Shown here in pieces: positions 1 through 64,000 of a stretch of DNA of 64,000 nt (position 1 is the stretch's first letter; the number at the start of each line of letters is the position of its first letter). A program made the position numbers and the translations under genes. The stretch lies in contig NZ_JAFDVD010000007.1 of assembly GCF_016887965.1 (NCBI RefSeq), positions 186,001 through 250,000 of the forward strand, given 5' to 3'. The stretch is from Phycicoccus sonneratiae. GTDB lineage: Bacteria; Actinomycetota; Actinomycetes; Actinomycetales; Dermatophilaceae. A model generated the notes under the pieces. It was not told the DNA's origin. It saw only the letters and a program-made list of their open reading frames with translations, and made no database searches.

Positions 1-1517
1 GTCCCGACGACGGCGACGAGCAGGTTGATGACGAACGCCGTCATCGCGATGTAGCCCATCTGCCCGATGACCGGGATGGTGTCGAGCGAGCCGCCGAAGT
101 GGTTGATGCCGGCCCGCGGGTTCGCGACGCTCCACGCCTGCCACGTGCCGTAGACCATGCCGACCGCCCAGCCGGCCGTCAGCGCCCACCGGTGCAGCCA
201 GCGCGTGTAGAGGCCGAGGACGACGGCGGGGAAGGTCTGGAGGATCCAGATGCCGCCGAGCAGCTGGAAGTTGATCGCGTTCTGCTTGTCGAGCGCGAGG
301 ACGAACACCAGGGCGAAGGCCTTGACGACGAGCGAGACGAGCTTGGAGACCTTGGCCTCCTGCTGCGGCGTCGCGTCGGGCTTCAGCCACTCCTTGTAGA
401 TGTTGCGCGTGAAGGTGTTCGCCGCCGCGATGGACATGATCGCCGCCGGCACGAGGGCACCGATCGCGATGGCCGCGAACGCGACTCCCGCGAACCACGA
501 CGGGAAGGAGTCCTCGAACAGCTGCGGGATGACGAGCTGCGCGTTCGGCTTGCCGTCGAGGCCGATCGGCTTCGTGCCGGCGGCGATGGCCACCCAGCCG
601 AGGAGCGCCAGCAGGCCGAGGACGAAGGAGTACGCCGGCAGGATCGAGGCGTTGCGGCGGATCGTGTTCCGCGAGCTCGCCGACAGGCTGGCCGTGATCG
701 AGTGCGGGTACATGAAGAGCGCGAGCGCCGAGCCGAGGCCCAGCGTCGCGTACGCCCACTGCGCCTGCGCACCGGGGATGAACGCGCCGGTCGGCTTGCC
801 GTCCACCGGGTTCGGCTTCGCCATCTTCTGCTCGGCCGCGGAGAACACGGCGTCCCAGCCGCCGACCTTGCTCGGCAGGTAGACGATGGCCACGATGATC
901 ACGAGGTAGATCAGCGTGTCCTTGACGAAGGCGATGACCGCCGGCGCCCGCAGCCCGCTCGAGTACGTGTACGCCGCGAGCAGCGCGAAGGCGATGAAGA
1001 GCGGGAGGTCCTTGGCGATGATGTTGCTGCCGCCGCCGAGCCCGATGACCTCGAGCACCGCCTGGATGCCGACGAGCTGGAGCGCGATGTACGGCATCGT
1101 CGCGAGGAAGCCGGTGACCGCGACGGCCAACGACAGTCCGCGGGAACCGAACCGGCCCCGCACGAAGTCGGCGGTCGTCACGTAGCCGTGCCGGTGGCTG
1201 ACCGACCAGAGCCGCGCCATGAACACGAAGATGATCGGGTAGAGGACGATCGTGTAGGGGACGGCGAAGAAGCCCGACACCGCGCCGGCGCCGAACATCG
1301 CCGCCGGGACGGCGACGAACGTGTACGCCGTGTAGAGGTCGCCACCGAGCAGGAACCACGTGATCCACGTGCCGAACGAGCGTCCGCCGAGGCCCCATTC
1401 GTCGAGCGACTCCATCGAGGTCGGCCGGCGCCAGCGGGTGGCCATGAAGCCCATGACCGTCACGAGGAGGAAGAGGACGACGAGGACGGCCAGCGCGGTG
1501 CCGTCGATGCCGCTCAT
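1..1517 (-). CDS. Sodium:solute symporter (SSS family, MctP-like), 3' end beyond window
   Basis: The reading frame is open from the ATG at 1517 to the window edge, about 505 codons without a stop, so the C-terminus is missing. The translation is a chain of hydrophobic segments typical of sodium/solute symporters, with an early run LLGGDLYTAYTF and a later LGSALALFMYPHSITASLS, both characteristic of the SSS family. It probably imports monocarboxylates or similar organic acids with Na+ or H+. The start overlaps the stop of the upstream DUF3311 gene (ATGA at 1514-1517). That gene order is the usual one for MctP-type monocarboxylate permeases, which is the main reason for the subfamily suggestion. 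The exact substrate cannot be read from sequence. Confidence 0.9.
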   Translation of the reverse strand, partial: MSGIDGTALAVLVVLFLLVTVMGFMATRWRRPTSMESLDEWGLGGRSFGTWITWFLLGGDLYTAYTFVAVPAAMFGAGAVSGFFAVPYTIVLYPIIFVFMARLWSVSHRHGYVTTADFVRGRFGSRGLSLAVAVTGFLATMPYIALQLVGIQAVLEVIGLGGGSNIIAKDLPLFIAFALLAAYTYSSGLRAPAVIAFVKDTLIYLVIIVAIVYLPSKVGGWDAVFSAAEQKMAKPNPVDGKPTGAFIPGAQAQWAYATLGLGSALALFMYPHSITASLSASSRNTIRRNASILPAYSFVLGLLALLGWVAIAAGTKPIGLDGKPNAQLVIPQLFEDSFPSWFAGVAFAAIAIGALVPAAIMSIAAANTFTRNIYKEWLKPDATPQQEAKVSKLVSLVVKAFALVFVLALDKQNAINFQLLGGIWILQTFPAVVLGLYTRWLHRWALTAGWAVGMVYGTWQAWSVANPRAGINHFGGSLDTIPVIGQMGYIAMTAFVINLLVAVVG

Positions 1518-1834
1518 GCCCGCTCCCCCGCCCGGTCGGCCCCGGCGTCGGTCATCGGCCGGTGCGGCCGCGCGAGAAGGACGATGCGGTACGCGGTGTA
1601 CGTGAACGCCGAGCAGAGGAAGACCCAGAGGAACTGGTACCAGATGAAGAACGGGAAGCCCCAGAGCTTCGGCTCGACGCGGCTGTAGCTGCTCACCCAG
1701 AGCAGCGCGACGACCGGGATCGCGAGCAGCACGCCGGCGACGACGAGCAGGCCCGTCCGGGCGGGTGGGACGGTGTCGTGGTCGACCTCGTCGCGGCGTG
1801 GTCCGCCGGCGTCGGGCTGGTCGGTGGTGGTCAC
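1514..1834 (-). CDS. DUF3311 small membrane protein, symporter partner
   Basis: The product is 106 aa with two hydrophobic segments (about residues 28-47 and 62-88) separated by an aromatic-rich loop (WGFPFFIWYQF), the layout of DUF3311 proteins. The GTG start at 1834 has an AGGAGG ribosome site five bases upstream. The gene ends inside the start codon of the symporter, so the two are almost certainly co-translated. DUF3311 proteins regularly sit directly upstream of SSS symporters and are presumed accessory subunits. No catalytic residues are visible. Confidence 0.88.
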   Translation of the reverse strand: MTTTDQPDAGGPRRDEVDHDTVPPARTGLLVVAGVLLAIPVVALLWVSSYSRVEPKLWGFPFFIWYQFLWVFLCSAFTYTAYRIVLLARPHRPMTDAGADRAGERA

Positions 1835-1993
1835 AGGAACCTCCTCGTTCCCCCGGGACGTCCGGCGGTCGCCGGGCCACCGGACACGGTAGGGACTCGA
1901 CCGCCCCCTGTGGGGCTTGCGTGCGCCCGTGTATCAGCGCCGCCCCGCCGACCTCCTCCTCCGCGACCGACCGCACGAGGAGAGGCGAGGGCG

Positions 1994-2560
1994 ATGACCG
2001 ACATCAGGTTCGACGGCGACTGGATCCACCTGGAGGCGGCCGTCACGAAGGCGGCGAGCAACGACCTGATGCTCGACGCCCCGTGGCGCCGGAAGACCGA
2101 CACCCCGTACCGGCGCGCGCTCGTCCACGACTTCGACGACGGGCTGACCCTCAACTGGGACCGCGACTACCCCGGCGGCGTGACGATCAACGACCTCAAG
2201 ACCGTGCACGGCGCGACGAACGGCGACTGGCTCGTCGTCCGCTCCCGTGTCGTCCAGCAGTTCGGCACCGACCTCATGCTCGACGGCGGCACCGAGCGCC
2301 GCCGCACCACCGGCGTCCTCCGGCCAACCAAGCGCCGCAACCCCTACCGGCGCGCCCTCGTCCACGCCTGGGAGGACACGCTCGTCGTCAACTTCAACCG
2401 CGACTACGTCGGCGGCGTGACGATCGAGGGCCGGGTCAGCTGCCCCGGGTCGCTGAGCGTCGGCGGGCAGGACGTCGCGACGGTCATCGCCTCGCTCCAG
2501 AGCCAGGTCACCGCGCTGACCGCCCGCGTCACTGAGCTCGAGGGGCGGGTCGGGCCGTGA
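1994..2560 (+). CDS. Hypothetical protein with internal duplication and C-terminal coiled coil
   Basis: The 188-aa product has no signal peptide or membrane segment. It contains two copies of a 50-60 residue unit: copy one ends PYRRALVHDFDDGLTLNW then RDYPGGVTI, and copy two ends PYRRALVHAWEDTLVVNF then RDYVGGVTI. Each copy also contains a conserved DLMLD. After the repeats comes a short linker and a heptad-like tail (ASLQSQVTALTARVTELEGR) suggesting a coiled coil that could oligomerise the protein. The ATG at 1994 follows a GAGGAGAGGCGAGG stretch. The stop overlaps the GTG of the next gene, so it heads a three-gene operon. I do not recognise the family; a structural or binding protein is a guess. 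Confidence 0.82.
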   Translation: MTDIRFDGDWIHLEAAVTKAASNDLMLDAPWRRKTDTPYRRALVHDFDDGLTLNWDRDYPGGVTINDLKTVHGATNGDWLVVRSRVVQQFGTDLMLDGGTERRRTTGVLRPTKRRNPYRRALVHAWEDTLVVNFNRDYVGGVTIEGRVSCPGSLSVGGQDVATVIASLQSQVTALTARVTELEGRVGP

Positions 2561-3315
2561 CCGTCGCCTCCGTCCGGCAGGCGATGTCGTGCATGGGCCT
2601 CGGCGGCCAGGCGAACCTGTCGGTGATGCGCGAGGTGCTCGGGTTCTGGCGCGGCACGCCGCCCACCGACCCCGCGACGTCCACCCCCGTCACCGTCTCG
2701 CTGGGCCAGGCCTTCGACGGCCTCTCGCGCGGGCACGTCAACCTCAACCTCGTCGAGGTCGGCCTCGACCTGCTGTCCTCGACGGACATGGCGGCCGCCG
2801 ACGACAAGGTCGACTACGCCGTGCACCGCACCCGACAGATCTACGCGACCCGCCAGCTCGGACTCGGTCGGGTGCAGTACTTCTGGATCACCGCGGCGGC
2901 GTCGAACGGCCGCGACGACCTCGGCAGCGAGTCCGAGGCCGACAGCCTGTCCGACGAGTGGAGCGTCGCCAACGACGGCGTCGACATGTTCATCGTCCGC
3001 AACATCAGCGACACCGACTTCGTCGGGATCTCGCCGGTGCCGGGCGACTGCGACAAGGGCGACAAGGACGACGGGCTCATCGGCGGGGAGATCAACCGCG
3101 ACGCGGAAGGGTTCTCCCGCACCGTCGCCCACGAGCTCGGCCACTTCCTCGACCTGTCGCACAACCACGGGGAGGACTGCCCCACCGCCACGAGCGCCCG
3201 GGAGAACCTCATGGCCCAGACCCGGTGCGCGGTGAGCACCCGCACCTCGGTGCTGCTCACCACCTCCCAGGGCTCGACGATGCGCGGCCGCTGCCAGGTC
3301 CGCGGCGGCTGCTGA
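2557..3315 (+). CDS. Metzincin-like zinc metalloprotease, no export signal
   Basis: The 252-aa product carries a zinc-site motif HELGHFLDLSH at residues 192-202 (His192, Glu193, His196, His202) and a downstream ENLMAQ at 217-222 whose Met219 fits the Met-turn of metzincins. The family consensus HExxHxxGxxH normally has Gly where Asp199 is found here. Two extra histidines (202, 204) follow. No signal peptide or transmembrane segment is seen, which is odd because most metzincins are secreted. The GTG start (2557-2559) overlaps the TGA of the previous gene by a GTGA, implying translational coupling. Substrate is unknown; the genes on either side are plausible partners or targets. Confidence 0.8.
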   Translation: MTVASVRQAMSCMGLGGQANLSVMREVLGFWRGTPPTDPATSTPVTVSLGQAFDGLSRGHVNLNLVEVGLDLLSSTDMAAADDKVDYAVHRTRQIYATRQLGLGRVQYFWITAAASNGRDDLGSESEADSLSDEWSVANDGVDMFIVRNISDTDFVGISPVPGDCDKGDKDDGLIGGEINRDAEGFSRTVAHELGHFLDLSHNHGEDCPTATSARENLMAQTRCAVSTRTSVLLTTSQGSTMRGRCQVRGGC

Positions 3316-3331
3316 GGACGGAAGGACGACC

Positions 3332-4318
3332 ATGCCCACCGACCACACCCCCCTCGACCACCGCTCCGACGCGGCCCTCGGCCGGCTGGCGCGCGCGACC
3401 CGGCCGGACGTCGCGAGCGAGAGCCTCGCCGTGCTCGCCCGCCGCGACGCGCCGACCCTCCCGGCCCTCGGCCGCGAGCTCGTCGTCGGCCACGCCGACG
3501 ACCGGGTCCGCGCCCGCGCCGCCGTCGCCCTCGGGCGCATCCCCGGCCGGGCGACGCAGGAGGCGCTGGAGACCGCCCTGGCCACGGACAGCCCGGACGT
3601 GCTGCGCCGCGTCGTCGGGGCCCTCGGCCGGGTCGGCGACGCGAGCGCGCTCGCGTCCCTCGACCGGCTGCGGCTCGACCCCACCACGCCCGTCGGCCGC
3701 GACCTGCGGATGGCGCGGACGCTCCTGTCGTACCGGCACGGGCTCGAGGTCTCCCTCGTCGAGCCCGTCGACACGACGAAGTACTCCGCGGCCCGCGGAC
3801 GCACCATCGACTGGGCCCGCGGCGGACGGATGCCCAAGCGCACCATCGTCGCCTCCGCCGAGCGCGAGCTGCCCGGCCTCGCGCTGAGCCAGGCCTCGGT
3901 TCACCCGTACGTGTGCTCGGGCCACCCCGGCGCGCTGGCCCTCGACGCCGGGCTGCGCGGACAGGCGCCGGACACGGTCCTCGGCGCCCCGCGGCTGCTC
4001 GGCGCGCTGCTGCGCGAGCGGGTCTGCTCCGAGCGCTACAGCCTCGACGCCTATCTCCTCGCCGACCAGCGCGACGGCGGTCGGGTGTGGCTGGTGCGGC
4101 CCGACGGCACCCTCGTGCACTCCGGCCGCACGAGCGTCGACGGACCGGTCGTCTCCTTCGTCGTCGACGAGTCGCGTGCGCCCTACGGCTCGCCGGTGCG
4201 GGTCACCGGCGGCTACGACACCGGGACCGGCCGGCTGACGGTCGACGAGGCGCTCGTGGCCTCCCCCTCGACCCACGCCGTGCGGGCGACCCCACCGGCG
4301 CTGCGCCCGGTCGGCTGA
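3332..4318 (+). CDS. HEAT-repeat protein with unknown C-terminal domain
   Basis: The first about 130 residues of this 328-aa product form HEAT/PBS-lyase-like helical repeats, for example RVRARAAVALGRIPG and VLRRVVGALGRVGDASAL. The C-terminal part (about residues 145-328) is not repetitive and contains two cysteines, in VCSGHP and VCSER, and a beta-rich segment. No signal peptide is present. The ATG at 3332 lies 16 bases after the protease stop with a GGACGGAAGGACGACC leader. HEAT repeats usually mediate protein-protein contact, so it may be the scaffold of the cassette. A hairpin at 4331-4362 follows it. Confidence 0.82.
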   Translation: MPTDHTPLDHRSDAALGRLARATRPDVASESLAVLARRDAPTLPALGRELVVGHADDRVRARAAVALGRIPGRATQEALETALATDSPDVLRRVVGALGRVGDASALASLDRLRLDPTTPVGRDLRMARTLLSYRHGLEVSLVEPVDTTKYSAARGRTIDWARGGRMPKRTIVASAERELPGLALSQASVHPYVCSGHPGALALDAGLRGQAPDTVLGAPRLLGALLRERVCSERYSLDAYLLADQRDGGRVWLVRPDGTLVHSGRTSVDGPVVSFVVDESRAPYGSPVRVTGGYDTGTGRLTVDEALVASPSTHAVRATPPALRPVG

Positions 4319-4330
4319 CCCCACCCCTCG

Positions 4331-4362
4331 GCCGGCCGCCCCCGCTGTCGGGGGCGGTCGGC
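4331..4362. terminator. GC-rich hairpin after the protease/HEAT cassette
   Basis: Arms 4331-4344 and 4349-4362 are complementary at 13 of 14 positions around a four-base CTGT loop. No T-tract follows, which is normal for GC-rich actinobacterial terminators. The hairpin lies between the HEAT gene stop and the PIG-L gene start, so it probably ends the upstream operon. Confidence 0.6.
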
Positions 4363-4373
4363 ATGATGTGCGG

Positions 4374-5177
4374 GTGTCGACCATCGTCTTCCTCCACGCC
4401 CACCCCGACGACGAGGCCTCGCAGACCTCCGGCTCGATGGCCCGCGCCGTCGACGAGGGGCACCGCGTCGTCCTCGTCGTCTCGACCGGTGGCGAGCACG
4501 GCACCGCCCCCGACGACCTCGCGCCCGGCGAGACCCTCGTCCACCGGCGCCGCCGCGAGCTCGAGGCCTCGGCCCGGGCCATCGGGCTGCACCGGGTCGT
4601 GTGGCTCGGGTACTCCGACTCGGGGATGACCGGCTGGGAGCAGAACTCCCACGACGGCGCCTTCACCGCGGCCGACCTCGACGAGGCCGGGCGGCGCTTC
4701 GCCGACGTCCTCGACGAGGAGGACGCCGACGTCGCGGTCGGCTACGACTGGCACGGCGGCTACGGCCACCCCGACCACGTCCAGGTGCACCGGGTGCTGC
4801 ACCGGGGGGCCGAGCTCGCGGCCCGGCGCCCCCGGGTCCTCGAGTCCACGATGAACCGCGACGCGATGCGCGAGATGTTCGAGGCCGCCCGGGCCGCGGG
4901 CATCGAGGAGGACTGGGACCCCGACGCCCCGATGGACGACGGCAACCCGATGGGCACGCCGGCCGCCGAGATCCACTGGCAGGTCGACGTCCGCGACCGG
5001 ATCGAGCGCAAGCGGGCCGCCCTGGCCAGCCACGCCAGCCAGACGAGCGACGTCGGGATGATGCTCGCGATGCCTCCCGAGGTCTTCGCGTCGGTCTTCG
5101 GCTTCGAGCACTTCGTCGAGCCCGGCCGCGAGCCGGGGATGGTGCAGGGGTGGCCGTTCGCCCCGGTTGCGGGGTGA
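4374..5177 (+). CDS. PIG-L family zinc-dependent deacetylase
   Basis: The 267-aa product begins with STIVFLHAHPDDEASQ, the AHPDDE zinc/catalytic motif of the LmbE/PIG-L fold, and has the second zinc motif HPDHVQVH near residue 137. Family members remove N-acetyl groups from glucosamine-containing small molecules, such as mycothiol precursors (MshB) and mycothiol conjugates (Mca). Substrate cannot be assigned here because the residues that separate MshB from Mca are not clear by eye. I prefer the GTG at 4374, which gives a protein starting directly with the first beta strand. A GTG at 4368 in the same frame would add two residues. Confidence 0.88.
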   Translation: MSTIVFLHAHPDDEASQTSGSMARAVDEGHRVVLVVSTGGEHGTAPDDLAPGETLVHRRRRELEASARAIGLHRVVWLGYSDSGMTGWEQNSHDGAFTAADLDEAGRRFADVLDEEDADVAVGYDWHGGYGHPDHVQVHRVLHRGAELAARRPRVLESTMNRDAMREMFEAARAAGIEEDWDPDAPMDDGNPMGTPAAEIHWQVDVRDRIERKRAALASHASQTSDVGMMLAMPPEVFASVFGFEHFVEPGREPGMVQGWPFAPVAG

Positions 5178-5249
5178 TCCCCCGCGGGTGAGAGTGGGCC
5201 CACCCGGGGCGGCGCGCGTCGCCCGAGACGCCGCACGAAGGAGTGCCCG

Positions 5250-6062
5250 TTGTCCGCTCGCCCCCGCCTGAGGTCCCTCGCCGCCGCGGTCGCGGCCCTC
5301 CCCCTCGTGCTCGCCGCGACGCTCCTGCCGTCCGCGGCCGCCGCCGAACCGGACCAGTACGTCGCGCTCGGTGACTCCTACGCCGCCGGCAACGGCACCG
5401 GATGGCCGGACCTCAGCCTCTCCTGCTACCGCAGCAGCCTCGCCTACGCCCCGCTCGTCGCGAAGGCCCGCCCGAACACCACCCTGTCGTTCAAGGCCTG
5501 CTCCGGCGCGAAGACCGGCGACGTGACCGGCGGACAGACCGCGGCGCTGTCGTCGTCCACCGACTTCGTGACGATCAGCATCGGCGGCAACGACGTCGGC
5601 TTCGTCGACCTCATCCTGTCCTGCTTCAACAGCTGGGACGAGCTGCTGTGCCGCTCGACGGTCTCGAAGGTCGGCTCGCGCATCGACGCCGAGCTCCCGG
5701 CGAAGCTCGACGCCACGTACGCCGACATCCGCAGCCGCGCGCCGGGCGCGAAGGTCATGGTCGTCGGCTACCCGAAGCCCTTCGGGTCCTCCGTGTCGTG
5801 CGCCCAGGCCGGCGGGGTGAACAGCCGGGAGTCGGTGCTGCTCAACGACGTCGCCGCCCACCTCGACCGCGTCATCGCGGCCCGCGCGGGTGCGGCCGGC
5901 TTCACCTACCTCGACCCGGTGCCGTCCTTCACCGGCCACGACGTCTGCGCCGCCACCCCCTACGTCTGGGGCAAGAAGACCGGGCTGCTCGACATCTACC
6001 ACCCGACCAAGGCCGGGTACCGCGACGGCTTCGCCCCGCTGGTGCGCGCCGCGATGGGCTGA
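5250..6062 (+). CDS. Secreted SGNH/GDSL-family esterase
   Basis: The 270-aa product has a classic signal peptide (Arg-rich start, hydrophobic core, cleavage near ASAAAA-EPDQ about residue 32). Block I is GDSYAAGNG with catalytic Ser43; block III is GGNDVGF; the C-terminal Asp-His pair is in DIYHPTKAGY. The spacing and cysteine pairs resemble Streptomyces secreted esterase/lipase SGNH enzymes. The start is TTG at 5250, chosen because AAGGAG lies six bases upstream and no ATG or GTG gives the signal peptide in frame. It is probably monocistronic and ends at a bidirectional hairpin (6059-6090). Confidence 0.92.
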   Translation: MSARPRLRSLAAAVAALPLVLAATLLPSAAAAEPDQYVALGDSYAAGNGTGWPDLSLSCYRSSLAYAPLVAKARPNTTLSFKACSGAKTGDVTGGQTAALSSSTDFVTISIGGNDVGFVDLILSCFNSWDELLCRSTVSKVGSRIDAELPAKLDATYADIRSRAPGAKVMVVGYPKPFGSSVSCAQAGGVNSRESVLLNDVAAHLDRVIAARAGAAGFTYLDPVPSFTGHDVCAATPYVWGKKTGLLDIYHPTKAGYRDGFAPLVRAAMG

Positions 6063-6090
6063 CCGGCCGCGGGTCCCGGCGGCCGGTCAG
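6059..6090. terminator. Bidirectional terminator hairpin between convergent genes
   Basis: Perfect 12-base arms at 6059-6070 and 6079-6090 flank an eight-base loop. The structure overlaps the stop codon of the esterase and lies just past the stop of the convergent universal stress protein gene, so it can serve both. Confidence 0.65.
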
Positions 6091-6105
6091 CGGGCCGGCC
6101 GCCGG

Positions 6106-7032
6106 TCAGTGGACGACGGCCACCGGCACCGGGGCCCGTTGTGCGACGGCCCGGCTCACGCTGCCCATGAGCAGCCCGGCGAAGCCGCCGTGGCCCCGGC
6201 GCCCGACGACGAGGAGGTCGGCGCCCTGCTCGCGGACGACGTCGAGCAGGACTGGCGCGGGGGCGCCGTGGCGCACGACGACCTCGACCGGCACCTCGGG
6301 ACGGTCCGCCAGCGCGCCGGCGACGCTCGCCCGCACCCCCCCGGCGAGCCGGGTCTCGACTCGCGCCCACCGCTCCGTCCCGGGCTCGGCGACGACGACG
6401 CCGTCCTCGACCTCGACGGTCCACGCGGTGACGGCGGTGACCCGGCCGCCCACCGCGGCGGCCTCCCCGACCGCCACGGCGAGGGCGCGGGCCCCGGCGT
6501 CGCTGCCGTCGGCACCGACGACGACCCGGTGTGGTTCCACCGGCGGCAGCGACTCGGGCACGACGACCACCGTGCCGTGCCCGTGGGCCACGACCGCGAG
6601 CGCGGTGGACCCGAGGACCCACCGCTCGAGGCGGCCGTGGGTGGAGGCCCCGACCACGACCGTCGCCCGCTCCGAGAGTCCGACGAGGACGGCGGGCGGC
6701 GAGCCGAACGGCGCACGGACGGAGACCTCAAGACCCGGGTGCCGCTCGCGGAGCATCGCGGCCCGGGCCTCGAGCCGCTCGCGGGCGTTCGCCTCGAGCC
6801 GCTCCCCGAACCAGGGGGTCTCGGTCGCGAAGACCGCGTACGGGGTCGTCGTGATCCCCGGGTCGACGACGTGGACGAGGTCGAGGCGCACCCCCCACCG
6901 TGACGCGGCGGCCGCGGCCCAGGCGACGACGGAGTCCTCACGGGAGGAGCCGTCGAGCGCGGCGACGACCGGACGGTGACCGGTCCCCTCGGGGGGCCGG
7001 TCCGACTGCCTCGAGAGCACGTCCTCGGCCAT
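6106..7032 (-). CDS. Tandem universal stress protein (two UspA domains)
   Basis: The 308-aa product contains two UspA domains. Domain one starts RPVVAALDGSSRED and ends with the nucleotide-binding signature GASTHGRLERWVLGS. Domain two starts VVVGADGSDAGARAL and ends with GRRGHGGFAGLLMGS. Both carry the G-x2-G-x9-G-S/T pattern of ATP-binding USPs. The role is likely stress or dormancy response in the cytoplasm. The ATG at 7032 (MAEDVLSRQ) has GGAGG very close to it, so spacing is poor; an in-frame upstream GTG exists but would add a low-complexity leader. A perfect palindrome at 7072-7098 lies 40-66 bases upstream. Confidence 0.9.
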   Translation of the reverse strand: MAEDVLSRQSDRPPEGTGHRPVVAALDGSSREDSVVAWAAAAASRWGVRLDLVHVVDPGITTTPYAVFATETPWFGERLEANARERLEARAAMLRERHPGLEVSVRAPFGSPPAVLVGLSERATVVVGASTHGRLERWVLGSTALAVVAHGHGTVVVVPESLPPVEPHRVVVGADGSDAGARALAVAVGEAAAVGGRVTAVTAWTVEVEDGVVVAEPGTERWARVETRLAGGVRASVAGALADRPEVPVEVVVRHGAPAPVLLDVVREQGADLLVVGRRGHGGFAGLLMGSVSRAVAQRAPVPVAVVH

Positions 7033-7071
7033 GCCTCCACTGTGCTCCGCGGGGCGCCGTCGCGCCGTCTC

Positions 7072-7098
7072 GTGGGTCACACGCGGGGTGTGACCCAC
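7072..7098. promoter_or_regulatory. Perfect 11-bp-arm palindrome upstream of the universal stress protein gene
   Basis: The arms GTGGGTCACAC (7072-7082) and GTGTGACCCAC (7088-7098) are exact reverse complements separated by five bases. The position, 40-66 bases upstream of the USP start and away from any coding region, fits a dimeric regulator operator. The binding protein is not recognised; the site does not match the DosR or CRP half-site order. Confidence 0.55.
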
Positions 7099-7260
7099 GA
7101 CCCGTGGAGCGACCACGACGACCCCGTCGGGTCCCGTGGGACGACGGTGCAGGTTGGTCGCCGTGGTCGTCGACCCGGTCGCGACGGCCGGGACGCGCTC
7201 CCCCGGTGCCTCCCCTACCGTTGCGGGTCCGGCGCCGCCGCACCAGAGCGCGTCGAAAGA

Positions 7261-7326
7261 ACTCAGGAAACCCTTACACGCGGCTCATCAGGCCGTTAAC
7301 CTCCTGTCACGAACACGTCATGAGAG
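7261..7326 (+). promoter_or_regulatory. Six-unit 11-bp phased repeat upstream of the response regulator gene
   Basis: Tetramers CTCA, CTTA, CTCA, GTTA, GTCA and GTCA begin at 7262, 7273, 7284, 7295, 7306 and 7317, exactly 11 bp apart. The consensus S-T-Y-A at an 11-bp period is the layout of direct-repeat sites bound by OmpR/PhoB winged-helix regulators; the E. coli Pho box has TGTCA repeats 11 bp apart. The array ends 10 bp before the ATG at 7337 of such a regulator, which implies autoregulation. Because it reaches the ribosome-site region, repression is at least as likely as activation. A better-conserved nine-unit version lies at 25461-25559. Confidence 0.65.
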
Positions 7327-7336
7327 GCAGCAGGGG

Positions 7337-8008
7337 ATGGCTGACATTCTCATCGTGGACGATGAAGCACGGCTCCGGACCCTCCTGGGCCGCACCCTCG
7401 TCGCCGCGGGTCACCGGCCGCTGATGGCAGCGGACGGCGCCGAGGCGTGCGCCGTGGTCCGCAGCCGACGCGTCGACCTCGTCCTCCTCGACCTCGTGAT
7501 GCCGGGGATGGACGGCCTCACCGTCCTGCGCCAGATCCAGCGCCTCCCCGAGCCGCCGACGGTCATCGTGCTCTCCGGCGTCGGCGACGTCGGCACGCGG
7601 GTGCAGGCCATCGAGGAGGGCGCCACGGACTTCGTCGGCAAGCCCTTCGCCACCGCCGAGCTCCTCGCCCGCGTCAACCGCCACCTCGGGACGCCGCGCA
7701 CGGTCAACGACGACGGCCGCTTCCTCGAGCACGGCGACCACCGCCTCGACACGCGGCGGCGCGCGCTCCACACACCGGAGGGCACGCGGATGCTCAGCGA
7801 GCGCGAGTCCGCGGTGCTCGCCTACCTGCTACGGCGCCGGGGTGACGTGTGCACCCGCGACGAGCTGCTCCGGGACATCTGGGGCTTCGAGTTCGACCCC
7901 GGCAGCAACGTCCTCGAGGTCTGCGTCGGACGCCTCCGCACGAAGATCCTCGACCCGACGATGATCGAGACCGTCCGTGGTGTCGGCTACTGCATCGCGG
8001 GCCCGTGA
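7337..8008 (+). CDS. OmpR/PhoB-family response regulator
   Basis: The 223-aa product has an N-terminal receiver domain with acidic pair Asp8/Asp9, phospho-acceptor Asp52 in LLDLVMPGMDG, Ser80 and Lys102 (GKPF). A C-terminal winged-helix DNA-binding domain follows, starting near LSERESAVLAYLL and ending TVRGVGYCI. All key phosphotransfer residues are intact. The gene is followed by its histidine kinase with a 32-base overlap if the kinase starts at 7977. The ATG at 7337 has AGCAGGGG upstream. An 11-bp phased repeat lies directly upstream, and a matching array precedes the giant-protein gene at 25364, so likely targets are itself and the copper-oxidase locus. Confidence 0.94.
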   Translation: MADILIVDDEARLRTLLGRTLVAAGHRPLMAADGAEACAVVRSRRVDLVLLDLVMPGMDGLTVLRQIQRLPEPPTVIVLSGVGDVGTRVQAIEEGATDFVGKPFATAELLARVNRHLGTPRTVNDDGRFLEHGDHRLDTRRRALHTPEGTRMLSERESAVLAYLLRRRGDVCTRDELLRDIWGFEFDPGSNVLEVCVGRLRTKILDPTMIETVRGVGYCIAGP

Positions 8009-9080
8009 CCCCGGCCTCGGCCGGGTGCTCTTCGGCACCTGGCTGGTCGCCCTCGTGGTCTGCTCGGCCGTGCTCCTCCTCGTGCCCCACCTCGAGCTCG
8101 TGGCGATCGAGATCGTCATCTTCGCGTTCGCGGTGCTCTACGGGTTCGGGTCCTGGCCGGTCGGCCGCACGGTCGTCACGGTCGTCGCCTTCGCGGCCTT
8201 CGCCGCCGCGGTGATGCTGCCCCGCGTCGTGCGCGGTGACCTGCCCCCGATCGAGCTCGTCGAGGTCGTGGCGCCCGTCGTGCTGGCGTCCGTCGTCATC
8301 TACCACGTCAGTCGCCGCGACGCCGCCATCGACCGGGCCTCCGAGCTCGCGGCCGCCGACCGGCGACGGGCGGTGGCCCGGGACCGGTTGGGGCGCATGA
8401 CGTCCCACGAGCTGCGCACACCGCTGACCATCGCCCGCGGCTACGTCGACCACCTCGCCGCGAGCGAGGACGACCCCGCGCGCCACGAGGACCTCACGAC
8501 GGTGCGCGAGGAGCTCGACCAGCTGACCCGGGTGGCCGAGCGGCTCGTGCGCGCGGTGTCGCTCGACCTGGGGGCGCCGGACCGGCCGTCCGACACCGCG
8601 GACCTCCTCGAGGAGGTCCGGCGTCGCTGGGCCGTGGTCACCGACCGCGACATCGTCGTCGAGGCCACCGCCCACTCCGTGCCCGTCAACGCGGACCGCC
8701 TGCGGGCGGCCATCGACACCCTCGTCGAGAACTCGATCCGCTACACGTCCGCCGGCGACCGCATCCGCCTCTTCAGCGAGCGCGTCGGCGAGCGCGTCGA
8801 GGTGGGGGTCGCCGACTCCGGCCCGGGCCTGTCCGACGAGCTCGTGCAGCGGGTCAACACCCCCACGGACGCCCCGGACGCCGACGAGTGGGACGCCATC
8901 GACCTGTCGACGCAGCTGCGAGACGCCTACTCGCAGACCGGTTTCGGGCTGCGCATCGTCGCCGGGATCGCCCGGTCGGCGGGCGGTCGCCTCGTCGCCG
9001 GCCGGTCCGAGGAGGGCGGCTCGCGGATGGCCGTGTCGGTCCCCGTCGCCGGCGAGGGGAGCCAGCCGGTCAGCGCGTGA
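7977..9080 (+). CDS. Membrane sensor histidine kinase, partner of the upstream regulator
   Basis: The 367-aa product has about four hydrophobic N-terminal segments (residues 18-110) with almost no extracytoplasmic domain, then a dimerisation/phospho-acceptor domain with His144 in SHELRTPLTIARGY and an HATPase domain with an N box (ENSIRY), G1 (DSGPGL) and G2 (GFGLRI). No HAMP or PAS domain is visible, so sensing may be inside the membrane. The start could be GTG 7977 or GTG 8025; both keep the first membrane helix. The 3' end overlaps the stop of the convergent subtilisin gene by 11 bases. Confidence 0.92.
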   Translation: MVSATASRARDPGLGRVLFGTWLVALVVCSAVLLLVPHLELVAIEIVIFAFAVLYGFGSWPVGRTVVTVVAFAAFAAAVMLPRVVRGDLPPIELVEVVAPVVLASVVIYHVSRRDAAIDRASELAAADRRRAVARDRLGRMTSHELRTPLTIARGYVDHLAASEDDPARHEDLTTVREELDQLTRVAERLVRAVSLDLGAPDRPSDTADLLEEVRRRWAVVTDRDIVVEATAHSVPVNADRLRAAIDTLVENSIRYTSAGDRIRLFSERVGERVEVGVADSGPGLSDELVQRVNTPTDAPDADEWDAIDLSTQLRDAYSQTGFGLRIVAGIARSAGGRLVAGRSEEGGSRMAVSVPVAGEGSQPVSA

Positions 9081-11058
9081 CGGTCACGACGACCCACGTG
9101 CTGCGCACGACGCGGCCGACCCGTCCGGTCACGAGCACCGGCGTCCGGCCGAGCGCCGCCGAGGGTCCGGCTCGGACGGTGAGGGTCACCGACCCGGGGG
9201 CCGTCACCGACCGCGCGTCGAGCGAGGTGCCCACGCCGCGCGCCAGGACCAGCGACCCGACCGCGACCGGCCCCGTCCAGCCTCGCAGCCCGCGCACCGA
9301 CACCGGCACCATCGCCGACGCGCCGCGCCGCACGCTCACCCCCGGGGCCGCCGGGCTGAGCGTGAAGTCGACCACCGGCCGGACGACGAGCTCGAGGGTG
9401 GCCGTGGCCGTGTGCCCGGCGGCGGTCCCGGTGACGGTGAGCGGCACCGTCGTGGCGACGGCCGTCCGGGACGCGGTCAGCGTGAGCGTGGCGGTCGGGC
9501 TCGCGGGCGTGAGCGTCGACGGGGACGCGGTGGCCGTCACGCCCGACGGGAGGCCGGCGACCGCCAGGCCGACCGGGCCGTCGTAGCCCGGCTCCGGCAC
9601 GAGCCGCACCTCGGCGCTCACCGTCTGCCCCGCCGCGACGGTGACCGAGGCGGGGGCCGCGGTCAGCGCGAAGCCGGGGTCGGCGGGCGGGGTGGCCTCG
9701 AGCAGTGCCTCAGCGGCGGCGACGTCGAGGCGTCCGTGCCCGAAGACGTCGTCGGGTCCGGCGGCGCCGAGGTCGACCGCCCCGCCGGTGAGGGCCGCGA
9801 CGAGCGGGTCGACGGCGGTGCCCCGGCGGCCCTGGAGGAGCAGGGCCAGCGCGCCGGCCACGTGGGGTGTGGCGATCGAGGTGCCGGAGACGACCTGGTA
9901 CCCGCCCCACCGGTCGGCGGCGAGGACCGAGACCCCGGGGGCGACGAGGTCGGGCAGCACCCGGCCGCGCCCGCCGCAGGTCGAGGGCCCGGCGCTCGAG
10001 GAGGGCCAGAGCCGGTCGGAGGAGTCGACCGCGCCGACCGAGAGGACCTCGGGGTAGTTGCCGGGGCTGACCGACGTCGCCGGGCCCGGGCCGAAGTTGC
10101 CCGCGGCGGCGACGGTGAGCGTCCCCGCGGCGCGCAGGGCGGCGACGTCGGGCTGGAACTCGAGGTCGCACCCGGGGCCGGTGCCGAGCGACCAGGACAG
10201 GTTGACGACGTCCGGGCCGTCGTCGGTCGCGGGGTCGTGGTCGGGGTCGAGGGCCCACTGGAACGCCTGGTGGATGGCCGAGGTGCTCGAGGCGCCCCGG
10301 TCGTCGAAGACCCGCGCGGCGATCCACCGGGCCCCCGGGGCCATGCCGTAGGACGTGCCGGCGTCGTGGTCGCCGACGACGACGCCGAGCGTCGCGGTGC
10401 CGTGCCCGGACAGGTCGACGGGGGCGTCGGGGTGCTGGCCGTAGGGGTCGAACCAGCTGTTGGTGCCGCCCCGCCACGAGGCGGCGAGGTCGGGGTTGCT
10501 CGGGTCGGCCCCGCTGTCGAGGGTCGCGACGACGACGCCGGTCCCGGTGCGCCCGCCCGCCCAGAGGGTCGGCGCACCGGTGGTCGACACGTTCCCCTCG
10601 GCCGCGACGTCGGCCGCCAGCACCGTCACGGCGTCCGGCTCCACCGAGGCCACGTCCGGCCGGCTCGCGAGCTCGCGGACGACGTCCGGCGTGGCCGACA
10701 CCGCGACGGCGTCGGTGACCCACAGCGAGGTCGCCGGACCGGTCCGGCCCTCGGCCTGCAGCCGGGCCAGCCGGGCGAGCAGCGCGGACTGGCTCGAGCC
10801 GGCGTGGGCCCGCAGCGACCGGACGAGCGCGGCCCGGCGGGCCCGCCGGCTCCCGGTCGTCGGGGCGTCCGGCGCCCGGCCGCGCAGGTGCACGACCACC
10901 GGCACCGGGGCCTCGGGGTCCACCCCGGCGAGCATCCGCTCGACACCCGGGTCGCCCGCCGTCGCCGCGGCGGTGGGCGGGGCGAGCAGGGCCCCGAGCC
11001 CGAGGATCGCGCACGTCACGAGGCCGCAGAGCCGCTGCCGCCCGCGTGCGGTCGTCAT
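9070..11058 (-). CDS. Secreted subtilisin-like serine protease (S8) with C-terminal Ig-like domains
   Basis: The 662-aa product has a signal peptide (to about ATAG near residue 35), an inhibitor-I9-like propeptide, and a peptidase S8 domain with triad motifs TLDSGAD (Asp), SGHGTAT (His) and GTSIATPHVAG (Ser). After the catalytic domain come about 200 residues of beta-rich repeats starting at PGFALTAAPASVTV, probably cell-surface or substrate binding. The start ATG at 11058 overlaps the stop of the CopCD gene (ATGA 11055-11058), making it the last gene of the copper locus. It could mature or turn over the exported proteins encoded upstream; that role is inference from position. Confidence 0.93.
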   Translation of the reverse strand: MTTARGRQRLCGLVTCAILGLGALLAPPTAAATAGDPGVERMLAGVDPEAPVPVVVHLRGRAPDAPTTGSRRARRAALVRSLRAHAGSSQSALLARLARLQAEGRTGPATSLWVTDAVAVSATPDVVRELASRPDVASVEPDAVTVLAADVAAEGNVSTTGAPTLWAGGRTGTGVVVATLDSGADPSNPDLAASWRGGTNSWFDPYGQHPDAPVDLSGHGTATLGVVVGDHDAGTSYGMAPGARWIAARVFDDRGASSTSAIHQAFQWALDPDHDPATDDGPDVVNLSWSLGTGPGCDLEFQPDVAALRAAGTLTVAAAGNFGPGPATSVSPGNYPEVLSVGAVDSSDRLWPSSSAGPSTCGGRGRVLPDLVAPGVSVLAADRWGGYQVVSGTSIATPHVAGALALLLQGRRGTAVDPLVAALTGGAVDLGAAGPDDVFGHGRLDVAAAEALLEATPPADPGFALTAAPASVTVAAGQTVSAEVRLVPEPGYDGPVGLAVAGLPSGVTATASPSTLTPASPTATLTLTASRTAVATTVPLTVTGTAAGHTATATLELVVRPVVDFTLSPAAPGVSVRRGASAMVPVSVRGLRGWTGPVAVGSLVLARGVGTSLDARSVTAPGSVTLTVRAGPSAALGRTPVLVTGRVGRVVRSTWVVVTVTR

Positions 11059-12923
11059 CGGCCGACCTCCTCGAGCACGCGCTCGCCGGGCGTCGGCAGG
11101 GGCAGCTCCGTCGGCGCCCCGGGCCGCCGTCGGCGGCGCGCGACGACGACGGCCGTCCCGGCGACGAGGAGGAGGGCGAGCGCGACGCCGGTGGCGGCTG
11201 TCCCGAAGGTCGACGCGGGCGGCGCACTGCTCCACGGGGTGAGGACGACGGTCGTGCGGGCCCCGGCGCGCCGGAGGAAGACCTCGGTCGTCCAGTCCGT
11301 CGTGGCGGGCGCCCGGAGCTGGCCCTCCCAGCGTCCGGGCTCGACGGCGGTGAGGACCAGCCGGTCCTCGGGACGGCTGGCCGGCGCGGTGACCGTGCCC
11401 TCGGTGAGCCCGATCTCGACGCCGGTGACGGGGGTGCCGAGCGGTCGGACGACGGCCTGGGCGCGCACGAGCACCCGGAGGTCGCGGCCCGTCGGCACGG
11501 ACTCGACGGTGACGAACAGGCCGTCCGCGCGGTCGCTCTGGGGGGCGCTGGCCGAGGCCGCCGCGCTCACCTCGCGGGCCGTTGGGACCGAGGTCATCAC
11601 CGCGGCGAGCACCACCGCGAGCGCGAGGACGAGGGCCTCGACGAGGGCGGTCGTCCGCAGCGCGTGCCGGGCCGGACGCCAGCCGCGACCGAGGAGGGCG
11701 ACCCGGCCGACGCGCTCGGCGACCCGCTCGTTGACGAGCACGGTGTTGTACGCCGCGAGGCAGAGGGCGACGCCCACGACCACGACCTTCGCGAGGACGG
11801 CCGGTCCGTAGACCCCCCGGAGCAGGCCGTTGGCGGCCTCGACGTGCACCCCGGCCTCGTACGTCCCGGAGGCGACGAGCACGAGGGACGAGAGGGCGGC
11901 GAGCGGGCTGTAGGCGCGCCACGCCGCCATCGCGGGGGCGCCGCGGTCGCCCCGGTCGAGGGCGGCGAGCGGTCGGAGGACGAGCGCGAGCACGAGGAGC
12001 CCGCCGGCCCACGCCCCGGCGGCGAGCACGTGCGCCGTCGCGGCCGCCCAGGCCGGCCCCCGCCCCGAGGGGAGGGCCGACGCGTGCCCGGCCCAGGCAT
12101 CGAGGGCCACCCCGACGACGAGCGCGGCTCCGGCCACGGCCCGGCGTCGACCCACCCGGGAACGGCTGAGCCACAGGGCCGTCACGGCGACGACGAGGAC
12201 CGCCACCCGGACGAGCCACAGCCGGCCCCACGTGCTCGCGAGGACGATGTCGCCGAGGGCGGCGCGCCAGGCGCCGGCGCCCGCGTCCGGGCCGAGCTGG
12301 GAGGCGGTCATGACGACCGGTGTCGCCAGCGAGGAGGCGAGCGCGAGAGCGAGGCCGACCAGCCCGGCCGTGGTCGTCCGTCGCCGCGTGACGGGGGCGA
12401 GGGCGCCGAGGGCGGGCACGACACGCCAGAGGGCCAGGAGCGCACCGAGCGCGAGCAGCGTGCCGCCGAGGTCGGCGGTGCGGAGCAGGACCGGCCACGG
12501 GGCCGGGAGGGCGGCGCCGTCGCTCGGCAGCCCGTCCGGCCGGAAGCCGCTGCCGAAGAGGACCTCGCCGCGGGTGGGGTGCCCGTCGGTGGCCACCGTG
12601 GCCCAGGTGAGCGTGTAGGTCCCGCGCTCGAGGGGTGGCACCGTGAGGTGGACGACCCGTCCGTCACCGTCGACCCGGACCTGCACCGGCACGGGGGTGG
12701 CGGCGCTCCCGCCGCGCAGGTCGAAGGAGCTGACGGCCGGCGTGATGGCCTCGCCGTACCAGAGGGTCAAGGTGGTGCGCCCGGTCGCGACCATGCCGCC
12801 GTTCGGCGGGTCGGAGCGCAGGAGGGTCGCGTGGGCCGAGGCCGCCGACGCGCCGACGAGGACGAGGAGCGCCGCGACGAGCAGCGCCCGCACGACCCGG
12901 GCGACCGGCGACCCCACGGTCAC
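11055..12923 (-). CDS. CopC-CopD fusion, copper resistance/import protein
   Basis: The 622-aa product has a signal peptide ending ASA, after which the mature protein would begin with His (HATLLRSDPPNGG). This is the N-terminal copper ligand of CopC; a second CopC motif TDGHPTRGEV follows. Then come about eight membrane segments of a CopD domain, including YGPAVLAKVVVVGVAL and YNTVLVNERV, an extracytoplasmic stretch and one last membrane helix before an Arg-rich tail. It probably moves copper across the membrane, either to load exported cuproenzymes or for uptake. The GTG start at 12923 overlaps the upstream TGA (GTGA), so it is coupled to the small protein before it. Confidence 0.93.
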   Translation of the reverse strand: MTVGSPVARVVRALLVAALLVLVGASAASAHATLLRSDPPNGGMVATGRTTLTLWYGEAITPAVSSFDLRGGSAATPVPVQVRVDGDGRVVHLTVPPLERGTYTLTWATVATDGHPTRGEVLFGSGFRPDGLPSDGAALPAPWPVLLRTADLGGTLLALGALLALWRVVPALGALAPVTRRRTTTAGLVGLALALASSLATPVVMTASQLGPDAGAGAWRAALGDIVLASTWGRLWLVRVAVLVVAVTALWLSRSRVGRRRAVAGAALVVGVALDAWAGHASALPSGRGPAWAAATAHVLAAGAWAGGLLVLALVLRPLAALDRGDRGAPAMAAWRAYSPLAALSSLVLVASGTYEAGVHVEAANGLLRGVYGPAVLAKVVVVGVALCLAAYNTVLVNERVAERVGRVALLGRGWRPARHALRTTALVEALVLALAVVLAAVMTSVPTAREVSAAASASAPQSDRADGLFVTVESVPTGRDLRVLVRAQAVVRPLGTPVTGVEIGLTEGTVTAPASRPEDRLVLTAVEPGRWEGQLRAPATTDWTTEVFLRRAGARTTVVLTPWSSAPPASTFGTAATGVALALLLVAGTAVVVARRRRRPGAPTELPLPTPGERVLEEVGR

Positions 12924-13432
12924 GCCTGGGCCGTGACGTGCTCGAGCCGCACGTCCCCGACGACGACGGTGACCTTCGTCCCGTCGCGGATCGCGTTGCG
13001 GGTGTTGGCCATGATGAAGAAGTAGGTGCCGCCGAGGTTCAGCTCGGCCTTGTGGTTGTGCGGCCGCGAGAGCATCGCGAGGGTCTGGCCGGAGTCCTCG
13101 GCGACGAGGACCGGTCGCTTGTCCGGCTGGTGCAGCAGCAGGCTGGCCTTGTCCGGGTCGACCACCTGGTAGCGGAACTCGATCATCCCGCCGCCGCCGG
13201 TGACCCCGAGGAGGGTCAGCTTGACCCCGGTGCGGGCCGCGAACTGCTGGGCGGTCACCGCCTCGGTCCCGGACCGCACGTCGTCCGCGCGAACCATCGC
13301 CGCCCGCACCCCGAGGGTCGCGGCGAGGGCGAGCACCGCGAGGACCGCGACGAACAGCAGCCGTCGCCGGCCTCGGGCCCCGACGGCGCGCGGCGTCGGC
13401 CGGACGGGTGCGGTGAGGGTCCCCGTGGTCAT
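12920..13432 (-). CDS. Small membrane-anchored exported protein of the copper locus, unknown
   Basis: The 170-aa product has an Arg-rich N-terminus and one hydrophobic segment (about residues 25-43), then a globular domain of about 120 residues. The domain contains GGGGMIEFRYQVVDP, RPHNHKAELNLGGTYFF and a C-terminal VVVGDVRLEHV. The histidines of PHNHK and LEHV and a methionine-containing SGQTLAMLS could bind a metal, but no known site is recognised. The ATG at 13432 has AGAGGAC seven bases upstream. It is coupled to CopCD by a four-base overlap and preceded by a large hairpin (13451-13488). A periplasm-facing copper chaperone is a reasonable but untested guess. Confidence 0.85.
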   Translation of the reverse strand: MTTGTLTAPVRPTPRAVGARGRRRLLFVAVLAVLALAATLGVRAAMVRADDVRSGTEAVTAQQFAARTGVKLTLLGVTGGGGMIEFRYQVVDPDKASLLLHQPDKRPVLVAEDSGQTLAMLSRPHNHKAELNLGGTYFFIMANTRNAIRDGTKVTVVVGDVRLEHVTAQA

Positions 13433-13450
13433 GGTGCGTCCTCTCTGGGT

Positions 13451-13488
13451 CGGGGCACCGGCCGGGATGGTCCACGGCCGGTGCCCCG
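13451..13488 (-). terminator. Strong hairpin inside the copper locus (terminator or attenuator)
   Basis: Perfect 14-base arms at 13451-13464 and 13475-13488 enclose a 10-base loop in the 62-bp gap between the 1002-aa protein gene (stop at 13495) and the small protein gene (start at 13432). This is the largest gap in an otherwise overlapping gene run. It probably ends or reduces transcription from the upstream oxidase genes, splitting the locus into two expression units. Confidence 0.6.
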
Positions 13489-13494
13489 GGTCGG

Positions 13495-16400
13495 TCAGGG
13501 CAGGGAGAAGGCGTCGACGTCGCCGTTCGCCGCCCCGAGTCCGTGGGTGGATCCGTCGAAGTAGGTGCTCCACGTCCCGTTGGTGCGCCGGACGACGTCC
13601 TCGTCGGCGACGTTGGCGAGCCCCGGGAGGTTCGTCGTCGTGGCCGCCAGCGAGAAGGCCCAGTCGTTGGCCCCGAGCCACACGAAGCCGTCGACGTTCG
13701 CGGCGGCGGGGATGCCGCTCGCCGCGGCCGCGATGGCCATCGTGTACGTGTTCGCCGTGCCACCGGCCCACCGGTAGATCGCCGAGGACGAGGGGAAGCC
13801 GACGACACCGGTCGGCCGGGTCGCGTCGGCGAGCGAGAAGTAGACGGCGTTCCCGACGACGCTGAACGCGTCGACGTTCGTGGTCGCCGTCCCGAGCCCG
13901 CGGTCGCTGCCGTCGAGGAACTTCGCCCACGCCGTGCCCGTCCACCGGATGACGTCGCGCGGCTGGACCTGGCCCAGCCCCGGGACGGTCACCGTGTTCG
14001 AGAACGACACGTAGAGCTGTGAACCGGTGCCGCGGGCGAAGCCGTCGACGTTGCCCGCGGCCGGCACGTTGTACGGCGCGGCGTTGAGGGCGTAGCCCCG
14101 GGAGGCGGCCGTGCCGCTCCACCGGTAGACGTCCGTCGTCCGGGCGGTGCCCGTGACCCCGGTGGGGTTGAGCGCCCCGAGGGTCGAGAACCACAGCGGC
14201 CGGGTCACCGTGAGGGTCGCCGTCGCCGTCCGGACGTTGCCGGCCGCGTCCCGGGCCCGGACGACGACGCGGTTCGCGCCCTCGGGGAGGGTCCGGGTGT
14301 CGACGCCGGCGGAGAACGTCCCGGTGGCCGACGGCACCACGGCGGTGCCCCGGCCGACACCCGGGTCGGTGCCGACGAAGTACTCGACCGACACGGGGCC
14401 GGACGGGTCGGTCCCGACCGTCCCGGACAGCGTCGCCTGGAGGGCGCCGGCGGTCGGGTTCGGGGTGAGGGCCAGGGCCCCGAGGGTGGGTGCGGTCTTG
14501 TCGATGACGAGCTGCACCGACACCGCCGTCCCCCAGTTGCCGGCGGCGTCGCGACCGCGGACCCAGATGGTGTGCGAGCCCTCGGACATCAGCCGCACGG
14601 TCGCGAGCGGGATGTCGAGGTAGACGGCCTCGGTCGGGGTGGTGAACGCACCGTCGGAGGACTCGACGGGCACACCCGTCCCCGCAGCCCCGGCGGCCGC
14701 CGTGTCGACGAAGGCCTCGGCCTTGGTCACCGGGCTCTGGGCCGTCCCGAACGGGCCGCCAGAGGTCCCGGACGCGGGGTCGCCGACCGTCGCCGTCACG
14801 CGCACCGCGGACGAGGAGGCGTTGACCGGCAGCGTGCCGTTGTTCGGTGACGGGTCGACGGAGACGTCGCTCGTCGTCGGTCCCGTGCGGTCCACGACGA
14901 GGATCGACTCGGTCGTCGGACCCCAGTTGCCGGACTCGTCCTGCGTCGCGACGAGGACCGTGTGCTGACCCTCGGGCAACGCGGCCACCGTCGCGGCCGG
15001 GATCGTCCCGGTCAGCGAGGCCACCGGACCGTCGGTCTCGAGCGTCATCGCCGTCGTCGCTGCGTCGGGGGCGTCGAGCGACCAGCGCCCGCCGGTGATG
15101 GCGCCGTTGCCGGACGCCGAGTCGTCGCCGGTCGCACCGATGACGACCGGTGCCGAGCCGTTGGACCGGTCGGGGGTCAGCGAGACGCCGGTGGTCGTCG
15201 GACCGACGACGTCGTTGCCGACGACGAGCACCGAGCTCCACGGGCCCCAGGCGCCGTTGGCGTCACGGCCGCGCACGTAGAGGACGTGCTGGCCGGAGAC
15301 GATGTCGGCCGGCCCGGTGACCTCGACGCTCGGGGTGCCGAAGGTACCGGTCATCGCGACCGGGGTCGCCCCGATCGAGTCGAGCCGCAGCTCGGCCTCG
15401 GTGACGGCCGCCCCGCCGGTGGCGGCGTCGCTGACCGTCGCCGTGACGGTGCCGGCGTCCTTGTCCCAGGTGACGCCGGTCGTCGCCGGGCCCGAGTCGT
15501 CCGTGGGCGACCCCGCGCCCGCGACGTCGATGAAGGTGAGCATCCCGCCCGCCCCGGCGGCGTTCGTGTTGTGCAGCGACAGGGAGGCGTCGTACACGGC
15601 CAGCCGCCGGTCGGTGGTCGTCGTCGGCGCGCCGACGATGACGTCCTCGGTCTGGCCCGGGCCCACCGTGTCGGCGACGAGCCGCCGGGAGAGGTCGGCC
15701 GCGCCGTTGGCGAGCCGGTTGCCGTCGAGGCCCACGACGCGCTGGTCGGCGCCGAGGACGGCCATCGAGCGGTACGAGGTGCCGGCGTTGACCCAGCGCA
15801 GGAGGACGTCGTCGCCGGAGGACGCGGCGACGTGCGCGGCCGCCGGGTGGACCTTGCCGTTGACGAGCGTCCAGCGCGGCGCGTACGTGCGCATGTCGAA
15901 CGCGGCGGGGTTCGAGGACCCGTTGAGCAGCGGGTCGATCTCGCCGAGGACGAGCACGCCCTCGGCGTCGTACGTCGTCGAGGCGTCGTACGCCTGCCCG
16001 GCGGTCGCGGGGTGGACGACGAGGGCGCCGTAGAGGCCCATCGCGACCTGGTGCTGGTGGTTCGGCGTGAGTCCCGCCTCGTAGAGGTAGGTGCCCGGCC
16101 GTCCCGCGGTGAAGGTGTAGCTCGTCGTCCCTCCGCCGGGTGCGCCGACCGTGTCGGGCACGATCGCCTGGCCACCGAGCTGGAGCGAGGTCGCCTCGCC
16201 GAGGGTGTTGTGGAGGGTGATCGTCACCTCGTCGCCCGCGGTGACCGACAGCACCGGTCCCCCGGGGGCGTCGACGCCCCCGCAGGCGGTGCCGGCGTCG
16301 GCGCGGCGGCAGAAGCCCCACACCGGGACGGACGTCGTCGTGCCGCCCTTCGCGGGGAGCGTCGTCGTCCCCTGCGTGGCGTCGAGGTGGATGTCCACGG

Positions 16401-16503
16401 TGTCGGCGCTGGCCGACCCGGCCGGCCCGAGGAGCAGGCCGAGGACGGTGAGGGCCCCACCGGCGAGCGTCGTGAGGACGGCTGTGCGCACGTGCTTCGT
16501 CAT
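13495..16503 (-). CDS. Exported cupredoxin-domain protein with Ig-like repeats and a C-terminal repeat domain
   Basis: The 1002-aa product has a signal peptide (cleavage near SASA, residue 33). Residues about 35-330 resemble the neighbouring multicopper oxidases (GDEVTITLHNTLGEATSL; TYLYEAGLTPNHQHQVAMGL) and are clearly paralogous to the next gene upstream. The usual HxH and HCH copper motifs are mostly lost; His149, His151 and Met155 in NHQHQVAM may remain as ligands. Residues about 335-765 are Ig-like repeats, each with a TTGV or TSDV strand followed by a VDRTGPTT-type boundary. The last about 230 residues hold two copies of a repeat (VDGF, VPGLG, DVV, FDGS, GLG, DVDAFS) that also ends the 2049-aa protein. 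The start is 13 bases after the previous stop. Confidence 0.9.
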   Translation of the reverse strand: MTKHVRTAVLTTLAGGALTVLGLLLGPAGSASADTVDIHLDATQGTTTLPAKGGTTTSVPVWGFCRRADAGTACGGVDAPGGPVLSVTAGDEVTITLHNTLGEATSLQLGGQAIVPDTVGAPGGGTTSYTFTAGRPGTYLYEAGLTPNHQHQVAMGLYGALVVHPATAGQAYDASTTYDAEGVLVLGEIDPLLNGSSNPAAFDMRTYAPRWTLVNGKVHPAAAHVAASSGDDVLLRWVNAGTSYRSMAVLGADQRVVGLDGNRLANGAADLSRRLVADTVGPGQTEDVIVGAPTTTTDRRLAVYDASLSLHNTNAAGAGGMLTFIDVAGAGSPTDDSGPATTGVTWDKDAGTVTATVSDAATGGAAVTEAELRLDSIGATPVAMTGTFGTPSVEVTGPADIVSGQHVLYVRGRDANGAWGPWSSVLVVGNDVVGPTTTGVSLTPDRSNGSAPVVIGATGDDSASGNGAITGGRWSLDAPDAATTAMTLETDGPVASLTGTIPAATVAALPEGQHTVLVATQDESGNWGPTTESILVVDRTGPTTSDVSVDPSPNNGTLPVNASSSAVRVTATVGDPASGTSGGPFGTAQSPVTKAEAFVDTAAAGAAGTGVPVESSDGAFTTPTEAVYLDIPLATVRLMSEGSHTIWVRGRDAAGNWGTAVSVQLVIDKTAPTLGALALTPNPTAGALQATLSGTVGTDPSGPVSVEYFVGTDPGVGRGTAVVPSATGTFSAGVDTRTLPEGANRVVVRARDAAGNVRTATATLTVTRPLWFSTLGALNPTGVTGTARTTDVYRWSGTAASRGYALNAAPYNVPAAGNVDGFARGTGSQLYVSFSNTVTVPGLGQVQPRDVIRWTGTAWAKFLDGSDRGLGTATTNVDAFSVVGNAVYFSLADATRPTGVVGFPSSSAIYRWAGGTANTYTMAIAAAASGIPAAANVDGFVWLGANDWAFSLAATTTNLPGLANVADEDVVRRTNGTWSTYFDGSTHGLGAANGDVDAFSLP

Positions 16504-16516
16504 CGTCGTCCCCGTC

Positions 16517-17833
16517 TCACGCGCAGGTGTTCGGCTCGGGCGGCTCGATCCGCATGTACGTGATCGGGCCGGTCATGTTCACGCCCCACGACGTGATCTG
16601 GAACAGCGCGTGGTTGTGGGAGATGATGTAGAACTCCCCGCACTGGTTGAGGGTCTGCACGCCCGGCGGCAGCTCCTTGGTGTCCCCGAGGTAGGGGCTG
16701 CCGCTGTAGAAGGTGCCGACCACCTGGTTGGCCAGGCTCGGGACGGTCACCGACACCGGGTTCGACGGGCTGTAGTCCTCGGCGTCGTACCACTTGTAGA
16801 GGACGTCCCACGTCTGACCGGGGCCGATGTTGATGGCGAACTTCTCCATCGACAGGTCCTGCCCGGTCTCCGAGGTCAGCGGGTGCCCGTCACGCCCGAC
16901 CACGAGGCCGTTGTTGCCGTGCGGGTGGAACGGGTAGTCCTCGCTGCCGACGCTGAGGTAGCGCGCCAGGCCCGGCAGCGGGTGGGTCGCCGGGTCGTAC
17001 GGCTTGACGGTCGCGAGCGAGCCGTAGGGCTGGGACGGCAGCCACGACGCGCCGTTGTCGGCGATGCTGTCCGGGTACCCGCGTCCGTTGACCAGCCAGT
17101 AGCGGGCCTTGTAGTTGACGAGGTTGAAGGTCTTGCCCTGCTCGACGGCCGCGTGCTGGAACGGGTCGATCTCGGAGAGCAGGACCATGACCTCCTCGGA
17201 GGCGGTGAACCGGCTCGACGCCGCGTCGTACGCCTGGTCGGCGTGGCCGGCCGGCCGCACGATGAGCGCCCCGAACAGGCCCATCCGGACCTGGGTCTCG
17301 GGGTCGGTGCCCGACTCGTAGAGGAAGGTCCCGGCGTGGGTGGCGGTGAACGTGTAGCTCACGGTCCCGGTCGACGGGGCGGCCCCCTGCCCGAGGCCGG
17401 TCATCATCCCGGAGCCGGCGTCGACCTGCGGCTGCGACGGCACGCCGTCGGCGCGCACGCCCTCCTGGCCCGGGAAGACGATCGAGGTGGCCACGTCGAG
17501 GGTGTTGTGGAGGATGACGGTGACCTCGTCGCCCTCGGTGACGCAGAGGACGGGGCCGGGGTGCTGGAAGGCGTCGAACCCGTTCGAGAAGCCCCACATG
17601 AAGGCGGTGTTGCCGTCGGGGAGGTCGATGTACCCGGTGCGGGTCGTGAGGTCGAACACCGGGTGCCCGGCCTCCGTGCCGCCGGTCGTGCAGACGATGC
17701 CGTTGCGCGGGGGCGCCGCCGCGGTGGCGGCCGGGACCGACGTCGCGGCCGCTCCGCCGAGCGCGACGAGCGCACCGACGGCCACCACCGCGCCGCGGCG
17801 CAGCGCGCGCCGGGTCAGGAACCTGGTGCTCAT
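16517..17833 (-). CDS. Exported multicopper-oxidase-like protein, C-terminal copper motifs only
   Basis: The 438-aa product has a signal peptide with RRALRRGAVVAVGALVAL, possibly Tat-type. The N-terminal cupredoxin domain (GDEVTVILHNTLDVATSIVF; GTFLYESGTDPETQVRMGL) lacks the HxH and HCH ligands. The C-terminal domain keeps YPFHPHGNNGL (His303, His305) and IISHNHALF (His406, His408), resembling the third and fourth multicopper oxidase motifs without the usual Cys. It therefore cannot form a complete type 1/type 2-3 centre by itself. The ATG overlaps the upstream oxidase stop (ATGA 17830-17833), implying equimolar production and possibly one complex. Confidence 0.9.
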   Translation of the reverse strand: MSTRFLTRRALRRGAVVAVGALVALGGAAATSVPAATAAAPPRNGIVCTTGGTEAGHPVFDLTTRTGYIDLPDGNTAFMWGFSNGFDAFQHPGPVLCVTEGDEVTVILHNTLDVATSIVFPGQEGVRADGVPSQPQVDAGSGMMTGLGQGAAPSTGTVSYTFTATHAGTFLYESGTDPETQVRMGLFGALIVRPAGHADQAYDAASSRFTASEEVMVLLSEIDPFQHAAVEQGKTFNLVNYKARYWLVNGRGYPDSIADNGASWLPSQPYGSLATVKPYDPATHPLPGLARYLSVGSEDYPFHPHGNNGLVVGRDGHPLTSETGQDLSMEKFAINIGPGQTWDVLYKWYDAEDYSPSNPVSVTVPSLANQVVGTFYSGSPYLGDTKELPPGVQTLNQCGEFYIISHNHALFQITSWGVNMTGPITYMRIEPPEPNTCA

Positions 17834-19218
17834 GCGGGGAACCCCCAGTCGTTCGGGAAGGCCTGTGCCCCAGGGGCGCCCGCGGCGCCGGAGGCGTAGA
17901 CCCTGATCTCTGTCGCCTGGCCGCCGAAGCCGCCGTCGGCGAGGTTGTTCGACCGGGTGAAGGCCCGGTTGTACAGGTAGTACGTGTCGAAGTCGCCGTC
18001 GCCGACCTTGTCCGGGGCGGTGACGAGCACGTCGAAGCTCTCCCCCGGCCCGATGTTCAGCGTGTCGGTCTCGTACGAGGTGTCCGTGCCGTCGCGGCCG
18101 CGCATCGGCGTCGCGTCCCGGCCGACGACGCGCATCCGCATCCCGGCGACGGTCATCGCCGACTCCCGGAAGCCGAGGTTCGCGAACCGGAGGGCCACCC
18201 GCTCCCCCTCGACGCACGTGACGAGCGAGGAGATGGGCTGGTACTTCAGCTCGGGGTGCCCCGCGGGGGCGATGAGGTCGCCGGCGCCGTCGAAGGTGCG
18301 ACCGGCCTCGACGTCGAACGGGTTCACCCCGGGACCGTTGGGCGCCACCGTGTCCGGGTACACCCGGCCGTTGAGGAGCGCGAAGTCGGCGTGGTAGTCG
18401 CTCCACTCCGGCAGCTGGATGTGCGCGTCGTCCCAGTGCGCCTCGGCCCAGACCTCGGAGAGGAACATCGAGAACTCGCGGTCGAAGCCGGTGCTGCCGT
18501 CCCCGTCGTTGTAGAGGAAGCGGGTGAAGGTGCGCCCGCCGTGGGTGTGGCTCTGGCCGTCCTGCTTCGGCCGGACGAAGACCATGCCGGTCATGCCCAT
18601 GTGCACGTGCTCGACGTCCTCGACGTGGCAGTGGAACATGTAGGTACCGGGGTCACGCGGCCGGTACACGTAGGTGAACTCCCGCCCGGCCGGCACCGAC
18701 ACCGAACCGCTCGGCTCGCCGTCGAAGAACGGGATCACGTTGCGGAAGCCGTGCCAGTGCAGCGTGTGCGCGTCGAAGAGGTCGGGACGCAGCTCGAGCC
18801 CGAGGTTGGTCAGCTGCACGCGGAACTCGTTGTGCGTGGCCTCGTCGTACTGGTCGACCCAGAAGATCGGCGCCGAGTGCTGCGCCTTGTACTTCTGGCC
18901 CAGCCGCTGCGTCGTGTCCATCCCGGTGACGTTGCGGAACCCGAAGATGTACGTCGTCAGCCCGTCGGGGGCCAGCGGGTCCGGGTGGAACGGCGGGATG
19001 GCGGGCTCGGCCGGCAGGTGCATCCAGCCGTCGGTCCCGGCGAGGTAGAGGTTCACCGGGCCGGGGGCCGCGGCGGCCCCCTGCTCGGGGAGGAGCACCC
19101 GCCCGGCCCAGCCGCCGGCCCCGGCCACGAGGGCCGCGCTGCCGGTGAGGCCGAGGAGCCGCCGGCGGCTCAACGAGGTCCGGCGGGGGCCGCCGGTGGT
19201 CGCGTCGGAGGTCGTCAT
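17830..19218 (-). CDS. Tat-exported multicopper oxidase, N-terminal copper motifs only
   Basis: The 462-aa product begins with a twin-arginine signal (SLSRRRLLGLTGSAAL, residues 15-30), as expected for a protein folded with cofactor before export. The first cupredoxin domain has HTLHWHGF (His151, His154, His156) and FHCHVEDVEHVHMGM (His196, Cys197, His198, His204, Met209), a full type 1 copper set plus trinuclear-type ligands. The second half, where His ligands would be expected, reads GFRESAMTVAGMRMRVVG and has none. It thus complements the next gene, whose ligands are only in the C-terminal half. It overlaps the stop of the 2049-aa protein gene (ATGA 19215-19218). Confidence 0.92.
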   Translation of the reverse strand: MTTSDATTGGPRRTSLSRRRLLGLTGSAALVAGAGGWAGRVLLPEQGAAAAPGPVNLYLAGTDGWMHLPAEPAIPPFHPDPLAPDGLTTYIFGFRNVTGMDTTQRLGQKYKAQHSAPIFWVDQYDEATHNEFRVQLTNLGLELRPDLFDAHTLHWHGFRNVIPFFDGEPSGSVSVPAGREFTYVYRPRDPGTYMFHCHVEDVEHVHMGMTGMVFVRPKQDGQSHTHGGRTFTRFLYNDGDGSTGFDREFSMFLSEVWAEAHWDDAHIQLPEWSDYHADFALLNGRVYPDTVAPNGPGVNPFDVEAGRTFDGAGDLIAPAGHPELKYQPISSLVTCVEGERVALRFANLGFRESAMTVAGMRMRVVGRDATPMRGRDGTDTSYETDTLNIGPGESFDVLVTAPDKVGDGDFDTYYLYNRAFTRSNNLADGGFGGQATEIRVYASGAAGAPGAQAFPNDWGFPA

Positions 19219-22200
19219 CGCTGTCCCCTGGTCATCCGGACGGGTGTGGGTGTGGTGGGTGCCTGGGCCTGCCGGGCCGGGGCCGCGAGCGGGGCCGGGG
19301 CGGGTGCGCTGTCCGGCATCGAGAAGGCGTCGATGTCGAGGCCGGCGGGCGTCAGGCCGTGGGCGGTCCCGTTGAACCACACGCTCCACGTGCCGTTCGA
19401 GTACTCGACGATGTCCTCGTCCTGCACCGCCCCGATGCCCGGGAGGGTGGTGTCGGCACCGAACGAGTACCAGCCGTGGGTGGCCGAGTCGAAGACCGCT
19501 CCGTCGACGACGGCCGCCGTGGGGACTCCCTTGGTGCTGGCGTCCCAGACCCGCGCGAAGACGGAGCCGTTCCACTGGTAGACGTCGGAGTTGTCCGCGG
19601 TGCCCGACACCCCCGGCGGGTTGGCGACGCCGGTCGTCGAGAAGTACAGCGACCCGCCGCGGACACCGATCGAGGTGATGTCGAGCGCGGCGCTCGTCAG
19701 GCCTCGTGCGGTGCCGTCGAACCACACCGACCAGGCCGAGCCGTTCCAGTACACGACGTCCTCGTCCTGGACCGTCCCCACGCCCGGGAGCGTGACGTCG
19801 GTGGTGAAGGACATGTACCAGTGCGTGGCGTCGACCGAGGCGAAGCCGTCGACGTTGGCGGCCGCCGGGATCCGCGGGCCGGGGTTGGCCTGCGCCCGGA
19901 CGACCCGGGAGTAGGCGTTCGTCGCACCGTCATAGCGGATGACGTCGGAGTCGTCGACCGTGCCGCTGACCCCGGCGATGGTGCCGGTCCCGGCCGTCGA
20001 GAACAGGAACGCGACCGGCGGCGGCGGCGGGGCGACGTAGGCCGCCTCGTCGGCGCCGGCGTCCGGCAGCGGACCGTTCGGCCGGGCGTCGCCGTCGATG
20101 TCGCGCGACGAGACCGTGATGCCACCGCGGCTCATCACCCCGAGGTCGCAGGCGGGCGACCCGCCGGCGGCGCAGCTCGCCAGGTGGTAGTTGCCGAGGA
20201 GGTCGGCCGGCTTCTCGACCGCGACGACGGTGGCGTCGACGAAGGCCGGGTTCTGGCGCCAGGTGGCGAAGGACACCGACACCGTCCACGGCTCGACGAC
20301 CTTCGGGTCGCTCGAGCGGTTGCTCGCGTCCTGGGTGTACGGGTGGACGGAGGCGTCCTGCTGGATCACCGAGTTGAGCGGGGCGAGGACTCCGGGGAAG
20401 TCGGCCACGCCGACGTCCCACGGCTCGACGTCCGAGGCGCCGCCCAGGCCGATGCCGCTCACCGTGGTGCCGGCGCGCGTGCCGGCCCGGTTGTCCCACA
20501 ACACGTTGTCGAACAGCGCCGGCCGGCTGAAGGCGGGCGACCCGGCCGGGAGCGTGGCCTGGAGCTGCTGGCTGTTCTCGGACGTCGACACACCCGCGGG
20601 GGCGGGCAGGCCGGTGGAGGTCACCGCCGTGGCCGTCGTGATGTTGTCCATGATCGTGTTGCTGTAGATCCGGACGTCCGGGGCGTCGTTGATCGCGATG
20701 CCGCCGCCCTCGTGGGTCGAGACGTTGCTCGCGATGACGTTGTCGTGCACGTTCATCGGGTAGTTGCCCGCCATGAGGAAGCGGATGCCGCCACCGTCGT
20801 CGTTCGCGAGGTTGCCCTTGATCTCGTTGGCGTAGATGTCCACGGCACCGGTGCCCGGAGAGAGCACGTCGGGGTCGGCCTGCAGGGCGCCGGCCATCAT
20901 GATCCCGGCTCCCTCGTCGTTCGAGTTGTTGAGCGTGAACCGGTTGTCGTGCACCGAGCCACCGGGGCTGTAGCCGTAGACGCTGAGGCCGGCGCCGTAC
21001 TCGAGGGAGAAGTTGCCGCAGACGTCGTTGCCCGCCACCTCGTAGCCGTCCGAGCCGCCGAAGAGACCGATGGCGCCCGCGAGGTTGGTGCCCGCGTTCT
21101 GGAGGATGCGGTTGTTGGCGATCCGCACCTTCTCGTTGTGCTGGTTGGCATCGGTCCCGGTGAGGTCCGGGGTGCCGACGCGGATCGTGCCGTAGCCGCC
21201 GCCGTTGTTCTCGACGACGTTGTTCGTCACCTGGAGCTGGCGGACGTAGGCGTTGGCGAAGACCGCGCCGCCCTGCGTGACGATGTTCGGCGGCAGCCCG
21301 GTCACCTGGCCCGTGAGGTCGTTGATGTTGCCCGGGAAGCCCTGCTGGTCACCGCCGCGCAGGTCGAACCCGTCGATCGACGGCTTGAAGGCGTTCGCCG
21401 CGGTGGAGTACTCCGCCGCCGTGGCGGTGGCCCCGGGCGCCTTGCCGAGGAGGTAGACGACCGCGCCGTCGCTGACGGTCTGGTTACCCGACCAGGTCAT
21501 CGCGCCGACCTTCGTGAACCAGTCGGTCGCGAGGTCGGTGTCGCCGCCGAACGCGCTGCCGTCGATGACCGTCCCCTGCACGTAGGGCGCGTTGGTGTCG
21601 GTGCCCTGGAAGCCTCCGGCCCCGACGCCCTGGAGCTTGAGCGGGCCGCTGACGACGAGGTTCTCGTAGTAGGCGCCCCGCGGGTTGCCCGCGCTCGGGG
21701 TGTTGGGCATGACGACCACGAGGTCGGTGGCCGCGGAGGCCCGGGCGTCGTCGATGGCGTTCTGGATCGGGTGCCGCACGAGCGACCCCGGCCGCTGGCT
21801 CGCGGCCTTCGTCGGGTCGTACTGGGGGTTGCTCACGCCCGGACCCACCTGGAGCACGGTGGGGTTGTAGGCCGACCCGAGCTGGTGGTAGGTCAGGCCG
21901 TTCGTCGTCCGCAGCCCGTTGCCGCTCGTCACCGAGAGGTCGTAGGGGCCGGCCGCGAGCTGTCCCGTGGCCGTGCCGACCGCCGGGATCGTCGCGACGA
22001 TGCGGGTGTTGGTCCACGTGGTCGTCGTCAGGACGGTGGTGCCGAGGCGGACGGCGCCGGTGCCCTTGGTGTCGCCGAAGCCGTAGCCGGTGATGGTCAC
22101 CGAGCGGGCGGCGCCGCTGGTCGCGCTCCGCATGAACGGCTGGTCGACCGAGAACAGCTGCGGGCGAGCGAGGTTCGGCATGCACTTGACCGTCGTCGGG

Positions 22201-25200
22201 CTCGAGCCCGGCGTGCCGAGGCTGACACCCACCTGGGTCGGGGCGAGGTCGGTCGGGATGGTGACCCCCGGAGTCGCCTCGAACTCGGTGCCGATGGTGC
22301 GGAACCGCGGGTTGTAGTCGGCGTTGAGGGCGCCGGGCACCCCGGGGTCGTTGCCGACGAACCGGTACATGTTCTGGCACACGCCCGACGGGGTGGGGCA
22401 GTTGATGTGGTCGGTCGACGGCATGAGCACGTCGTAGTAGCCGTTGAAGTCGGAGTGGGCCGTGTACTTCAGGTCGTTCGCGAAGTCGTAGATGCCCACC
22501 GGCGCGTTCGGCACACCGGCCTTGTCGCCGTAGAGGACCGAGCGGTTGTCCGTCGAGTAGTTGAGGTCGTCGACGATGAGGCCGCGCAGGCGCGACGGGA
22601 TCGGGACGTCGGTGAAGAGGTGGAACATCGGGACGATCGACTTGCCGTTGGCCAGCGGCACGAGCTTGGTGTCGCACTCCGGGCGCACGGTGCCCTCGTA
22701 GGGCGAGCCGCCGATGTCGGCGAAGGTCGGGTTGTGCACCGGCGTCGAGGCGCCCACCGTGACCCCGGCGGGCACGCCGGCCACCGGGCCGACCTTCTCG
22801 CCGTAGCCGTCCGTGCCGCGACCCTCGACGTCGACGGTGTGCAGCGCGCCGACGCACGCGGCGGGCGGCGCCTGGGGGACGACCTGGTCACCGCGGCCGA
22901 TGTTGATGTCCTCCTCGCGGGTCACCTGGTACATGGGCTTCCCGGTCGGGTCCTCGGGGATCTCGACCGAGACGAGGTAGTCGCCGGCGCCGAGCGGCGC
23001 GAACGAGCCTCCGGTGCACTGGGGGTCGCTGGGGTCGGAGGCGTCGAGGGTGCCGGTGCAACCGTCCCCGAAGCCGTAGTTGCCGTCGACGGACGCGCCG
23101 AAGCCGGCGTCCGGGGTGCCCTGGCCCGACGCGTAGGTGCCCACCTGGACGCCCTGGATGAGCGCCGAGATGCACTCGCCGTCGGTCTCCTGGTTCGTCA
23201 CGAGGACGTTCTCCTCGGTGCCGTGGGTGAACGGCTTGCCGTCGACGTCGCGAGCGGTGCAGCCGGTGGGCCGGCTCCAGTGCTCGGAGACGTAGGAGTT
23301 GAGCAGCCGGCCCTTGGCGTAGGAGCCGTCGGGGGCGAGCTCGTAGGTGTCGGTCGCGTCGCACGGCGCGCTCGTGGTCCCACAGGTGACCGGCGCGTAG
23401 AGCTTGACCGGGACCCCGGAGATCCCCGGCTGCCAGTCCTCGGTCGCGGCGTAGCGCGGGTCGAGCTCGTTGCGGGTCGTGTCGTAGCTGACGGAGCCGA
23501 CGATGCCGCCGTTGCGCGGGCCGCCCTTCGTGCCCGTGGGGTCGTACTTCTGGACGCCCCAGTCGACCCGGCCGGAGAGACCGATGATCGGCAGGATGCT
23601 GACGTCGACCCCGGAGCCGAGCACCGTCGTCGGGGTCGGCTGGTTGTCGGTCTGGTAGGTGACGCCGGTCGTGTAGAAATTGTCGGAGTAGGCCTCCATG
23701 ATGAGCCACTCGGCGAGCGGGTAGGCGCTCGGGAATTCGAAGTAGCCGGTGGAGTCGGTCGACGCTGCGGTCGAGCCGCGGTCCATCAGCGAGTTGTCCT
23801 TCTTGCGCAGCGTCAGCGGGAACTGGGCCACGCCCGCCTCACCGGGGTCGCGCTTGCCGTTCTTGTTGTTGTCGAGGAAGACGTGGCCCGTCAGCGGGGT
23901 CCACCAGCCGTTGAGCGGCAGCTGCTTGAGGTCGACCGCCTTGCCGCCGCTGACCGTGACGTTGACGAGCTGGAGGATGTAGTTCTGCGGCTCGTCCCAC
24001 CACGTGAGCATGTAGGTGCCGTCCGGCACGTGCGGGATGGTGAAGGTGCCGTCGGCGGCGGCCCGGCCGGCCCAGATCGACTGGTCGCCGTTGCCGAGGT
24101 CGTTGAGCGAGAGCACCGCGTTGGGGATGGGCTTGTCGAGCTTGCTGCCGACGCTCCCCCAGTACTGGTTGAAGCTGCCACCGACCGGCGGGTAGTACTG
24201 CTTGACGCCGACGACGGTGCCCTTGATCGAGCCGGTCGCGGTCGAGGTGGCGATGTCGTTGTGCGGGTGGACGAAGCCGAACTGCGGGGTGGGGACGAGC
24301 TCGCCGGCGAGGGTGAACTCGGTGTCGTAGCCCGTAGAACCCTCGAGGAGCCAGGTGTCCCAGTCGTGGTTGCCCTCGAGGGTCGTCGTCTGGACCCAGT
24401 CCGAGCCGTCCGGGGGCGTCACGTAGGTCGTGTACCGGTTCGTCCCGAGGTGGGGGATGACGAGCATCCCGTCGGCGTCGCTGAGGCACTTGCCGCCGAC
24501 GGTCTGGACGATCGGGTTGCCGTCGGCGTCGCGCGACGCGGCGTTCCACGGGATCTCGTAGTTCGCGTTCTCGTTCTTGTACCTCGTGCACAGGGGGTTC
24601 CCGTAGACGTCGGTCGTCACCTCGCCGAGCACGTCGTTGATGTGCCCCTGGAAGTCCTTGAGTCCGTTCTCCCCGTTGTCGATCGCGCCGTTGCTCGAGG
24701 CCTCGTCCTGGAACACGAACGCCCGCAGCGTGGAGTCGGAAAGCGGGTTCGGCTGGACGGTGACGTCGATGACCGGGTCGGTCGTCGGCACGGTGAAGTG
24801 CACGCCGTCGAGCTTGTAGCCGTCGGCGAGCACGCTGATGAGGTAGCGCCCGTCAGGCAGGTCGATGGTCGCGCCGTTCGCGAAGTCCTCGGAGGTCCCC
24901 TGGCGCTGGATGGGGGCCCCGGTCACCTCGTGGAGCGAGGCCCAGGTGCACTCCGAGGGGTAGCCGGGGTCCTCGGCGGAGCAGCCCGAGCCCGGCTCGG
25001 GGGCGCCGACCGGGTCGGAGGTCCCGGTGTCGTCGACGTTGATCATGTAGCGGAAGTCGCCGACCGGCTGCCCGGCGGTGACGGCCCCGCCGGGCGCGTG
25101 CGGCTCGGTGCGCGCGCTCGTCACGCGCACGCTGACGGTGTTCGTGGGGTCGGCCTGCGCGGGGGCCGCCAGCACCACCGGCACGGCGACCGCCGTGCCG

Positions 25201-25364
25201 GTGGCCAGGGCGGTGGCGCCGACCATCGTGACCACGCGTCGGAGGAGGGACCCCGGACGCCACAGACCGCGGGACCCCGGGCGCCGGCGTCCGGCACCCG
25301 CGGTGGTCGTCCTGTGCGTCGTCGTGGCCGTGACGTCGGCCGGGACGTGGTGACTTCCCTGCAT
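19215..25364 (-). CDS. Giant secreted SdrD-like/beta-helix surface protein (2049 aa)
   Basis: A long signal peptide (RRVVTMVGATALATG core, cleavage after APAQA near residue 69) precedes SdrD/carboxypeptidase-regulatory-like beta domains, for example TGHVFLDNNKNGKRDPGE and DGTYMLTWWDEPQNY. Then follow an IPT/TIG-like domain (SVTITGYGFGDTKGTG) and a parallel beta-helix with NN and GN ladder turns (RIANNRILQN, HDNRFTLNNSN, IYSNTIMDN). The C-terminal two-unit repeat shares VDGF, VPGVG/LPGIG, DEDVV, FDGT/FNGT and DIDAFS with the 1002-aa protein. No LPXTG or membrane anchor is seen. I chose ATG 25364; an upstream GTG at 25466 would run into the 11-bp repeat array. It heads the locus and may be a scaffold for the co-encoded oxidases; the role is inferred. 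Confidence 0.9.
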   Translation of the reverse strand: MQGSHHVPADVTATTTHRTTTAGAGRRRPGSRGLWRPGSLLRRVVTMVGATALATGTAVAVPVVLAAPAQADPTNTVSVRVTSARTEPHAPGGAVTAGQPVGDFRYMINVDDTGTSDPVGAPEPGSGCSAEDPGYPSECTWASLHEVTGAPIQRQGTSEDFANGATIDLPDGRYLISVLADGYKLDGVHFTVPTTDPVIDVTVQPNPLSDSTLRAFVFQDEASSNGAIDNGENGLKDFQGHINDVLGEVTTDVYGNPLCTRYKNENANYEIPWNAASRDADGNPIVQTVGGKCLSDADGMLVIPHLGTNRYTTYVTPPDGSDWVQTTTLEGNHDWDTWLLEGSTGYDTEFTLAGELVPTPQFGFVHPHNDIATSTATGSIKGTVVGVKQYYPPVGGSFNQYWGSVGSKLDKPIPNAVLSLNDLGNGDQSIWAGRAAADGTFTIPHVPDGTYMLTWWDEPQNYILQLVNVTVSGGKAVDLKQLPLNGWWTPLTGHVFLDNNKNGKRDPGEAGVAQFPLTLRKKDNSLMDRGSTAASTDSTGYFEFPSAYPLAEWLIMEAYSDNFYTTGVTYQTDNQPTPTTVLGSGVDVSILPIIGLSGRVDWGVQKYDPTGTKGGPRNGGIVGSVSYDTTRNELDPRYAATEDWQPGISGVPVKLYAPVTCGTTSAPCDATDTYELAPDGSYAKGRLLNSYVSEHWSRPTGCTARDVDGKPFTHGTEENVLVTNQETDGECISALIQGVQVGTYASGQGTPDAGFGASVDGNYGFGDGCTGTLDASDPSDPQCTGGSFAPLGAGDYLVSVEIPEDPTGKPMYQVTREEDINIGRGDQVVPQAPPAACVGALHTVDVEGRGTDGYGEKVGPVAGVPAGVTVGASTPVHNPTFADIGGSPYEGTVRPECDTKLVPLANGKSIVPMFHLFTDVPIPSRLRGLIVDDLNYSTDNRSVLYGDKAGVPNAPVGIYDFANDLKYTAHSDFNGYYDVLMPSTDHINCPTPSGVCQNMYRFVGNDPGVPGALNADYNPRFRTIGTEFEATPGVTIPTDLAPTQVGVSLGTPGSSPTTVKCMPNLARPQLFSVDQPFMRSATSGAARSVTITGYGFGDTKGTGAVRLGTTVLTTTTWTNTRIVATIPAVGTATGQLAAGPYDLSVTSGNGLRTTNGLTYHQLGSAYNPTVLQVGPGVSNPQYDPTKAASQRPGSLVRHPIQNAIDDARASAATDLVVVMPNTPSAGNPRGAYYENLVVSGPLKLQGVGAGGFQGTDTNAPYVQGTVIDGSAFGGDTDLATDWFTKVGAMTWSGNQTVSDGAVVYLLGKAPGATATAAEYSTAANAFKPSIDGFDLRGGDQQGFPGNINDLTGQVTGLPPNIVTQGGAVFANAYVRQLQVTNNVVENNGGGYGTIRVGTPDLTGTDANQHNEKVRIANNRILQNAGTNLAGAIGLFGGSDGYEVAGNDVCGNFSLEYGAGLSVYGYSPGGSVHDNRFTLNNSNDEGAGIMMAGALQADPDVLSPGTGAVDIYANEIKGNLANDDGGGIRFLMAGNYPMNVHDNVIASNVSTHEGGGIAINDAPDVRIYSNTIMDNITTATAVTSTGLPAPAGVSTSENSQQLQATLPAGSPAFSRPALFDNVLWDNRAGTRAGTTVSGIGLGGASDVEPWDVGVADFPGVLAPLNSVIQQDASVHPYTQDASNRSSDPKVVEPWTVSVSFATWRQNPAFVDATVVAVEKPADLLGNYHLASCAAGGSPACDLGVMSRGGITVSSRDIDGDARPNGPLPDAGADEAAYVAPPPPPVAFLFSTAGTGTIAGVSGTVDDSDVIRYDGATNAYSRVVRAQANPGPRIPAAANVDGFASVDATHWYMSFTTDVTLPGVGTVQDEDVVYWNGSAWSVWFDGTARGLTSAALDITSIGVRGGSLYFSTTGVANPPGVSGTADNSDVYQWNGSVFARVWDASTKGVPTAAVVDGAVFDSATHGWYSFGADTTLPGIGAVQDEDIVEYSNGTWSVWFNGTAHGLTPAGLDIDAFSMPDSAPAPAPLAAPARQAQAPTTPTPVRMTRGQR

Positions 25365-25460
25365 TCCACTCAACCCCTGCTGCCGGAGCACCCCCCTGCG
25401 GGCGCTCACGGGAGAATGAGACGACGCGGACGCCCCGGGGGCCGAGGGTTTGGCGACTTT

Positions 25461-25559
25461 TGTCACGGAAGGGTCAAGACCCGGTCAGGCAATGGTCAGT
25501 GACGGGTCATGTCGCTGTCAGGGGGGCGTCACCCCGCCGTCAGGAACCTGTCATCCGGC
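25461..25559 (-). promoter_or_regulatory. Nine-unit GTCA array with exact 11-bp period upstream of the giant-protein locus
   Basis: GTCA begins at 25462, 25473, 25484, 25495, 25506, 25517, 25528, 25539 and 25550, nine times without a gap. The preceding base is T, G or C and the six bases after vary, so only the tetramer is kept. The period equals one DNA turn, as for PhoB/OmpR-type tandem binding. The array is in the 387-bp non-coding stretch between the giant-protein start (25364) and the NTF2-like gene end (25752). A possible -10 (CATTCT on the minus strand) is at 25413-25418 with no good -35, consistent with an activated promoter. Nothing else was seen in that stretch. Confidence 0.75.
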
Positions 25560-25751
25560 GGGCCTGACCGACGCACGGCCCGGACGGCGTGGCGGCGCCG
25601 GATCTGGTTGCTCCACAGACGTTCTCGCGCCGCGAGCAGGGTTCGGCCGGCGTGGCACGGCCCAGGAGCGGAGGGAGCCCAGGGCCCCGCCGCGGGGTGA
25701 CATGGCCCGACCGGGCCACTCGACGGGCCCCGGCGGACCGTGGGCAGGGTG

Positions 25752-26171
25752 TCAGCCGGTGGTCGGGGCGTCCCCGTCGGGCACCTGGATGTAGTACTCC
25801 GTGAACTCCCGGCACCGTCCGTGGGCGTCGAACCGCACGACGAAGCAGTTGTCGTAGGTGCGCACGACGGGGCCGCCTGGGACGTCCCGGTAGCGGGACC
25901 GCCCGGTGGCCACGACGGTGTCGCCGTCGACCGCGACCGGGGCGTACTCGGCGTCGTAGGTGCCGGGGGCGTCGCGGGTCGAGGCGCCCGCTGCGTCGCC
26001 CTCGCCGAGCCACGAGGAGACGACGGCGTCCCGGCCGACGACCGGCTCGTCGGAGGGGTGGTACCGGTACCGGACGTCCGGCGCGAAGAGGTCCGCGACG
26101 GCCCGGGGGTCGTACGACTCCCACGCCGCGAGGTAGCGGTCCAGCCAGCCCTGCGCGCTCGAGTGGTCCAT
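25752..26171 (-). CDS. NTF2-like (SnoaL-type) protein
   Basis: The 139-aa product has the cone-shaped NTF2 fold signature: an N-terminal helix WLDRYLAAWESYDPRAVADLF followed by the strand region VRYRYHPSD, then VVGRDAVVSSW and the closing strands FVVRFDAHGRCREFTEYYI. Such proteins act as small enzymes or ligand binders (SnoaL-like, ketosteroid-isomerase-like); the catalytic residues are too variable to name a substrate. Length is typical. The ATG at 26171 faces away from the next gene (26280), with a 108-bp divergent gap that shows no clear operator. Confidence 0.85.
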   Translation of the reverse strand: MDHSSAQGWLDRYLAAWESYDPRAVADLFAPDVRYRYHPSDEPVVGRDAVVSSWLGEGDAAGASTRDAPGTYDAEYAPVAVDGDTVVATGRSRYRDVPGGPVVRTYDNCFVVRFDAHGRCREFTEYYIQVPDGDAPTTG

Positions 26172-26279
26172 CCGCCCACCGTAGGCCGCGGGGGCCGCCC
26201 GTGGACGCGGGTTGCCGCGGCGGTCGAGCGCGCCGGAGACTGCTGGGACACCGACGACCGCCACTGGAGAGGACACCGC

Positions 26280-26936
26280 ATGACCCCGCAGGGCCTGCTC
26301 GACCGACTCGCCGGGCTCTCGACGACGAGCCTCGTCGACGCCTCCCCCGCCCTCCGGGTCCTGCCCCTGCGGCTGCGGCCGGTGGTGCCCGGCGGACGGT
26401 GCGCCGGCCGGGTCGTCACGGCCCGCGCGAACCGCGACCTCGTGTCGGTCATCCACGCGCTGCGCGAGTCCGGACCCGGCGACGTCCTCGTCGTCGACGC
26501 CGGTGGCGACGAGCGTGCCGTCGCCGGTGAGCTCTTCGGCACGGAGGCGCAGCGACGCGGGCTGGCCGGACTCGTCGTGCTCGGTCGCACCCGCGACACC
26601 TCCGCGCTGGCCCGCCTGTCGATGCCCGTGTGGTCGACGGGGTTCGCGCCCAACGCCTTCGGCGCCGCTGCCCTGCCCGAGACCGGCGTGCCGCTCGCGC
26701 TGGACGGCGTGGCGGTGGCACCCGGCGACCTGCTCGTCGGGGACGACGACGGCCTCGTCGTGGCCACCGCCGACGAGGTGGCGGCCGCGGTCGACGCGGC
26801 CGAGGCGATCGAGGCGCGGGAGAAGGCGCTGCAGGAGCGCATCCTCGGCGGCACGTCGCTCTTCGACGTCATGACCTACGAGGAGCACCTCACCGCCCTG
26901 CGCGAGGGGCGTCCCGGCCGGCTGGCCTTCGGATGA
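26280..26936 (+). CDS. RraA-like / HMG aldolase family protein
   Basis: The 218-aa product matches the RraA/dimethylmenaquinone-methyltransferase-like fold, with GDVLVVDAGGDERAVAGELF and GLVVLGRTRDTSAL followed by GVPLALDGVAVAPGDLLVGDDDG. Family members include 4-hydroxy-4-methyl-2-oxoglutarate/oxaloacetate aldolases and RNase E regulators; in an actinomycete without close RNase E partners an aldolase-type role is more likely. The ATG at 26280 is preceded by GGAGAGGACACC. Its stop overlaps the start of the aminotransferase gene (ATGA 26933-26936), so the two probably act on related keto or amino acids. Confidence 0.85.
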   Translation: MTPQGLLDRLAGLSTTSLVDASPALRVLPLRLRPVVPGGRCAGRVVTARANRDLVSVIHALRESGPGDVLVVDAGGDERAVAGELFGTEAQRRGLAGLVVLGRTRDTSALARLSMPVWSTGFAPNAFGAAALPETGVPLALDGVAVAPGDLLVGDDDGLVVATADEVAAAVDAAEAIEAREKALQERILGGTSLFDVMTYEEHLTALREGRPGRLAFG

Positions 26937-28120
26937 CCTCCTTCGCGCGCCGCGCGGAGCGGGTGCAGCCGTCGGCCATCCGCGAGTTCCTCGCGCTCGC
27001 CGGCGACCCGCGCATCACATCCTTCGCGGGCGGCTACCCCGACCCCACGCTCTTCCCGGTCGACGAGCTGCACAAGATCTACGACTCGCTGCTGACCCCC
27101 GAGAACACCTCGGCCCTGCAGTACACGGCCTCGGACGGGCTGCCCGAGCTGCGGGCGCTCGTGGCGCAGCGGCTCACGGCCGACGGGATGCCGTGCACCG
27201 CCGACGACGTGCTCATCACCCAGGGCGGCCAGCAGGGGCTCGACCTCACGGCCAAGCTCTTCCTCGACGCCGGCGACGTCGTCGTCACCGAGCGGCCGAC
27301 CTTCCTCGGCGCGCTCATCGCCTTCAACCCGTGCGAGCCGGAGTACCGGTCGGTGCCGATGGACGACGAGGGGATGGACACCGTCGCGCTGGAGGAGGTG
27401 CTCCGGACGACCGACCGGGTCAAGCTCGTCTACACGGTGCCCGACTTCCAGAACCCGACCGGGCGGACGATGAGCCTCGCCCGGCGCCGGCACCTCGTCG
27501 AGCTGGCCGAGCGGTACGACGTCGTCGTCCTCGAGGACACGCCGTACCGCGAGCTGCGCTACGAGGGCGAGCGGCTGCCGACCATCCGCAGCCTCGACCC
27601 CAACGGCCGTGTCGTGCACCTCGGTTCGTTCTCGAAGATCCTCGCACCCGGTCTGCGGCTCGGGTGGGCGCTGGCCGAGCCGGAGGTCCGCGAGAAGCTG
27701 GCGCTCCTCAAGCTCGCCGCCGACACCCAGAACGGCACGCTGAACATGCGGGCCGCCGCGGCCTACCTCTCCGGGTTCGACGTCGAGGCCCACATCGCCT
27801 CGATGCTCCCGGTGTACCGGCACAAGCGCGACCTCATGCTCGCGACGATGACCGAGCACTTCCCCGCCGGCACCTCGTGGACGCGTGCGGAGGGCGGGCT
27901 CTTCACGTGGGTGACCTTCCCCGAGCGGCTCGACCTCGCCGCGTTCCAGCGCGACGTGCTCGTCCCGCGGGCGGGGGTCATCCTCGTGCCGGGGGCGCCG
28001 TTTTTCGCCGACCGCCCCGAGGTGCACCACGCGCGGATGAGCTACTCCGGCGTGCCCGACGACCGGATGGTCGCCGGGGTGCGGGCGATGGGTGCGTTGC
28101 TCGCCGACGTGCTCGCCTGA
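26933..28120 (+). CDS. PLP-dependent class I/II aminotransferase
   Basis: The 395-aa product aligns in layout with MocR-type/2-aminoadipate aminotransferases without the DNA-binding domain: FAGGYPDPTLFP near residue 31, TQGGQQGLDL at the cofactor phosphate cup, PDFQNPTGRT (Asn and Asp of the PLP site) and the Schiff-base lysine in GSFSKILAPGLRLGW. It transfers amino groups between an amino acid and a 2-oxo acid; substrate is unknown. It is translationally coupled to the RraA-like gene upstream and followed by a 111-bp gap before the GMC oxidoreductase. Confidence 0.92.
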   Translation: MTSFARRAERVQPSAIREFLALAGDPRITSFAGGYPDPTLFPVDELHKIYDSLLTPENTSALQYTASDGLPELRALVAQRLTADGMPCTADDVLITQGGQQGLDLTAKLFLDAGDVVVTERPTFLGALIAFNPCEPEYRSVPMDDEGMDTVALEEVLRTTDRVKLVYTVPDFQNPTGRTMSLARRRHLVELAERYDVVVLEDTPYRELRYEGERLPTIRSLDPNGRVVHLGSFSKILAPGLRLGWALAEPEVREKLALLKLAADTQNGTLNMRAAAAYLSGFDVEAHIASMLPVYRHKRDLMLATMTEHFPAGTSWTRAEGGLFTWVTFPERLDLAAFQRDVLVPRAGVILVPGAPFFADRPEVHHARMSYSGVPDDRMVAGVRAMGALLADVLA

Positions 28121-28121
28121 G

Positions 28122-28164
28122 CGCAGGCGCGACGTCGGCTCGACGCATCCCTTGTGCGCCTGCG
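28122..28164. other. Inverted repeat between aminotransferase and GMC oxidoreductase genes
   Basis: CGCAGGCGC at 28122-28130 pairs with GCGCCTGCG at 28156-28164 across a 25-base loop, right after the aminotransferase stop. It may be a weak terminator or an operator for the downstream gene; the long loop argues for caution. Confidence 0.35.
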
Positions 28165-28231
28165 GGTCCGTGTGGTTCCGTGACGCCACCGTCCCCGCCG
28201 CCCGGCGAGGTGCCACGACGAGGTGGGATCC

Positions 28232-30064
28232 ATGGGTTCGACGTACGACTACGTGATCGTGGGAGCGGGGTCGGCCGGTGCCGTCGTCGCCGCCCGGCTG
28301 AGCGAGGACCCGGACGTCCGGGTGTGCCTCCTCGAGGCGGGCGGGACGCCCCCTCCGACCGAGATGGTCCCGGCCGCGGTCGCCTCCCTCCAGAACGACC
28401 CGTCGACGGACTGGATGTTCGACGGCGACCCCGGCGGCGTCGGCCGGGGCATCGTCGGCGGCCGGATGATGGTGCCGCGGGGGAAGATGCTCGGCGGCTC
28501 GTCGGGCCTGAACTACATGGCCTACGTGCGGGGACACCCGGGCGACTTCGACGCGTGGGCCGAGGGCGGCGCCGAGGGCTGGTCGTACGCCGAGGTGCTG
28601 CCGTACTTCCTCAAGGCCGAGGGGTTCGTCGACTCCCCCGAGCTGCACGCCGACCCCGACAGCCACGGCGGCGACGGGCCGGTCGGGGTGGCGGTGCGCC
28701 AGCCGGTCCTGTCCTCAGCCAACCAGTTCGTCGAGGCCGCGGCGGCCAGCGGCATGAAGCAGGGCGACTACAACGGCCCGGCCCGCCTCGACCCCGACGG
28801 GGTGGCCTCGCTCTTCCAGACCACGACGAAGGACGGCCGGCGCAGCTCGACCTACCACGCCTACCTCGAACCGGTCATGGACCGCGAGAACCTCACCGTC
28901 GTCACCGGGGCCCTCGTCGAGCGGGTGCTGCTCGAGCGTGACGGCGACGCCGTGCGCGCCACCGGCGTGGCCTACCGCACCGAGGACGGCGGCTCGGAGG
29001 AGGTGCACGCCGGCACCGAGGTCGTGCTCAGCGCGGGCGCCATCGGGTCACCGCACCTGCTCCTGCTCTCGGGGGTCGGGGCGCGCGAGAAGCTGGCGTC
29101 CGTCGGCGTCGAGTGCGTCGTCGACCTCCCCGACGTCGGGCGCCACCTCAAGGACCACCTGCACACCCCGCTGATGTTCGCCGCCGACGGCATCGGCGAG
29201 ACGATGACCGAGGTCGCGATGGGCCTGGGTCCGGACGCCCTGCGGGCGCCCGCCGGTCCCCTGCCGGCCGACCCCGCGGACGACGCCGACCTCCCCGAAC
29301 CGCTCGCAGCCGCCAAGGCCGAGGCCGAGCGGCGCATCGGCGAGTGGTTCACGACCGGCAGGGGCATCGCGTCGTCCTCGCTCTACGACGCGGTCGCGTT
29401 CTTCTCGACCGGTCTCGGCGACACCCACACCCACGACGCGCAGATCGGCTTCCTCGCCTGCGGCTACACGCCGGGCATCTGGGAGGCCGTCTTCCGGCTG
29501 CCGCCGGCGGCGTTCTTCGAGGACCCCGAGAGCTTCCTGGACCCCACGCGCGGGCAGGTCGTCCTGCTGCCGAACCCCGTCCAGCCGCACTCCGAGGGCT
29601 CGGTGACGCTCGCCAGCGCGGACCCGGCCGTGCCGCCACGGATCATGCTCAACTACTTCGACGACCCCCACGACGTGGCGGTCATGCTCGCGGTGATGCG
29701 CAAGGCCCTCGAGTTCGCGGCGGCCTGGCCGGGCGGCGGGCTCGGCGACCCGGTCATCCCGCCGCACCTGGCCGGGGCCCACGAGCACACCGCCGGCGAC
29801 GAACCGAGCGACGCCCTGCTCGAGGACCTCGCCCGCCACTACGCGCTCACGGTGTACCACGAGACCTCGACCTGCCGGATCGGCGACGTCGTCGACCCGC
29901 GGCTGCGGGTCCGCGGCATCGACGGGCTGCGGGTGGCCGACGCGAGCGTCATGCCGAACGTGGTCAGCGGCAATACGAACGCCGCGGCGATTATGATCGG
30001 CGAGAAGGCCGCCGAGATGGTGGCGGCCGACCACGGCGTGCGGCTCCACCGGATGGTCGGCTGA
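28232..30064 (+). CDS. GMC-family FAD oxidoreductase (choline-dehydrogenase-like)
   Basis: The 610-aa product starts with the FAD dinucleotide motif YVIVGAGSAGAVVAARLSE, continues with the GMC signature KMLGGSSGLNYMAYVRG, and ends with the substrate/active-site segment YHETSTCRIG and the FAD-contacting VADASVMPNVVSGNTNAA. Active-site His is in the YHETS motif. It oxidises an alcohol to an aldehyde or ketone; length is slightly longer than the usual 530-570 because of an insertion around ADPADDADLPEPLAAAKAEA. The ATG at 28232 has GAGGTGGG upstream. It ends against a small hairpin shared with the convergent GH3 gene. Confidence 0.93.
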   Translation: MGSTYDYVIVGAGSAGAVVAARLSEDPDVRVCLLEAGGTPPPTEMVPAAVASLQNDPSTDWMFDGDPGGVGRGIVGGRMMVPRGKMLGGSSGLNYMAYVRGHPGDFDAWAEGGAEGWSYAEVLPYFLKAEGFVDSPELHADPDSHGGDGPVGVAVRQPVLSSANQFVEAAAASGMKQGDYNGPARLDPDGVASLFQTTTKDGRRSSTYHAYLEPVMDRENLTVVTGALVERVLLERDGDAVRATGVAYRTEDGGSEEVHAGTEVVLSAGAIGSPHLLLLSGVGAREKLASVGVECVVDLPDVGRHLKDHLHTPLMFAADGIGETMTEVAMGLGPDALRAPAGPLPADPADDADLPEPLAAAKAEAERRIGEWFTTGRGIASSSLYDAVAFFSTGLGDTHTHDAQIGFLACGYTPGIWEAVFRLPPAAFFEDPESFLDPTRGQVVLLPNPVQPHSEGSVTLASADPAVPPRIMLNYFDDPHDVAVMLAVMRKALEFAAAWPGGGLGDPVIPPHLAGAHEHTAGDEPSDALLEDLARHYALTVYHETSTCRIGDVVDPRLRVRGIDGLRVADASVMPNVVSGNTNAAAIMIGEKAAEMVAADHGVRLHRMVG

Positions 30065-30068
30065 CGGT

Positions 30069-30087
30069 CGGCAGCCGATGGCTGCCG
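30069..30087. terminator. Short hairpin between convergent GMC and GH3 genes
   Basis: CGGCAGCC (30069-30076) and GGCTGCCG (30080-30087) form a perfect stem with a three-base loop in the 30-bp gap between the two stop codons. It is a likely shared terminator. Confidence 0.5.
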
Positions 30088-30094
30088 GGTGGTC

Positions 30095-31576
30095 TCAGAC
30101 CTCGGCCGCGACCGCGGCGACCCGGCCGGAGTCGAGCAGCTCGGTGACCACGCGCGCGGCCGCGGCGGACGCCCCGTGCGTCGCGAGGTAGTGCCGCGCC
30201 CCGGCCGGACGGTCCGCGGCGCCGACGTCGACGACGACGGCGTCGGGACGGTGGGCCAGGACCGCGCGGGTCAGCTCGCCGAGCCACGGGTGCACGCTCC
30301 GGTCGCGGACGACGAGCACGAGGTCGGCACCGGCGGCCGGGGCCAGCACCGCCTCGGCGGAGGCGGGCGCCTCGATCTTGCGGACCTCGACACCCCGGCG
30401 ACGGTCGGCGAGCAGGCCCCCGATGCCCCAGGTCGCGTCGCCGACGGCCGGGTTCGGCGGGCCACCGGCCTCGACGACCACGACGCGGTCCCCGAGCACC
30501 GGAGGCGGCCCGCTGACCTGCACCGCCCGCCGCGCGGCCACGAGCCCGACGTCGCGGTCGGGCCCGGCGAGGGGGCCGACGGGCTCCTGCGCGGACCAGG
30601 CGTGGAGGTCGGCGAGGCGGGCGCCGACGTCGTGCAGCCGCTCCTCCGGGAGCGACCCGTCGCGCACCGCGGCGACGAGCGCCGAGCGCAGGGCGCAGGT
30701 CCGGTCCTCCCCGTCGAGCGCGCCGATGCACAGCAGGTCGGCCCCGGCCCCCACCGCCCGCACACCACCGGCGACGAGGCCCACGGTGTCGGCGAAACCG
30801 CCCATCTCGAGGGCGTCGGTCACGACGACCCCCTCGAACCCGAGCCGCTGCCGCAGGAGGGTCCGCATGACGAGCTCGCTCGTCGAGGCGAGCTCGACCC
30901 CGAGGGCGGGCAGGGCGAGGTGGCCCACCATGACCGAGCGCACCCCCGCCCCGATCGTCGCGACGAACGGCGGCAGTGCCGAGGCCTCGAGCGAGGCCGC
31001 GTCGGTGTCGAGGACCGGCAGCGCGAGGTGCGAGTCGACGTCGACCGCGCCGTGGCCCGGGAAGTGCTTCGCGCAGGCCGCGACGCCGGTGCCCTGGAGC
31101 CCCTCGACGAACGCGACGGAGTGCCGGGCGACGACCGCCGGATCCGCGCCGAACGCCCGGACCCCGATGACCGGGTTGCCCCGGTGCTCGTTGACGTCGA
31201 CGGTCGGCGCGAAGGTCATCCGCAGCCCCACCTGGCGCAGGCTGAGACCGATCTGGCGCGCGACCTCGCGGGTCAGGCCCACGTCGTCCACCGCGCCGAG
31301 CGCCGCGTTGCCCGGCCACGAGCTGCCGGTCGACAGCTCGAGCCGGGTGACGTCGCCGCCCTCCTCGTCGATGGCGACGACGGCGTCCTCGCGCTCGCGC
31401 CGCACCTCCTCGACGAGGCGCGCCACCTGGTCGAGGTCCGCGACGTTCCCGTGGTAGAGCACGACGCCCCCGAGGCCGAGCGCCAGCTCGCGTCGCACCC
31501 AGTCCGGGAGGCGGTGACCGGAGAAGCCGGGCAGGAGGCAGCGCCGGGCCAGCCGGTCGAGCTCGGCGCCGCTCAT
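30095..31576 (-). CDS. nagZ: Glycoside hydrolase family 3 beta-N-acetylhexosaminidase (NagZ-like)
   Basis: The 493-aa product has the NagZ hallmark KHFPGHGAVDVDSHLALP and the nucleophile motif VVTDALEMGG, with a C-terminal domain of about 150 residues. It has no signal peptide, so it should act in the cytoplasm, releasing terminal GlcNAc (or GalNAc) from imported oligosaccharides. It is the last gene of a five-gene run and overlaps the upstream permease stop (ATGA 31573-31576). The ABC importer upstream and the exported GH20 enzymes across the divergent promoter give a consistent outside-to-inside pathway. The gene name is by similarity; a peptidoglycan-recycling role is also possible. Confidence 0.9.
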   Translation of the reverse strand: MSGAELDRLARRCLLPGFSGHRLPDWVRRELALGLGGVVLYHGNVADLDQVARLVEEVRREREDAVVAIDEEGGDVTRLELSTGSSWPGNAALGAVDDVGLTREVARQIGLSLRQVGLRMTFAPTVDVNEHRGNPVIGVRAFGADPAVVARHSVAFVEGLQGTGVAACAKHFPGHGAVDVDSHLALPVLDTDAASLEASALPPFVATIGAGVRSVMVGHLALPALGVELASTSELVMRTLLRQRLGFEGVVVTDALEMGGFADTVGLVAGGVRAVGAGADLLCIGALDGEDRTCALRSALVAAVRDGSLPEERLHDVGARLADLHAWSAQEPVGPLAGPDRDVGLVAARRAVQVSGPPPVLGDRVVVVEAGGPPNPAVGDATWGIGGLLADRRRGVEVRKIEAPASAEAVLAPAAGADLVLVVRDRSVHPWLGELTRAVLAHRPDAVVVDVGAADRPAGARHYLATHGASAAAARVVTELLDSGRVAAVAAEV

Positions 31577-32517
31577 CCCTTGACCGCCCCCGCGGTGAGC
31601 CCGCTGACGACCCGTCGCTGGATGATGACGAAGAACACGACGACCGGAAGAGCAGTCAGGGTGGCGGCCGCCATGAGCGGGCCCCACTCCGTGCCCCGGG
31701 ACGTGGTGAACGAGGCCAGCCACACGGTGACGGTCTGGTTCTCGGGGCTGCGCAGGAGCACGTAGGCGAGCACGTACTCGTTCCACGCCTGGATGAACGC
31801 GAAGATCGCCGTCGCGACGAGCCCGGGTGCCACGAGCGGGAAGAGGACGTGCCGCCACGCCTGGACCCGCGTGCACCCGTCGAGCATCGCCGCCTCCTCG
31901 AGCTCGACGGGCACCGCGAGGACGAAGCCGCGCAGCGTCCACACCGAGAACGGGAGGACGAACGACAGATAGGTGAGGACGATGCCCGGCAGGCGGTCGG
32001 TGAGCCCGACCCCGTCGAGCATGAGGAAGAGCGGGATGATGAGCGCCGTCAGCGGGACCATCTGCACCGCCAGCAGGCACGCGACGAACGCACGCCGGCC
32101 ACGGAAGTCGAAGCGCGCCACCGCGATCGCGGCGAGCAGGGCGACGGCCAGCGAGATGACGACGGTCGCCGTGACGACGATGAGCGAGTTGCCGACGTTC
32201 GTCCAGAACCACTCGCGGGACAGGGCGCGGCGGAAGTTCTCGAGGGTCGGGTGGTGCGGCCACCAGTGCGGGGTGTAGCTGAGCAGCTCGGGTCCGTCCT
32301 TGAAGGCCGAGCTGACCATCCAGTAGATCGGGAAGCCGAGGACCGCCGTGGCGAGCAGCCCGAGGGCGTCTGCCGCCCAGGAGCGTCGGCGCTGCCGGCG
32401 CCGTCGGGTGCCGGCGGGGGCGGTGCGCAGTGGTGCCGCGGGACGGGCGACGGCGGGCTGGACAGGCGCCGCACCCGGCGCGGGTGCCGGGTCGCCCACG
32501 GTGGGGAGCGCGCTCAC
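31573..32517 (-). CDS. ABC sugar transporter permease, MalG type
   Basis: The 314-aa product has a proline-rich and Arg-rich cytoplasmic N-terminus, then six membrane segments and the EAA loop EEAAMLDGCTRVQAWRHVLFPLVAPG that contacts the ATPase. It is the second permease of a carbohydrate-type importer. The GTG start overlaps the stop of the MalF-type gene (GTGA 32514-32517). No ATPase gene is in the locus; actinomycetes often share one MsiK-type ATPase among such importers. Confidence 0.93.
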   Translation of the reverse strand: MSALPTVGDPAPAPGAAPVQPAVARPAAPLRTAPAGTRRRRQRRRSWAADALGLLATAVLGFPIYWMVSSAFKDGPELLSYTPHWWPHHPTLENFRRALSREWFWTNVGNSLIVVTATVVISLAVALLAAIAVARFDFRGRRAFVACLLAVQMVPLTALIIPLFLMLDGVGLTDRLPGIVLTYLSFVLPFSVWTLRGFVLAVPVELEEAAMLDGCTRVQAWRHVLFPLVAPGLVATAIFAFIQAWNEYVLAYVLLRSPENQTVTVWLASFTTSRGTEWGPLMAAATLTALPVVVFFVIIQRRVVSGLTAGAVKG

Positions 32518-33446
32518 GACGTCGCCTCCGTCGCGAGCATCCGTCGCACGTAGACCACCGAGAGGCCGGCGAGGGCGAGGACCATGACGACGGCGATCGC
32601 CGCGCCGCGGCCGTACTGGCTGATGCCGAAGGACTGCGTGTACGCGTACACGCTGAACAGCTGGTAGTCCTGGGTCGGCCTGCCCCCCACCATGATCCAC
32701 AGCTGGCTGAACACCTGGAAGTTCCAGATGATCTCGAGGACGACGACGAGGTTGAGCACGGGCCTGATGAGCGGCAGGGTGACCAGCCGGGCGACCTGGG
32801 GTGCGCTGGCGCCGTCGATGACGGCGGCCTCGCGCAGCTCCTCGGGCACCTGCGAGAGGGCCGCGTGCACGGTGATGGCGACGAACGGCACCGCCCCCCA
32901 CACGACGACGGCGCCGACGACGGCCAGCCCCTGGACGGGGTCCTCGAACCAGTTGTGGCGCGGGAACCCGTCGACGCCGATCCGTCCCAGCACCCAGTTC
33001 ACGACGCCGAACTCGTAGTCGACGAGCCACTGCCACATCGAGACCCCGACGACGACCGGGGTCGCCCAGACGAAGACGAGGGTGACGGTGAGCAGCAGCT
33101 TGACCAGCCGTCGGACGCGACGCAGGAGGAAGGCCAGGCCCACGCCGATGAGCATCGTCGCGAGGACGGTGACCGCCGTGAAGGCCGTCGTCCGGAGGGC
33201 CACGAGCCAGAAGTCGGGGTCGCGGACGATCGAGGCGTAGTTGTCGAGGCCCACCCAGCGGCCCCGGTGCCGGATGAGCTCGGCCAGGCCGTAGCGCTGG
33301 AAGGAGATCGCGACGAGCTGCGCCAGGGGCCACCCGAGGATCCCGAGGACGACGGCGACGGCCGGCGCCACGAGGAGGTAGGGCGCCATCGGACCCCGGC
33401 GGCGCAGGGCGCGCCGGGGTCCGAGGCGAACGGGGGCGGAGGTCAC
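32514..33446 (-). CDS. ABC sugar transporter permease, MalF type
   Basis: The 310-aa product has six predicted membrane segments (first MAPYLLVAPAVAVVLGILG) and an EAA motif EELREAAVIDGASAPQVARL. It forms the transmembrane channel with the following MalG-type permease. The GTG start at 33446 overlaps the binding-protein stop (GTGA). Substrate is inferred from the flanking hexosaminidases, not from this sequence. Confidence 0.93.
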   Translation of the reverse strand: MTSAPVRLGPRRALRRRGPMAPYLLVAPAVAVVLGILGWPLAQLVAISFQRYGLAELIRHRGRWVGLDNYASIVRDPDFWLVALRTTAFTAVTVLATMLIGVGLAFLLRRVRRLVKLLLTVTLVFVWATPVVVGVSMWQWLVDYEFGVVNWVLGRIGVDGFPRHNWFEDPVQGLAVVGAVVVWGAVPFVAITVHAALSQVPEELREAAVIDGASAPQVARLVTLPLIRPVLNLVVVLEIIWNFQVFSQLWIMVGGRPTQDYQLFSVYAYTQSFGISQYGRGAAIAVVMVLALAGLSVVYVRRMLATEATS

Positions 33447-34750
33447 GGCGACTCGTTGAGCGTCTCGGTGATCGCCGTGCTGGCGGTCGTCGTCGCCTCG
33501 TCGATGGTCGCCTTGCCCGTGAGGATCGAGACGTTGAGACGGTCGAGCACGCCCTTGCTCTCGACCGTCGCCCAGCCGGGCGCGACGGGCACGAAGAAGG
33601 TCTGCTGCGCCGCCTCGGCGAACGGCTTGGCCTCCGGCGGGGTGCGGTCGAGCAGCGACGTCGTGTTCGGCACCAGGCCGGTCCCGGCGATCGCCGTCAT
33701 GCTCTCGGTGCTCGTGTACTCGGCGATCCACTGCCGGGCCAGCTCCTGGTTGGGGCTGTTCGCCGGTACCGCGAGGTCCGAGCCGCCGAGGAAGACCGGC
33801 ATCGTCTTGCCCGGCGTGCGGCTCGGCATCGGGAAGACGCCGATCTTGCCCTTCATCGCCGGGTCGCCGCCCGAGGCCGGGTCGATGATCGCGCCCGGCT
33901 CCCAGCTGAGGCCGTACATCATCGCGATCTTGCCCTTGGCGAAGGTGGCGTCCTGCTTGGACTCGTCACCGGTGCGGTCCGCCGTGGAGAAGCGGTCGAC
34001 GAGGGACTTGAACGACGCGAGGCCGGAGCGGGCCTCGGCGGAGTCGAGCGCGCCCTTCCACGTGCCACCGTCCTGGGTGGCGATGGCCCCGCCGGCGTCG
34101 ATGACGAAGGCCAGCGACGCCTTGGTGTTCTTGCCCGGAAGGTAGAAGGCGGAGAACGCCGGGTCGGACCCGAAGGTCTTCTCGAGCGTCGCGGCGTCGG
34201 CGAAGAGCTCGTCGAGCGAGGTCGGCGGGGTGGTGATGCCGGCCTTGGCGAAGAGCTCGGTGTTGTAGATGACGGCCCGGGACCCGCCGTAGTACGGCAC
34301 GCACATCACCTTGCCGTCGAAGGTGCAGGAGTCCTTGAGCCCCTGCACCCACGTGCCCGAGTTCTCGAAGTCGCCGAGGTGGGGCCCGAGGTCGTCGAAG
34401 GCGCCGGCGGCGAGGTACTTCGTCGTCTCGGTGTTGCCGAGCTCGACGACGTCGGGCGGGGTCCTGCCGGTGAGGGCCGTGTCGAGCTTGGCGAGGTGGC
34501 TGTCCCACTGCTGGGTCTGCACCTCCACCGGGACCCCGGTGCGGCTCGTGAACGCCTTGTTGACCGTGGCCAGCAGGTCGGGCCAGCCCTTCTCGGCCTC
34601 CGGCTGGAGCCAGACGACGAGCTTGTCGGGACGCGTGGCGGCGGACGGGCTGCCGGCGTCGTCGTCGCCGCAGCCGGCGAGGGCGAACACCGTGGTGAGG
34701 GCCAGGGCGGCGGCGGCGGTCCGGACGGTGCGGACGGTGCGGTGGGTCAT
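33443..34750 (-). CDS. Extracellular sugar-binding lipoprotein of ABC importer
   Basis: The 435-aa product has a lipoprotein signal (RTAAAALALTTVFALAGC, lipobox LAGC with Cys27) followed by an acidic linker and a family 1 extracellular solute-binding fold (KLVVWLQPEAEKGWPDLL; PDVVELGNTETTKYL). It captures oligosaccharide outside the membrane for the MalF/MalG channel. The ATG at 34750 has AGGAGGACCCC upstream. It overlaps the stop of the ROK regulator (ATGA 34747-34750). N-acetylated hexose oligomers are the likely ligand from context. Confidence 0.93.
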   Translation of the reverse strand: MTHRTVRTVRTAAAALALTTVFALAGCGDDDAGSPSAATRPDKLVVWLQPEAEKGWPDLLATVNKAFTSRTGVPVEVQTQQWDSHLAKLDTALTGRTPPDVVELGNTETTKYLAAGAFDDLGPHLGDFENSGTWVQGLKDSCTFDGKVMCVPYYGGSRAVIYNTELFAKAGITTPPTSLDELFADAATLEKTFGSDPAFSAFYLPGKNTKASLAFVIDAGGAIATQDGGTWKGALDSAEARSGLASFKSLVDRFSTADRTGDESKQDATFAKGKIAMMYGLSWEPGAIIDPASGGDPAMKGKIGVFPMPSRTPGKTMPVFLGGSDLAVPANSPNQELARQWIAEYTSTESMTAIAGTGLVPNTTSLLDRTPPEAKPFAEAAQQTFFVPVAPGWATVESKGVLDRLNVSILTGKATIDEATTTASTAITETLNESP

Positions 34751-35994
34751 GGGGTCCTCCTGCGGCGGCGGCCGGCTCCGGCCGCCGGGATGGAACCGGG
34801 CCCGGGACGGTCCCGGTCCGCGGTGTCGGGGTCCGCGGCGGGAGCCGGGGACGAGGTCGCGTCGAGACGACCGATGGCGACGGCATAGGCCGACGCGGTG
34901 GCCAGCGAGACGGCGCCGTCGAGGACGGGTGAGCCGTGCAGCGAGGCGATCGCGAGGCGGGGCGGGAAGAGCACGGTGCCGTGCAGCCGGGTCTCGATGT
35001 CGTCGAGCAGGCCGGCGCACCGCGAGCCGATGCCTCCGCCGAGGACGACGAGCTCGAGGTCGACGACGCGGGCGAGGTCCCCGATGTGGCGGGCGAGGCG
35101 GGCGGCGAGCTCGCCGAGCACGGCGGTGGCCAGCGGGTCGCCGCCCGCCGCGGCCTCGAACACGTCGGCCGGGGTGGCGTCGGCCGCCAGCGACGTCGGG
35201 GTCCCGCCCTCGCGTCCCTCGGCGACGAGCCGGAGGAGCGCGTGCTCCGCGGCGCTGCCCTCCGAGCCGGAGAGCTCGAGCTCGCCGGCGGCGCCGTGGC
35301 GTCCCCGGTGCAGGGCTCCCCCGAGCACCAGCCCGCTGCCGACGCCCGTGCCGACCGAGAGGAAGGCGAAGTCGTCGACGCCCTGCGCCCGGCCGGAGGC
35401 CCGCTCCCCGAGGGCGGCGAGGTTGATGTCGTTCTCGACCTGCGGCTCGTGGCCGAGGCCGCGGGTCACCGCGTCCGCGACCGCGGGTCCGCCCGCCCGG
35501 TCGGGGTTCGCCCGGGTCAGCCGGTGGCTGCGGGGGTCGAGGACGCCGGGCACGCCGACGACGGTGGCGCTGAGGTCGGCCGGGGCGAGGCCCGCCTCGG
35601 CGAGCGCGGCGTCGCGCAGCCCGACGGCGACCTCGGCGAGCTCGCGCGGCGAGGCGCCGTGGTGCTCGACGGTGCGCCGCGCGACGACCCGGCCGGAGAG
35701 GTCGGTGACCGCCAGCCGCAGCACGCGGCCCCCGACGTCGAGGGCCAGGCCGTGCGCGGCCTCGGCCACCGGCTCGTAGAGGGCGCCGCGACCGCCGGCC
35801 GCCGGCGACGGCACCTCGCGGACGAGGCCGACCTCGACGAGGGTGGTCACGACGGCCGACCCGGTCGGGCGGGTCGTCCCGAGGCGACGGGCGATCTCCA
35901 CGCGGGAGAGCGGGGCCTCACGGCGCAGGAGGTCGAGGGCGGCCCGGGCGTTGTGGACCCTGACGAGCGGGGTGTCCGCGGTGCTGAACGTCAT
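34747..35994 (-). CDS. ROK-family transcriptional repressor
   Basis: The 415-aa product has an N-terminal winged HTH (LSRVEIARRLGTTRPTGSAV) and a ROK sugar-kinase-like domain with LALDVGG and the family signature near GTGVGSGLVLGGALHRGRHGAAGELE. The usual CxCGxxGC zinc motif is absent; the region reads GSEGSAAEHAL, so metal binding is probably lost. A basic tail (GRRRRRTP) ends the protein. It is the first gene of the importer operon and likely represses both itself and the divergent GH20 genes through the two GTAA-N7-TTAC sites at 36001-36029 and 36169-36191. Confidence 0.92.
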   Translation of the reverse strand: MTFSTADTPLVRVHNARAALDLLRREAPLSRVEIARRLGTTRPTGSAVVTTLVEVGLVREVPSPAAGGRGALYEPVAEAAHGLALDVGGRVLRLAVTDLSGRVVARRTVEHHGASPRELAEVAVGLRDAALAEAGLAPADLSATVVGVPGVLDPRSHRLTRANPDRAGGPAVADAVTRGLGHEPQVENDINLAALGERASGRAQGVDDFAFLSVGTGVGSGLVLGGALHRGRHGAAGELELSGSEGSAAEHALLRLVAEGREGGTPTSLAADATPADVFEAAAGGDPLATAVLGELAARLARHIGDLARVVDLELVVLGGGIGSRCAGLLDDIETRLHGTVLFPPRLAIASLHGSPVLDGAVSLATASAYAVAIGRLDATSSPAPAADPDTADRDRPGPGSIPAAGAGRRRRRTP

Positions 35995-36000
35995 GCGGCG

Positions 36001-36029
36001 GACTTTAGTAAGACTCTTTTACGAAAGTC
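36001..36029. promoter_or_regulatory. ROK operator 1, overlapping the importer operon leader
   Basis: GACTTTAGTAA (36001-36011) and TTACGAAAGTC (36019-36029) are inverted repeats matching at 10 of 11 positions with a seven-base spacer. It sits 7-35 bases upstream of the ROK start codon. It shares the core GTAA-N7-TTAC and the same spacing with the second site at 36169-36191, which supports binding by one dimeric repressor. Confidence 0.68.
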
Positions 36030-36134
36030 AAGCGTCGTGTCGTATCCACCTGGCGCAGCGATCCGTGACCGCCGACCGTTCGTCGGCCGAGGCGCCCGTT
36101 GAGCGCACCGTTGCAAGGATTTTGCACCCACCTC

Positions 36135-36164
36135 TTGACACCGTCGGCGCCTCCCGGCTTCACT
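36135..36164 (+). promoter_or_regulatory. Candidate promoter of the GH20 genes
   Basis: A consensus -35 TTGACA at 36135-36140 is followed after 18 bases by a weak -10 TTCACT at 36159-36164. Operator 2 starts five bases downstream, as expected for repression. A further inverted repeat TGCAA-N5-TTGCA (36112-36126) lies just upstream and may be another regulator site. Confidence 0.5.
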
Positions 36165-36168
36165 CGCT

Positions 36169-36191
36169 CTCCGTAAAGAACCCTTACGGAG
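36169..36191. promoter_or_regulatory. ROK operator 2, upstream of the GH20 genes
   Basis: CTCCGTAA (36169-36176) and TTACGGAG (36184-36191) are perfect inverted repeats with a seven-base spacer, the same geometry as operator 1. The right arm overlaps the GGAGG ribosome site of the GH20 gene starting at 36198, so bound repressor would block transcription near the start. Confidence 0.7.
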
Positions 36192-36197
36192 GTCCCC

Positions 36198-38570
36198 ATG
36201 CGTGTGCCCGCCAGATCCCTCGCTCGTCGGCTCGCCCTCGTGGCCACGACGACCCTGTGCCTCGCCGGCGCCCTGGCCGTCCCGGCCGCGGGGGCTGCAC
36301 CCCGGGGCGCGGACGCGGCCCCGCCGCTGCCGCCGACCATCCCGGCCCTCTCCTCGTGGACCCCTGCCGAGGGCACCTGGTCGCTCCCGTCGCGGGCCCG
36401 GGTGGTCACCAGCCCGCAGGACGCCCGGGCCCTGTCCGGCACGGCGTCCCTCCTCGCCCGCGAGCTGCGGTCGGTGACCCACCGGGCCGTCTCCGTCGCC
36501 GTCCTGCCGCCGTCGCGGGCGCGGGAGGGCGACATCGTGCTCGACGTGAAGGGTCGGGCGGACGGCGACTCGGTCGCCGGGCAGACCCACGACCTCACGG
36601 TCGGGCGCACGCTCACGGTGTCGGCCCGGGGTGAGGAGGGCGTCTTCCTCGGGACCCGCACCGTCGTGCAGCTGCTGCGCCAGTCGACGACCCTGCCGCG
36701 CGGCAGCGCCCACGACACGCCGGCCGTCGCGGAGCGCTCGGTGATGGTGGACGTCGCGCGCACGTACATGTCCCCCGCGTGGCTCGAGGACCTCGTGCGC
36801 CAGATGTCCTACCTCAAGTACACCCACCTCCACCTCCACCTCACCGACGACCAGGCGTGGCGGCTCCCGAGCCGCAGCCACCCCGAGGTGGTCTCCGAGC
36901 AGCACTACACCTGGGCCGAGCTGCGCCGGCTGCTCGCCCTCGCCGACCGGTACCACGTGACGGTGGTCCCCGAGGTGAACATGCCCGGCCACGCCCAGCA
37001 GATCATCGACGCGCACCCGGAGCTGACCCTCCGGGACGCCGCCGGCACCGTGCGCGCGGGCAGCATCGACCTGTCGCAGCCCGCGGCCTGGCGCATCGCC
37101 CGCGACCTCTACACCGAGTACGCGCGCTTCTTCCCCGGCCGCGAGTTCCACCTCGGGGCGGACGAGTGGCTCACCGAGCGGGAGATCGGCCGCTACCCCC
37201 AGCTCCAGGCGGAGGCGCAGCGGCGCATCGGCCCGGACGCCCGTGCGCGTGACCTGCTCTACCGCTTCGTCAACACCGCCGCCGCCACGGTCCGCCGCGA
37301 GGGGAAGACGGCCCGGATGTGGAACGACCAGCTCGTGACGGGGTACGTCGAGGCCGTCGACCCGCGCATCGTCATCGACTCCTGGTACGACGGCAGCGAG
37401 TTCGGCTGGACGCCGCAGACCCTCGCCGAGGCCGGTCACGACCTCGTGAACAGCGCGTGGACGAGCCTCTACTACATCCAGGGGATCACCCGCACCGACC
37501 CCGCCCGGATCTACGAGCAGGTGACGCCCACGACGTTCGACGGTGGGCAGACCCTCACCGGCGCCGCCCTGGAGCGGCTGCGCGGCCTGCAGTTCTCGGT
37601 CTGGGGCGACCTCGACCCCGATGCCGAGACCGAGAACCAGGTCGCCTACGGCATCGCACGCCCGCTGCGCGCCACGGCCCAGGTGGCCTGGGGCTCACCG
37701 CGGCCGACGGCCTCGTGGGACGACTTCCTCCCCGTCGTGCGGGCCGTCGGTGACGCGCCCGGGTTCGACACCCCGCTCGAGCCCTACGACGACGTGCCCG
37801 TCGTCACCGTCTCGGCGGCCGTCGACCCGCTGCACCCGGCCGAGGACGCCGCCGACCGGCGGCTCGGCACCGTCCTGCGCACCGCCGGACCGGCCGCGGA
37901 GGGGACCTCGGTCACCCTCGACCTGCGCACGGCCCGGAAGGTCGTCGCGGTCGACCTGCGCACCGACCCGCCGGGCGAGGCGCCGGCGCCGCTGCCGTGC
38001 GCGCGGCTCGAGGCCTCGGCCGACGGCACGACCTGGCGGACCGTCGCCACCCTGTCCGGCGCCTCCGAGGCCCACCCGCTCGTCACCGGCCCGGACCCCG
38101 TGCGCTACGTCCGGCTCGTCACGACCTGCGCGTCCCCGGACCCCCTGCGGATCGCCGAGATCGGCATCGCCGTCGAGCAGTCCTCGGCACCCGGGCTGTC
38201 CTCCTCGCTGCCCGTCTACGACGTGTACGACCTGGCGCGAGCCGGCGACGGCGACCCGAGCACCTTCTTCTGGGGTGGCCGCGGTGCGCAGCTCGACGAC
38301 TACGTGCTGCGCGACCTCGGGTCGGTGCGTGACCTCGCGGGTGTCGACGTCCTCATGGGCGACCCGCCGGCACGCGACACCGACTACCTCCACGAGGTGC
38401 TCCTCGAGGTGTCCCCTGACGGCAGCACGTGGACCGAGCTCGGGCGCTACCGCGACACCCCGGAGATCCACGCCGACGCCCCCGCCGGGACGACGGCCCG
38501 CTACCTGCGTCTCCGCTCCCTCGCCGCCCAGGGCTCGTGGACCATCCTCCGCGAGCTCGCGGCCCGCTGA
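36198..38570 (+). CDS. Secreted GH20 beta-N-acetylhexosaminidase with C-terminal carbohydrate-binding-like domains
   Basis: The 790-aa product has a signal peptide (ALVATTTLCLAGALAVPAAG, cleavage near residue 33), a GH20b-type alpha/beta domain, and a GH20 barrel with THLHLHLTDDQAWRL, VPEVNMPGHAQQ and the catalytic pair Asp322-Glu323 in HLGADEWL. GH20 enzymes normally have GGDE; here the residue before Asp is Ala. Residues from about 540 to 790 form two discoidin (F5/8 C)-like domains (YVRLVTTCASP; TARYLRLRSL). It removes GlcNAc or GalNAc from glycans outside the cell. The ATG is six bases past GGAGG within operator 2. Confidence 0.93.
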   Translation: MRVPARSLARRLALVATTTLCLAGALAVPAAGAAPRGADAAPPLPPTIPALSSWTPAEGTWSLPSRARVVTSPQDARALSGTASLLARELRSVTHRAVSVAVLPPSRAREGDIVLDVKGRADGDSVAGQTHDLTVGRTLTVSARGEEGVFLGTRTVVQLLRQSTTLPRGSAHDTPAVAERSVMVDVARTYMSPAWLEDLVRQMSYLKYTHLHLHLTDDQAWRLPSRSHPEVVSEQHYTWAELRRLLALADRYHVTVVPEVNMPGHAQQIIDAHPELTLRDAAGTVRAGSIDLSQPAAWRIARDLYTEYARFFPGREFHLGADEWLTEREIGRYPQLQAEAQRRIGPDARARDLLYRFVNTAAATVRREGKTARMWNDQLVTGYVEAVDPRIVIDSWYDGSEFGWTPQTLAEAGHDLVNSAWTSLYYIQGITRTDPARIYEQVTPTTFDGGQTLTGAALERLRGLQFSVWGDLDPDAETENQVAYGIARPLRATAQVAWGSPRPTASWDDFLPVVRAVGDAPGFDTPLEPYDDVPVVTVSAAVDPLHPAEDAADRRLGTVLRTAGPAAEGTSVTLDLRTARKVVAVDLRTDPPGEAPAPLPCARLEASADGTTWRTVATLSGASEAHPLVTGPDPVRYVRLVTTCASPDPLRIAEIGIAVEQSSAPGLSSSLPVYDVYDLARAGDGDPSTFFWGGRGAQLDDYVLRDLGSVRDLAGVDVLMGDPPARDTDYLHEVLLEVSPDGSTWTELGRYRDTPEIHADAPAGTTARYLRLRSLAAQGSWTILRELAAR

Positions 38571-38599
38571 CCGACCCGACCACAGCCGAAGGACATCCG

Positions 38600-40129
38600 A
38601 TGTCGAACCCACACCCCCTCTCCCCCACCGTCGCCCGCCGGGTCGTGCTCGGAGGGCTGGCCGCGGCGGCCGTCGTCGCCCGACCCGTCCCTGCGGGGGC
38701 GGCTCCCAGCGCCGCCGCCGGAGGCGGCCTGCCCCCGTGCCTTCCCGGCCTGCGGTGCTGGACCCCGGGCAGCGGCACCTTCACCCTCGCGACCGCACCC
38801 ACCGTCCGGGCACCGGTCACGCTCGCCGCCCGCGCCGCCGCACTGGCCGGCGACCTCACCGCGGTGCTCGGCCGGCCGGTCGGCAGCGGGTCCGGCGCCG
38901 GCGCGGCCGGCGACGTCGTGCTCTCCCTCGGGTCCGGCCTCGACGACGAGGAGTACGAGCTGACCGTCGGCTCGACCCTGCGGGCCCGCGCCACGACGAG
39001 CACCGGGCTCTCCTGGGCGGCCCAGACCGTGCTCCAGCTGCTGCGTCGCACCACGACACTCCCGAGGGGCACCGTCTCCGACGGACCCGTCCAGTCCGAG
39101 CGTGCCCTCATGGTCGACCTCGCGCGGCAGTTCTACCCGCTGTCGTGGGTGCGCGACCAGGTCCGGCAGATGGCCTACCTCAAGCTCAACACCCTCCACC
39201 TGCACCTCAGCGACGACCAGGCGTTCCGCGTCGAGAGCACGGTCGCGCCCGACGCCGTGTCCGCCGACCACTACTCGAAGGCCGAGCTCCAGGACCTCGT
39301 GGGCTGGGCGGCGCAGCAGGGCGTCACGGTCGTGCCGGAGATCGACGTCCCCGGGCACATGGGTGCGCTGCTCGCCGCACGGCCCGGCATCGCCCTGGCG
39401 CCGGTCGGCGGCACGCGTCGGGTCCTCGACCTCAGCCAGCAGAGCGCGTGGGACTTCGCCGAGTCGGTCCTGCGCGAGTACCTGCCGCTCCTCGACGGTC
39501 CGACGTGGATGCTCGGCAACGACGAGTGGCTGAGCACCGCCGAGGTCGACGCCTACCCGGGGCTCGGGGCCGAGGCCCGCCGGCGCTACGGCGCGGCGGC
39601 GACCGGCCGTGACCTCCAGTACGACTTCGTCAACCACATGGCCGGGGTCGTCGCCGAGTACGGCAAGGGGCTGCGCATCTGGAACGACCAGATCGTCCCG
39701 AGCACGGTCGTGCCGCTCTCGCCCGAGGTCTCGATCTCGCACTGGTACGGCAGCGACGACCCGACGGCCCGCCAGCTCGCCGACCGGGGCCACGACCTCG
39801 TCAACGCCAACTGGCTCGAGCTGTACTACATCCTCGGCAACACCCCGCCGAGCGCAGGGCGGTTGTGGGACACCTTCTCCGTCGGCCGGTTCGCGCTCCG
39901 TAACACGGAGAGCACGGTCCTCGGCGAGGACGACCCGCACCTGCTCGGCGCCCAGCTGTCGGTGTGGGGCGAGCCCGGCGTGGCGGTCCCCCCGGCCACC
40001 GTCGCCGCGAACGTCCGCGACCCCCTGCGGGTGCTCGCCCAGCTGAACTGGGGCAGCCCTCGCCCGGCCGCCGACTACGCGGGGTTCGCCGCCCTCTCGA
40101 GCGCCGTCGGGGACGCCCCGCCACGCTGA
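38600..40129 (+). CDS. Tat-exported GH20 family hydrolase, second copy
   Basis: The 509-aa product has a Tat-like signal (TVARRVVLGGLAAAAVV) and a GH20 barrel with NTLHLHLSDDQAFRV, VPEIDVPGHMGAL and catalytic Asp308-Glu309 in MLGNDEWL, where Asn replaces the usual Gly before Asp. It shares the order and DEWL variant with the upstream enzyme, so the two arose by duplication, but it lacks the C-terminal binding domains. A GH20 enzyme on its own could act on lacto-N-biose-, chitin- or mucin-type substrates. It begins 29 bases after the first GH20 gene and ends 22 bases before the left boundary of the ychF-associated insertion. Confidence 0.92.
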   Translation: MSNPHPLSPTVARRVVLGGLAAAAVVARPVPAGAAPSAAAGGGLPPCLPGLRCWTPGSGTFTLATAPTVRAPVTLAARAAALAGDLTAVLGRPVGSGSGAGAAGDVVLSLGSGLDDEEYELTVGSTLRARATTSTGLSWAAQTVLQLLRRTTTLPRGTVSDGPVQSERALMVDLARQFYPLSWVRDQVRQMAYLKLNTLHLHLSDDQAFRVESTVAPDAVSADHYSKAELQDLVGWAAQQGVTVVPEIDVPGHMGALLAARPGIALAPVGGTRRVLDLSQQSAWDFAESVLREYLPLLDGPTWMLGNDEWLSTAEVDAYPGLGAEARRRYGAAATGRDLQYDFVNHMAGVVAEYGKGLRIWNDQIVPSTVVPLSPEVSISHWYGSDDPTARQLADRGHDLVNANWLELYYILGNTPPSAGRLWDTFSVGRFALRNTESTVLGEDDPHLLGAQLSVWGEPGVAVPPATVAANVRDPLRVLAQLNWGSPRPAADYAGFAALSSAVGDAPPR

Positions 40130-40151
40130 CCTCGCCCGTGCTGGCCGGACT

Positions 40152-40169
40152 CAGACGTTGAAGCGGAAC
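40152..40169 (-). repeat. Left attachment-like copy of the ychF 3' end
   Basis: The sequence matches 42259-42276 at 16 of 18 positions. On the minus strand it is the ancestral-looking end of ychF with a TGA stop at 40151-40153, lying 22 bases beyond the GH20 stop. It probably marks the original position of the ychF stop before insertion. Confidence 0.7.
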
Positions 40170-40296
40170 GAAATTGGACGCTTCGGCTACTGTTGACCGT
40201 CGCCAGTCGAGATTGGAAACGGTGCTCTGACCTGCACAAACGTGTCTCTGGCGTCGTTGAACGTCGTTGACCGAGATCGGCGTCCGCCGGACTTCT

Positions 40297-40315
40297 TGCG
40301 GACTGTTTGCGGACC
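40297..40315 (+). repeat. Arm-like repeat, left side of insertion
   Basis: The 19 bases contain TGCGGAC twice, 11 bp apart. The same 19 bases with one change recur in the same orientation at 42184-42202, near the right boundary. Placement just inside both ends resembles arm-type sites of tyrosine integrases. The rest of 40170-40377 has no gene; a smaller repeat GTCGTTGA occurs at 40253-40260 and 40263-40270. Confidence 0.5.
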
Positions 40316-40377
40316 GCTGGACGTCCGGAGACCCTGCGGTCATTCCTCGCGAGCACCGACATGACGCGAGGCCAGTC

Positions 40378-41094
40378 CTAGCGACTACCCAGGCTTTCGA
40401 TCTTCCTGGATCGTGCGGACAAGTCGCGGATGTTCTGCCAGACAACTGCTCGGGGCGCGTCGATCTTGAGTGCTCGGATGTACTCGTCGAGACGTTGCGG
40501 GCGATCTCGGAGGTGGGTGACTGCCTTGTTCAGGCTCTCGCCGACCGTCTCGCCGTATGCATCGACCGCCTTGTGGGCGCCGGCCTTCAGGGCGGTGGTG
40601 TCGGGACTCATCATGGCCAGGTCGATCAGGTCGCGGCTGAACGTCGACGTGTCTGCCCAGCGGTCGTCGTTGGCGAGCAGTTTGGTGGCCACCTGGTCAG
40701 TACGCGTCAGGATTCGTACGCCGCAGATTTCATCCTCTGGTGAGGGAGTGTCGAGGTCGATGCGGCCCTCATGGATGATCTCGAACTTGATCGCGACCCC
40801 CGCAACGAGGACCGAGGCCCGGATCCCGTAGCCGTCGACAGAGGGTGTTCGACCCAAAGCCAGTTCGCCCGTGGCCAGAGCATCCAGCCCGTGGTTCCGG
40901 ACGATCTGGCGAAGCCGTCGGTACGACTGCTGGTCGGAGACCAGGAAGTCGATGTCGACCGACTCGCGGAACTCGTCGTTGTCGAGGACGATCGCGGTGC
41001 CGCCTCCGAACCAGCAGTGGTGCTCAGCCAGGAGAGGCGCGTCGAGCATCGACAGCACCTCGGCCACACGTTGGTGGTGTGGCCGCCTAAACAA
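40378..41094 (-). CDS. AbiEii/AbiGii-type nucleotidyltransferase toxin
   Basis: The 238-aa product has the nucleotidyltransferase core WFGGGTAIVLDNDEF (Gly30-Gly32) and SVDIDFLVSD (Asp47, Asp49), as in AbiEii/MenT-type toxins, followed by ILTRTDQVATKLLAN, a typical family segment. I chose TTG at 41094 because GGGAGG lies four bases upstream and it overlaps the antitoxin stop by eight bases; GTG starts further in would cut the first helix. With the upstream HTH gene it forms a type IV-like toxin-antitoxin or abortive-infection pair. Codon use is less GC-biased than that of the neighbours, in line with transfer. Confidence 0.82.
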   Translation of the reverse strand: MFRRPHHQRVAEVLSMLDAPLLAEHHCWFGGGTAIVLDNDEFRESVDIDFLVSDQQSYRRLRQIVRNHGLDALATGELALGRTPSVDGYGIRASVLVAGVAIKFEIIHEGRIDLDTPSPEDEICGVRILTRTDQVATKLLANDDRWADTSTFSRDLIDLAMMSPDTTALKAGAHKAVDAYGETVGESLNKAVTHLRDRPQRLDEYIRALKIDAPRAVVWQNIRDLSARSRKIESLGSR

Positions 41095-41548
41095 GGAGCC
41101 TCCCGTTGCTATAGGCGTCCGCGAGGTGCTGGATGAACGCCCTCTCGTCATCGGTGAGGGCTTCCTGGTCGAGGTGTCGCCAACCGCGTTCGTAGAGGTT
41201 GAGCGCCTCTGTCTCGGTGACGGTGGTGCCGGCGTCGGTCTGCCAGGCCAGCGTGCGGAGGCCGGGGTAGTCGCCGACCGTGATCGACGCCGGTTCTGCT
41301 GCGGGAGCTTCGAGGACGGGGACGACGACGTGAAGTCCGAGTGCGGCTGCAACGTTGACGTAGGCGCCGATCGTGACCGAGGGGTTGCCTGCCTCGATCC
41401 GGTGCACGGTGACACGCGAGACGCCAGCAGCTTCGGCGCAGGCAACCACCGTGACGCCAAGGGCCTTCCGGCGTGCGCGCAGCCGGGCGCCCAGACGTTC
41501 GAGGTCCGCCTGCTGCTCGGGGCTCGTGTACGGACTAGGAGCTGGCAT
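41087..41548 (-). CDS. XRE-family HTH antitoxin/autorepressor
   Basis: The 153-aa product has a Cro/CI-type HTH (GARLRARRKALGVTVVACA; GVSRVTVHRIEAGNPSVTI) and a C-terminal domain (about 70-153) ending DERAFIQHLADAYSNGRLLV. Such proteins pair with AbiEii-type nucleotidyltransferases. I chose ATG 41548 because a good promoter (TTGACG-N16-TAGAAT) ends seven bases upstream, implying a leaderless mRNA starting at this ATG; in-frame ATGs at 41557 and 41566 would lie within the promoter. Inverted repeats around that promoter suggest self-repression. Confidence 0.85.
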   Translation of the reverse strand: MPAPSPYTSPEQQADLERLGARLRARRKALGVTVVACAEAAGVSRVTVHRIEAGNPSVTIGAYVNVAAALGLHVVVPVLEAPAAEPASITVGDYPGLRTLAWQTDAGTTVTETEALNLYERGWRHLDQEALTDDERAFIQHLADAYSNGRLLV

Positions 41549-41594
41549 GTTTCTCATTCTAGTCATTGTTCCGCTGTCGTCAATAATGAGAAAC
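41549..41594 (-). promoter_or_regulatory. Antitoxin promoter with flanking operator arms
   Basis: On the minus strand -35 TTGACG (41578-41583) and -10 TAGAAT (41556-41561) are 16 bases apart. Perfect 10-base inverted repeats at 41549-41558 and 41585-41594 overlap the -10 and flank the -35. Seven bases separate the -10 from the ATG at 41548, so the transcript is probably leaderless. Confidence 0.65.
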
Positions 41595-41646
41595 GCTTCA
41601 CATTAGGGTTTGGTCAGGCGACCAGTCACCGCGCATCCGGCCGTGC

Positions 41647-41682
41647 CCACTGGTCTCGTCCACGCGGGACGAAGCCCAGTGG
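41647..41682. other. Stem-loop in the insertion
   Basis: CCACTGG (41647-41653) pairs with CCAGTGG (41676-41682), with an inner CGTCC/GGACG stem. It lies in the 236-bp gap between the antitoxin promoter and the DUF3024 gene, where no other feature was seen. It could terminate transcription of the DUF3024 gene or be a DNA structure. Confidence 0.35.
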
Positions 41683-41784
41683 TCAGGTCGCCTCAACCAT
41701 GTCGCCATCACCTGTTTCGACCGGCTCGTGGAGCCGGAGGCGAAGCCACTGAGTCAACGGAGACACGCTCTGGGCTCGGGCTCA

Positions 41785-42117
41785 CTACCCCCAGAAGATG
41801 GGGTCGCCGCTCGCCGCGATGTGGTCGAGGAGCGCCTGGACGTTCTTGGTTGGGTGCTTGTACTCGTACTCGTGGAACTTCAGGTTGCGGTCGCGCCAGT
41901 AGATCGCCCATCGGCCGGTGGACTTCGTGTAGCGCAGCCGCGCGATCGGGAACCGGGTGTGCTCCCCGACGCCGTCCCACGGTGGCCGCACTTCGACGAT
42001 GTCGACGTGTCGGTCGGAGACGTCGGCCTCGACCTTCAGCTCGTCCCACAGGTGCGCCGGCACGCGCTCTTGTGCCCAGAGCCGGATGCGGCGCAGGTCA
42101 GTCTCCGGAAGTGCCAC
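41785..42117 (-). CDS. DUF3024 family protein
   Basis: The 110-aa product matches DUF3024: ALPETDLRRIRLWAQERVP at the start, DIVEVRPPW in the middle, then TRFPIARLRYTKSTGRWAIY, WRDRNLKFHEYEY and the terminal DPIFWG. Function of the family is unknown. I chose the GTG at 42117, which starts the protein just before the conserved ALPETDL; a longer frame extends upstream without conserved sequence. It is the gene nearest the right boundary of the ychF-associated insertion. Confidence 0.82.
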   Translation of the reverse strand: MALPETDLRRIRLWAQERVPAHLWDELKVEADVSDRHVDIVEVRPPWDGVGEHTRFPIARLRYTKSTGRWAIYWRDRNLKFHEYEYKHPTKNVQALLDHIAASGDPIFWG

Positions 42118-42183
42118 AACACCAGCGTGCCACCGAGTGGAGCGAGCAATGCCCGGCCAGAGTGCGGGCGTGTCGACGAGGCG

Positions 42184-42202
42184 TGCGGACTGTCTGCGGA
42201 CC
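42184..42202 (+). repeat. Arm-like repeat, right side of insertion
   Basis: It matches 40297-40315 at 18 of 19 positions, again with two TGCGGAC units 11 bp apart and in the same orientation. It is 56 bases inside the right ychF-end copy. Confidence 0.5.
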
Positions 42203-42257
42203 AGCTCGACTCCAAGGACCAACGATCCCCAACGCCTACTTGCGGTTCCCGTCGACC

Positions 42258-43343
42258 CTAGACATTGAAGCGGAACTCCACGACGTCGCCGTCCTGCATC
42301 ACGTAGTCCTTGCCCTCGATGCGTGCCTTGCCGGCGGCCTTGGCGGCGGCCATCGAGCCGAGCTCGTCGAGGTCGGAGAAGGAGACGATCTCGGCCTTGA
42401 TGAAGCCGCGCTGGAAGTCGGTGTGGATGACGCCCGCCGCCTGCGGGGCGGTCCAGCCCTGCCGGATGGTCCAGGCCCGCGACTCCTTGGGACCGGCCGT
42501 CAGGTAGGTCTGCAGCCCGAGGGTGTGGAACCCGACGCGGGCGAGCTGGGCCAGCCCGGACTCCTCGGCGCCGAAGCCCTGGAGCATCTCCAGCGCATCC
42601 TCGGGCGACATCTCGACGAGGTCCATCTCGAGCTTGGCGTTGAGGAACACCGCGTCGGCGGGCGCGACGAGCGCGGCGAGCCGGGCGTGGAGCTCGGTGT
42701 CGGCGAGCTGGTCCTCGTCGAGGTTGAAGACGTAGATGAACGGCTTGGTCGTCAGCAGGCCGAGCCCGGCGGCCGCGGCGAGGTCGACCCCGGCGGCGGC
42801 GCCGTGCGCGTAGAGGGTCTTCCCCTCCTCGAGGACCTTCTGCGCGGCGAGCGCGTTGTCGAGGAGCGGCTTGGACTCCTTCTTGATCCGCGCCTCCTTC
42901 TCGAGGCGGGCGACGGCCTTCTCGAGGGTCTGGAGGTCGGCGAGGACGAGCTCGGTGTGGATGGTCTCCATGTCCGACTCGGGCGAGACGGCACCGTCGA
43001 CGTGCACGACGTCGCCGTCCTCGAAGGCCCGCACGACCTGGCAGATGGCGTCGGCCTCACGGATGTTCGCGAGGAACTTGTTGCCCAGGCCCTCCCCCTC
43101 GGACGCGCCGCGGACGATGCCGGCGATGTCGACGAAGGAGACGGTGGCCGGGAGGACCTTCTCGCTGCCGAAGATCTCGGCGAGCCGGTCGAGCCGCGCG
43201 TCCGGGAGCGGGACGACGCCGACGTTGGGGTCGATCGTCGCGAACGGGTAGTTCGCCGCGAGGACGTCGTTCTTGGTCAGCGCGTTGAACATCGTCGACT
43301 TGCCGACGTTGGGGAGACCGACGATTCCGATGGTGAGTGCCAC
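42258..43343 (-). CDS. ychF: Redox-regulated ATPase YchF (OBG-family P-loop protein)
   Basis: The 361-aa product begins [21 protein letters not shown] (Walker A), has the G3-like [20 protein letters not shown] and the NLDED segment replacing NKxD, which makes YchF prefer ATP, and ends with a TGS domain ([30 protein letters not shown]). Length is standard. It binds ribosomes and affects stress responses. The last codons appear to have been supplied by the inserted element, leaving the protein sequence unchanged. Confidence 0.97.
42259..42276 (-). repeat. Right attachment-like copy, present 3' end of ychF
   Basis: This is the functional end of ychF including two bases of its TAG stop (42258-42260). 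It matches 40152-40169 at 16 of 18 positions; the differences are the stop codon type and the third base of the Asn codon. Confidence 0.7.
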
Positions 43344-43355
43344 GAGACCGGGAGT

Positions 43356-43712
43356 CTACCGAGCCTCGAGAGCCCGACCGACTCCGAGGGCCCTCCGCCC
43401 GGCCGGGCTCATCCGCCCCTCGGCCTCCAGCCGCTGCGCGATGAGCCGGTTGCGCTCGGAGGTTGTCCCGCGTCCGCGCCGCGGGGTGAAGCGCTGGAGG
43501 TAGGAGCGGTCGTCGTACCGGCGGCGCGTGCTCTCGCTCCAGCCGAAGGCGATGCCCGCCTCGAGGAGCTCCTCGAAGGAGATGCTGCACAACCCCGACC
43601 GCGCACGGGCGAGGCGTACCCACCCCCCGGGGTCGCTCTCGTGGTGGTCCTCGAGCCAGGCCCACAGTGCGTCCCGGTCGGGGAACTCGAGGACGGGCTC
43701 GGGCGCTCTCAT
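43356..43712 (-). CDS. YdeI/OmpD-associated-like small protein
   Basis: The 118-aa product has the family layout: FPDRDALWAWLEDHHESDPGGWVRLAR, then SISFEELLEAGIAFGWSES, YLQRFTPRR, and NRLIAQRLEAEGRMSPAGRRAL. It matches the N-terminal half of bacteriocin-protection YdeI-type proteins, whose biochemical role is unclear. The ATG at 43712 is chosen because upstream extension to 43745 adds only low-complexity residues. It is 12 bases from ychF and could share its transcript. Confidence 0.8.
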   Translation of the reverse strand: MRAPEPVLEFPDRDALWAWLEDHHESDPGGWVRLARARSGLCSISFEELLEAGIAFGWSESTRRRYDDRSYLQRFTPRRGRGTTSERNRLIAQRLEAEGRMSPAGRRALGVGRALEAR

Positions 43713-43745
43713 CCCCCGACGGTAGGACGACCCACCGACGACCAC

Positions 43746-43847
43746 TCAGGCGGTCAGCGCGGAGACCACGATGTAGCCGAGGATGCCGACGCTGACGAGC
43801 GCCAGCGCTCCGAGCAGCACGAGCGCGAGGCGGTTCTCGTCCCTCAC
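43746..43847 (-). CDS. 33-aa single-helix membrane microprotein
   Basis: The reading frame from GTG 43847 encodes MRDENRLALVLLGALALVSV followed by GILGYIVVSALTA, one hydrophobic helix with a charged N-terminus. It overlaps the NUDIX stop by GTGA (43844-43847), the same coupling used throughout this genome. Its length and clean helix suggest a real protein; function is unknown. Confidence 0.6.
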   Translation of the reverse strand: MRDENRLALVLLGALALVSVGILGYIVVSALTA

Positions 43848-44359
43848 GCCGCACCGCCCGGCGCCGTGCCGTCCTCGAGGTAGAGGGTCTCCCCCGGCGT
43901 CCACGCGGCGACCGAGGCGAGCATCCGCGCGGTGTACGGGGCGACGTGGTCGCCCACGGCCGAGGGATCGACCCAGTGGGCATCGACGATCTCGCGGCGC
44001 AGGAAGCGCGCCGGGTCGAGCTCGCCGGAGTGGACGCCGAGGTCGAAGAGGAAGAGGTGCGCGTCGTCCCAGCCGCGCCACGGCGGCAGCCAGTTGACGG
44101 CGATGAGGCCCGCGGTGGCCACGTCGATGCCGAGCTCCTCGTCGACCTCGCGCACCACGGTGCGGGCGGGCGGCTCGCCGGGGTCGACGACCCCGCCGGG
44201 GAGGTCCCACTCCTGCTTGTACGTGAGCTCGCAGAGGAGCACCTCGCCGGCGGGGTTGCGCAGCAGGCCCTGGGCGATGTTGCGCTTCTTCGGCAGCCGG
44301 TTGTTGAGGATTGCGATGCGGCGCAGGCGCTCGGCCTCGGTCTCCTCGCGTCGTGCCAT
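43844..44359 (-). CDS. NUDIX hydrolase
   Basis: The 171-aa product contains a full Nudix box: GGVVDPGEPPARTVVREVDE then ELGI, with the REVDEE metal ligands intact. Upstream GEVLLCELTYKQEWDLPGG is the usual first strand pair. It hydrolyses a nucleoside diphosphate linked to another group; substrate cannot be named. An N-terminal helix rich in Arg and Glu precedes the fold. Confidence 0.93.
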   Translation of the reverse strand: MARREETEAERLRRIAILNNRLPKKRNIAQGLLRNPAGEVLLCELTYKQEWDLPGGVVDPGEPPARTVVREVDEELGIDVATAGLIAVNWLPPWRGWDDAHLFLFDLGVHSGELDPARFLRREIVDAHWVDPSAVGDHVAPYTARMLASVAAWTPGETLYLEDGTAPGGAA

Positions 44360-44369
44360 GCCTGGGAGG

Positions 44370-45008
44370 CTACCCGGCGACCCCGACCACGCTGCCGCCC
44401 AGACGGTCGCGCAGGCGCTGCGCGACGAACGTCGCATTCTCGACCCACACCTCGAGCGGCACGGGCGGGAGGAAGTCGTCCCAGTCGACCATGAACGAGC
44501 CGAAGACCAGCGGCAGGCGGGCCGGCCGGGCGAGGAACCACCAGTGCGCGTGCACCCCGCCGTCGCCGATCCGCATCACGTGGCACCGGCCGACGCTGGG
44601 AAGCTCCTCCACGGCGGCGACGAGCGCGACGTGCAGGCGCCCGAAGGCGGCGGCGAGGTCGTCGGACAGGTCCGGCACGTCGAGGTGCTCGCGCGTGACG
44701 ACCGAGAGCATCAGCGGGGCCCCGGACGGCGGCGGCACCTTGAGGAGGAAGTGCTCGCCCTCCCAGACGACACCGAACGGCTCCCGGGGACCGCGCGCCG
44801 GCTCGGTCGCGCACGGGCAGGTCGCGGGATCCTCGCCGGTGCGGACCCGTTCCTCGCCCAAGACCGGACCGGGCTTGAGGCGCAGGCCGTCGGTCTCGAA
44901 CGGGAAGACGTCCCAGGCGACGACGCCTTCGGGGTCGATGGGGATGCGCCCGTCGGCGTCCTGGGCGGCGGCGACGCGGGCCGCGTACTCCTCGATGCTC
45001 TCGGGCAT
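44370..45008 (-). CDS. HIT-like superfamily protein (putative)
   Basis: The 212-aa product has GVVWEGEHFLLKVPPPSGAP, LMLSVVTREHLDVPDLSDDL and, near residue 160, DGGVHAHWWFLARP. Histidines in a HxHWW context after a REHLDVPDLSDD helix start recall the HIT/galactose-1-phosphate uridylyltransferase fold, though the classical HxHxHxx triad is incomplete. A CPC pair (DPATCPCATE, near residue 65) might bind zinc. It starts at ATG 45008. The assignment is by fold resemblance only. Confidence 0.65.
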   Translation of the reverse strand: MPESIEEYAARVAAAQDADGRIPIDPEGVVAWDVFPFETDGLRLKPGPVLGEERVRTGEDPATCPCATEPARGPREPFGVVWEGEHFLLKVPPPSGAPLMLSVVTREHLDVPDLSDDLAAAFGRLHVALVAAVEELPSVGRCHVMRIGDGGVHAHWWFLARPARLPLVFGSFMVDWDDFLPPVPLEVWVENATFVAQRLRDRLGGSVVGVAG

Positions 45009-45028
45009 GCCCCGAGCGTAGGCGGGCC

Positions 45029-45514
45029 TCAGGCGGCGAGGGCCTTCTCGACGGCGCCGCGCAGCTTCTCCGGCTTGGTGCTGGAGCCGAAGCGCTTGAT
45101 CGGCGCGCCGTCCTTCCCGACGAGGAACTTCGTGAAGTTCCACTTGATCTTCTCGCTGCCGAGGGCGCCACGGGCCTCGCGGCGCAGCCAGCGGTAGAGC
45201 GGGTGCGCGGCGTCGCCGTTGACCTCGACCTTGTCGAACATCGGGAAGGTGACGCCGTGGTTGACCCGGCAGAACTCGCCGATCTGCTCGGCGTCACCCG
45301 GCTCCTGCCCGCCGAACTGGTTGCAGGGGAACCCGAGGACGACGAGCCCCTGGCCGCGGTACTTCTGCCAGAGCTCCTCGAGGCCGTCGTACTGCGGGGT
45401 GAAGCCGCACTGCGAGGCGGTGTTGACGACGAGGACGACCTTGCCGCGGTAGGCCTCGAGCGGCTGCTCGTCGCCGACGAGGGTGGTCGCGGTGAAGTCC
45501 TGGAGCACGGGCAT
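45029..45514 (-). CDS. Glutathione-peroxidase-family thiol peroxidase
   Basis: The 161-aa product has the peroxidatic cysteine in NTASQCGFTPQYDGLEELW, then LGFPCNQFGGQEPG with the catalytic Gln, and WNFTKFLVGKDG with the catalytic Trp and Asn. The second Cys in FPCNQ is typical of thioredoxin-dependent bacterial members. It reduces hydroperoxides; since actinomycetes use mycothiol, thioredoxin is the likely reductant. Length is standard. Confidence 0.95.
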   Translation of the reverse strand: MPVLQDFTATTLVGDEQPLEAYRGKVVLVVNTASQCGFTPQYDGLEELWQKYRGQGLVVLGFPCNQFGGQEPGDAEQIGEFCRVNHGVTFPMFDKVEVNGDAAHPLYRWLRREARGALGSEKIKWNFTKFLVGKDGAPIKRFGSSTKPEKLRGAVEKALAA

Positions 45515-45613
45515 GCGGGGTCCTCTCGGGGGGTCCGGTGTCGGCGGGTGTTCGGACCCGCTCGGCACGCCGGATTGCCGGGCCCTGTCGGTGGGGGGTG
45601 CGAGCATCACGCC

Positions 45614-46798
45614 ATGGACGGATGGGTGTGGGTTCTCCTCGGGGTGGTGCTCGGTGCGCTGGCCGCGGGCGCGGTGGGCCGGCTGCTGCACGCTGCCCGG
45701 GTGGCCTCGGTCGAGACCGAGCGCGACCTGCTGCGCGAGCGGGTCCTCGACCTCGAGACCTCGCTCGCCGAGGACATGGAGACCGCCGCGCTGCTGGCGC
45801 CGCTCAAGGACGCGCTGGTGCGGGTCGAGCAGCACGTCGGCGTCCTCGAGCGCGACCGGGTCGAGCAGTTCGGGTCATTGCGCTCGCTGCTCGGGCGGGT
45901 CGAGGCCGAGACCCAGGGGCTGGGGCGGGCCACCTCCTCGCTCGCCGGGTCGCTGCGCTCGTCGTCGGTGCGCGGCGCCTGGGGCGAGGTGCAGCTGCGT
46001 CGGGTCCTCGAGGCGTCGGGAATGCTCGCGCGCTGCGACTTCGACGAGCAGGTCTCCGGCGTCAGCGCCCACGAGCGACGGGTCCGTCCCGACGTCGTCG
46101 TGCGGCTGCCCGGTGGCAAGTCCCTCGTCGTCGACGCCAAGGCCCCGATGACCCACTTCCTCGACGCCCAGGCCGACGACCTCCCCGACGACGAGCGGGC
46201 CGCGTTGCTGCGCCGGCACGCCGACGGGCTCGCGAGCCACGTCACGGCGCTGTCGGGCAAGGAGTACTGGTCGGCCTTCCGCGACGGCCCCGAGCTCGTC
46301 GTCTGCTTCGTCCCCAGCGACGCGATGCTCGCCGCGGCGCTCGCCGCCCAGCCCTCGCTCCACGAGCGCGCGCTGGCCCAGCGGGTCGTCCTCGTCGGGC
46401 CGGGGGCCCTGCTGGCCCTGCTGCGCACGGTCGCCTTCACCTGGCAGCAGGACGCGCTCTCGAGCAGCGCCCGCGAGCTGCTCGACCTCGGCCGCGAGCT
46501 GCACGCCCGGCTCGCGACGCTCGGCGGGCACACCGCGAAGCTCGGCCGCAGCCTCCAGGGCAGCGTCGAGGCCTACAACGCGATGGTCGGGGCGCTGGAG
46601 TCCCGGGTGCTCGTCACCGCCCGCCGGATGCACGAGCTCGAGGTGGTCACCGACGACCTCGCGGTCCTCGAGCCGGTGCGCACCGGCCCCCGGCCGCTCA
46701 CCGCCCAAGAGCTCATCGACGCCGTGACCACCGACGACGCCCGCCCGGAGCTCGACCTCGGCCTCGACGAGCCCGCGCCGCGCCGCGACGTGGGCTGA
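45614..46798 (+). CDS. rmuC: DNA recombination protein RmuC
   Basis: The 394-aa product has an N-terminal membrane helix (WVWVLLGVVLGALAAGAVG), a coiled-coil region (VETERDLLRERVLDLETSLA) and the RmuC nuclease-like core: RGAWGEVQLRRVLEASGM, RPDVVVRLPGGKSLVVDAKA, FVPSDAMLAAAL and a C-terminal helix pair. RmuC limits inversions at short inverted repeats. The ATG at 45614 gives the membrane helix at once. The stop is two bases before the next gene's GTG. Confidence 0.94.
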   Translation: MDGWVWVLLGVVLGALAAGAVGRLLHAARVASVETERDLLRERVLDLETSLAEDMETAALLAPLKDALVRVEQHVGVLERDRVEQFGSLRSLLGRVEAETQGLGRATSSLAGSLRSSSVRGAWGEVQLRRVLEASGMLARCDFDEQVSGVSAHERRVRPDVVVRLPGGKSLVVDAKAPMTHFLDAQADDLPDDERAALLRRHADGLASHVTALSGKEYWSAFRDGPELVVCFVPSDAMLAAALAAQPSLHERALAQRVVLVGPGALLALLRTVAFTWQQDALSSSARELLDLGRELHARLATLGGHTAKLGRSLQGSVEAYNAMVGALESRVLVTARRMHELEVVTDDLAVLEPVRTGPRPLTAQELIDAVTTDDARPELDLGLDEPAPRRDVG

Positions 46799-46800
46799 GC

Positions 46801-47568
46801 GTGCCCGGGCGGCGGGTGCTCGCGGGGTCTGCGCTCGGGGTGGCGGCTGTGGGCGTTGGCGGCCTCGCCGTGGTGGGGGTGCTCGCCGTCCGGCAGTCCC
46901 CCGCGCTCGCCCGGATGCTGTCCCACCAGCGGGTGCTGCTCGTCCAGGTGCCCACCGACGGGCCCGAGGTGGCCCTGACCCTCGACGACGGACCCGACCC
47001 CTCGCTCACTCCCCGGGTCCTCGACGTGCTGGCGCGTCACGACGCCCGGGCGACGTTCTTCGTGCTCGGCTCACGGGTCGAGGCGCACCCGGAGGTCGCC
47101 CGGGCCGTCGTCGAGGCGGGCCACGGGATCGGCAACCACGGGTGGGCCGACCGGCCGGCCGTGGCGCAGCCGACCGCCGCGTACCTGCGCGACCTCGAGC
47201 GCGCGACGGCGGCCGTCGAGGCCGCCACCGGCACGTCGCCCACCCTCACCCGGCCCGGGTCGGGGGCCGTCCGGCCGGCCCAGGTCCGCGGGGCGACCGC
47301 GCTCGGGCTGCGCACCGTCCTCGGGTCGGTGGCCGTCCCCGACGCCGAGGTGCACGACATCGAGACGTCAGCACGCTTCGTCCTCGACCGGGTGCAGCCG
47401 GGCTCGGTCGTCGTCCTCCACGAGGGAACGCCCGCGCGGCACCGGGTCGTCGACCTCCTCGAGCACCTGCTCCCGCGGCTCACCGACCGCGGCCGCCGGT
47501 GCGTGACCCTCGACGAGCTGCTCACCCGCGCCGACGCCGGGCGCGGTCCTCAGAGGTCGATCTCGTAG
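46801..47568 (+). CDS. Polysaccharide deacetylase (NodB-type) with altered metal motif
   Basis: The 255-aa product has an N-terminal membrane anchor or signal (ALGVAAVGVGGLAVVGVLAV) and a NodB domain with motif 1 TLDDGPDPS (Asp62, Asp63). Motif 2 reads GNHGWADRP, where the usual HxxxH is His113-x3-Asp117: the second zinc histidine is replaced by Asp. Motif 3 is TRPGSG. It would act on cell-wall or extracellular glycans. The altered site may change the metal or abolish activity. The GTG start at 46801 is two bases after the rmuC stop. Confidence 0.87.
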   Translation: MPGRRVLAGSALGVAAVGVGGLAVVGVLAVRQSPALARMLSHQRVLLVQVPTDGPEVALTLDDGPDPSLTPRVLDVLARHDARATFFVLGSRVEAHPEVARAVVEAGHGIGNHGWADRPAVAQPTAAYLRDLERATAAVEAATGTSPTLTRPGSGAVRPAQVRGATALGLRTVLGSVAVPDAEVHDIETSARFVLDRVQPGSVVVLHEGTPARHRVVDLLEHLLPRLTDRGRRCVTLDELLTRADAGRGPQRSIS

Positions 47569-48005
47569 TGGAAGGTCGTGGGACCGCCGGCCCCCTCGGT
47601 CGCGTGCAGCCCCTCGCTCTCGTAGAGCGAGCGGGCCTCGGGGTCGTCCTCGCTCGTCGCGAGGTCGAGCAGGTCGCAGCCCCGTTCGCGCGCCCGCTCG
47701 AGCGCCGCCCGCAGCAGGGCCCGGCCGAGGCCGGTCCGGCGCACCGACGGGTCCACCCACAGCTCGGCGAGGTAGGCCTCGTCGGCCGCGCTCCACAGCG
47801 ACGGCCGGTAGCGGACGACCGCCACGCCGTGCTCGTCGCCGAGCAGGACGTCCGTGTCGCCGGCGGCCACGAGCTCGGCGAGCCGGGTCGCGAGCGCGTC
47901 CGCGCCGGGCGTCGGGTCGTCGTAGGCGGTGTTGAACTCGTGGAGCAGCCGACCCGCGAGGGCGAGGGTCTCCGGCGCAGTGGCGAGCGCGACCCGGGTG
48001 TCCAC
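47550..48005 (-). CDS. GNAT-family acetyltransferase
   Basis: The 151-aa product has the acetyl-CoA motif VDPSVRRTGLGRALLRAALE (R/Q-x-x-G-x-G/A) after the strand AYLAELWV, and a C-terminal DLLDLATSEDDPEARSLYESEG. Substrate is unknown. The 3' end overlaps the convergent deacetylase gene by 19 bases. The start is GTG at 48005, 14 bases from the ispH stop. Confidence 0.9.
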   Translation of the reverse strand: MDTRVALATAPETLALAGRLLHEFNTAYDDPTPGADALATRLAELVAAGDTDVLLGDEHGVAVVRYRPSLWSAADEAYLAELWVDPSVRRTGLGRALLRAALERARERGCDLLDLATSEDDPEARSLYESEGLHATEGAGGPTTFHYEIDL

Positions 48006-48019
48006 GGTGGCCGCCGGAG

Positions 48020-49033
48020 TCAGTGCAGCGAGCCGGTCTCGGCGAAGCTCGCGTCGTGCCGCATCTTGTCCGAGAGGCCGGCCGCCTTGAGGTCGCGGCG
48101 GATCTCGTTCGGCAGGGCGAACATCAGCGACTCCTCGGCAGCCACGACGGGCGCGACGTCCTCGTACCCGCGCGCGGCGAGGTACTCGAGCACCCCGCGG
48201 ACGAGGATCTCGGGAACCGACGCCCCGGAGGTGACGCCGACGGTCGAGACGCCCTCGAGCCAGGCCTCGTCGATCTCCTCGGCGTAGTCGACGAGGTGCC
48301 CGGCGCGGCTCCCGTGCTCGAGCGCGACCTCGACGAGGCGCACCGAGTTCGAGGAGTTGCGCGAGCCGACGACGATCATGAGGTCGCAGTCGGCGGCCAT
48401 CTGCTTCACGGCGAGCTGGCGGTTCTGGGTGGCGTAGCAGATGTCGTCGCTCGGCGGGTCCTGCAGCGAGGGGAAGCGCTCGCGCAGCCGGCGCACGGTC
48501 TCCATCGTCTCGTCGACCGACAGCGTGGTCTGCGAGAGCCAGACGACCTTCTCGGGGTCGCGGACGGTGACGTTCTCGACGTCGTCGGGGCCGTCGACGA
48601 GCTGGATGTGCTCGGGCGCCTCACCCGCGGTGCCGACGACCTCCTCGTGGCCCTCGTGGCCGATGAGGAGGATGTCGTAGTCGGAGTCGGCGAAGCGCAC
48701 GGCCTCGCGGTGGACCTTGGTGACGAGCGGGCAGGTGGCGTCGATGGTGCGCAGGTTCAGCGCCTTCGCCTCGTCGTGGACGACCGGGGCGACCCCGTGC
48801 GCGGAGAACACGACCGTGGCGCCCTCGGGCACCTCGTCGGTCTCGTCGACGAAGACCGCCCCGCGCTGCTGGAGCGTGGTGACGACGTGCTTGTTGTGGA
48901 CGATCTCCTTGCGGACGTACACCGGCGCCCCGTAGAGGCCGAGGGCCTTCTCGACGGTGACGACGGCCCGGTCGACCCCGGCGCAGTAGCCGCGGGGGGC
49001 CGCGAGGAGCACGCGCTTGGTCGCATCAGGCAT
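48020..49033 (-). CDS. ispH: 4-hydroxy-3-methylbut-2-enyl diphosphate reductase
   Basis: The 337-aa product has the three iron-sulfur cluster cysteines in [24 protein letters not shown] and [14 protein letters not shown], and the active-site segments [11 protein letters not shown] and [12 protein letters not shown]. It catalyses the last step of the MEP isoprenoid pathway, giving IPP and DMAPP. Length is typical. The divergent neighbour xseA is 87 bases away. Confidence 0.97.
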
Positions 49034-49120
49034 GCCTCCATCGTAGGTGCCGGTTCTCCACGACCCGAATCCGCGCTGCACCCCGACCCCCGTCGGCGGC
49101 CCCGCCTAGAGTGCGGTGCC

Positions 49121-50368
49121 ATGAGCACCCCGGCGCGGCCGCCGCTGCCCGAGAAGGCGGCCGACACCTCCGCCGAGCACCCGTGGCCGGTGCGCCTGCT
49201 CTCGATGAAGATCGGCGAGTACGTCGAGAAGATGTCGGTGCTCTGGGTCGAGGGCCAGGTCGTCCAGCTGACCCGCCGCCCCGGGGCCCGCACCGCGTAC
49301 CTGACCCTGCGCGACCCCGACGTCGACATGAGCCTGTCCTGCTCGGTCCACGTCAACGCCCTCGACGCGATGCCCGGGCCGCTCACCGAGGGCGCGCGGG
49401 TCGTCCTCCAGGCCAAGCCGTCGTTCTGGACCCAGCGCGGCTCGCTCGTCCTCGACGCCCGCCAGATCCGTCCGGTCGGGGTGGGCGAGCTGCTGGCCCG
49501 GCTCGAGTACCTCAAGCGCCATCTCGCCCAGGAGGGGCTCTTCGACCGCGAGCGCAAGCGGCCGCTGCCCTTCCTCCCCCGGCGGATCGGGCTGGTCTGC
49601 GGGCGGGCCAGCGCCGCCGAGAAGGACGTCGTCGAGAACACCCTGCGCCGCTGGCCGAGCGCCGTGTTCGAGATCCGGCCGGTGGCCGTGCAGGGGTCGG
49701 CCGCCGTCACCGAGGTCACCGCCGCCCTCGCCGAGCTCGACGCGCACCCCGAGGTCGACGTCGTCGTCATCGCCCGCGGTGGGGGCGGGGTCGAGGACCT
49801 CCTGCCGTTCTCCAACGAGGCGCTCCTGCGCGCGGTCGCCGCCGCCACGACGCCGGTCGTCAGCGCCATCGGGCACGACGTCGACACCCCGCTCCTCGAC
49901 CTCGTCGCCGACCACCGGGCCTCCACACCCACCGACGCGGCGAAGGCCGTCGTCCCGGACGCCGAGGCCGAGCACCGCGGGGTGGAGGCGGCCACCGCGC
50001 GCGGACGGCGGGCCGTCGCCGGGCGGCTGCACCACGAGCGACGCCGGCTCACCGAGCTCTCGAGCCGGCCGGTGCTCGCCGACAAGGGGGCGTTCGTCCG
50101 CGGCCAGCACGAGGTCGTCGAGGCGCTGGTGTCGCGCGCCCGGCACCGGGTCGAGGCCGGGCTGCACCGCCAGCGCGACCGGGTCGACCACCTGCGCGTG
50201 CAGGCCCGCACCCTCTCCCCGCAGTCCACCCTCGACCGTGGGTACGCCGTGGTGCAGCAGTCGGGCGGTGCGCTCGTCACCGACCCCGCCGCGCTCGAGG
50301 CCGACGAGCTGCTCCGGGTCCGCGTGGCCCGCGGCGACTTCGGCGTCCGGGTGGTGGGGTCGAGCTAG
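49121..50368 (+). CDS. xseA: Exodeoxyribonuclease VII large subunit
   Basis: The 415-aa product has the N-terminal OB fold (SVLWVEGQVVQLTRRPGARTAY), the catalytic domain (RIGLVCGRASAAEKDVVENT; VVVIARGGGGVEDLLPFSNE; SAIGHDVDTPLLDLVADHRA) and a long coiled-coil tail. With XseB it degrades single-stranded DNA to oligonucleotides. Unusually its partner xseB is not adjacent but 1.25 kb downstream, past a TetR gene and a membrane protein gene. The stop overlaps the convergent TetR stop. Confidence 0.97.
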   Translation: MSTPARPPLPEKAADTSAEHPWPVRLLSMKIGEYVEKMSVLWVEGQVVQLTRRPGARTAYLTLRDPDVDMSLSCSVHVNALDAMPGPLTEGARVVLQAKPSFWTQRGSLVLDARQIRPVGVGELLARLEYLKRHLAQEGLFDRERKRPLPFLPRRIGLVCGRASAAEKDVVENTLRRWPSAVFEIRPVAVQGSAAVTEVTAALAELDAHPEVDVVVIARGGGGVEDLLPFSNEALLRAVAAATTPVVSAIGHDVDTPLLDLVADHRASTPTDAAKAVVPDAEAEHRGVEAATARGRRAVAGRLHHERRRLTELSSRPVLADKGAFVRGQHEVVEALVSRARHRVEAGLHRQRDRVDHLRVQARTLSPQSTLDRGYAVVQQSGGALVTDPAALEADELLRVRVARGDFGVRVVGSS

Positions 50369-50985
50369 CGGTCGCCCGGGTCGCCGGCCGGGGTGGCGAG
50401 CCCGGCCAGGTGGGCACGGACCACCGCGGCCATCGACCCCGGGTCCACGAGACCGGGGTGCAGCACGGCGTGGAGCGCCAGGCCGTCGAGGAGGGCGTGG
50501 AGGTGGACCGCCTCCTCCTCCCGCCGCGTCGGGCCGGCCGCCGGCCGGAGCGCGGCGACCACGCGCTCGGCGAGGCGGCGCAAACCCTCGTGGGCCTCGG
50601 CCGAGACCCGGCCCAGCCGCTCGTCGGTGCGGGCGAGGGTGACCAGCTCGAGCCAGACGGCGGCCTCGGCGAGCCGCTCGGCGTCGAGCGGCAGGACCTC
50701 CCCGCAGAGGTCGGTGAGGTCGTCGAGCGTGGGGGGTCGCTCGGCACGCCATCCGGCGACGCGGGTCGCCACCCGCGCGGCGACGCGCTCGGCGACCGCC
50801 TCCATCGCGAAGGCGACGAGGTCGGCCTGGCTGGCCGCCGTGTGCCGCATCGACCCGACCGAGAGGCCCGCCTCCGCGGCCACCGACCGGACGGAGACGG
50901 CCCCCACACCGTCGCGCCGGACGACGGCGAGCAGCGCTCCGGCGATGCGCTCGCGGCGCGCGTCGTGGTCGACCACCTTCGGCAC
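50365..50985 (-). CDS. TetR-family transcriptional regulator
   Basis: The 206-aa product has the TetR HTH: RRERIAGALLAVVRRDGVGA followed by SVRSVAAEAGLSVGSMRHT. The ligand domain has the layout of actinobacterial TetR proteins with a DGLALHAVLHPGLVDP segment. It is divergent from the membrane protein gene at 51061, with a palindrome at 51025-51044 between them, so it likely represses that gene and itself. Confidence 0.93.
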   Translation of the reverse strand: MPKVVDHDARRERIAGALLAVVRRDGVGAVSVRSVAAEAGLSVGSMRHTAASQADLVAFAMEAVAERVAARVATRVAGWRAERPPTLDDLTDLCGEVLPLDAERLAEAAVWLELVTLARTDERLGRVSAEAHEGLRRLAERVVAALRPAAGPTRREEEAVHLHALLDGLALHAVLHPGLVDPGSMAAVVRAHLAGLATPAGDPGDR

Positions 50986-51024
50986 GGCCCCTGTCTACCA
51001 GTCGGTCGACGCCGTGTGCAGGAT

Positions 51025-51044
51025 TTTGATACGGTCGTACCAAA
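51025..51044. promoter_or_regulatory. Candidate TetR operator
   Basis: TTTGATACG (51025-51033) and CGTACCAAA (51036-51044) form an inverted repeat with eight of nine matches and a two-base centre. The site lies between the divergent TetR and membrane-protein genes, 17 bases before the latter's GTG. Confidence 0.65.
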
Positions 51045-51060
51045 TCGAGGAGGGGTCGTC

Positions 51061-51609
51061 GTGCTCGTCGCCGTCATCGTCACCTGCGAGGTCCTGTTCT
51101 GGGTCCTCGTCCTCGCGGGCCTGGCCGTGCGGTACCTGCTGCGCCGGCCGCGGCTCGGCGGCCGGCTGCTCGTGGCCGCGCCGCTCGTCGACCTCGTGCT
51201 GCTGGTCGCCACCGTGCTCGACCTGCGCGGCGGCGCGACGGCCACGACCGCCCACGCCCTGGCGGCGGTCTACCTCGGGGTGTCGGTGGGTTTCGGCCAC
51301 TCGATGGTGCGGTGGGCCGACGTCCGCTTCGCCCACCGGTTCGCAGGCGGTCCGGAGCCCGAGCCGCGCCCGCGCTCGGGACGCGCCCACGCCGCTCACG
51401 AGCGCCGGGGCTTCGGCCGCCACCTCCTCGCCTACGCGGTGGGGGCGGGCCTGCTCGGGGTGGCGATCCTCGTCATCGGCGACCCCGACCGCACCGGGGC
51501 GCTGCTCGGGATGCTCCGGCTGTGGAGCGTCGTCGTGGCGGTCGACGGCCTCGTCAGCCTCAGCTACACGGTGCGGCCGCGTCCCACGGGGGTCGGCGCA
51601 CGTCGGTAG
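51061..51609 (+). CDS. Four-helix membrane protein, TetR-controlled
   Basis: The 182-aa product has about four to five hydrophobic segments: VIVTCEVLFWVLVLAGLAV, LLVAAPLVDLVLLVATVL, HALAAVYLGVSVGFGHSM and the pair HLLAYAVGAGLLGVAILVI and LWSVVVAVDGLVSLSY. A loop of charged residues (AGGPEPEPRPRSGRAHAAHE) lies in the middle. GTG 51061 has GAGGAGGGG upstream. The family is not recognised; TetR partners are often exporters or membrane-stress proteins, but this is shorter than known exporters. Confidence 0.82.
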   Translation: MLVAVIVTCEVLFWVLVLAGLAVRYLLRRPRLGGRLLVAAPLVDLVLLVATVLDLRGGATATTAHALAAVYLGVSVGFGHSMVRWADVRFAHRFAGGPEPEPRPRSGRAHAAHERRGFGRHLLAYAVGAGLLGVAILVIGDPDRTGALLGMLRLWSVVVAVDGLVSLSYTVRPRPTGVGARR

Positions 51610-51618
51610 TCTCGCGGC

Positions 51619-51852
51619 ATGCCGAAGGACGCCGCCCGGGCCGCGCAGGCCGAGGAGCCGAACGCCGACGTCGCCTCGCTCGGGTACGAGCAGGCCCGCG
51701 ACGAGCTCGTCGACCTCGTCGCCCGCCTCGAGAGCGGGCAGGTCGGCATCGAGGAGAGCATGGTCCTCTGGGAGCGCGGCGAGGCCCTCGCGGCGCACTG
51801 TCGCCAGTGGCTCGACCAGGCCGAGGAGCGCATCACCGCCGGCGACGAGTGA
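51619..51852 (+). CDS. xseB: Exodeoxyribonuclease VII small subunit
   Basis: The 77-aa product has the XseB core GYEQARDELVDLVARLESGQ followed by VGIEESMVLWERGEALAAHC, a helical hairpin of the family. It assembles with XseA. It begins nine bases after the membrane protein gene, so it now depends on that gene's promoter or read-through from xseA. Confidence 0.95.
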   Translation: MPKDAARAAQAEEPNADVASLGYEQARDELVDLVARLESGQVGIEESMVLWERGEALAAHCRQWLDQAEERITAGDE

Positions 51853-51876
51853 GCCGCCGGTGGTGGGTCCGCTCCC

Positions 51877-52428
51877 TCAGTCGGTCGGACGCAGCGCGTA
51901 CGTGAGGATGACGTTGCCCACCGAGGTGGGGACGGCCTCGAGCAGCTCGAGGCGGGTCACCGGGACGGATTCGTCGAAGAGCCGGCGCCCGACGCCCACG
52001 ACCGGGTGCGTCGTGAGGATGAGCCGGTCGACGACACCCCCGAGGAAGAGCGTGCGCACCGTCTCGATGCCTCCGCCGACCGAGATGTCTCCGCCCTCCC
52101 CCTCCTTGAGTGCACGCACGTACTCGACGGGGTCCCCCTCGATGCGGGTGGCGTTCCAGCCGAGGTCGCCCTCGAGGGTGCTCGTGACGACGTGCTTGCG
52201 CAGCGGGTTGATGTACTGCGCGAACGGGTCGTCGGCGGGCATGGAGGGCCAGAACTGCGACCACTCCGTGAAGAGGGTCCGGCCGAGGACCATGTCGGTC
52301 ACCGGACCGATGACCCTGCCCATCAGCTCCCCCTCCTCGGGACCGAAGGCTCCGAACTGCCACTCGTTCGGCGACTCGGTGACCCCGTTGACGGAGCTGA
52401 AGAGGTGGGCGGTGACCGTGCGTGCCAT
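51877..52428 (-). CDS. Dihydrofolate-reductase-like (RibD C-terminal) protein
   Basis: The 183-aa product has the RibD-C fold: TVTAHLFSSVNGVTESPNEW at the start, MVLGRTLFTEWSQFWPS, KHVVTSTLEGDLGWNATRIE and GGDISVGGGIETVRTLFLGG, the NADPH-binding glycine segment. Many such proteins in actinomycetes are stand-alone reductases of unknown substrate. ATG 52428 has AGGAG six bases upstream. The 208-bp gap upstream contains only the promoter of the divergent DUF222 gene. Confidence 0.92.
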   Translation of the reverse strand: MARTVTAHLFSSVNGVTESPNEWQFGAFGPEEGELMGRVIGPVTDMVLGRTLFTEWSQFWPSMPADDPFAQYINPLRKHVVTSTLEGDLGWNATRIEGDPVEYVRALKEGEGGDISVGGGIETVRTLFLGGVVDRLILTTHPVVGVGRRLFDESVPVTRLELLEAVPTSVGNVILTYALRPTD

Positions 52429-52625
52429 GGGGAGCTCCTGCGGTGGTTCGGGTGGTTGTCCCCAGCATGGACCCGGCTCGGCACCGGAACTCATCGGAGC
52501 GCGCTGTCCGGCCTCGGCCGCTGGCTCTCGACGGGCGGTCGGGGTGCGGGCTCTCTCGGACCAAAAATGTTGTGCTGCAGCGCTTTCTCTGTGGATGACA
52601 CCTTCCGCCGGCCGGCGCTTCGAGG

Positions 52626-52631
52626 TAGAAT
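52626..52631 (+). promoter_or_regulatory. -10 element, probable leaderless start of the DUF222 gene
   Basis: TAGAAT ends five bases before the ATG at 52637, so transcription should start at or very near the start codon. No clear -35 is seen at the right distance (TTCCGC at 52603-52608 is weak). No ribosome site precedes the ATG, which agrees with a leaderless transcript. Confidence 0.45.
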
Positions 52632-52636
52632 CAGGC

Positions 52637-54082
52637 ATGGACAGGGGGACGACCAGCCGCCGCATCGCGGCACTGCGCGAGGAGTGCGCTGCGCTGGGTC
52701 GTGAGCTCGCCGACGGGGGTCGGGGACTGTCGGCGGAGGAGGCGTTCGGGCTCGCCGGGGAGGCGCAGGGGCTCGCGAACGCGGCCGATGCGCTGGTCGC
52801 CGTGGCGGGCGCCTGGGGGGCTCGGGTGGAGACGACGCTGCGGGAACCGGGTCCGTGGGAGCGGGTGCACCCGGTCGGGTTCGTCGACGCGATGGCTGCG
52901 ACGGAGATGGCGCTGGCCTGCGGGCTGACCGAGGGGGTCGCGGGTCGGAAGGCCGCGCTCGGTGCCGCCCTGGGTGAGCGGTTTCCCCTGACCCGCGACC
53001 TGCTCCTCGCCGGTGACGTGGCAGCCGTGACCGCGCACAAGGTCGTCGATGCGTGCGCCGGCCTCGACGTCGACGCGTGTGTCCGGGTCGATGCCGAGCT
53101 CGCGGGCAGGCTTCCCGCGATGAACCCCGCCCGCATCACTGGCGAGGCGCGCAGGGTCGCGTCGCGGGTCGCTGCGGACCAGGTCGCCGCGCACGTGGCA
53201 TTGCGGAAGCGTGGCCGCTGTGTGGAGACGAGGGCGGGCGAGGACGGGCTGACGGACTGGTTCGCCACCCTCCCGACCGCCACCAGTGCCGCGATGTGGT
53301 CCGCGGTCGAGCAGCTCGCGGGCGAGTACCGAGGCCTCGACGACACGCTCTCGCTCCCGGAGTCGAGGGCGGACGCGCTGACCGACCTGGTGCTGCGGAA
53401 CGTGACCGTGACGGCGCAAGTCACCCTTGGAGTCCCGGTCGTCACCGACCGGCCCGCACCCGAACCGGTTGCCGGTGAGCGGTTCCGGGTCGACTGGGAC
53501 GACGACGACACCCTGATCGACCACGTCACGGGTCAGGAGGTCCGCTACGGCGACCTCGACCCGGCCTCCCGCGAGGAGCTCTCCTGGATCGAGGAACCTC
53601 CCGAGCTCGTCGGCGACTGCGCCGACACCATGGCCGAGGTCACGCCCGGGTTCGCCGTCTCCGGCACCCACGTCCCCAACCTCGGCTGGGTCGAGCCCGC
53701 GACCCTGGCCAACCTCCTGAAGCTGCTGCCGTTCGAGGTCTCCCGGGCGGTGCTCGAGGCCGACACCGGCACCCTCGCCAGCCTCACCACCAGCGCCTAC
53801 CGCCCCCCGAAAGCCATGCAGGAGTTCGTGAAGACCAGGGACGGCACCTGCCGCATGTGGGGCTGCACCCGCCCCGCCGAACGCTGCGACCTCGACCACG
53901 CCAGAGCCTGGCCCGACGGACAGACCACCCCCACCGGCCTGGAAGCGCTCTGCCGGCGCCACCACCGCTTCAAGCAACACGCCCGCTGGCGACCCGCCCT
54001 CGATTCCGACGGCACCATCACCTGGCACGGACCGAACGGCGCCACCCGCACCACCGAACCCCAGCACCGCCTCCTGCCCTGA
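52637..54082 (+). CDS. DUF222/HNH endonuclease-domain protein (13E12 repeat type)
   Basis: The 481-aa product has an N-terminal DUF222 domain (GLANAADALVAVAGAWGARV; RDLLLAGDVAAVTAHKVVDA) and a C-terminal HNH domain with RDGTCRMWGC, CDLDHARAWPDG, and LCRRHHRFKQH, all zinc Cys/His residues present. Such proteins are multicopy in actinobacteria and match the 13E12 repeat family of mycobacteria; they may be selfish or defence elements, and their function is unproven. Confidence 0.93.
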   Translation: MDRGTTSRRIAALREECAALGRELADGGRGLSAEEAFGLAGEAQGLANAADALVAVAGAWGARVETTLREPGPWERVHPVGFVDAMAATEMALACGLTEGVAGRKAALGAALGERFPLTRDLLLAGDVAAVTAHKVVDACAGLDVDACVRVDAELAGRLPAMNPARITGEARRVASRVAADQVAAHVALRKRGRCVETRAGEDGLTDWFATLPTATSAAMWSAVEQLAGEYRGLDDTLSLPESRADALTDLVLRNVTVTAQVTLGVPVVTDRPAPEPVAGERFRVDWDDDDTLIDHVTGQEVRYGDLDPASREELSWIEEPPELVGDCADTMAEVTPGFAVSGTHVPNLGWVEPATLANLLKLLPFEVSRAVLEADTGTLASLTTSAYRPPKAMQEFVKTRDGTCRMWGCTRPAERCDLDHARAWPDGQTTPTGLEALCRRHHRFKQHARWRPALDSDGTITWHGPNGATRTTEPQHRLLP

Positions 54083-54105
54083 CCCGGCCCGGCTACAGTC
54101 CGGGC

Positions 54106-54963
54106 ATGGTCGCGGGGATCGTCGTGCACTTCCATCCGGGACGACCACACGACGACGGCACGGTCATCGACGCCATCGCGGCCTCGGACCGGTACCGCAG
54201 CCAGTGGGAGACCCGGACGTCGAACGGCGGCCTGACCGCCGTCCCCGGAGGCGCCCGGTGGCGCTGGGAGAGCCGCCTCTTCGACGGCCGGTACGACGAC
54301 GCCGACCCGACCACCCGCCCCGTGTACGGCGCGTTCAACCGCCGTGACGACTCCTACGGCGGGTCACCGCGGTTCGGGTCGGCCCACCTGCGGCTGCGGC
54401 CCGAGGTGCTGGACCGGGCCACCTTCTGCTGGCCCGACAGCGTCTTCCACCCGACGGCCGTCGGCGGGCCGGAGCGGCTCGACGAGCTCTGCCGACTCGC
54501 GGACGCCGGGGTGCACGACCCCACGCTGCTGCCCGAGGAGGCAGCGGGCCTCCCGCTCGACGACCCCCTGAACGACTACGTCGAGGCCCACGTCCACGGT
54601 GGGCTCGTCATCGCCCGGGACGTGGAGGCCGTGGTCGTCGACCCCAGCGACCGTGAGGCCCACGCGGAGGCGCTCGACCGGCTCGGCTGCCGCATCGAGG
54701 AGCACCCCGGCTACCGGGTGACCGCCGAGTCCATCGACCCGACGTACCGGGGTCCGGTGCCGGTGGAGCTCGCGCGCAGCCTCGGCGGTGAGATCACCCC
54801 GGCGCGGCTCGGTGAGGTCTGGCAGACGGCCGACCCGCAGGCGGTCAAGTGGCTCTGGCACTGCTTGGCCCGGTTCGGCCGCCGAGGGCTCGGACCCAGC
54901 GGCTCCCCCGGCTCCTCGTCCGCCGGCGGTCAGCGGGCGGCCTGGCGGCAGGCGCGCAGGTAG
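54106..54963 (+). CDS. DUF3626 family protein
   Basis: The 285-aa product starts GIVVHFHPGRPHDDGTVIDA and contains YRSQWETRTSNGGLTAVPGG, RPVYGAFNRRDDSYGGSPRF, GSAHLRLRPEVLDRATFCW and DYVEAHVHGGLVIARDVEAV, the pattern of DUF3626. The several conserved His, Arg and Glu residues suggest an enzyme, but no activity is known to me. The C-terminus overlaps the convergent DUF1990 gene by 34 bases. Confidence 0.85.
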   Translation: MVAGIVVHFHPGRPHDDGTVIDAIAASDRYRSQWETRTSNGGLTAVPGGARWRWESRLFDGRYDDADPTTRPVYGAFNRRDDSYGGSPRFGSAHLRLRPEVLDRATFCWPDSVFHPTAVGGPERLDELCRLADAGVHDPTLLPEEAAGLPLDDPLNDYVEAHVHGGLVIARDVEAVVVDPSDREAHAEALDRLGCRIEEHPGYRVTAESIDPTYRGPVPVELARSLGGEITPARLGEVWQTADPQAVKWLWHCLARFGRRGLGPSGSPGSSSAGGQRAAWRQARR

Positions 54964-55463
54964 CGGCCGGCCATCCACGCCTGCACCCCACGGGTCACCG
55001 GCCCACCGAGCCGGGCCGCCCGGGAGGCCGCCGTCACGGTGAAGCGCACCCGCCCGTCCGGCTCCTCGGTGAGCACGAAGCTCTCCTCACCGTCCTCGGG
55101 ATGGCCGGGCAGGGTGCCGTAGGCGAACCCGCGTCGCCCCGGCTCGTCGAACACCTCGACCACGCGCAGCGGGGCGCGCCACCCGACCGGTCCCACCCCG
55201 ATCAGGAGTTCGGCGACGACGCCGGGCTCGACCCGCGGCGCGCAGGCCCGCACCCCGAGGCCGGCACCCGTCTGGACGCCCCAACGCAGGAGCACCTCGG
55301 CGCAGGCGTCGAGCGCGGCATCACCCATCACGAGGGACCTGGAGAGCACGTCGAACCCGGGCCGCGAGGTCCCCGCGAAGCCGCCGGGCGAGTCGTACGT
55401 GAGCGGCAGGGCGCGCAGGGTCGTGACGCGCTCGGCGTCGAGGAAAGCGACGCCCCGCGTCAC
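54930..55463 (-). CDS. DUF1990 family protein
   Basis: The 177-aa product matches DUF1990: LTYDSPGGFAG, FDVLSRSLVMGDAALDACAE, LLRWGVQTGAGLGV, GFAYGTLPGHPEDGEESFVL and TVTAASRAARLGGPVTRGVQ. Function is unknown. The GTG start at 55463 overlaps the stop of the DUF4245 gene (GTGA 55460-55463), so they are co-translated. Confidence 0.87.
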   Translation of the reverse strand: MTRGVAFLDAERVTTLRALPLTYDSPGGFAGTSRPGFDVLSRSLVMGDAALDACAEVLLRWGVQTGAGLGVRACAPRVEPGVVAELLIGVGPVGWRAPLRVVEVFDEPGRRGFAYGTLPGHPEDGEESFVLTEEPDGRVRFTVTAASRAARLGGPVTRGVQAWMAGRYLRACRQAAR

Positions 55464-56062
55464 CGAACCGGCTGGAGCGACTCGATGTACGTCGCCATGT
55501 CCTCGAAGCTCGCCGTGCCGGTGACGAGCGTCGCGAGCTCGCCGGACCCCGGCTCCGGCACCGAGAGCAGGCTGTTCTGGACCTTGTTGTCCCGCACGTA
55601 CTTCTCCCACGTGCGCCCGGCGACCTCCATCGTCCCCTCGCGCGGGGCCCGGTTGGTCTGCGCGGCGATCCAGGCGCGGCTCGGGTCCTGCGTCTGCTCG
55701 ACGGCGACGAAGGTGTCGGAGGGCGTGCGGTAGCCCACGTGCCACGTCATGAAGCCGTCCGTGACGCCGACGTAGCGGACCGAGGTGGGGCTCCACCCGG
55801 ACGGCAGGTCCACGGGCTCGACGATCGGCCAGCCGGACTGCTGCTTCACCTCGAGGGCCTTGGCGTGCACGTCGACCGGCGGCCCGCCGACGCTGTCGAC
55901 GCGCGGCACGAGGAGGACGAGCAGCAGCACCATGCCGAGCACCGCGAGGAGCGAGTAGACGAGGTTCTTCGTCGACCCCATCGAGTAGCGGCTCCGCGGC
56001 GGGGGCGCGTCGGCCGCCGGCGCGTCGGGCGGCGGCGCACCGGGCGTGCTGGGCGTGGTCAC
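55460..56062 (-). CDS. DUF4245 family single-pass membrane protein
   Basis: The 200-aa product has a proline- and alanine-rich cytoplasmic tail, one membrane helix (LVYSLLAVLGMVLLLVLLVP, about residues 36-55) and an exported domain (VDLPSGWSPTSVRYVG; WHVGYRTPSDTFVAVEQTQD), as in DUF4245. The family is actinobacterial and uncharacterised. It starts at GTG 56062 and is divergent from the kinase at 56186, with no clear operator in the 123-bp gap. Confidence 0.88.
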   Translation of the reverse strand: MTTPSTPGAPPPDAPAADAPPPRSRYSMGSTKNLVYSLLAVLGMVLLLVLLVPRVDSVGGPPVDVHAKALEVKQQSGWPIVEPVDLPSGWSPTSVRYVGVTDGFMTWHVGYRTPSDTFVAVEQTQDPSRAWIAAQTNRAPREGTMEVAGRTWEKYVRDNKVQNSLLSVPEPGSGELATLVTGTASFEDMATYIESLQPVR

Positions 56063-56185
56063 CCCACCATCGTCGCCGACGGACCCCGCAGACTCCCAAT
56101 CCGTCGCGGCGATAGGGTTTGACCGCCGCCCGCGACCACCCGGCCGCGCCACGCGGCGCATCGCCTGCAGAGAGGTTGGGATGCC

Positions 56186-57115
56186 GTGAGCGCCACCGCG
56201 CCGCCGGTCGTCGTCGTCGGCGAGCTGCTCGTCGACATCGTCAGCTACCCCGACGGGAGCACCGCGGAGCACGTCGGCGGCTCGCCGGCCAACGTCGCCC
56301 TCGGGCTGGCCCGCCTCGGCCACGACACCCACTTCGCCTGCCTCGTCGGGGAGGACACCCGCGGCCACCGCTGCGCCGAGCACGTCGAGTCCGGCGGCGT
56401 GCACCTCCTGCCGGGCAGCCGCAGCGCCGAGCACCCCACCTCCACCGCCCTCGCGACCATCGACGACTCCGGCGCCGCCTCCTACGTCTTCGACCTGCAC
56501 TGGAACCTCCCGCCGGTGCAGCTGCCCGACGGCACCGCCCACCTGCACACCGGCTCGATCGCCACCACCCTCGAGCCCGGCGAGGCCGAGGTCACCGCCG
56601 CCGTCCTGCGCGCCCGCGAGCACGGCACCGTCTCGTACGACCCCAACATGCGCCCGACGATCATGGGCGACGTCGAGGGCGTGCGCCCCCGCGTCGAGGA
56701 GCTCGTCGCGCTCGCCGACGTCGTCAAGTGCTCCGAGGACGACATCGAGTGGCTCTACCCCGGCGAGAGCGCCTCCGCGGTGATGGCCCGCTGGGCCGCG
56801 CTCGGGGCCTCGCTCACCGTCGTCACCCTCGGCGGCGCCGGCGTCGTCTGGCGGGCCGCGTCCGGCGAGGAGGGCCGCGCCGCCGCCCGCATCAAGGACG
56901 TCGTCGACACGGTGGGCGCCGGCGACTCGTTCATGGCCGGCCTCGTGTCCGGCCTCCTCGACGACGGCCTGCTCGGCAGCACCGACGCCCGCACCCGCCT
57001 GGCCGCCGCGACCCTCGCCGACGTCCAGCCCGCCGTCGACCGTGCCCTGGCCACGAGCGGCGTCACCGTCCGCCACGCCGGCGCGTACGCGCCCACGCGA
57101 GAGGAGATCCGATGA
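56186..57115 (+). CDS. PfkB-family carbohydrate kinase
   Basis: The 309-aa product has [17 protein letters not shown], the [15 protein letters not shown] substrate-binding signature and [13 protein letters not shown], the PfkB ATP/anion-hole signature with catalytic Asp. The form resembles fructokinase or ribokinase. It is the first gene of a run of six plus-strand genes, coupled to the fumarase by an ATGA overlap. Start GTG 56186 was chosen because the nearby ATG is out of frame. Confidence 0.92.
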
Positions 57116-58815
57116 CCGAGTTCGCCTACGAGGACCTCCTGCCCGTCGGCGCCGACGAGACCCCCTACCGGCTGCTCACCACCGAGGGTGTCGAGGTCGT
57201 CGAGGGCCCGGGCGGCCGGCGCTTCCTCCAGGTCTCCCCCGAGGCCCTGCGCCTGCTCAGCGAGACCGCGATGCACGACATCGCGCACTACCTGCGTCCC
57301 GCCCACCTCCAGCAGCTGGCGAACATCCTCGCCGACCCCGAGGCGAGCAACAACGACCAGTTCGTCGCGCTCGACCTCCTGAAGAACGCCAACATCGCCG
57401 CCGGCGGCATCCTCCCGATGTGCCAGGACACCGGCACGGCCATCGTCATGGGCAAGCGCGGCCAGCACGTGCTCACCGAGGGCACCGACGAGGAGGCACT
57501 GAGTCGCGGTGTCTACGACGCCTACACGCGGCTCAACCTCCGCTACAGCCAGATGGCCCCGGTCACCACGTGGGAGGAGCGCAACACCGGCTCGAACCTC
57601 CCTGCACAGGTCGAGCTGTACGCCGACACCGCCCCCGGGCACGAGACCACCTACAAGTTCCTCTTCATGGCCAAGGGTGGCGGCAGCGCCAACAAGTCGT
57701 TCCTCTTCCAGGAGACCAAGGCGATCCTCAACCCGGACGCGATGATGCGCTTCCTCGACGAGAAGCTGCGCGGCCTCGGCACGGCGGCCTGCCCGCCGTA
57801 CCACCTCGCCATCGTCATCGGCGGCACGAGCGCCGAGTTCGCCCTCAAGACAGCGAAGTACGCGAGCGCGAAGTACCTCGACCACCTGCCGAAGCAGGGC
57901 GACCCCGCCACCGGCCACGGCTTCCGCGACACCGAGCTCGAGGAGCGCGTCCTCGAGCTCACCCGCCGGTTCGGCATCGGGGCGCAGTTCGGCGGCAAGT
58001 ACTTCTGCCACGACGTCCGGGTCGTCCGGCTCCCCCGCCACGGCGCGAGCCTGCCGGTCGCCATCGCGGTCTCGTGCTCGGCCGACCGGCAGGTGCTCGG
58101 AAAGGTCACGCCCGAGGGCGTGTTCATCGAGCAGCTCGAGACCGACCCCGCGCGCTTCCTGCCCGAGCAGACCCACGACGGCCTCGACGACGCCCACGGC
58201 GTGTCCGGCACGGGCGCCGGCGCGGTCGTCGACGTCGACCTCAACCGGCCGATGGACCAGATCCTCGCCGAGCTGACGCAGTACCCCGTCAAGACCCGGC
58301 TCAGCCTCACCGGCCCGCTCGTCGTCGCGCGCGACATCGCGCACGCGAAGATCAAGGAGCGGCTCGACGCCGGCGAGGAGATGCCCCAGTACCTCAAGGA
58401 CCACCCCGTCTACTACGCCGGCCCGGCCAAGACCCCCGAGGGGATGCCGTCCGGCAGCTTCGGCCCGACGACGGCCGGCCGGATGGACTCCTACGTCGAG
58501 CAGTTCCAGGCCGCGGGCGGCTCGATGGTCATGCTCGCCAAGGGCAACCGCAGCCAGCAGGTCACCGACGCCTGCAGGGCCCACGGCGGCTTCTACCTCG
58601 GGTCCATCGGCGGCCCGGCCGCCCGCCTCGCCCAGGACTGCATCAAGAGCGTCGAGGTGCTCGAGTACCCCGAGCTCGGGATGGAGGCGGTCTGGAAGAT
58701 CGAGGTCGAGGACTTCCCCGCGTTCATCGTCGTCGACGACAAGGGCGAGGACTTCTTCGCCGCCGTGACCAAGCCCGTCGCGTTCACCATCGAGAAGAGG
58801 ACCGGACTCCTGTGA
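57112..58815 (+). CDS. Class I (iron-sulfur) fumarate hydratase
   Basis: The 567-aa product contains both FumA-type domains. Cluster cysteines are in [31 protein letters not shown] and [12 protein letters not shown], and the substrate segments include [16 protein letters not shown] and [15 protein letters not shown]. It interconverts fumarate and malate and is oxygen sensitive. Actinomycetes often also carry class II FumC, so this may serve under iron-rich or low-oxygen conditions. It starts at ATG 57112, overlapping the kinase stop. Confidence 0.96.
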
Positions 58816-59345
58816 CCGAGACCCCCAGCACGCCCAGCACGGCCGGCGCCCCCGCCGACTTCGACGACCTGCTCGCCGCCAACGACGAGTTCGCGGCCTC
58901 CTTCGACCTCGCCGGCTTCGACGGCGTCGCGAGGGCCGGCGTCGCCATCGTCACGTGCATGGACTCGCGCATCGCCCCGCTCGCGATGCTCGGCCTGCAC
59001 CCCGGCGACGCGAAGATCTTCCGCAACCCCGGGGGCCGGGTCACGCCGCAGGCCCTCGAGGCGCTGGTCCTCGCCGTGCACCTGCTGAACGTCGACCGCA
59101 TCCTCGTCATCCCGCACACCCGCTGCGCCGTCGCCTCGAGCACCGAGGAGGAGCTCCAGCAGCGGGTCGGCGAGTCGGCCGGCGTCGACGCCTCGTGGCA
59201 CGACTTCAACGTCGTCGCCGACCAGCAGGCCGCGCTCGAGCACGACGTCCACGTCCTGCGCTCGCACCCGCTCATCGGGAAGCGCGCCCTCGTCGGCGGG
59301 TTCATGTACGACGTCGACTCCGGCCGGATCAACCGGCTGGCGTGA
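58812..59345 (+). CDS. Beta-class carbonic anhydrase-like protein
   Basis: The 177-aa product has the beta-CA zinc motifs [11 protein letters not shown] (Cys, with the Asp-Arg dyad) and HTRCAVASS (His and Cys), plus [16 protein letters not shown]. Length is at the short end, as in small actinobacterial CA-like proteins. It would interconvert CO2 and bicarbonate. The GTG start overlaps the fumarase stop (GTGA). Confidence 0.93.
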
Positions 59346-60181
59346 GGGCCACCCTCGAGGCGATCGCGCTCCACCCGGTCAAGAGCACGGGGGTCCGCCC
59401 CGTGCAGCGCGCCACCGTGGAGGGCTGGGGCCTGCGCGGCGACCGCCGCTGGATGGTCGTCGACGCCACCGGAGAGTGCCTCACCGCGCGCGAGCACCAC
59501 GGGCTGTTCGCCCTCACCGCGGACACCCCGGACACCGACCCCGACCTCCCGGGAGCGTTGCGGATCAACGCTCCCGGTCACCCGACCCTCGACCTCGAGG
59601 TGCCGCACGCGGACCCCGAGCCGGTGACGGTGCACGGACGTCCGCTCACCGGCCGCGACGCCGGCGCAGCCGCGACGAGCTGGCTGCGCGGCGCCCTCGG
59701 CCGCGACGACGTCCGCCTCGTGCACGTCGCCGACCCGCGTCCGCTCAACCCGGCCCACGCGAACCCCGGGGAGGCCACCGCCTTCGCCGACGGCTACCCC
59801 GTCACCCTCGCCTCGGCGGCCTCCCTGCGCCGGCTGCGCGACTGGGTCACCGAGACCGCCCTCGAGCGCGGCGAGGAGCCGGTCGACGTCACCGCCACCC
59901 GGTTCCGCCCCAACCTCCTCGTCGACGGCGACCTCGAACCCTTCGAGGAGGACGCCTGGGCCCGCGTCACCGTGGGCGCGGTCACCTTCCGCGTCGTCAA
60001 GCCCGTCGACCGCTGCGTGATGACGACCATCGACCCCACGACCCTCGCGAGCGGTCACGAGCCGATCCGCACCCTCGCCCACCACCGCCGCTGGGACGGG
60101 GCCACGTGGTTCGCGGTGCAGCTCGTGCCCGAGGTCGTCGGCGAGGTCCGTGTCGGTGACGAGGTGCTCCCCGGCCGGTAG
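59342..60181 (+). CDS. MOSC domain protein (YcbX-like)
   Basis: The 279-aa product has an N-terminal MOSC beta-barrel (LEAIALHPVKSTGV; RGDRRWMVVD) and a C-terminal MOSC domain (TATRFRPNLLVDGDLEPFEE; VKPVDRCVMTTIDP) with the conserved Cys that would hold a molybdenum or sulfur ligand. YcbX-type proteins reduce N-hydroxylated bases with molybdopterin cofactor. It overlaps the upstream stop by GTGA. Confidence 0.92.
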   Translation: MRATLEAIALHPVKSTGVRPVQRATVEGWGLRGDRRWMVVDATGECLTAREHHGLFALTADTPDTDPDLPGALRINAPGHPTLDLEVPHADPEPVTVHGRPLTGRDAGAAATSWLRGALGRDDVRLVHVADPRPLNPAHANPGEATAFADGYPVTLASAASLRRLRDWVTETALERGEEPVDVTATRFRPNLLVDGDLEPFEEDAWARVTVGAVTFRVVKPVDRCVMTTIDPTTLASGHEPIRTLAHHRRWDGATWFAVQLVPEVVGEVRVGDEVLPGR

Positions 60182-60192
60182 GTTGGCGAGGC

Positions 60193-61572
60193 ATGACGGA
60201 CACCCCCTCCTTCCCGGCCGGCTTCCTGTGGGGCGCGGCGACGGCAAGCTACCAGATCGAGGGCGCGACCAAGGAGGACGGCCGCGGCCAGTCGATCTGG
60301 GACACGTTCTCGGCGACCCCGGGGAAGGTCGCGAACGGCGACACCGGCGAGGTCGCCTGCGACCACTACCACCGCGTGCCCGAGGACGTCGCGCTGATGC
60401 GCGAGCTCGGCCTGGACGCCTACCGGTTCTCCGTCGCGTGGCCGCGCATCCAGCCCGACGGCACCGGCGCCGCGAACCCGCTCGGGCTGGCCTTCTACGA
60501 CCGCCTCGTCGACCAGCTGCTCGGCGCGGGCATCCGGCCGGTCGTCACGCTGTACCACTGGGACCTCCCGCAGGCCCTCGAGGACCGCGGCGGCTGGCGC
60601 TCGCGCGACGCCGCCGGGTGGTTCGCCGACTACACCGCACACGTCGTCGGCGCCCTCGGCGACCGGGTCCGGCACTGGACGACCCTCAACGAGCCGTGGT
60701 GCTCCTCGATGCTCAGCCACGCCATCGGCGCGCACGCCCCGGGCCACCGCGACCCGATGGAGGGCCTGCTCACCGCCCACCACCTGATGCTCGCCCACGG
60801 CACGGCCGTCCCCGTCATCCGCGAGCACTGCGCCGACGCCGAGGTCTCGATCACCCTCAACCCCAGCCAGGTCCACGGGCCCGAGGACCCCACCGAGGCC
60901 GACCTCGACGCCGTGCGCCGTGCCGACAACGTGCTCAACGGGGTGTTCTTCGGGCCGCTCTTCCACGGTGCCTACCCCGAGGGGATGCTCGACGACGTCG
61001 CGCACCTCACCGACGGCTCGTTCGTCCACGACGGCGACCTCGAGACCATCTCGGCCCCGCTCGACAACCTCGGGGTCAACAACTACTTCCCGGCCCGGGT
61101 GCGGGCGACCCCCGAGGGTGCCGAGCCGCACGGGACGACGCACCTCCTCCCCGGCTGCGAGCGCGTCGACGAGGTCGACCCCCACCCGCCGCTCACCTCG
61201 ATGGGCTGGGAGCAGTCGCCGGAGTCGCACCGGCAGATCGTCGAGCGCTCGGCGCGCGAGTGCGGCCTGCCGGTCTACGTCACCGAGAACGGGTCCGCGT
61301 GGGACGACACCGTCTCCGACGACGGGCAGGTGCACGACCCGGAGCGGGTCGCCTACCTGCAGGGGCACCTCGCGGCGCTCGCCGACTCGGTCGCCGCCGG
61401 CACCGACGTCCGGGGCTACTTCGCGTGGTCGCTCCTCGACAACTTCGAGTGGGCCTACGGCTACGACCAGCGGTTCGGCATCGTCCGCGTCGACTACGAC
61501 ACCCAGGTCCGGACGGTCAAGGACTCGGGTCGCGAGTACGCCCGGATCATCGCCGCGCACCGGGGCCGGTGA
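60193..61572 (+). CDS. GH1 beta-glucosidase
   Basis: The 459-aa product has the GH1 start FPAGFLWGAATASYQIEGAT, the acid/base Glu in TTLNEPWCSS and the nucleophile Glu in VYVTENGSAW, with FAWSLLDNFEWAYGY at the aglycone site. No signal peptide, so it acts on imported or intracellular beta-glucosides. Length is standard. The stop overlaps the start of the following oxidase gene (GTGA 61569-61572). Confidence 0.96.
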   Translation: MTDTPSFPAGFLWGAATASYQIEGATKEDGRGQSIWDTFSATPGKVANGDTGEVACDHYHRVPEDVALMRELGLDAYRFSVAWPRIQPDGTGAANPLGLAFYDRLVDQLLGAGIRPVVTLYHWDLPQALEDRGGWRSRDAAGWFADYTAHVVGALGDRVRHWTTLNEPWCSSMLSHAIGAHAPGHRDPMEGLLTAHHLMLAHGTAVPVIREHCADAEVSITLNPSQVHGPEDPTEADLDAVRRADNVLNGVFFGPLFHGAYPEGMLDDVAHLTDGSFVHDGDLETISAPLDNLGVNNYFPARVRATPEGAEPHGTTHLLPGCERVDEVDPHPPLTSMGWEQSPESHRQIVERSARECGLPVYVTENGSAWDDTVSDDGQVHDPERVAYLQGHLAALADSVAAGTDVRGYFAWSLLDNFEWAYGYDQRFGIVRVDYDTQVRTVKDSGREYARIIAAHRGR

Positions 61573-62753
61573 GCCGGCGGGTCGTCGTCGTCGGCGGCGG
61601 CATCGTCGGTCTGGCGGTCGCCGAGCGCATCCTGCGTGACGACCCGGCGGCCCGGGTCACGGTGCTGGAGAAGGAGATCCGCTGGGCCGCGCACCAGACC
61701 GGCCGCAACAGCGGGGTCGTCCACTCGGGCCTGTACTACCCGCCCGGCAGCGCCAAGGCACGGTGGTGCCGCGTCGGCGCCGAGGAGCTGCTCCGGTTCG
61801 CCGAGGTCGAGGGCGTCCCCCACGCACGCACCGGCAAGCTCGTCGTCGCGACCTCCCCCGCCGAGCTGCCCGGCCTCGCGGCCCTCCACGAGCGCGGGCT
61901 CGCCAACGGGCTGGCCGTCCGCCGGCTCGACGCCGCCGAGGCGCGCGAGCACGAGCCGCACGTCGCCGCGCTGGCCGCCCTCCACGTCCCCGAGACCGCG
62001 GTCGTCGACTACCCCGCCGTGTGCGCCGCCCTCGTCCGGCGGCTCGCGGCCGGCGGGGCGGACCTGCGGCTCGGGACGGCCGTCACCGGCGCACGCGAGC
62101 ACCCGGACGCCGTGACCGTCGAGACGACCGGCGGCCCGGTCGCCGCGGACGTCGTGATCAACTGCGCCGGGCTGCACACCGACGTCGTCGCCCGCCGGCT
62201 CGGCCACCGGCCGTCGGTGCGCATCGTGCCGTTCCGCGGCGAGTACGCCGAGCTCACCCCGGCGGCCGCCCCCCTCGTTCACGGCCTCGTGTACCCCGTC
62301 CCCGACCCCGCCCTGCCGTTCCTCGGCGTGCACCTGACGCGCGGTGTCGACGGGCACGTGCACGCCGGGCCCAACGCGGTGCTCGCCCTGGCCCGCGAGG
62401 GGTACCGGTGGCGCGACGTCGACCCCGTCGAGCTCGCCCGGATGGCCGCCGACCCGCGCCTCTGGCGGCTGGCGCGGCGGCAGCTGCGCACCGGGGTCGA
62501 CGAGGTGCGCCGCTCGCTCTCCACGCGACGCTTCGCCGACGGCCTGCGCCGGCTCGTCCCGGCCCTGCGCGACGAGGACCTCGTGCCGGCACCGGCGGGC
62601 GTCCGGGCGCAGGCCGTGCGCCACGACGGCTCGCTCGTCGACGACTTCCTCGTCGAGCGGTCCGGACGCTGCGTCCACGTCCTCAACGCACCCTCCCCCG
62701 CCGCCACCGCGGCGCTGGAGATCGCCCGACACGTCACCGGCCTCCTCCCGTGA
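61569..62753 (+). CDS. lhgO: L-2-hydroxyglutarate oxidase
   Basis: The 394-aa product has an FAD motif VVVVGGGIVGLAVAERIL, the family segment QTGRNSGVVHSGLYYPPGS and a C-terminal DDFLVERSGRCVHVLNAPSP. LhgO oxidises L-2-hydroxyglutarate to 2-oxoglutarate. The pairing with the GH1 gene has no clear metabolic logic and may be only positional. The stop codon lies in the loop of a strong hairpin (62735-62770). Confidence 0.94.
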   Translation: MSRRVVVVGGGIVGLAVAERILRDDPAARVTVLEKEIRWAAHQTGRNSGVVHSGLYYPPGSAKARWCRVGAEELLRFAEVEGVPHARTGKLVVATSPAELPGLAALHERGLANGLAVRRLDAAEAREHEPHVAALAALHVPETAVVDYPAVCAALVRRLAAGGADLRLGTAVTGAREHPDAVTVETTGGPVAADVVINCAGLHTDVVARRLGHRPSVRIVPFRGEYAELTPAAAPLVHGLVYPVPDPALPFLGVHLTRGVDGHVHAGPNAVLALAREGYRWRDVDPVELARMAADPRLWRLARRQLRTGVDEVRRSLSTRRFADGLRRLVPALRDEDLVPAPAGVRAQAVRHDGSLVDDFLVERSGRCVHVLNAPSPAATAALEIARHVTGLLP

Positions 62754-62770
62754 GCGGGAGGAGGCCGGTG
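62735..62770. terminator. Perfect 16-bp-stem bidirectional terminator
   Basis: Arms 62735-62750 and 62755-62770 are perfectly complementary with a four-base loop TGAG that contains the lhgO stop codon. The convergent Ohr gene ends at 62787, so it can terminate both transcripts. The left arm is coding sequence of lhgO. Confidence 0.75.
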
Positions 62771-62786
62771 AGGGGGCGGCGCGGCG

Positions 62787-63212
62787 TCAGGCCGGCTTGC
62801 CCACGACCGTGACGTCGATGTTGCCGCGGGTCGCCTTGCTGTAGGGGCAGAACTCGTGCGCCTTGTCGGCGAGCGCCTGCGCGGTGTCGGCGTCGACGCC
62901 GGGGATGGTGCTCGTCAGCGCGACCGCGAGGCCGAAGCCGCTCTCGGTCTCGCCGAAGGTGACGTCGGCCGTCGTCTCGGCGCCCGAGGCGTCGACGCCC
63001 TCCCGCTGCGCGATGAGGGTGAGGGCGCCGTTGTAGCAGGCCGCGTAGCCGGCCGCGAAGAGCGTCTCCGGGTTGGCGACCGGGCTCGAGGGGTTCGGCT
63101 TCCCGAGCGGGAGGTCGACGACCCCGTCCTCGCTGCGGGTGCGTCCCGCACGGCCACCGGTGGCGGTCGCGGCGATGGTGTACAGGGTCTTGGTCACGGA
63201 CTCGTGGGGCAC
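62787..63212 (-). CDS. Organic hydroperoxide resistance protein (Ohr/OsmC family)
   Basis: The 141-aa product has the two redox cysteines in AAGYAACYNGALTLIA and AHEFCPYSKATRGN, with the Ohr-type start VTKTLYTIAATATGG. It reduces organic peroxides using dithiol (lipoyl-type) donors. The GTG start at 63212 has AGAGGAG seven bases upstream. No regulator gene (OhrR) is adjacent; the 180-bp gap to the permease gene has no obvious palindrome. Confidence 0.95.
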   Translation of the reverse strand: MPHESVTKTLYTIAATATGGRAGRTRSEDGVVDLPLGKPNPSSPVANPETLFAAGYAACYNGALTLIAQREGVDASGAETTADVTFGETESGFGLAVALTSTIPGVDADTAQALADKAHEFCPYSKATRGNIDVTVVGKPA

Positions 63213-63392
63213 GAAGGGGCTCCTCTGCTCTCGGGGCGGTGGTCCCCATGGCCAACCGACCCGACGCGGCGACCATTCCCGACGACACCCTCGGAAGCGC
63301 CGGACCCGGTGGCGGAACACCCCTTCCGGCACGGGCTCCGGGGGCCCTACTGTTCGCTCGCCGGACCATCGGCGCTGGAGCAGGAGGAGCAG

Positions 63393-64000
63393 ATGACCGC
63401 ACCGACCGACGACGCCCCGATCGGCTACCCCGAGGCGTCGGAGAAGGGCCTCAAGGGCGGAGCCCTCGGCCTGCTGTCCAGCGTCGTCGTCGGGATGGCC
63501 TCCACGGCCCCGGCGTACTCGCTGGCGGCCAGCCTGGGCCTCGTCGTGGCCTCCGGAGGGGCGCTGCTCGCCGGCGTCAAGGCCCCGGCGATCCTCGTCC
63601 TCGCCTTCGTCCCGATGTACTTCATCGCGGTCTCGTACCAGGAGCTCAACAAGGCCGAGCCGGACTGCGGCACCACCTTCACCTGGGCCTCGCGCGCCTT
63701 CGGCCCGATGGTCGGCTGGCTCGGCGGGTGGGGCATCATCGCGGCCGACGTCATCGTCATGGCCAACCTCGCCCAGGTCGCGGGGTCGTACTCCTACACG
63801 TTGGTCGGGCTCACCGACCTCGCCGACAGCACGCTGTGGTCGACGGTCGCGGGCTTGGTGTGGATCGCCGTCATGACGTGGATCTGCTACAAGGGCATCG
63901 AGGTCAGCGCGCGGCTCCAGTACGCCCTCCTCGGCATCGAGGTGGTCATCCTCGTCGCCTTCGCGGTCGTCGCCCTCGCCAAGGTGTGGACGGGCAACGC
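63393..64000 (+). CDS. APC-family amino acid permease, 3' end beyond window
   Basis: The visible 202 residues begin with a soluble leader and then hydrophobic segments: GALGLLSSVVVGMASTAPAY, ILVLAFVPMYFIAVSYQEL, the APC loop ELNKAEPDCGTTFTWASRAF and FGPMVGWLGGWGIIAADVIV. These match the amino acid-polyamine-organocation superfamily start. ATG 63393 has AGGAGGAGCAG upstream. Substrate cannot be told from the part shown. Confidence 0.92.
   Translation, partial: MTAPTDDAPIGYPEASEKGLKGGALGLLSSVVVGMASTAPAYSLAASLGLVVASGGALLAGVKAPAILVLAFVPMYFIAVSYQELNKAEPDCGTTFTWASRAFGPMVGWLGGWGIIAADVIVMANLAQVAGSYSYTLVGLTDLADSTLWSTVAGLVWIAVMTWICYKGIEVSARLQYALLGIEVVILVAFAVVALAKVWTGN

Follow-up and report, generated by a model that had tools for sequence, protein, structure and literature searches.

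A nine-unit GTCA array upstream of giant-protein and multicopper-oxidase genes in Phycicoccus sonneratiae, a putative operator for an OmpR/PhoB-family regulator

The stretch of Phycicoccus sonneratiae DNA analysed here (64 kb; hereafter, the window) carries genes for a giant secreted protein, two multicopper oxidases, a response regulator and a histidine kinase, together with two arrays of short direct repeats. The relevant features are as follows.

7262..7320, plus strand: array at the regulator's gene, six STYA words (CTCA, CTTA, CTCA, GTTA, GTCA, GTCA) at 11-bp steps
7337..8008, plus strand: OmpR/PhoB-family response regulator P0002, the proposed binder (domain search)
7977..9080, plus strand: sensor histidine kinase open reading frame (HisKA, HATPase_c); the true start may be further in
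13495..16503, minus strand: multicopper oxidase-like protein 2; it contains an Ig-like domain and, at its C-terminus, a module also found in the giant protein
17830..19218, minus strand: multicopper oxidase 1; its ATG overlaps the stop codon of the giant gene (ATGA)
19215..25364, minus strand: gene for a giant secreted protein of 2049 aa, starting with ATG at 25364 (domain search; signal sequence by eye)
25386..25407, minus strand: predicted leader hairpin between the array and the start codon, with a GCAGG-containing loop
25462..25553, plus strand: putative operator array, nine GTCA words at a strict 11-bp period (TGAC in the coding direction of the giant gene)

The giant protein begins with a likely signal sequence, judged by eye, and contains SdrD_B and TIG domains above their cut-offs; a beta-helix match was sub-threshold. 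Since the stop codon of its gene overlaps the start codon of multicopper oxidase 1, the two genes probably form one operon. The C-terminus of the giant protein and the segment at 13411-14193 share a module (42% over residues 1821-2075), perhaps a sorting or anchoring domain. Giant proteins and multicopper oxidases occur together (L036-L114) in records whose titles name Actinomycetota, Chloroflexota, Bacillota and some Pseudomonadota, and no functional study of this combination was recognisable in the literature from titles and the beginnings of abstracts. The leader hairpin has similar counterparts in three relatives (G002, G008 and G005) and could possibly serve translational control; no Rfam family matched 25200-25800 at E values up to 1.

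P0002 carries receiver (PF00072) and Trans_reg_C (PF00486) domains above cut-off. Among the 25 of 102 NCBIfam families listed (MtrA, PhoB, KdpE, CztR/SilR/CopR and others), it stayed below every cut-off, the best score being 144.5 bits against a cut-off of 279.2; in particular, it does not reach the PhoB cut-off. Its best matches among solved structures were MtrA, RegX3 and PrrA. The histidine kinase encoded at 7977..9080 is the probable partner of P0002.

The array upstream of the giant gene was first described from the letters alone as nine GTCA words at an 11-bp period, and the word positions confirm this: the first bases fall at 25462, 25473, 25484, 25495, 25506, 25517, 25528, 25539 and 25550. 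The nearest GTCA after the array, at 25751, is out of register. The array lies in non-coding DNA flanked by the giant-protein gene and by a gene on the minus strand that encodes a SnoaL-like domain, and the gap to the ATG of the giant gene at 25364 is 97 bp, exactly as had been claimed. No clear -10 element was seen by eye near the array. The spacers vary between units and the tetramer is the sole invariant part, the flanks being weakly biased in pooled units of upstream regions. A 7-nt PHO box core, whether that of E. coli (CTGTCAT) or of S. coelicolor (GTTCACC), is not conserved in each unit. Direct repeats at an 11-bp period, as found here, characterise OmpR/PhoB-type tandem operators.

A tetramer is short, and a run of them could in principle be a chance event or a simple-repeat artefact. 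GTCA occurs 242 times in the window, and nine of them at one step would be expected about 1e-17 times by chance, if words are assumed independent. Furthermore, the spacers differ by unit and, as described below, arrays recur at orthologous genes; on expectation, spacer variety and recurrence we reject this explanation, whose probability is practically nil. Other runs of any tetramer in the window, at periods from 4 to 30, reached a maximal length of 4, with period 22 merely re-finding the nine-unit array. The degenerate word STYA formed two runs of at least four units at 11 bp in the window, namely the nine-unit array and the six units at the gene of the regulator. Scans at ten further periods turned up no additional run (period 22 again re-found the nine-unit array), nor did permuted words at the 11-bp period yield any.

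The array had also been placed on one face of the helix. A turn of B-DNA takes about 10.5 bp, slightly less than the 11-bp step, so the nine units drift by some 140 degrees. Thus, the single-face description holds as an approximation and fails as a strict alignment. An exact step of 11 bp, rather than a 10.5-bp average, would favour direct contacts between neighbouring proteins.

Comparison with the closest relatives fits the statement that only the tetramer is conserved: it is invariant in the array, and the spacers vary freely among three species. Orthologous arrays comprise nine units in G008 (including TGAG twice and TCAC), nine in G002 (including TGAG, TAAC and TCAC) and six in G005 (one GAAC), so that unit number differs among close relatives (nine, nine, nine and six, with P. 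sonneratiae included). Between P. sonneratiae, G002 and G008, pairwise identity is 92-94% in the tetramers and 44-52% in the spacers; the 60 bp upstream of the array are 22-37% identical and the 60 bp downstream 50-55%, these flank values being lower bounds because the comparison was ungapped and anchored on the last unit. Position by position, 27 (T), 23 (G), 27 (A) and 23 (C) of 27 pairwise comparisons in these three species were identical, against 8-15 at spacer positions. A conserved core in each unit with a variable spacer is again what an OmpR/PhoB-type tandem operator displays. The distance from the last unit to the start codon is 101-105 nt in all four species. G005 holds both giant-gene lineages (L027 and L032), each with its own array, and encodes two regulators of the P0002 clade, one of which adjoins the second giant gene.

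A scan of a genome collection with an alignment of eight N-terminal regions as query returned 98 relatives, and the best 80 of the 98 yielded 79 loci. A relative of oxidase 1 lies in the flank of 63 of these, and one of either oxidase in 65, some of the other contigs being short. Upstream DNA sufficed for scoring in 76 loci, and in 14 of them the array scores at least 9, which 0 of 100 shuffles of each matched; conservation of the array at orthologous giant genes, proposed as a check in the sequence-only reading, is thereby found. A score of 6, corresponding to two-unit arrays, was reached by 0-8 of 100 shuffles and is weak by itself. The longest array, in Phycicoccus sp. Root101, has fourteen units in register (eight exact), and Humibacillus and each of two Intrasporangium species have ten array positions; many positions in all these arrays are imperfect. 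The plain 11-bp scorer understates slipped arrays; G057, for instance, scores two units, although further TGAN words are visible there by eye, two of the steps being 10 bp. Across 1.19 Mb (all 79 loci, both orientations), every one of the 14 arrays with a score of at least 9 stands upstream of a giant gene. Arrays strewn through coding DNA, which had been named as evidence against an operator, were not seen: none of that score occurs elsewhere in the 1.19 Mb.

The spacing recurs in the pooled regions. In 29 upstream regions, hand-picked and partly chosen for 11-bp arrays, TGAC-TGAC distances numbered 56 at 11 bp, 38 at 22, 33 at 33 and 26 at 44, and no other distance between 4 and 45 was seen more than 4 times. 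In 20 regions, likewise hand-picked, of loci whose flank has no close regulator, no TGAC-TGAC pair had a distance of 11 bp.

The presence of the array goes with the presence of a P0002-like regulator. Among 58 genomes, that of P. sonneratiae included, a giant gene and a close P0002 homologue (E < 1e-60) occur in the same 7 and neither occurs in the other 51; this cut-off was set afterwards, and at 1e-40 some match appears in 10 of the 58. A P0002 homologue, 40-56% identical, lies divergently beside the giant gene in 21 of 79 loci, and upstream of it in the same orientation in L039, L040 and L084, four loci with weaker matches being uncounted. Where a locus scored at least 6 and the regulator was missing from its flank, a regulator was found elsewhere in 9 of 10 genomes tested. 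This search covered the genomes of 22 hand-picked loci: in the four strong-array genomes the regulator matched with E values between 2.6e-63 and 5.8e-121. In six other actinomycetes the values ranged from 8.4e-47 to 3.2e-54, and the remaining twelve (two of them Actinomycetota) had 6.9e-43 at best or no match. Where status is known (46 loci), array and regulator are both present in 33 and both absent in 11, and one each has only the array or only the regulator (Fisher p 1e-8, with cut-offs of 130 bits, E 1e-45 and score 6 chosen after the data were seen, and with p-values that overstate independence because the loci are related). The two exceptions are L041, a weak array without a regulator, and L073, a regulator without an array. 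Beyond these 46, one of 31 loci has a weak array.

In the window, P0002 and its putative target at the giant gene are 17 kb apart, and the claim that this regulator has an array of its own stands, with six STYA words at 11 bp (7262-7320) ending 16 bp before the P0002 ATG. By eye, the same register is kept in G002 and G008, where the third unit of G008 has GTCA in place of CTCA; the regulator gene of G005 shows no evident array. Among the regulator genes inspected in other genera, a clear GTCA array in this orientation was found only for L130 (I. flavum) and L131 (Humibacillus), the rest being weak or without one; L128 is G002 again and L129 was left out of this reading.

In the regulator tree, a branch with support 100/99 separates 42 labelled regulators from 18 others. 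Of the 42, 35 are partners of array loci and 7 are best or second matches from six actinomycete genomes without a linked regulator, with one row per locus. The clade splits in two. Subclade 1 (19 loci, duplicates removed) goes with direct arrays. A composite element, TGAC-N7-TGAC-N6-GTCA, made of two direct repeats and an inverted one, is found at 18 of the 21 loci of subclade 2 and at none of the 19 of subclade 1; the misses are L073, L085 (GTTA for GTCA) and L091. Pairing is uncertain for 6 of the 21 subclade 2 loci, since their regulator is the best match elsewhere in the genome; with linked regulators alone, the element is present in 15 of 15. L082 has the composite element and no known regulator, and was left out of the subclade counts. 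In L039 and L040 (two loci from Nocardioides MAGs), a giant gene of the P. sonneratiae type is accompanied by a subclade 2 regulator and a composite operator, which indicates that the operator follows the regulator and not the controlled gene. Thus, judged from these comparisons, the predicted operator design follows the regulator subclade rather than the tree of the giant gene. The composite element is also seen in G052 (L023 1408-1432), directly before the gene of a more distant OmpR-family regulator outside the clade, and away from the giant gene in L132 and L137.

Taken together, the conservation of the array, its co-occurrence with the regulator, the divergent adjacency of regulator and giant gene in other genera, the regulator-gene array shared with two sister species and the match of operator type to subclade point to P0002. 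They support the proposal of the sequence-only reading that the array is of OmpR/PhoB type and probably serves the regulator 17 kb away; the nine-unit array may be read as an OmpR/PhoB-type operator and a putative P0002 site.

The rest of the genome offers another candidate of the same family. In the 4.1-Mb genome, the nine-unit array is the only exact run of at least four GTCA at 11 bp. Allowing one mismatch adds two places, upstream of kdpA (contig 8) and of a DUF4118 gene (contig 17), and these are also the only other places with at least three exact units; a reversed control pattern of three exact units at 11 bp occurs nowhere in the genome. Both places, with three to four GTCA at 11 bp (L009 8215-8251 and L010 7974-8010), are likely KdpE sites by gene context, and one may ask whether KdpE or a similar OmpR-family regulator is the main binder of the nine-unit array as well. 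We consider this improbable. The kdp-type sites share GTCA at 11 bp with the array, but they have three or four units and a GTCARGA-like extension. Moreover, the giant-gene arrays go with the P0002 clade, the P0002 gene has an array of its own, and the regulator near kdpA (L009) lies outside that clade.

On our best estimate (probability about 0.82), the array serves the giant-protein/multicopper-oxidase operon as its operator, bound in tandem by P0002 and activating, with autoregulation at the regulator's gene. P0002 would belong to an unnamed OmpR/PhoB-family clade that accompanies the module in Actinomycetota, and the adjacent kinase would phosphorylate it. Each phosphorylated monomer would then occupy one 11-bp unit in a head-to-tail row, recognise the GTCA tetramer through its recognition helix and make contact with the monomers beside it. 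In this way, up to nine copies may cover about 100 bp, and the coated array could activate a promoter located between itself and the start codon; the second, more degenerate array at P0002's own gene would provide autoregulation. Binding by P0002, dependence on phosphorylation, activation rather than repression and a steep response are all what we infer.

P0002 might instead bind the array as a repressor or use it as a silencing platform. The regulator's own array ends 16 bp before a start codon, where binding could block expression, and the evidence leaves the sign unfixed. The giant-gene array, on the other hand, lies about 100 nt upstream of its start codon at a distance kept in four species, as expected of an upstream activator site, and this position makes activation likelier than repression. 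Dedicated OmpR/PhoB-family regulators usually activate, which also disfavours a repressor. Silencing thus appears unlikely, though it is the weightiest alternative to activation by P0002.

Tandem 11-bp sites are themselves well known. A literature search on nine tandem OmpR-type repeats led to the E. coli ArcA sites, for which the retrieved text describes direct repeats spaced 11 bp centre to centre, mostly with more than two units (two to five elements, against nine here and fourteen in Root101), and cooperative binding by footprint (PMC3798270). In Actinomycetota, the Streptomyces PhoP PHO boxes are likewise 11-nt direct repeat units, core and ancillary, bound cooperatively, with a GTTCACC core in contrast to GTCA here and, in pitH2, four core and two weaker units, according to excerpts of the reports (PMC7866108, PMC4415409). 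M. tuberculosis PhoP, a different regulator, docks in tandem on 7-bp motifs with a 4-bp spacer, a resemblance to the present array; its motif is TCACAGC, and three and four motifs (the most described in the portion of the text consulted) were bound tighter than two (PMC4832192). Following the precedent of M. tuberculosis PhoP and ArcA, a head-to-tail row with one regulator per 11-bp unit is the simplest reading of the present array. A protein outside the OmpR family that polymerises on direct repeats could also be imagined, BldC being an example, which multimerises head to tail on direct repeats whose number varies; its units as given in the retrieved text are 9 bp with the consensus AATTXXXX(C), in contrast to 11 bp and GTCA here (PMC5859096). 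On unit length and consensus we reject BldC, and a binder of this kind is very improbable. In comparison with the natural sites of ArcA (five) and PhoP (four plus two) described in these texts, and with those systems only, the array is longer. What sets the present case apart is the length of the array, nine tetramers conserved with free spacers, two operator designs within one regulator clade, and graded lengths.

The history of the module bears on how such lengths arose. In a giant-protein tree of 84 rows made with a quick method, the lineage of the P. sonneratiae type lies inside a 40-row clade, of which 31 rows are without the array label, 22 of them Chloroflexota; it stands apart from the main other actinomycete giant-gene lineage. 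The array label, which includes weak two-unit loci, requires five changes on this tree. No strong array was found in the Chloroflexota members of this clade, and no close regulator in six Chloroflexota genomes searched. The second actinomycete lineage has a giant gene of its own, and in both actinomycete lineages the arrays are accompanied by one and the same clade of regulators. The tree suggests two or more origins of array control, with doubt left by long branches, losses and the quick method. A further tentative reading, to which we give somewhat less than even odds, is a repeated origin of long arrays for a single regulator clade, in which a surface-oxidase module acquired horizontally was re-wired as its array grew to 9-14 units.

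For the widespread giant-protein/multicopper-oxidase module, our analysis supplies candidates for both the regulator and its operator. Orthologous promoters with two to about fourteen units, matched to one regulator clade, form a natural series for relating unit number to promoter sharpness. If the reading of repeated origin is true, these operators of 2 to 14 units would let array length be measured against the steepness of the switch.
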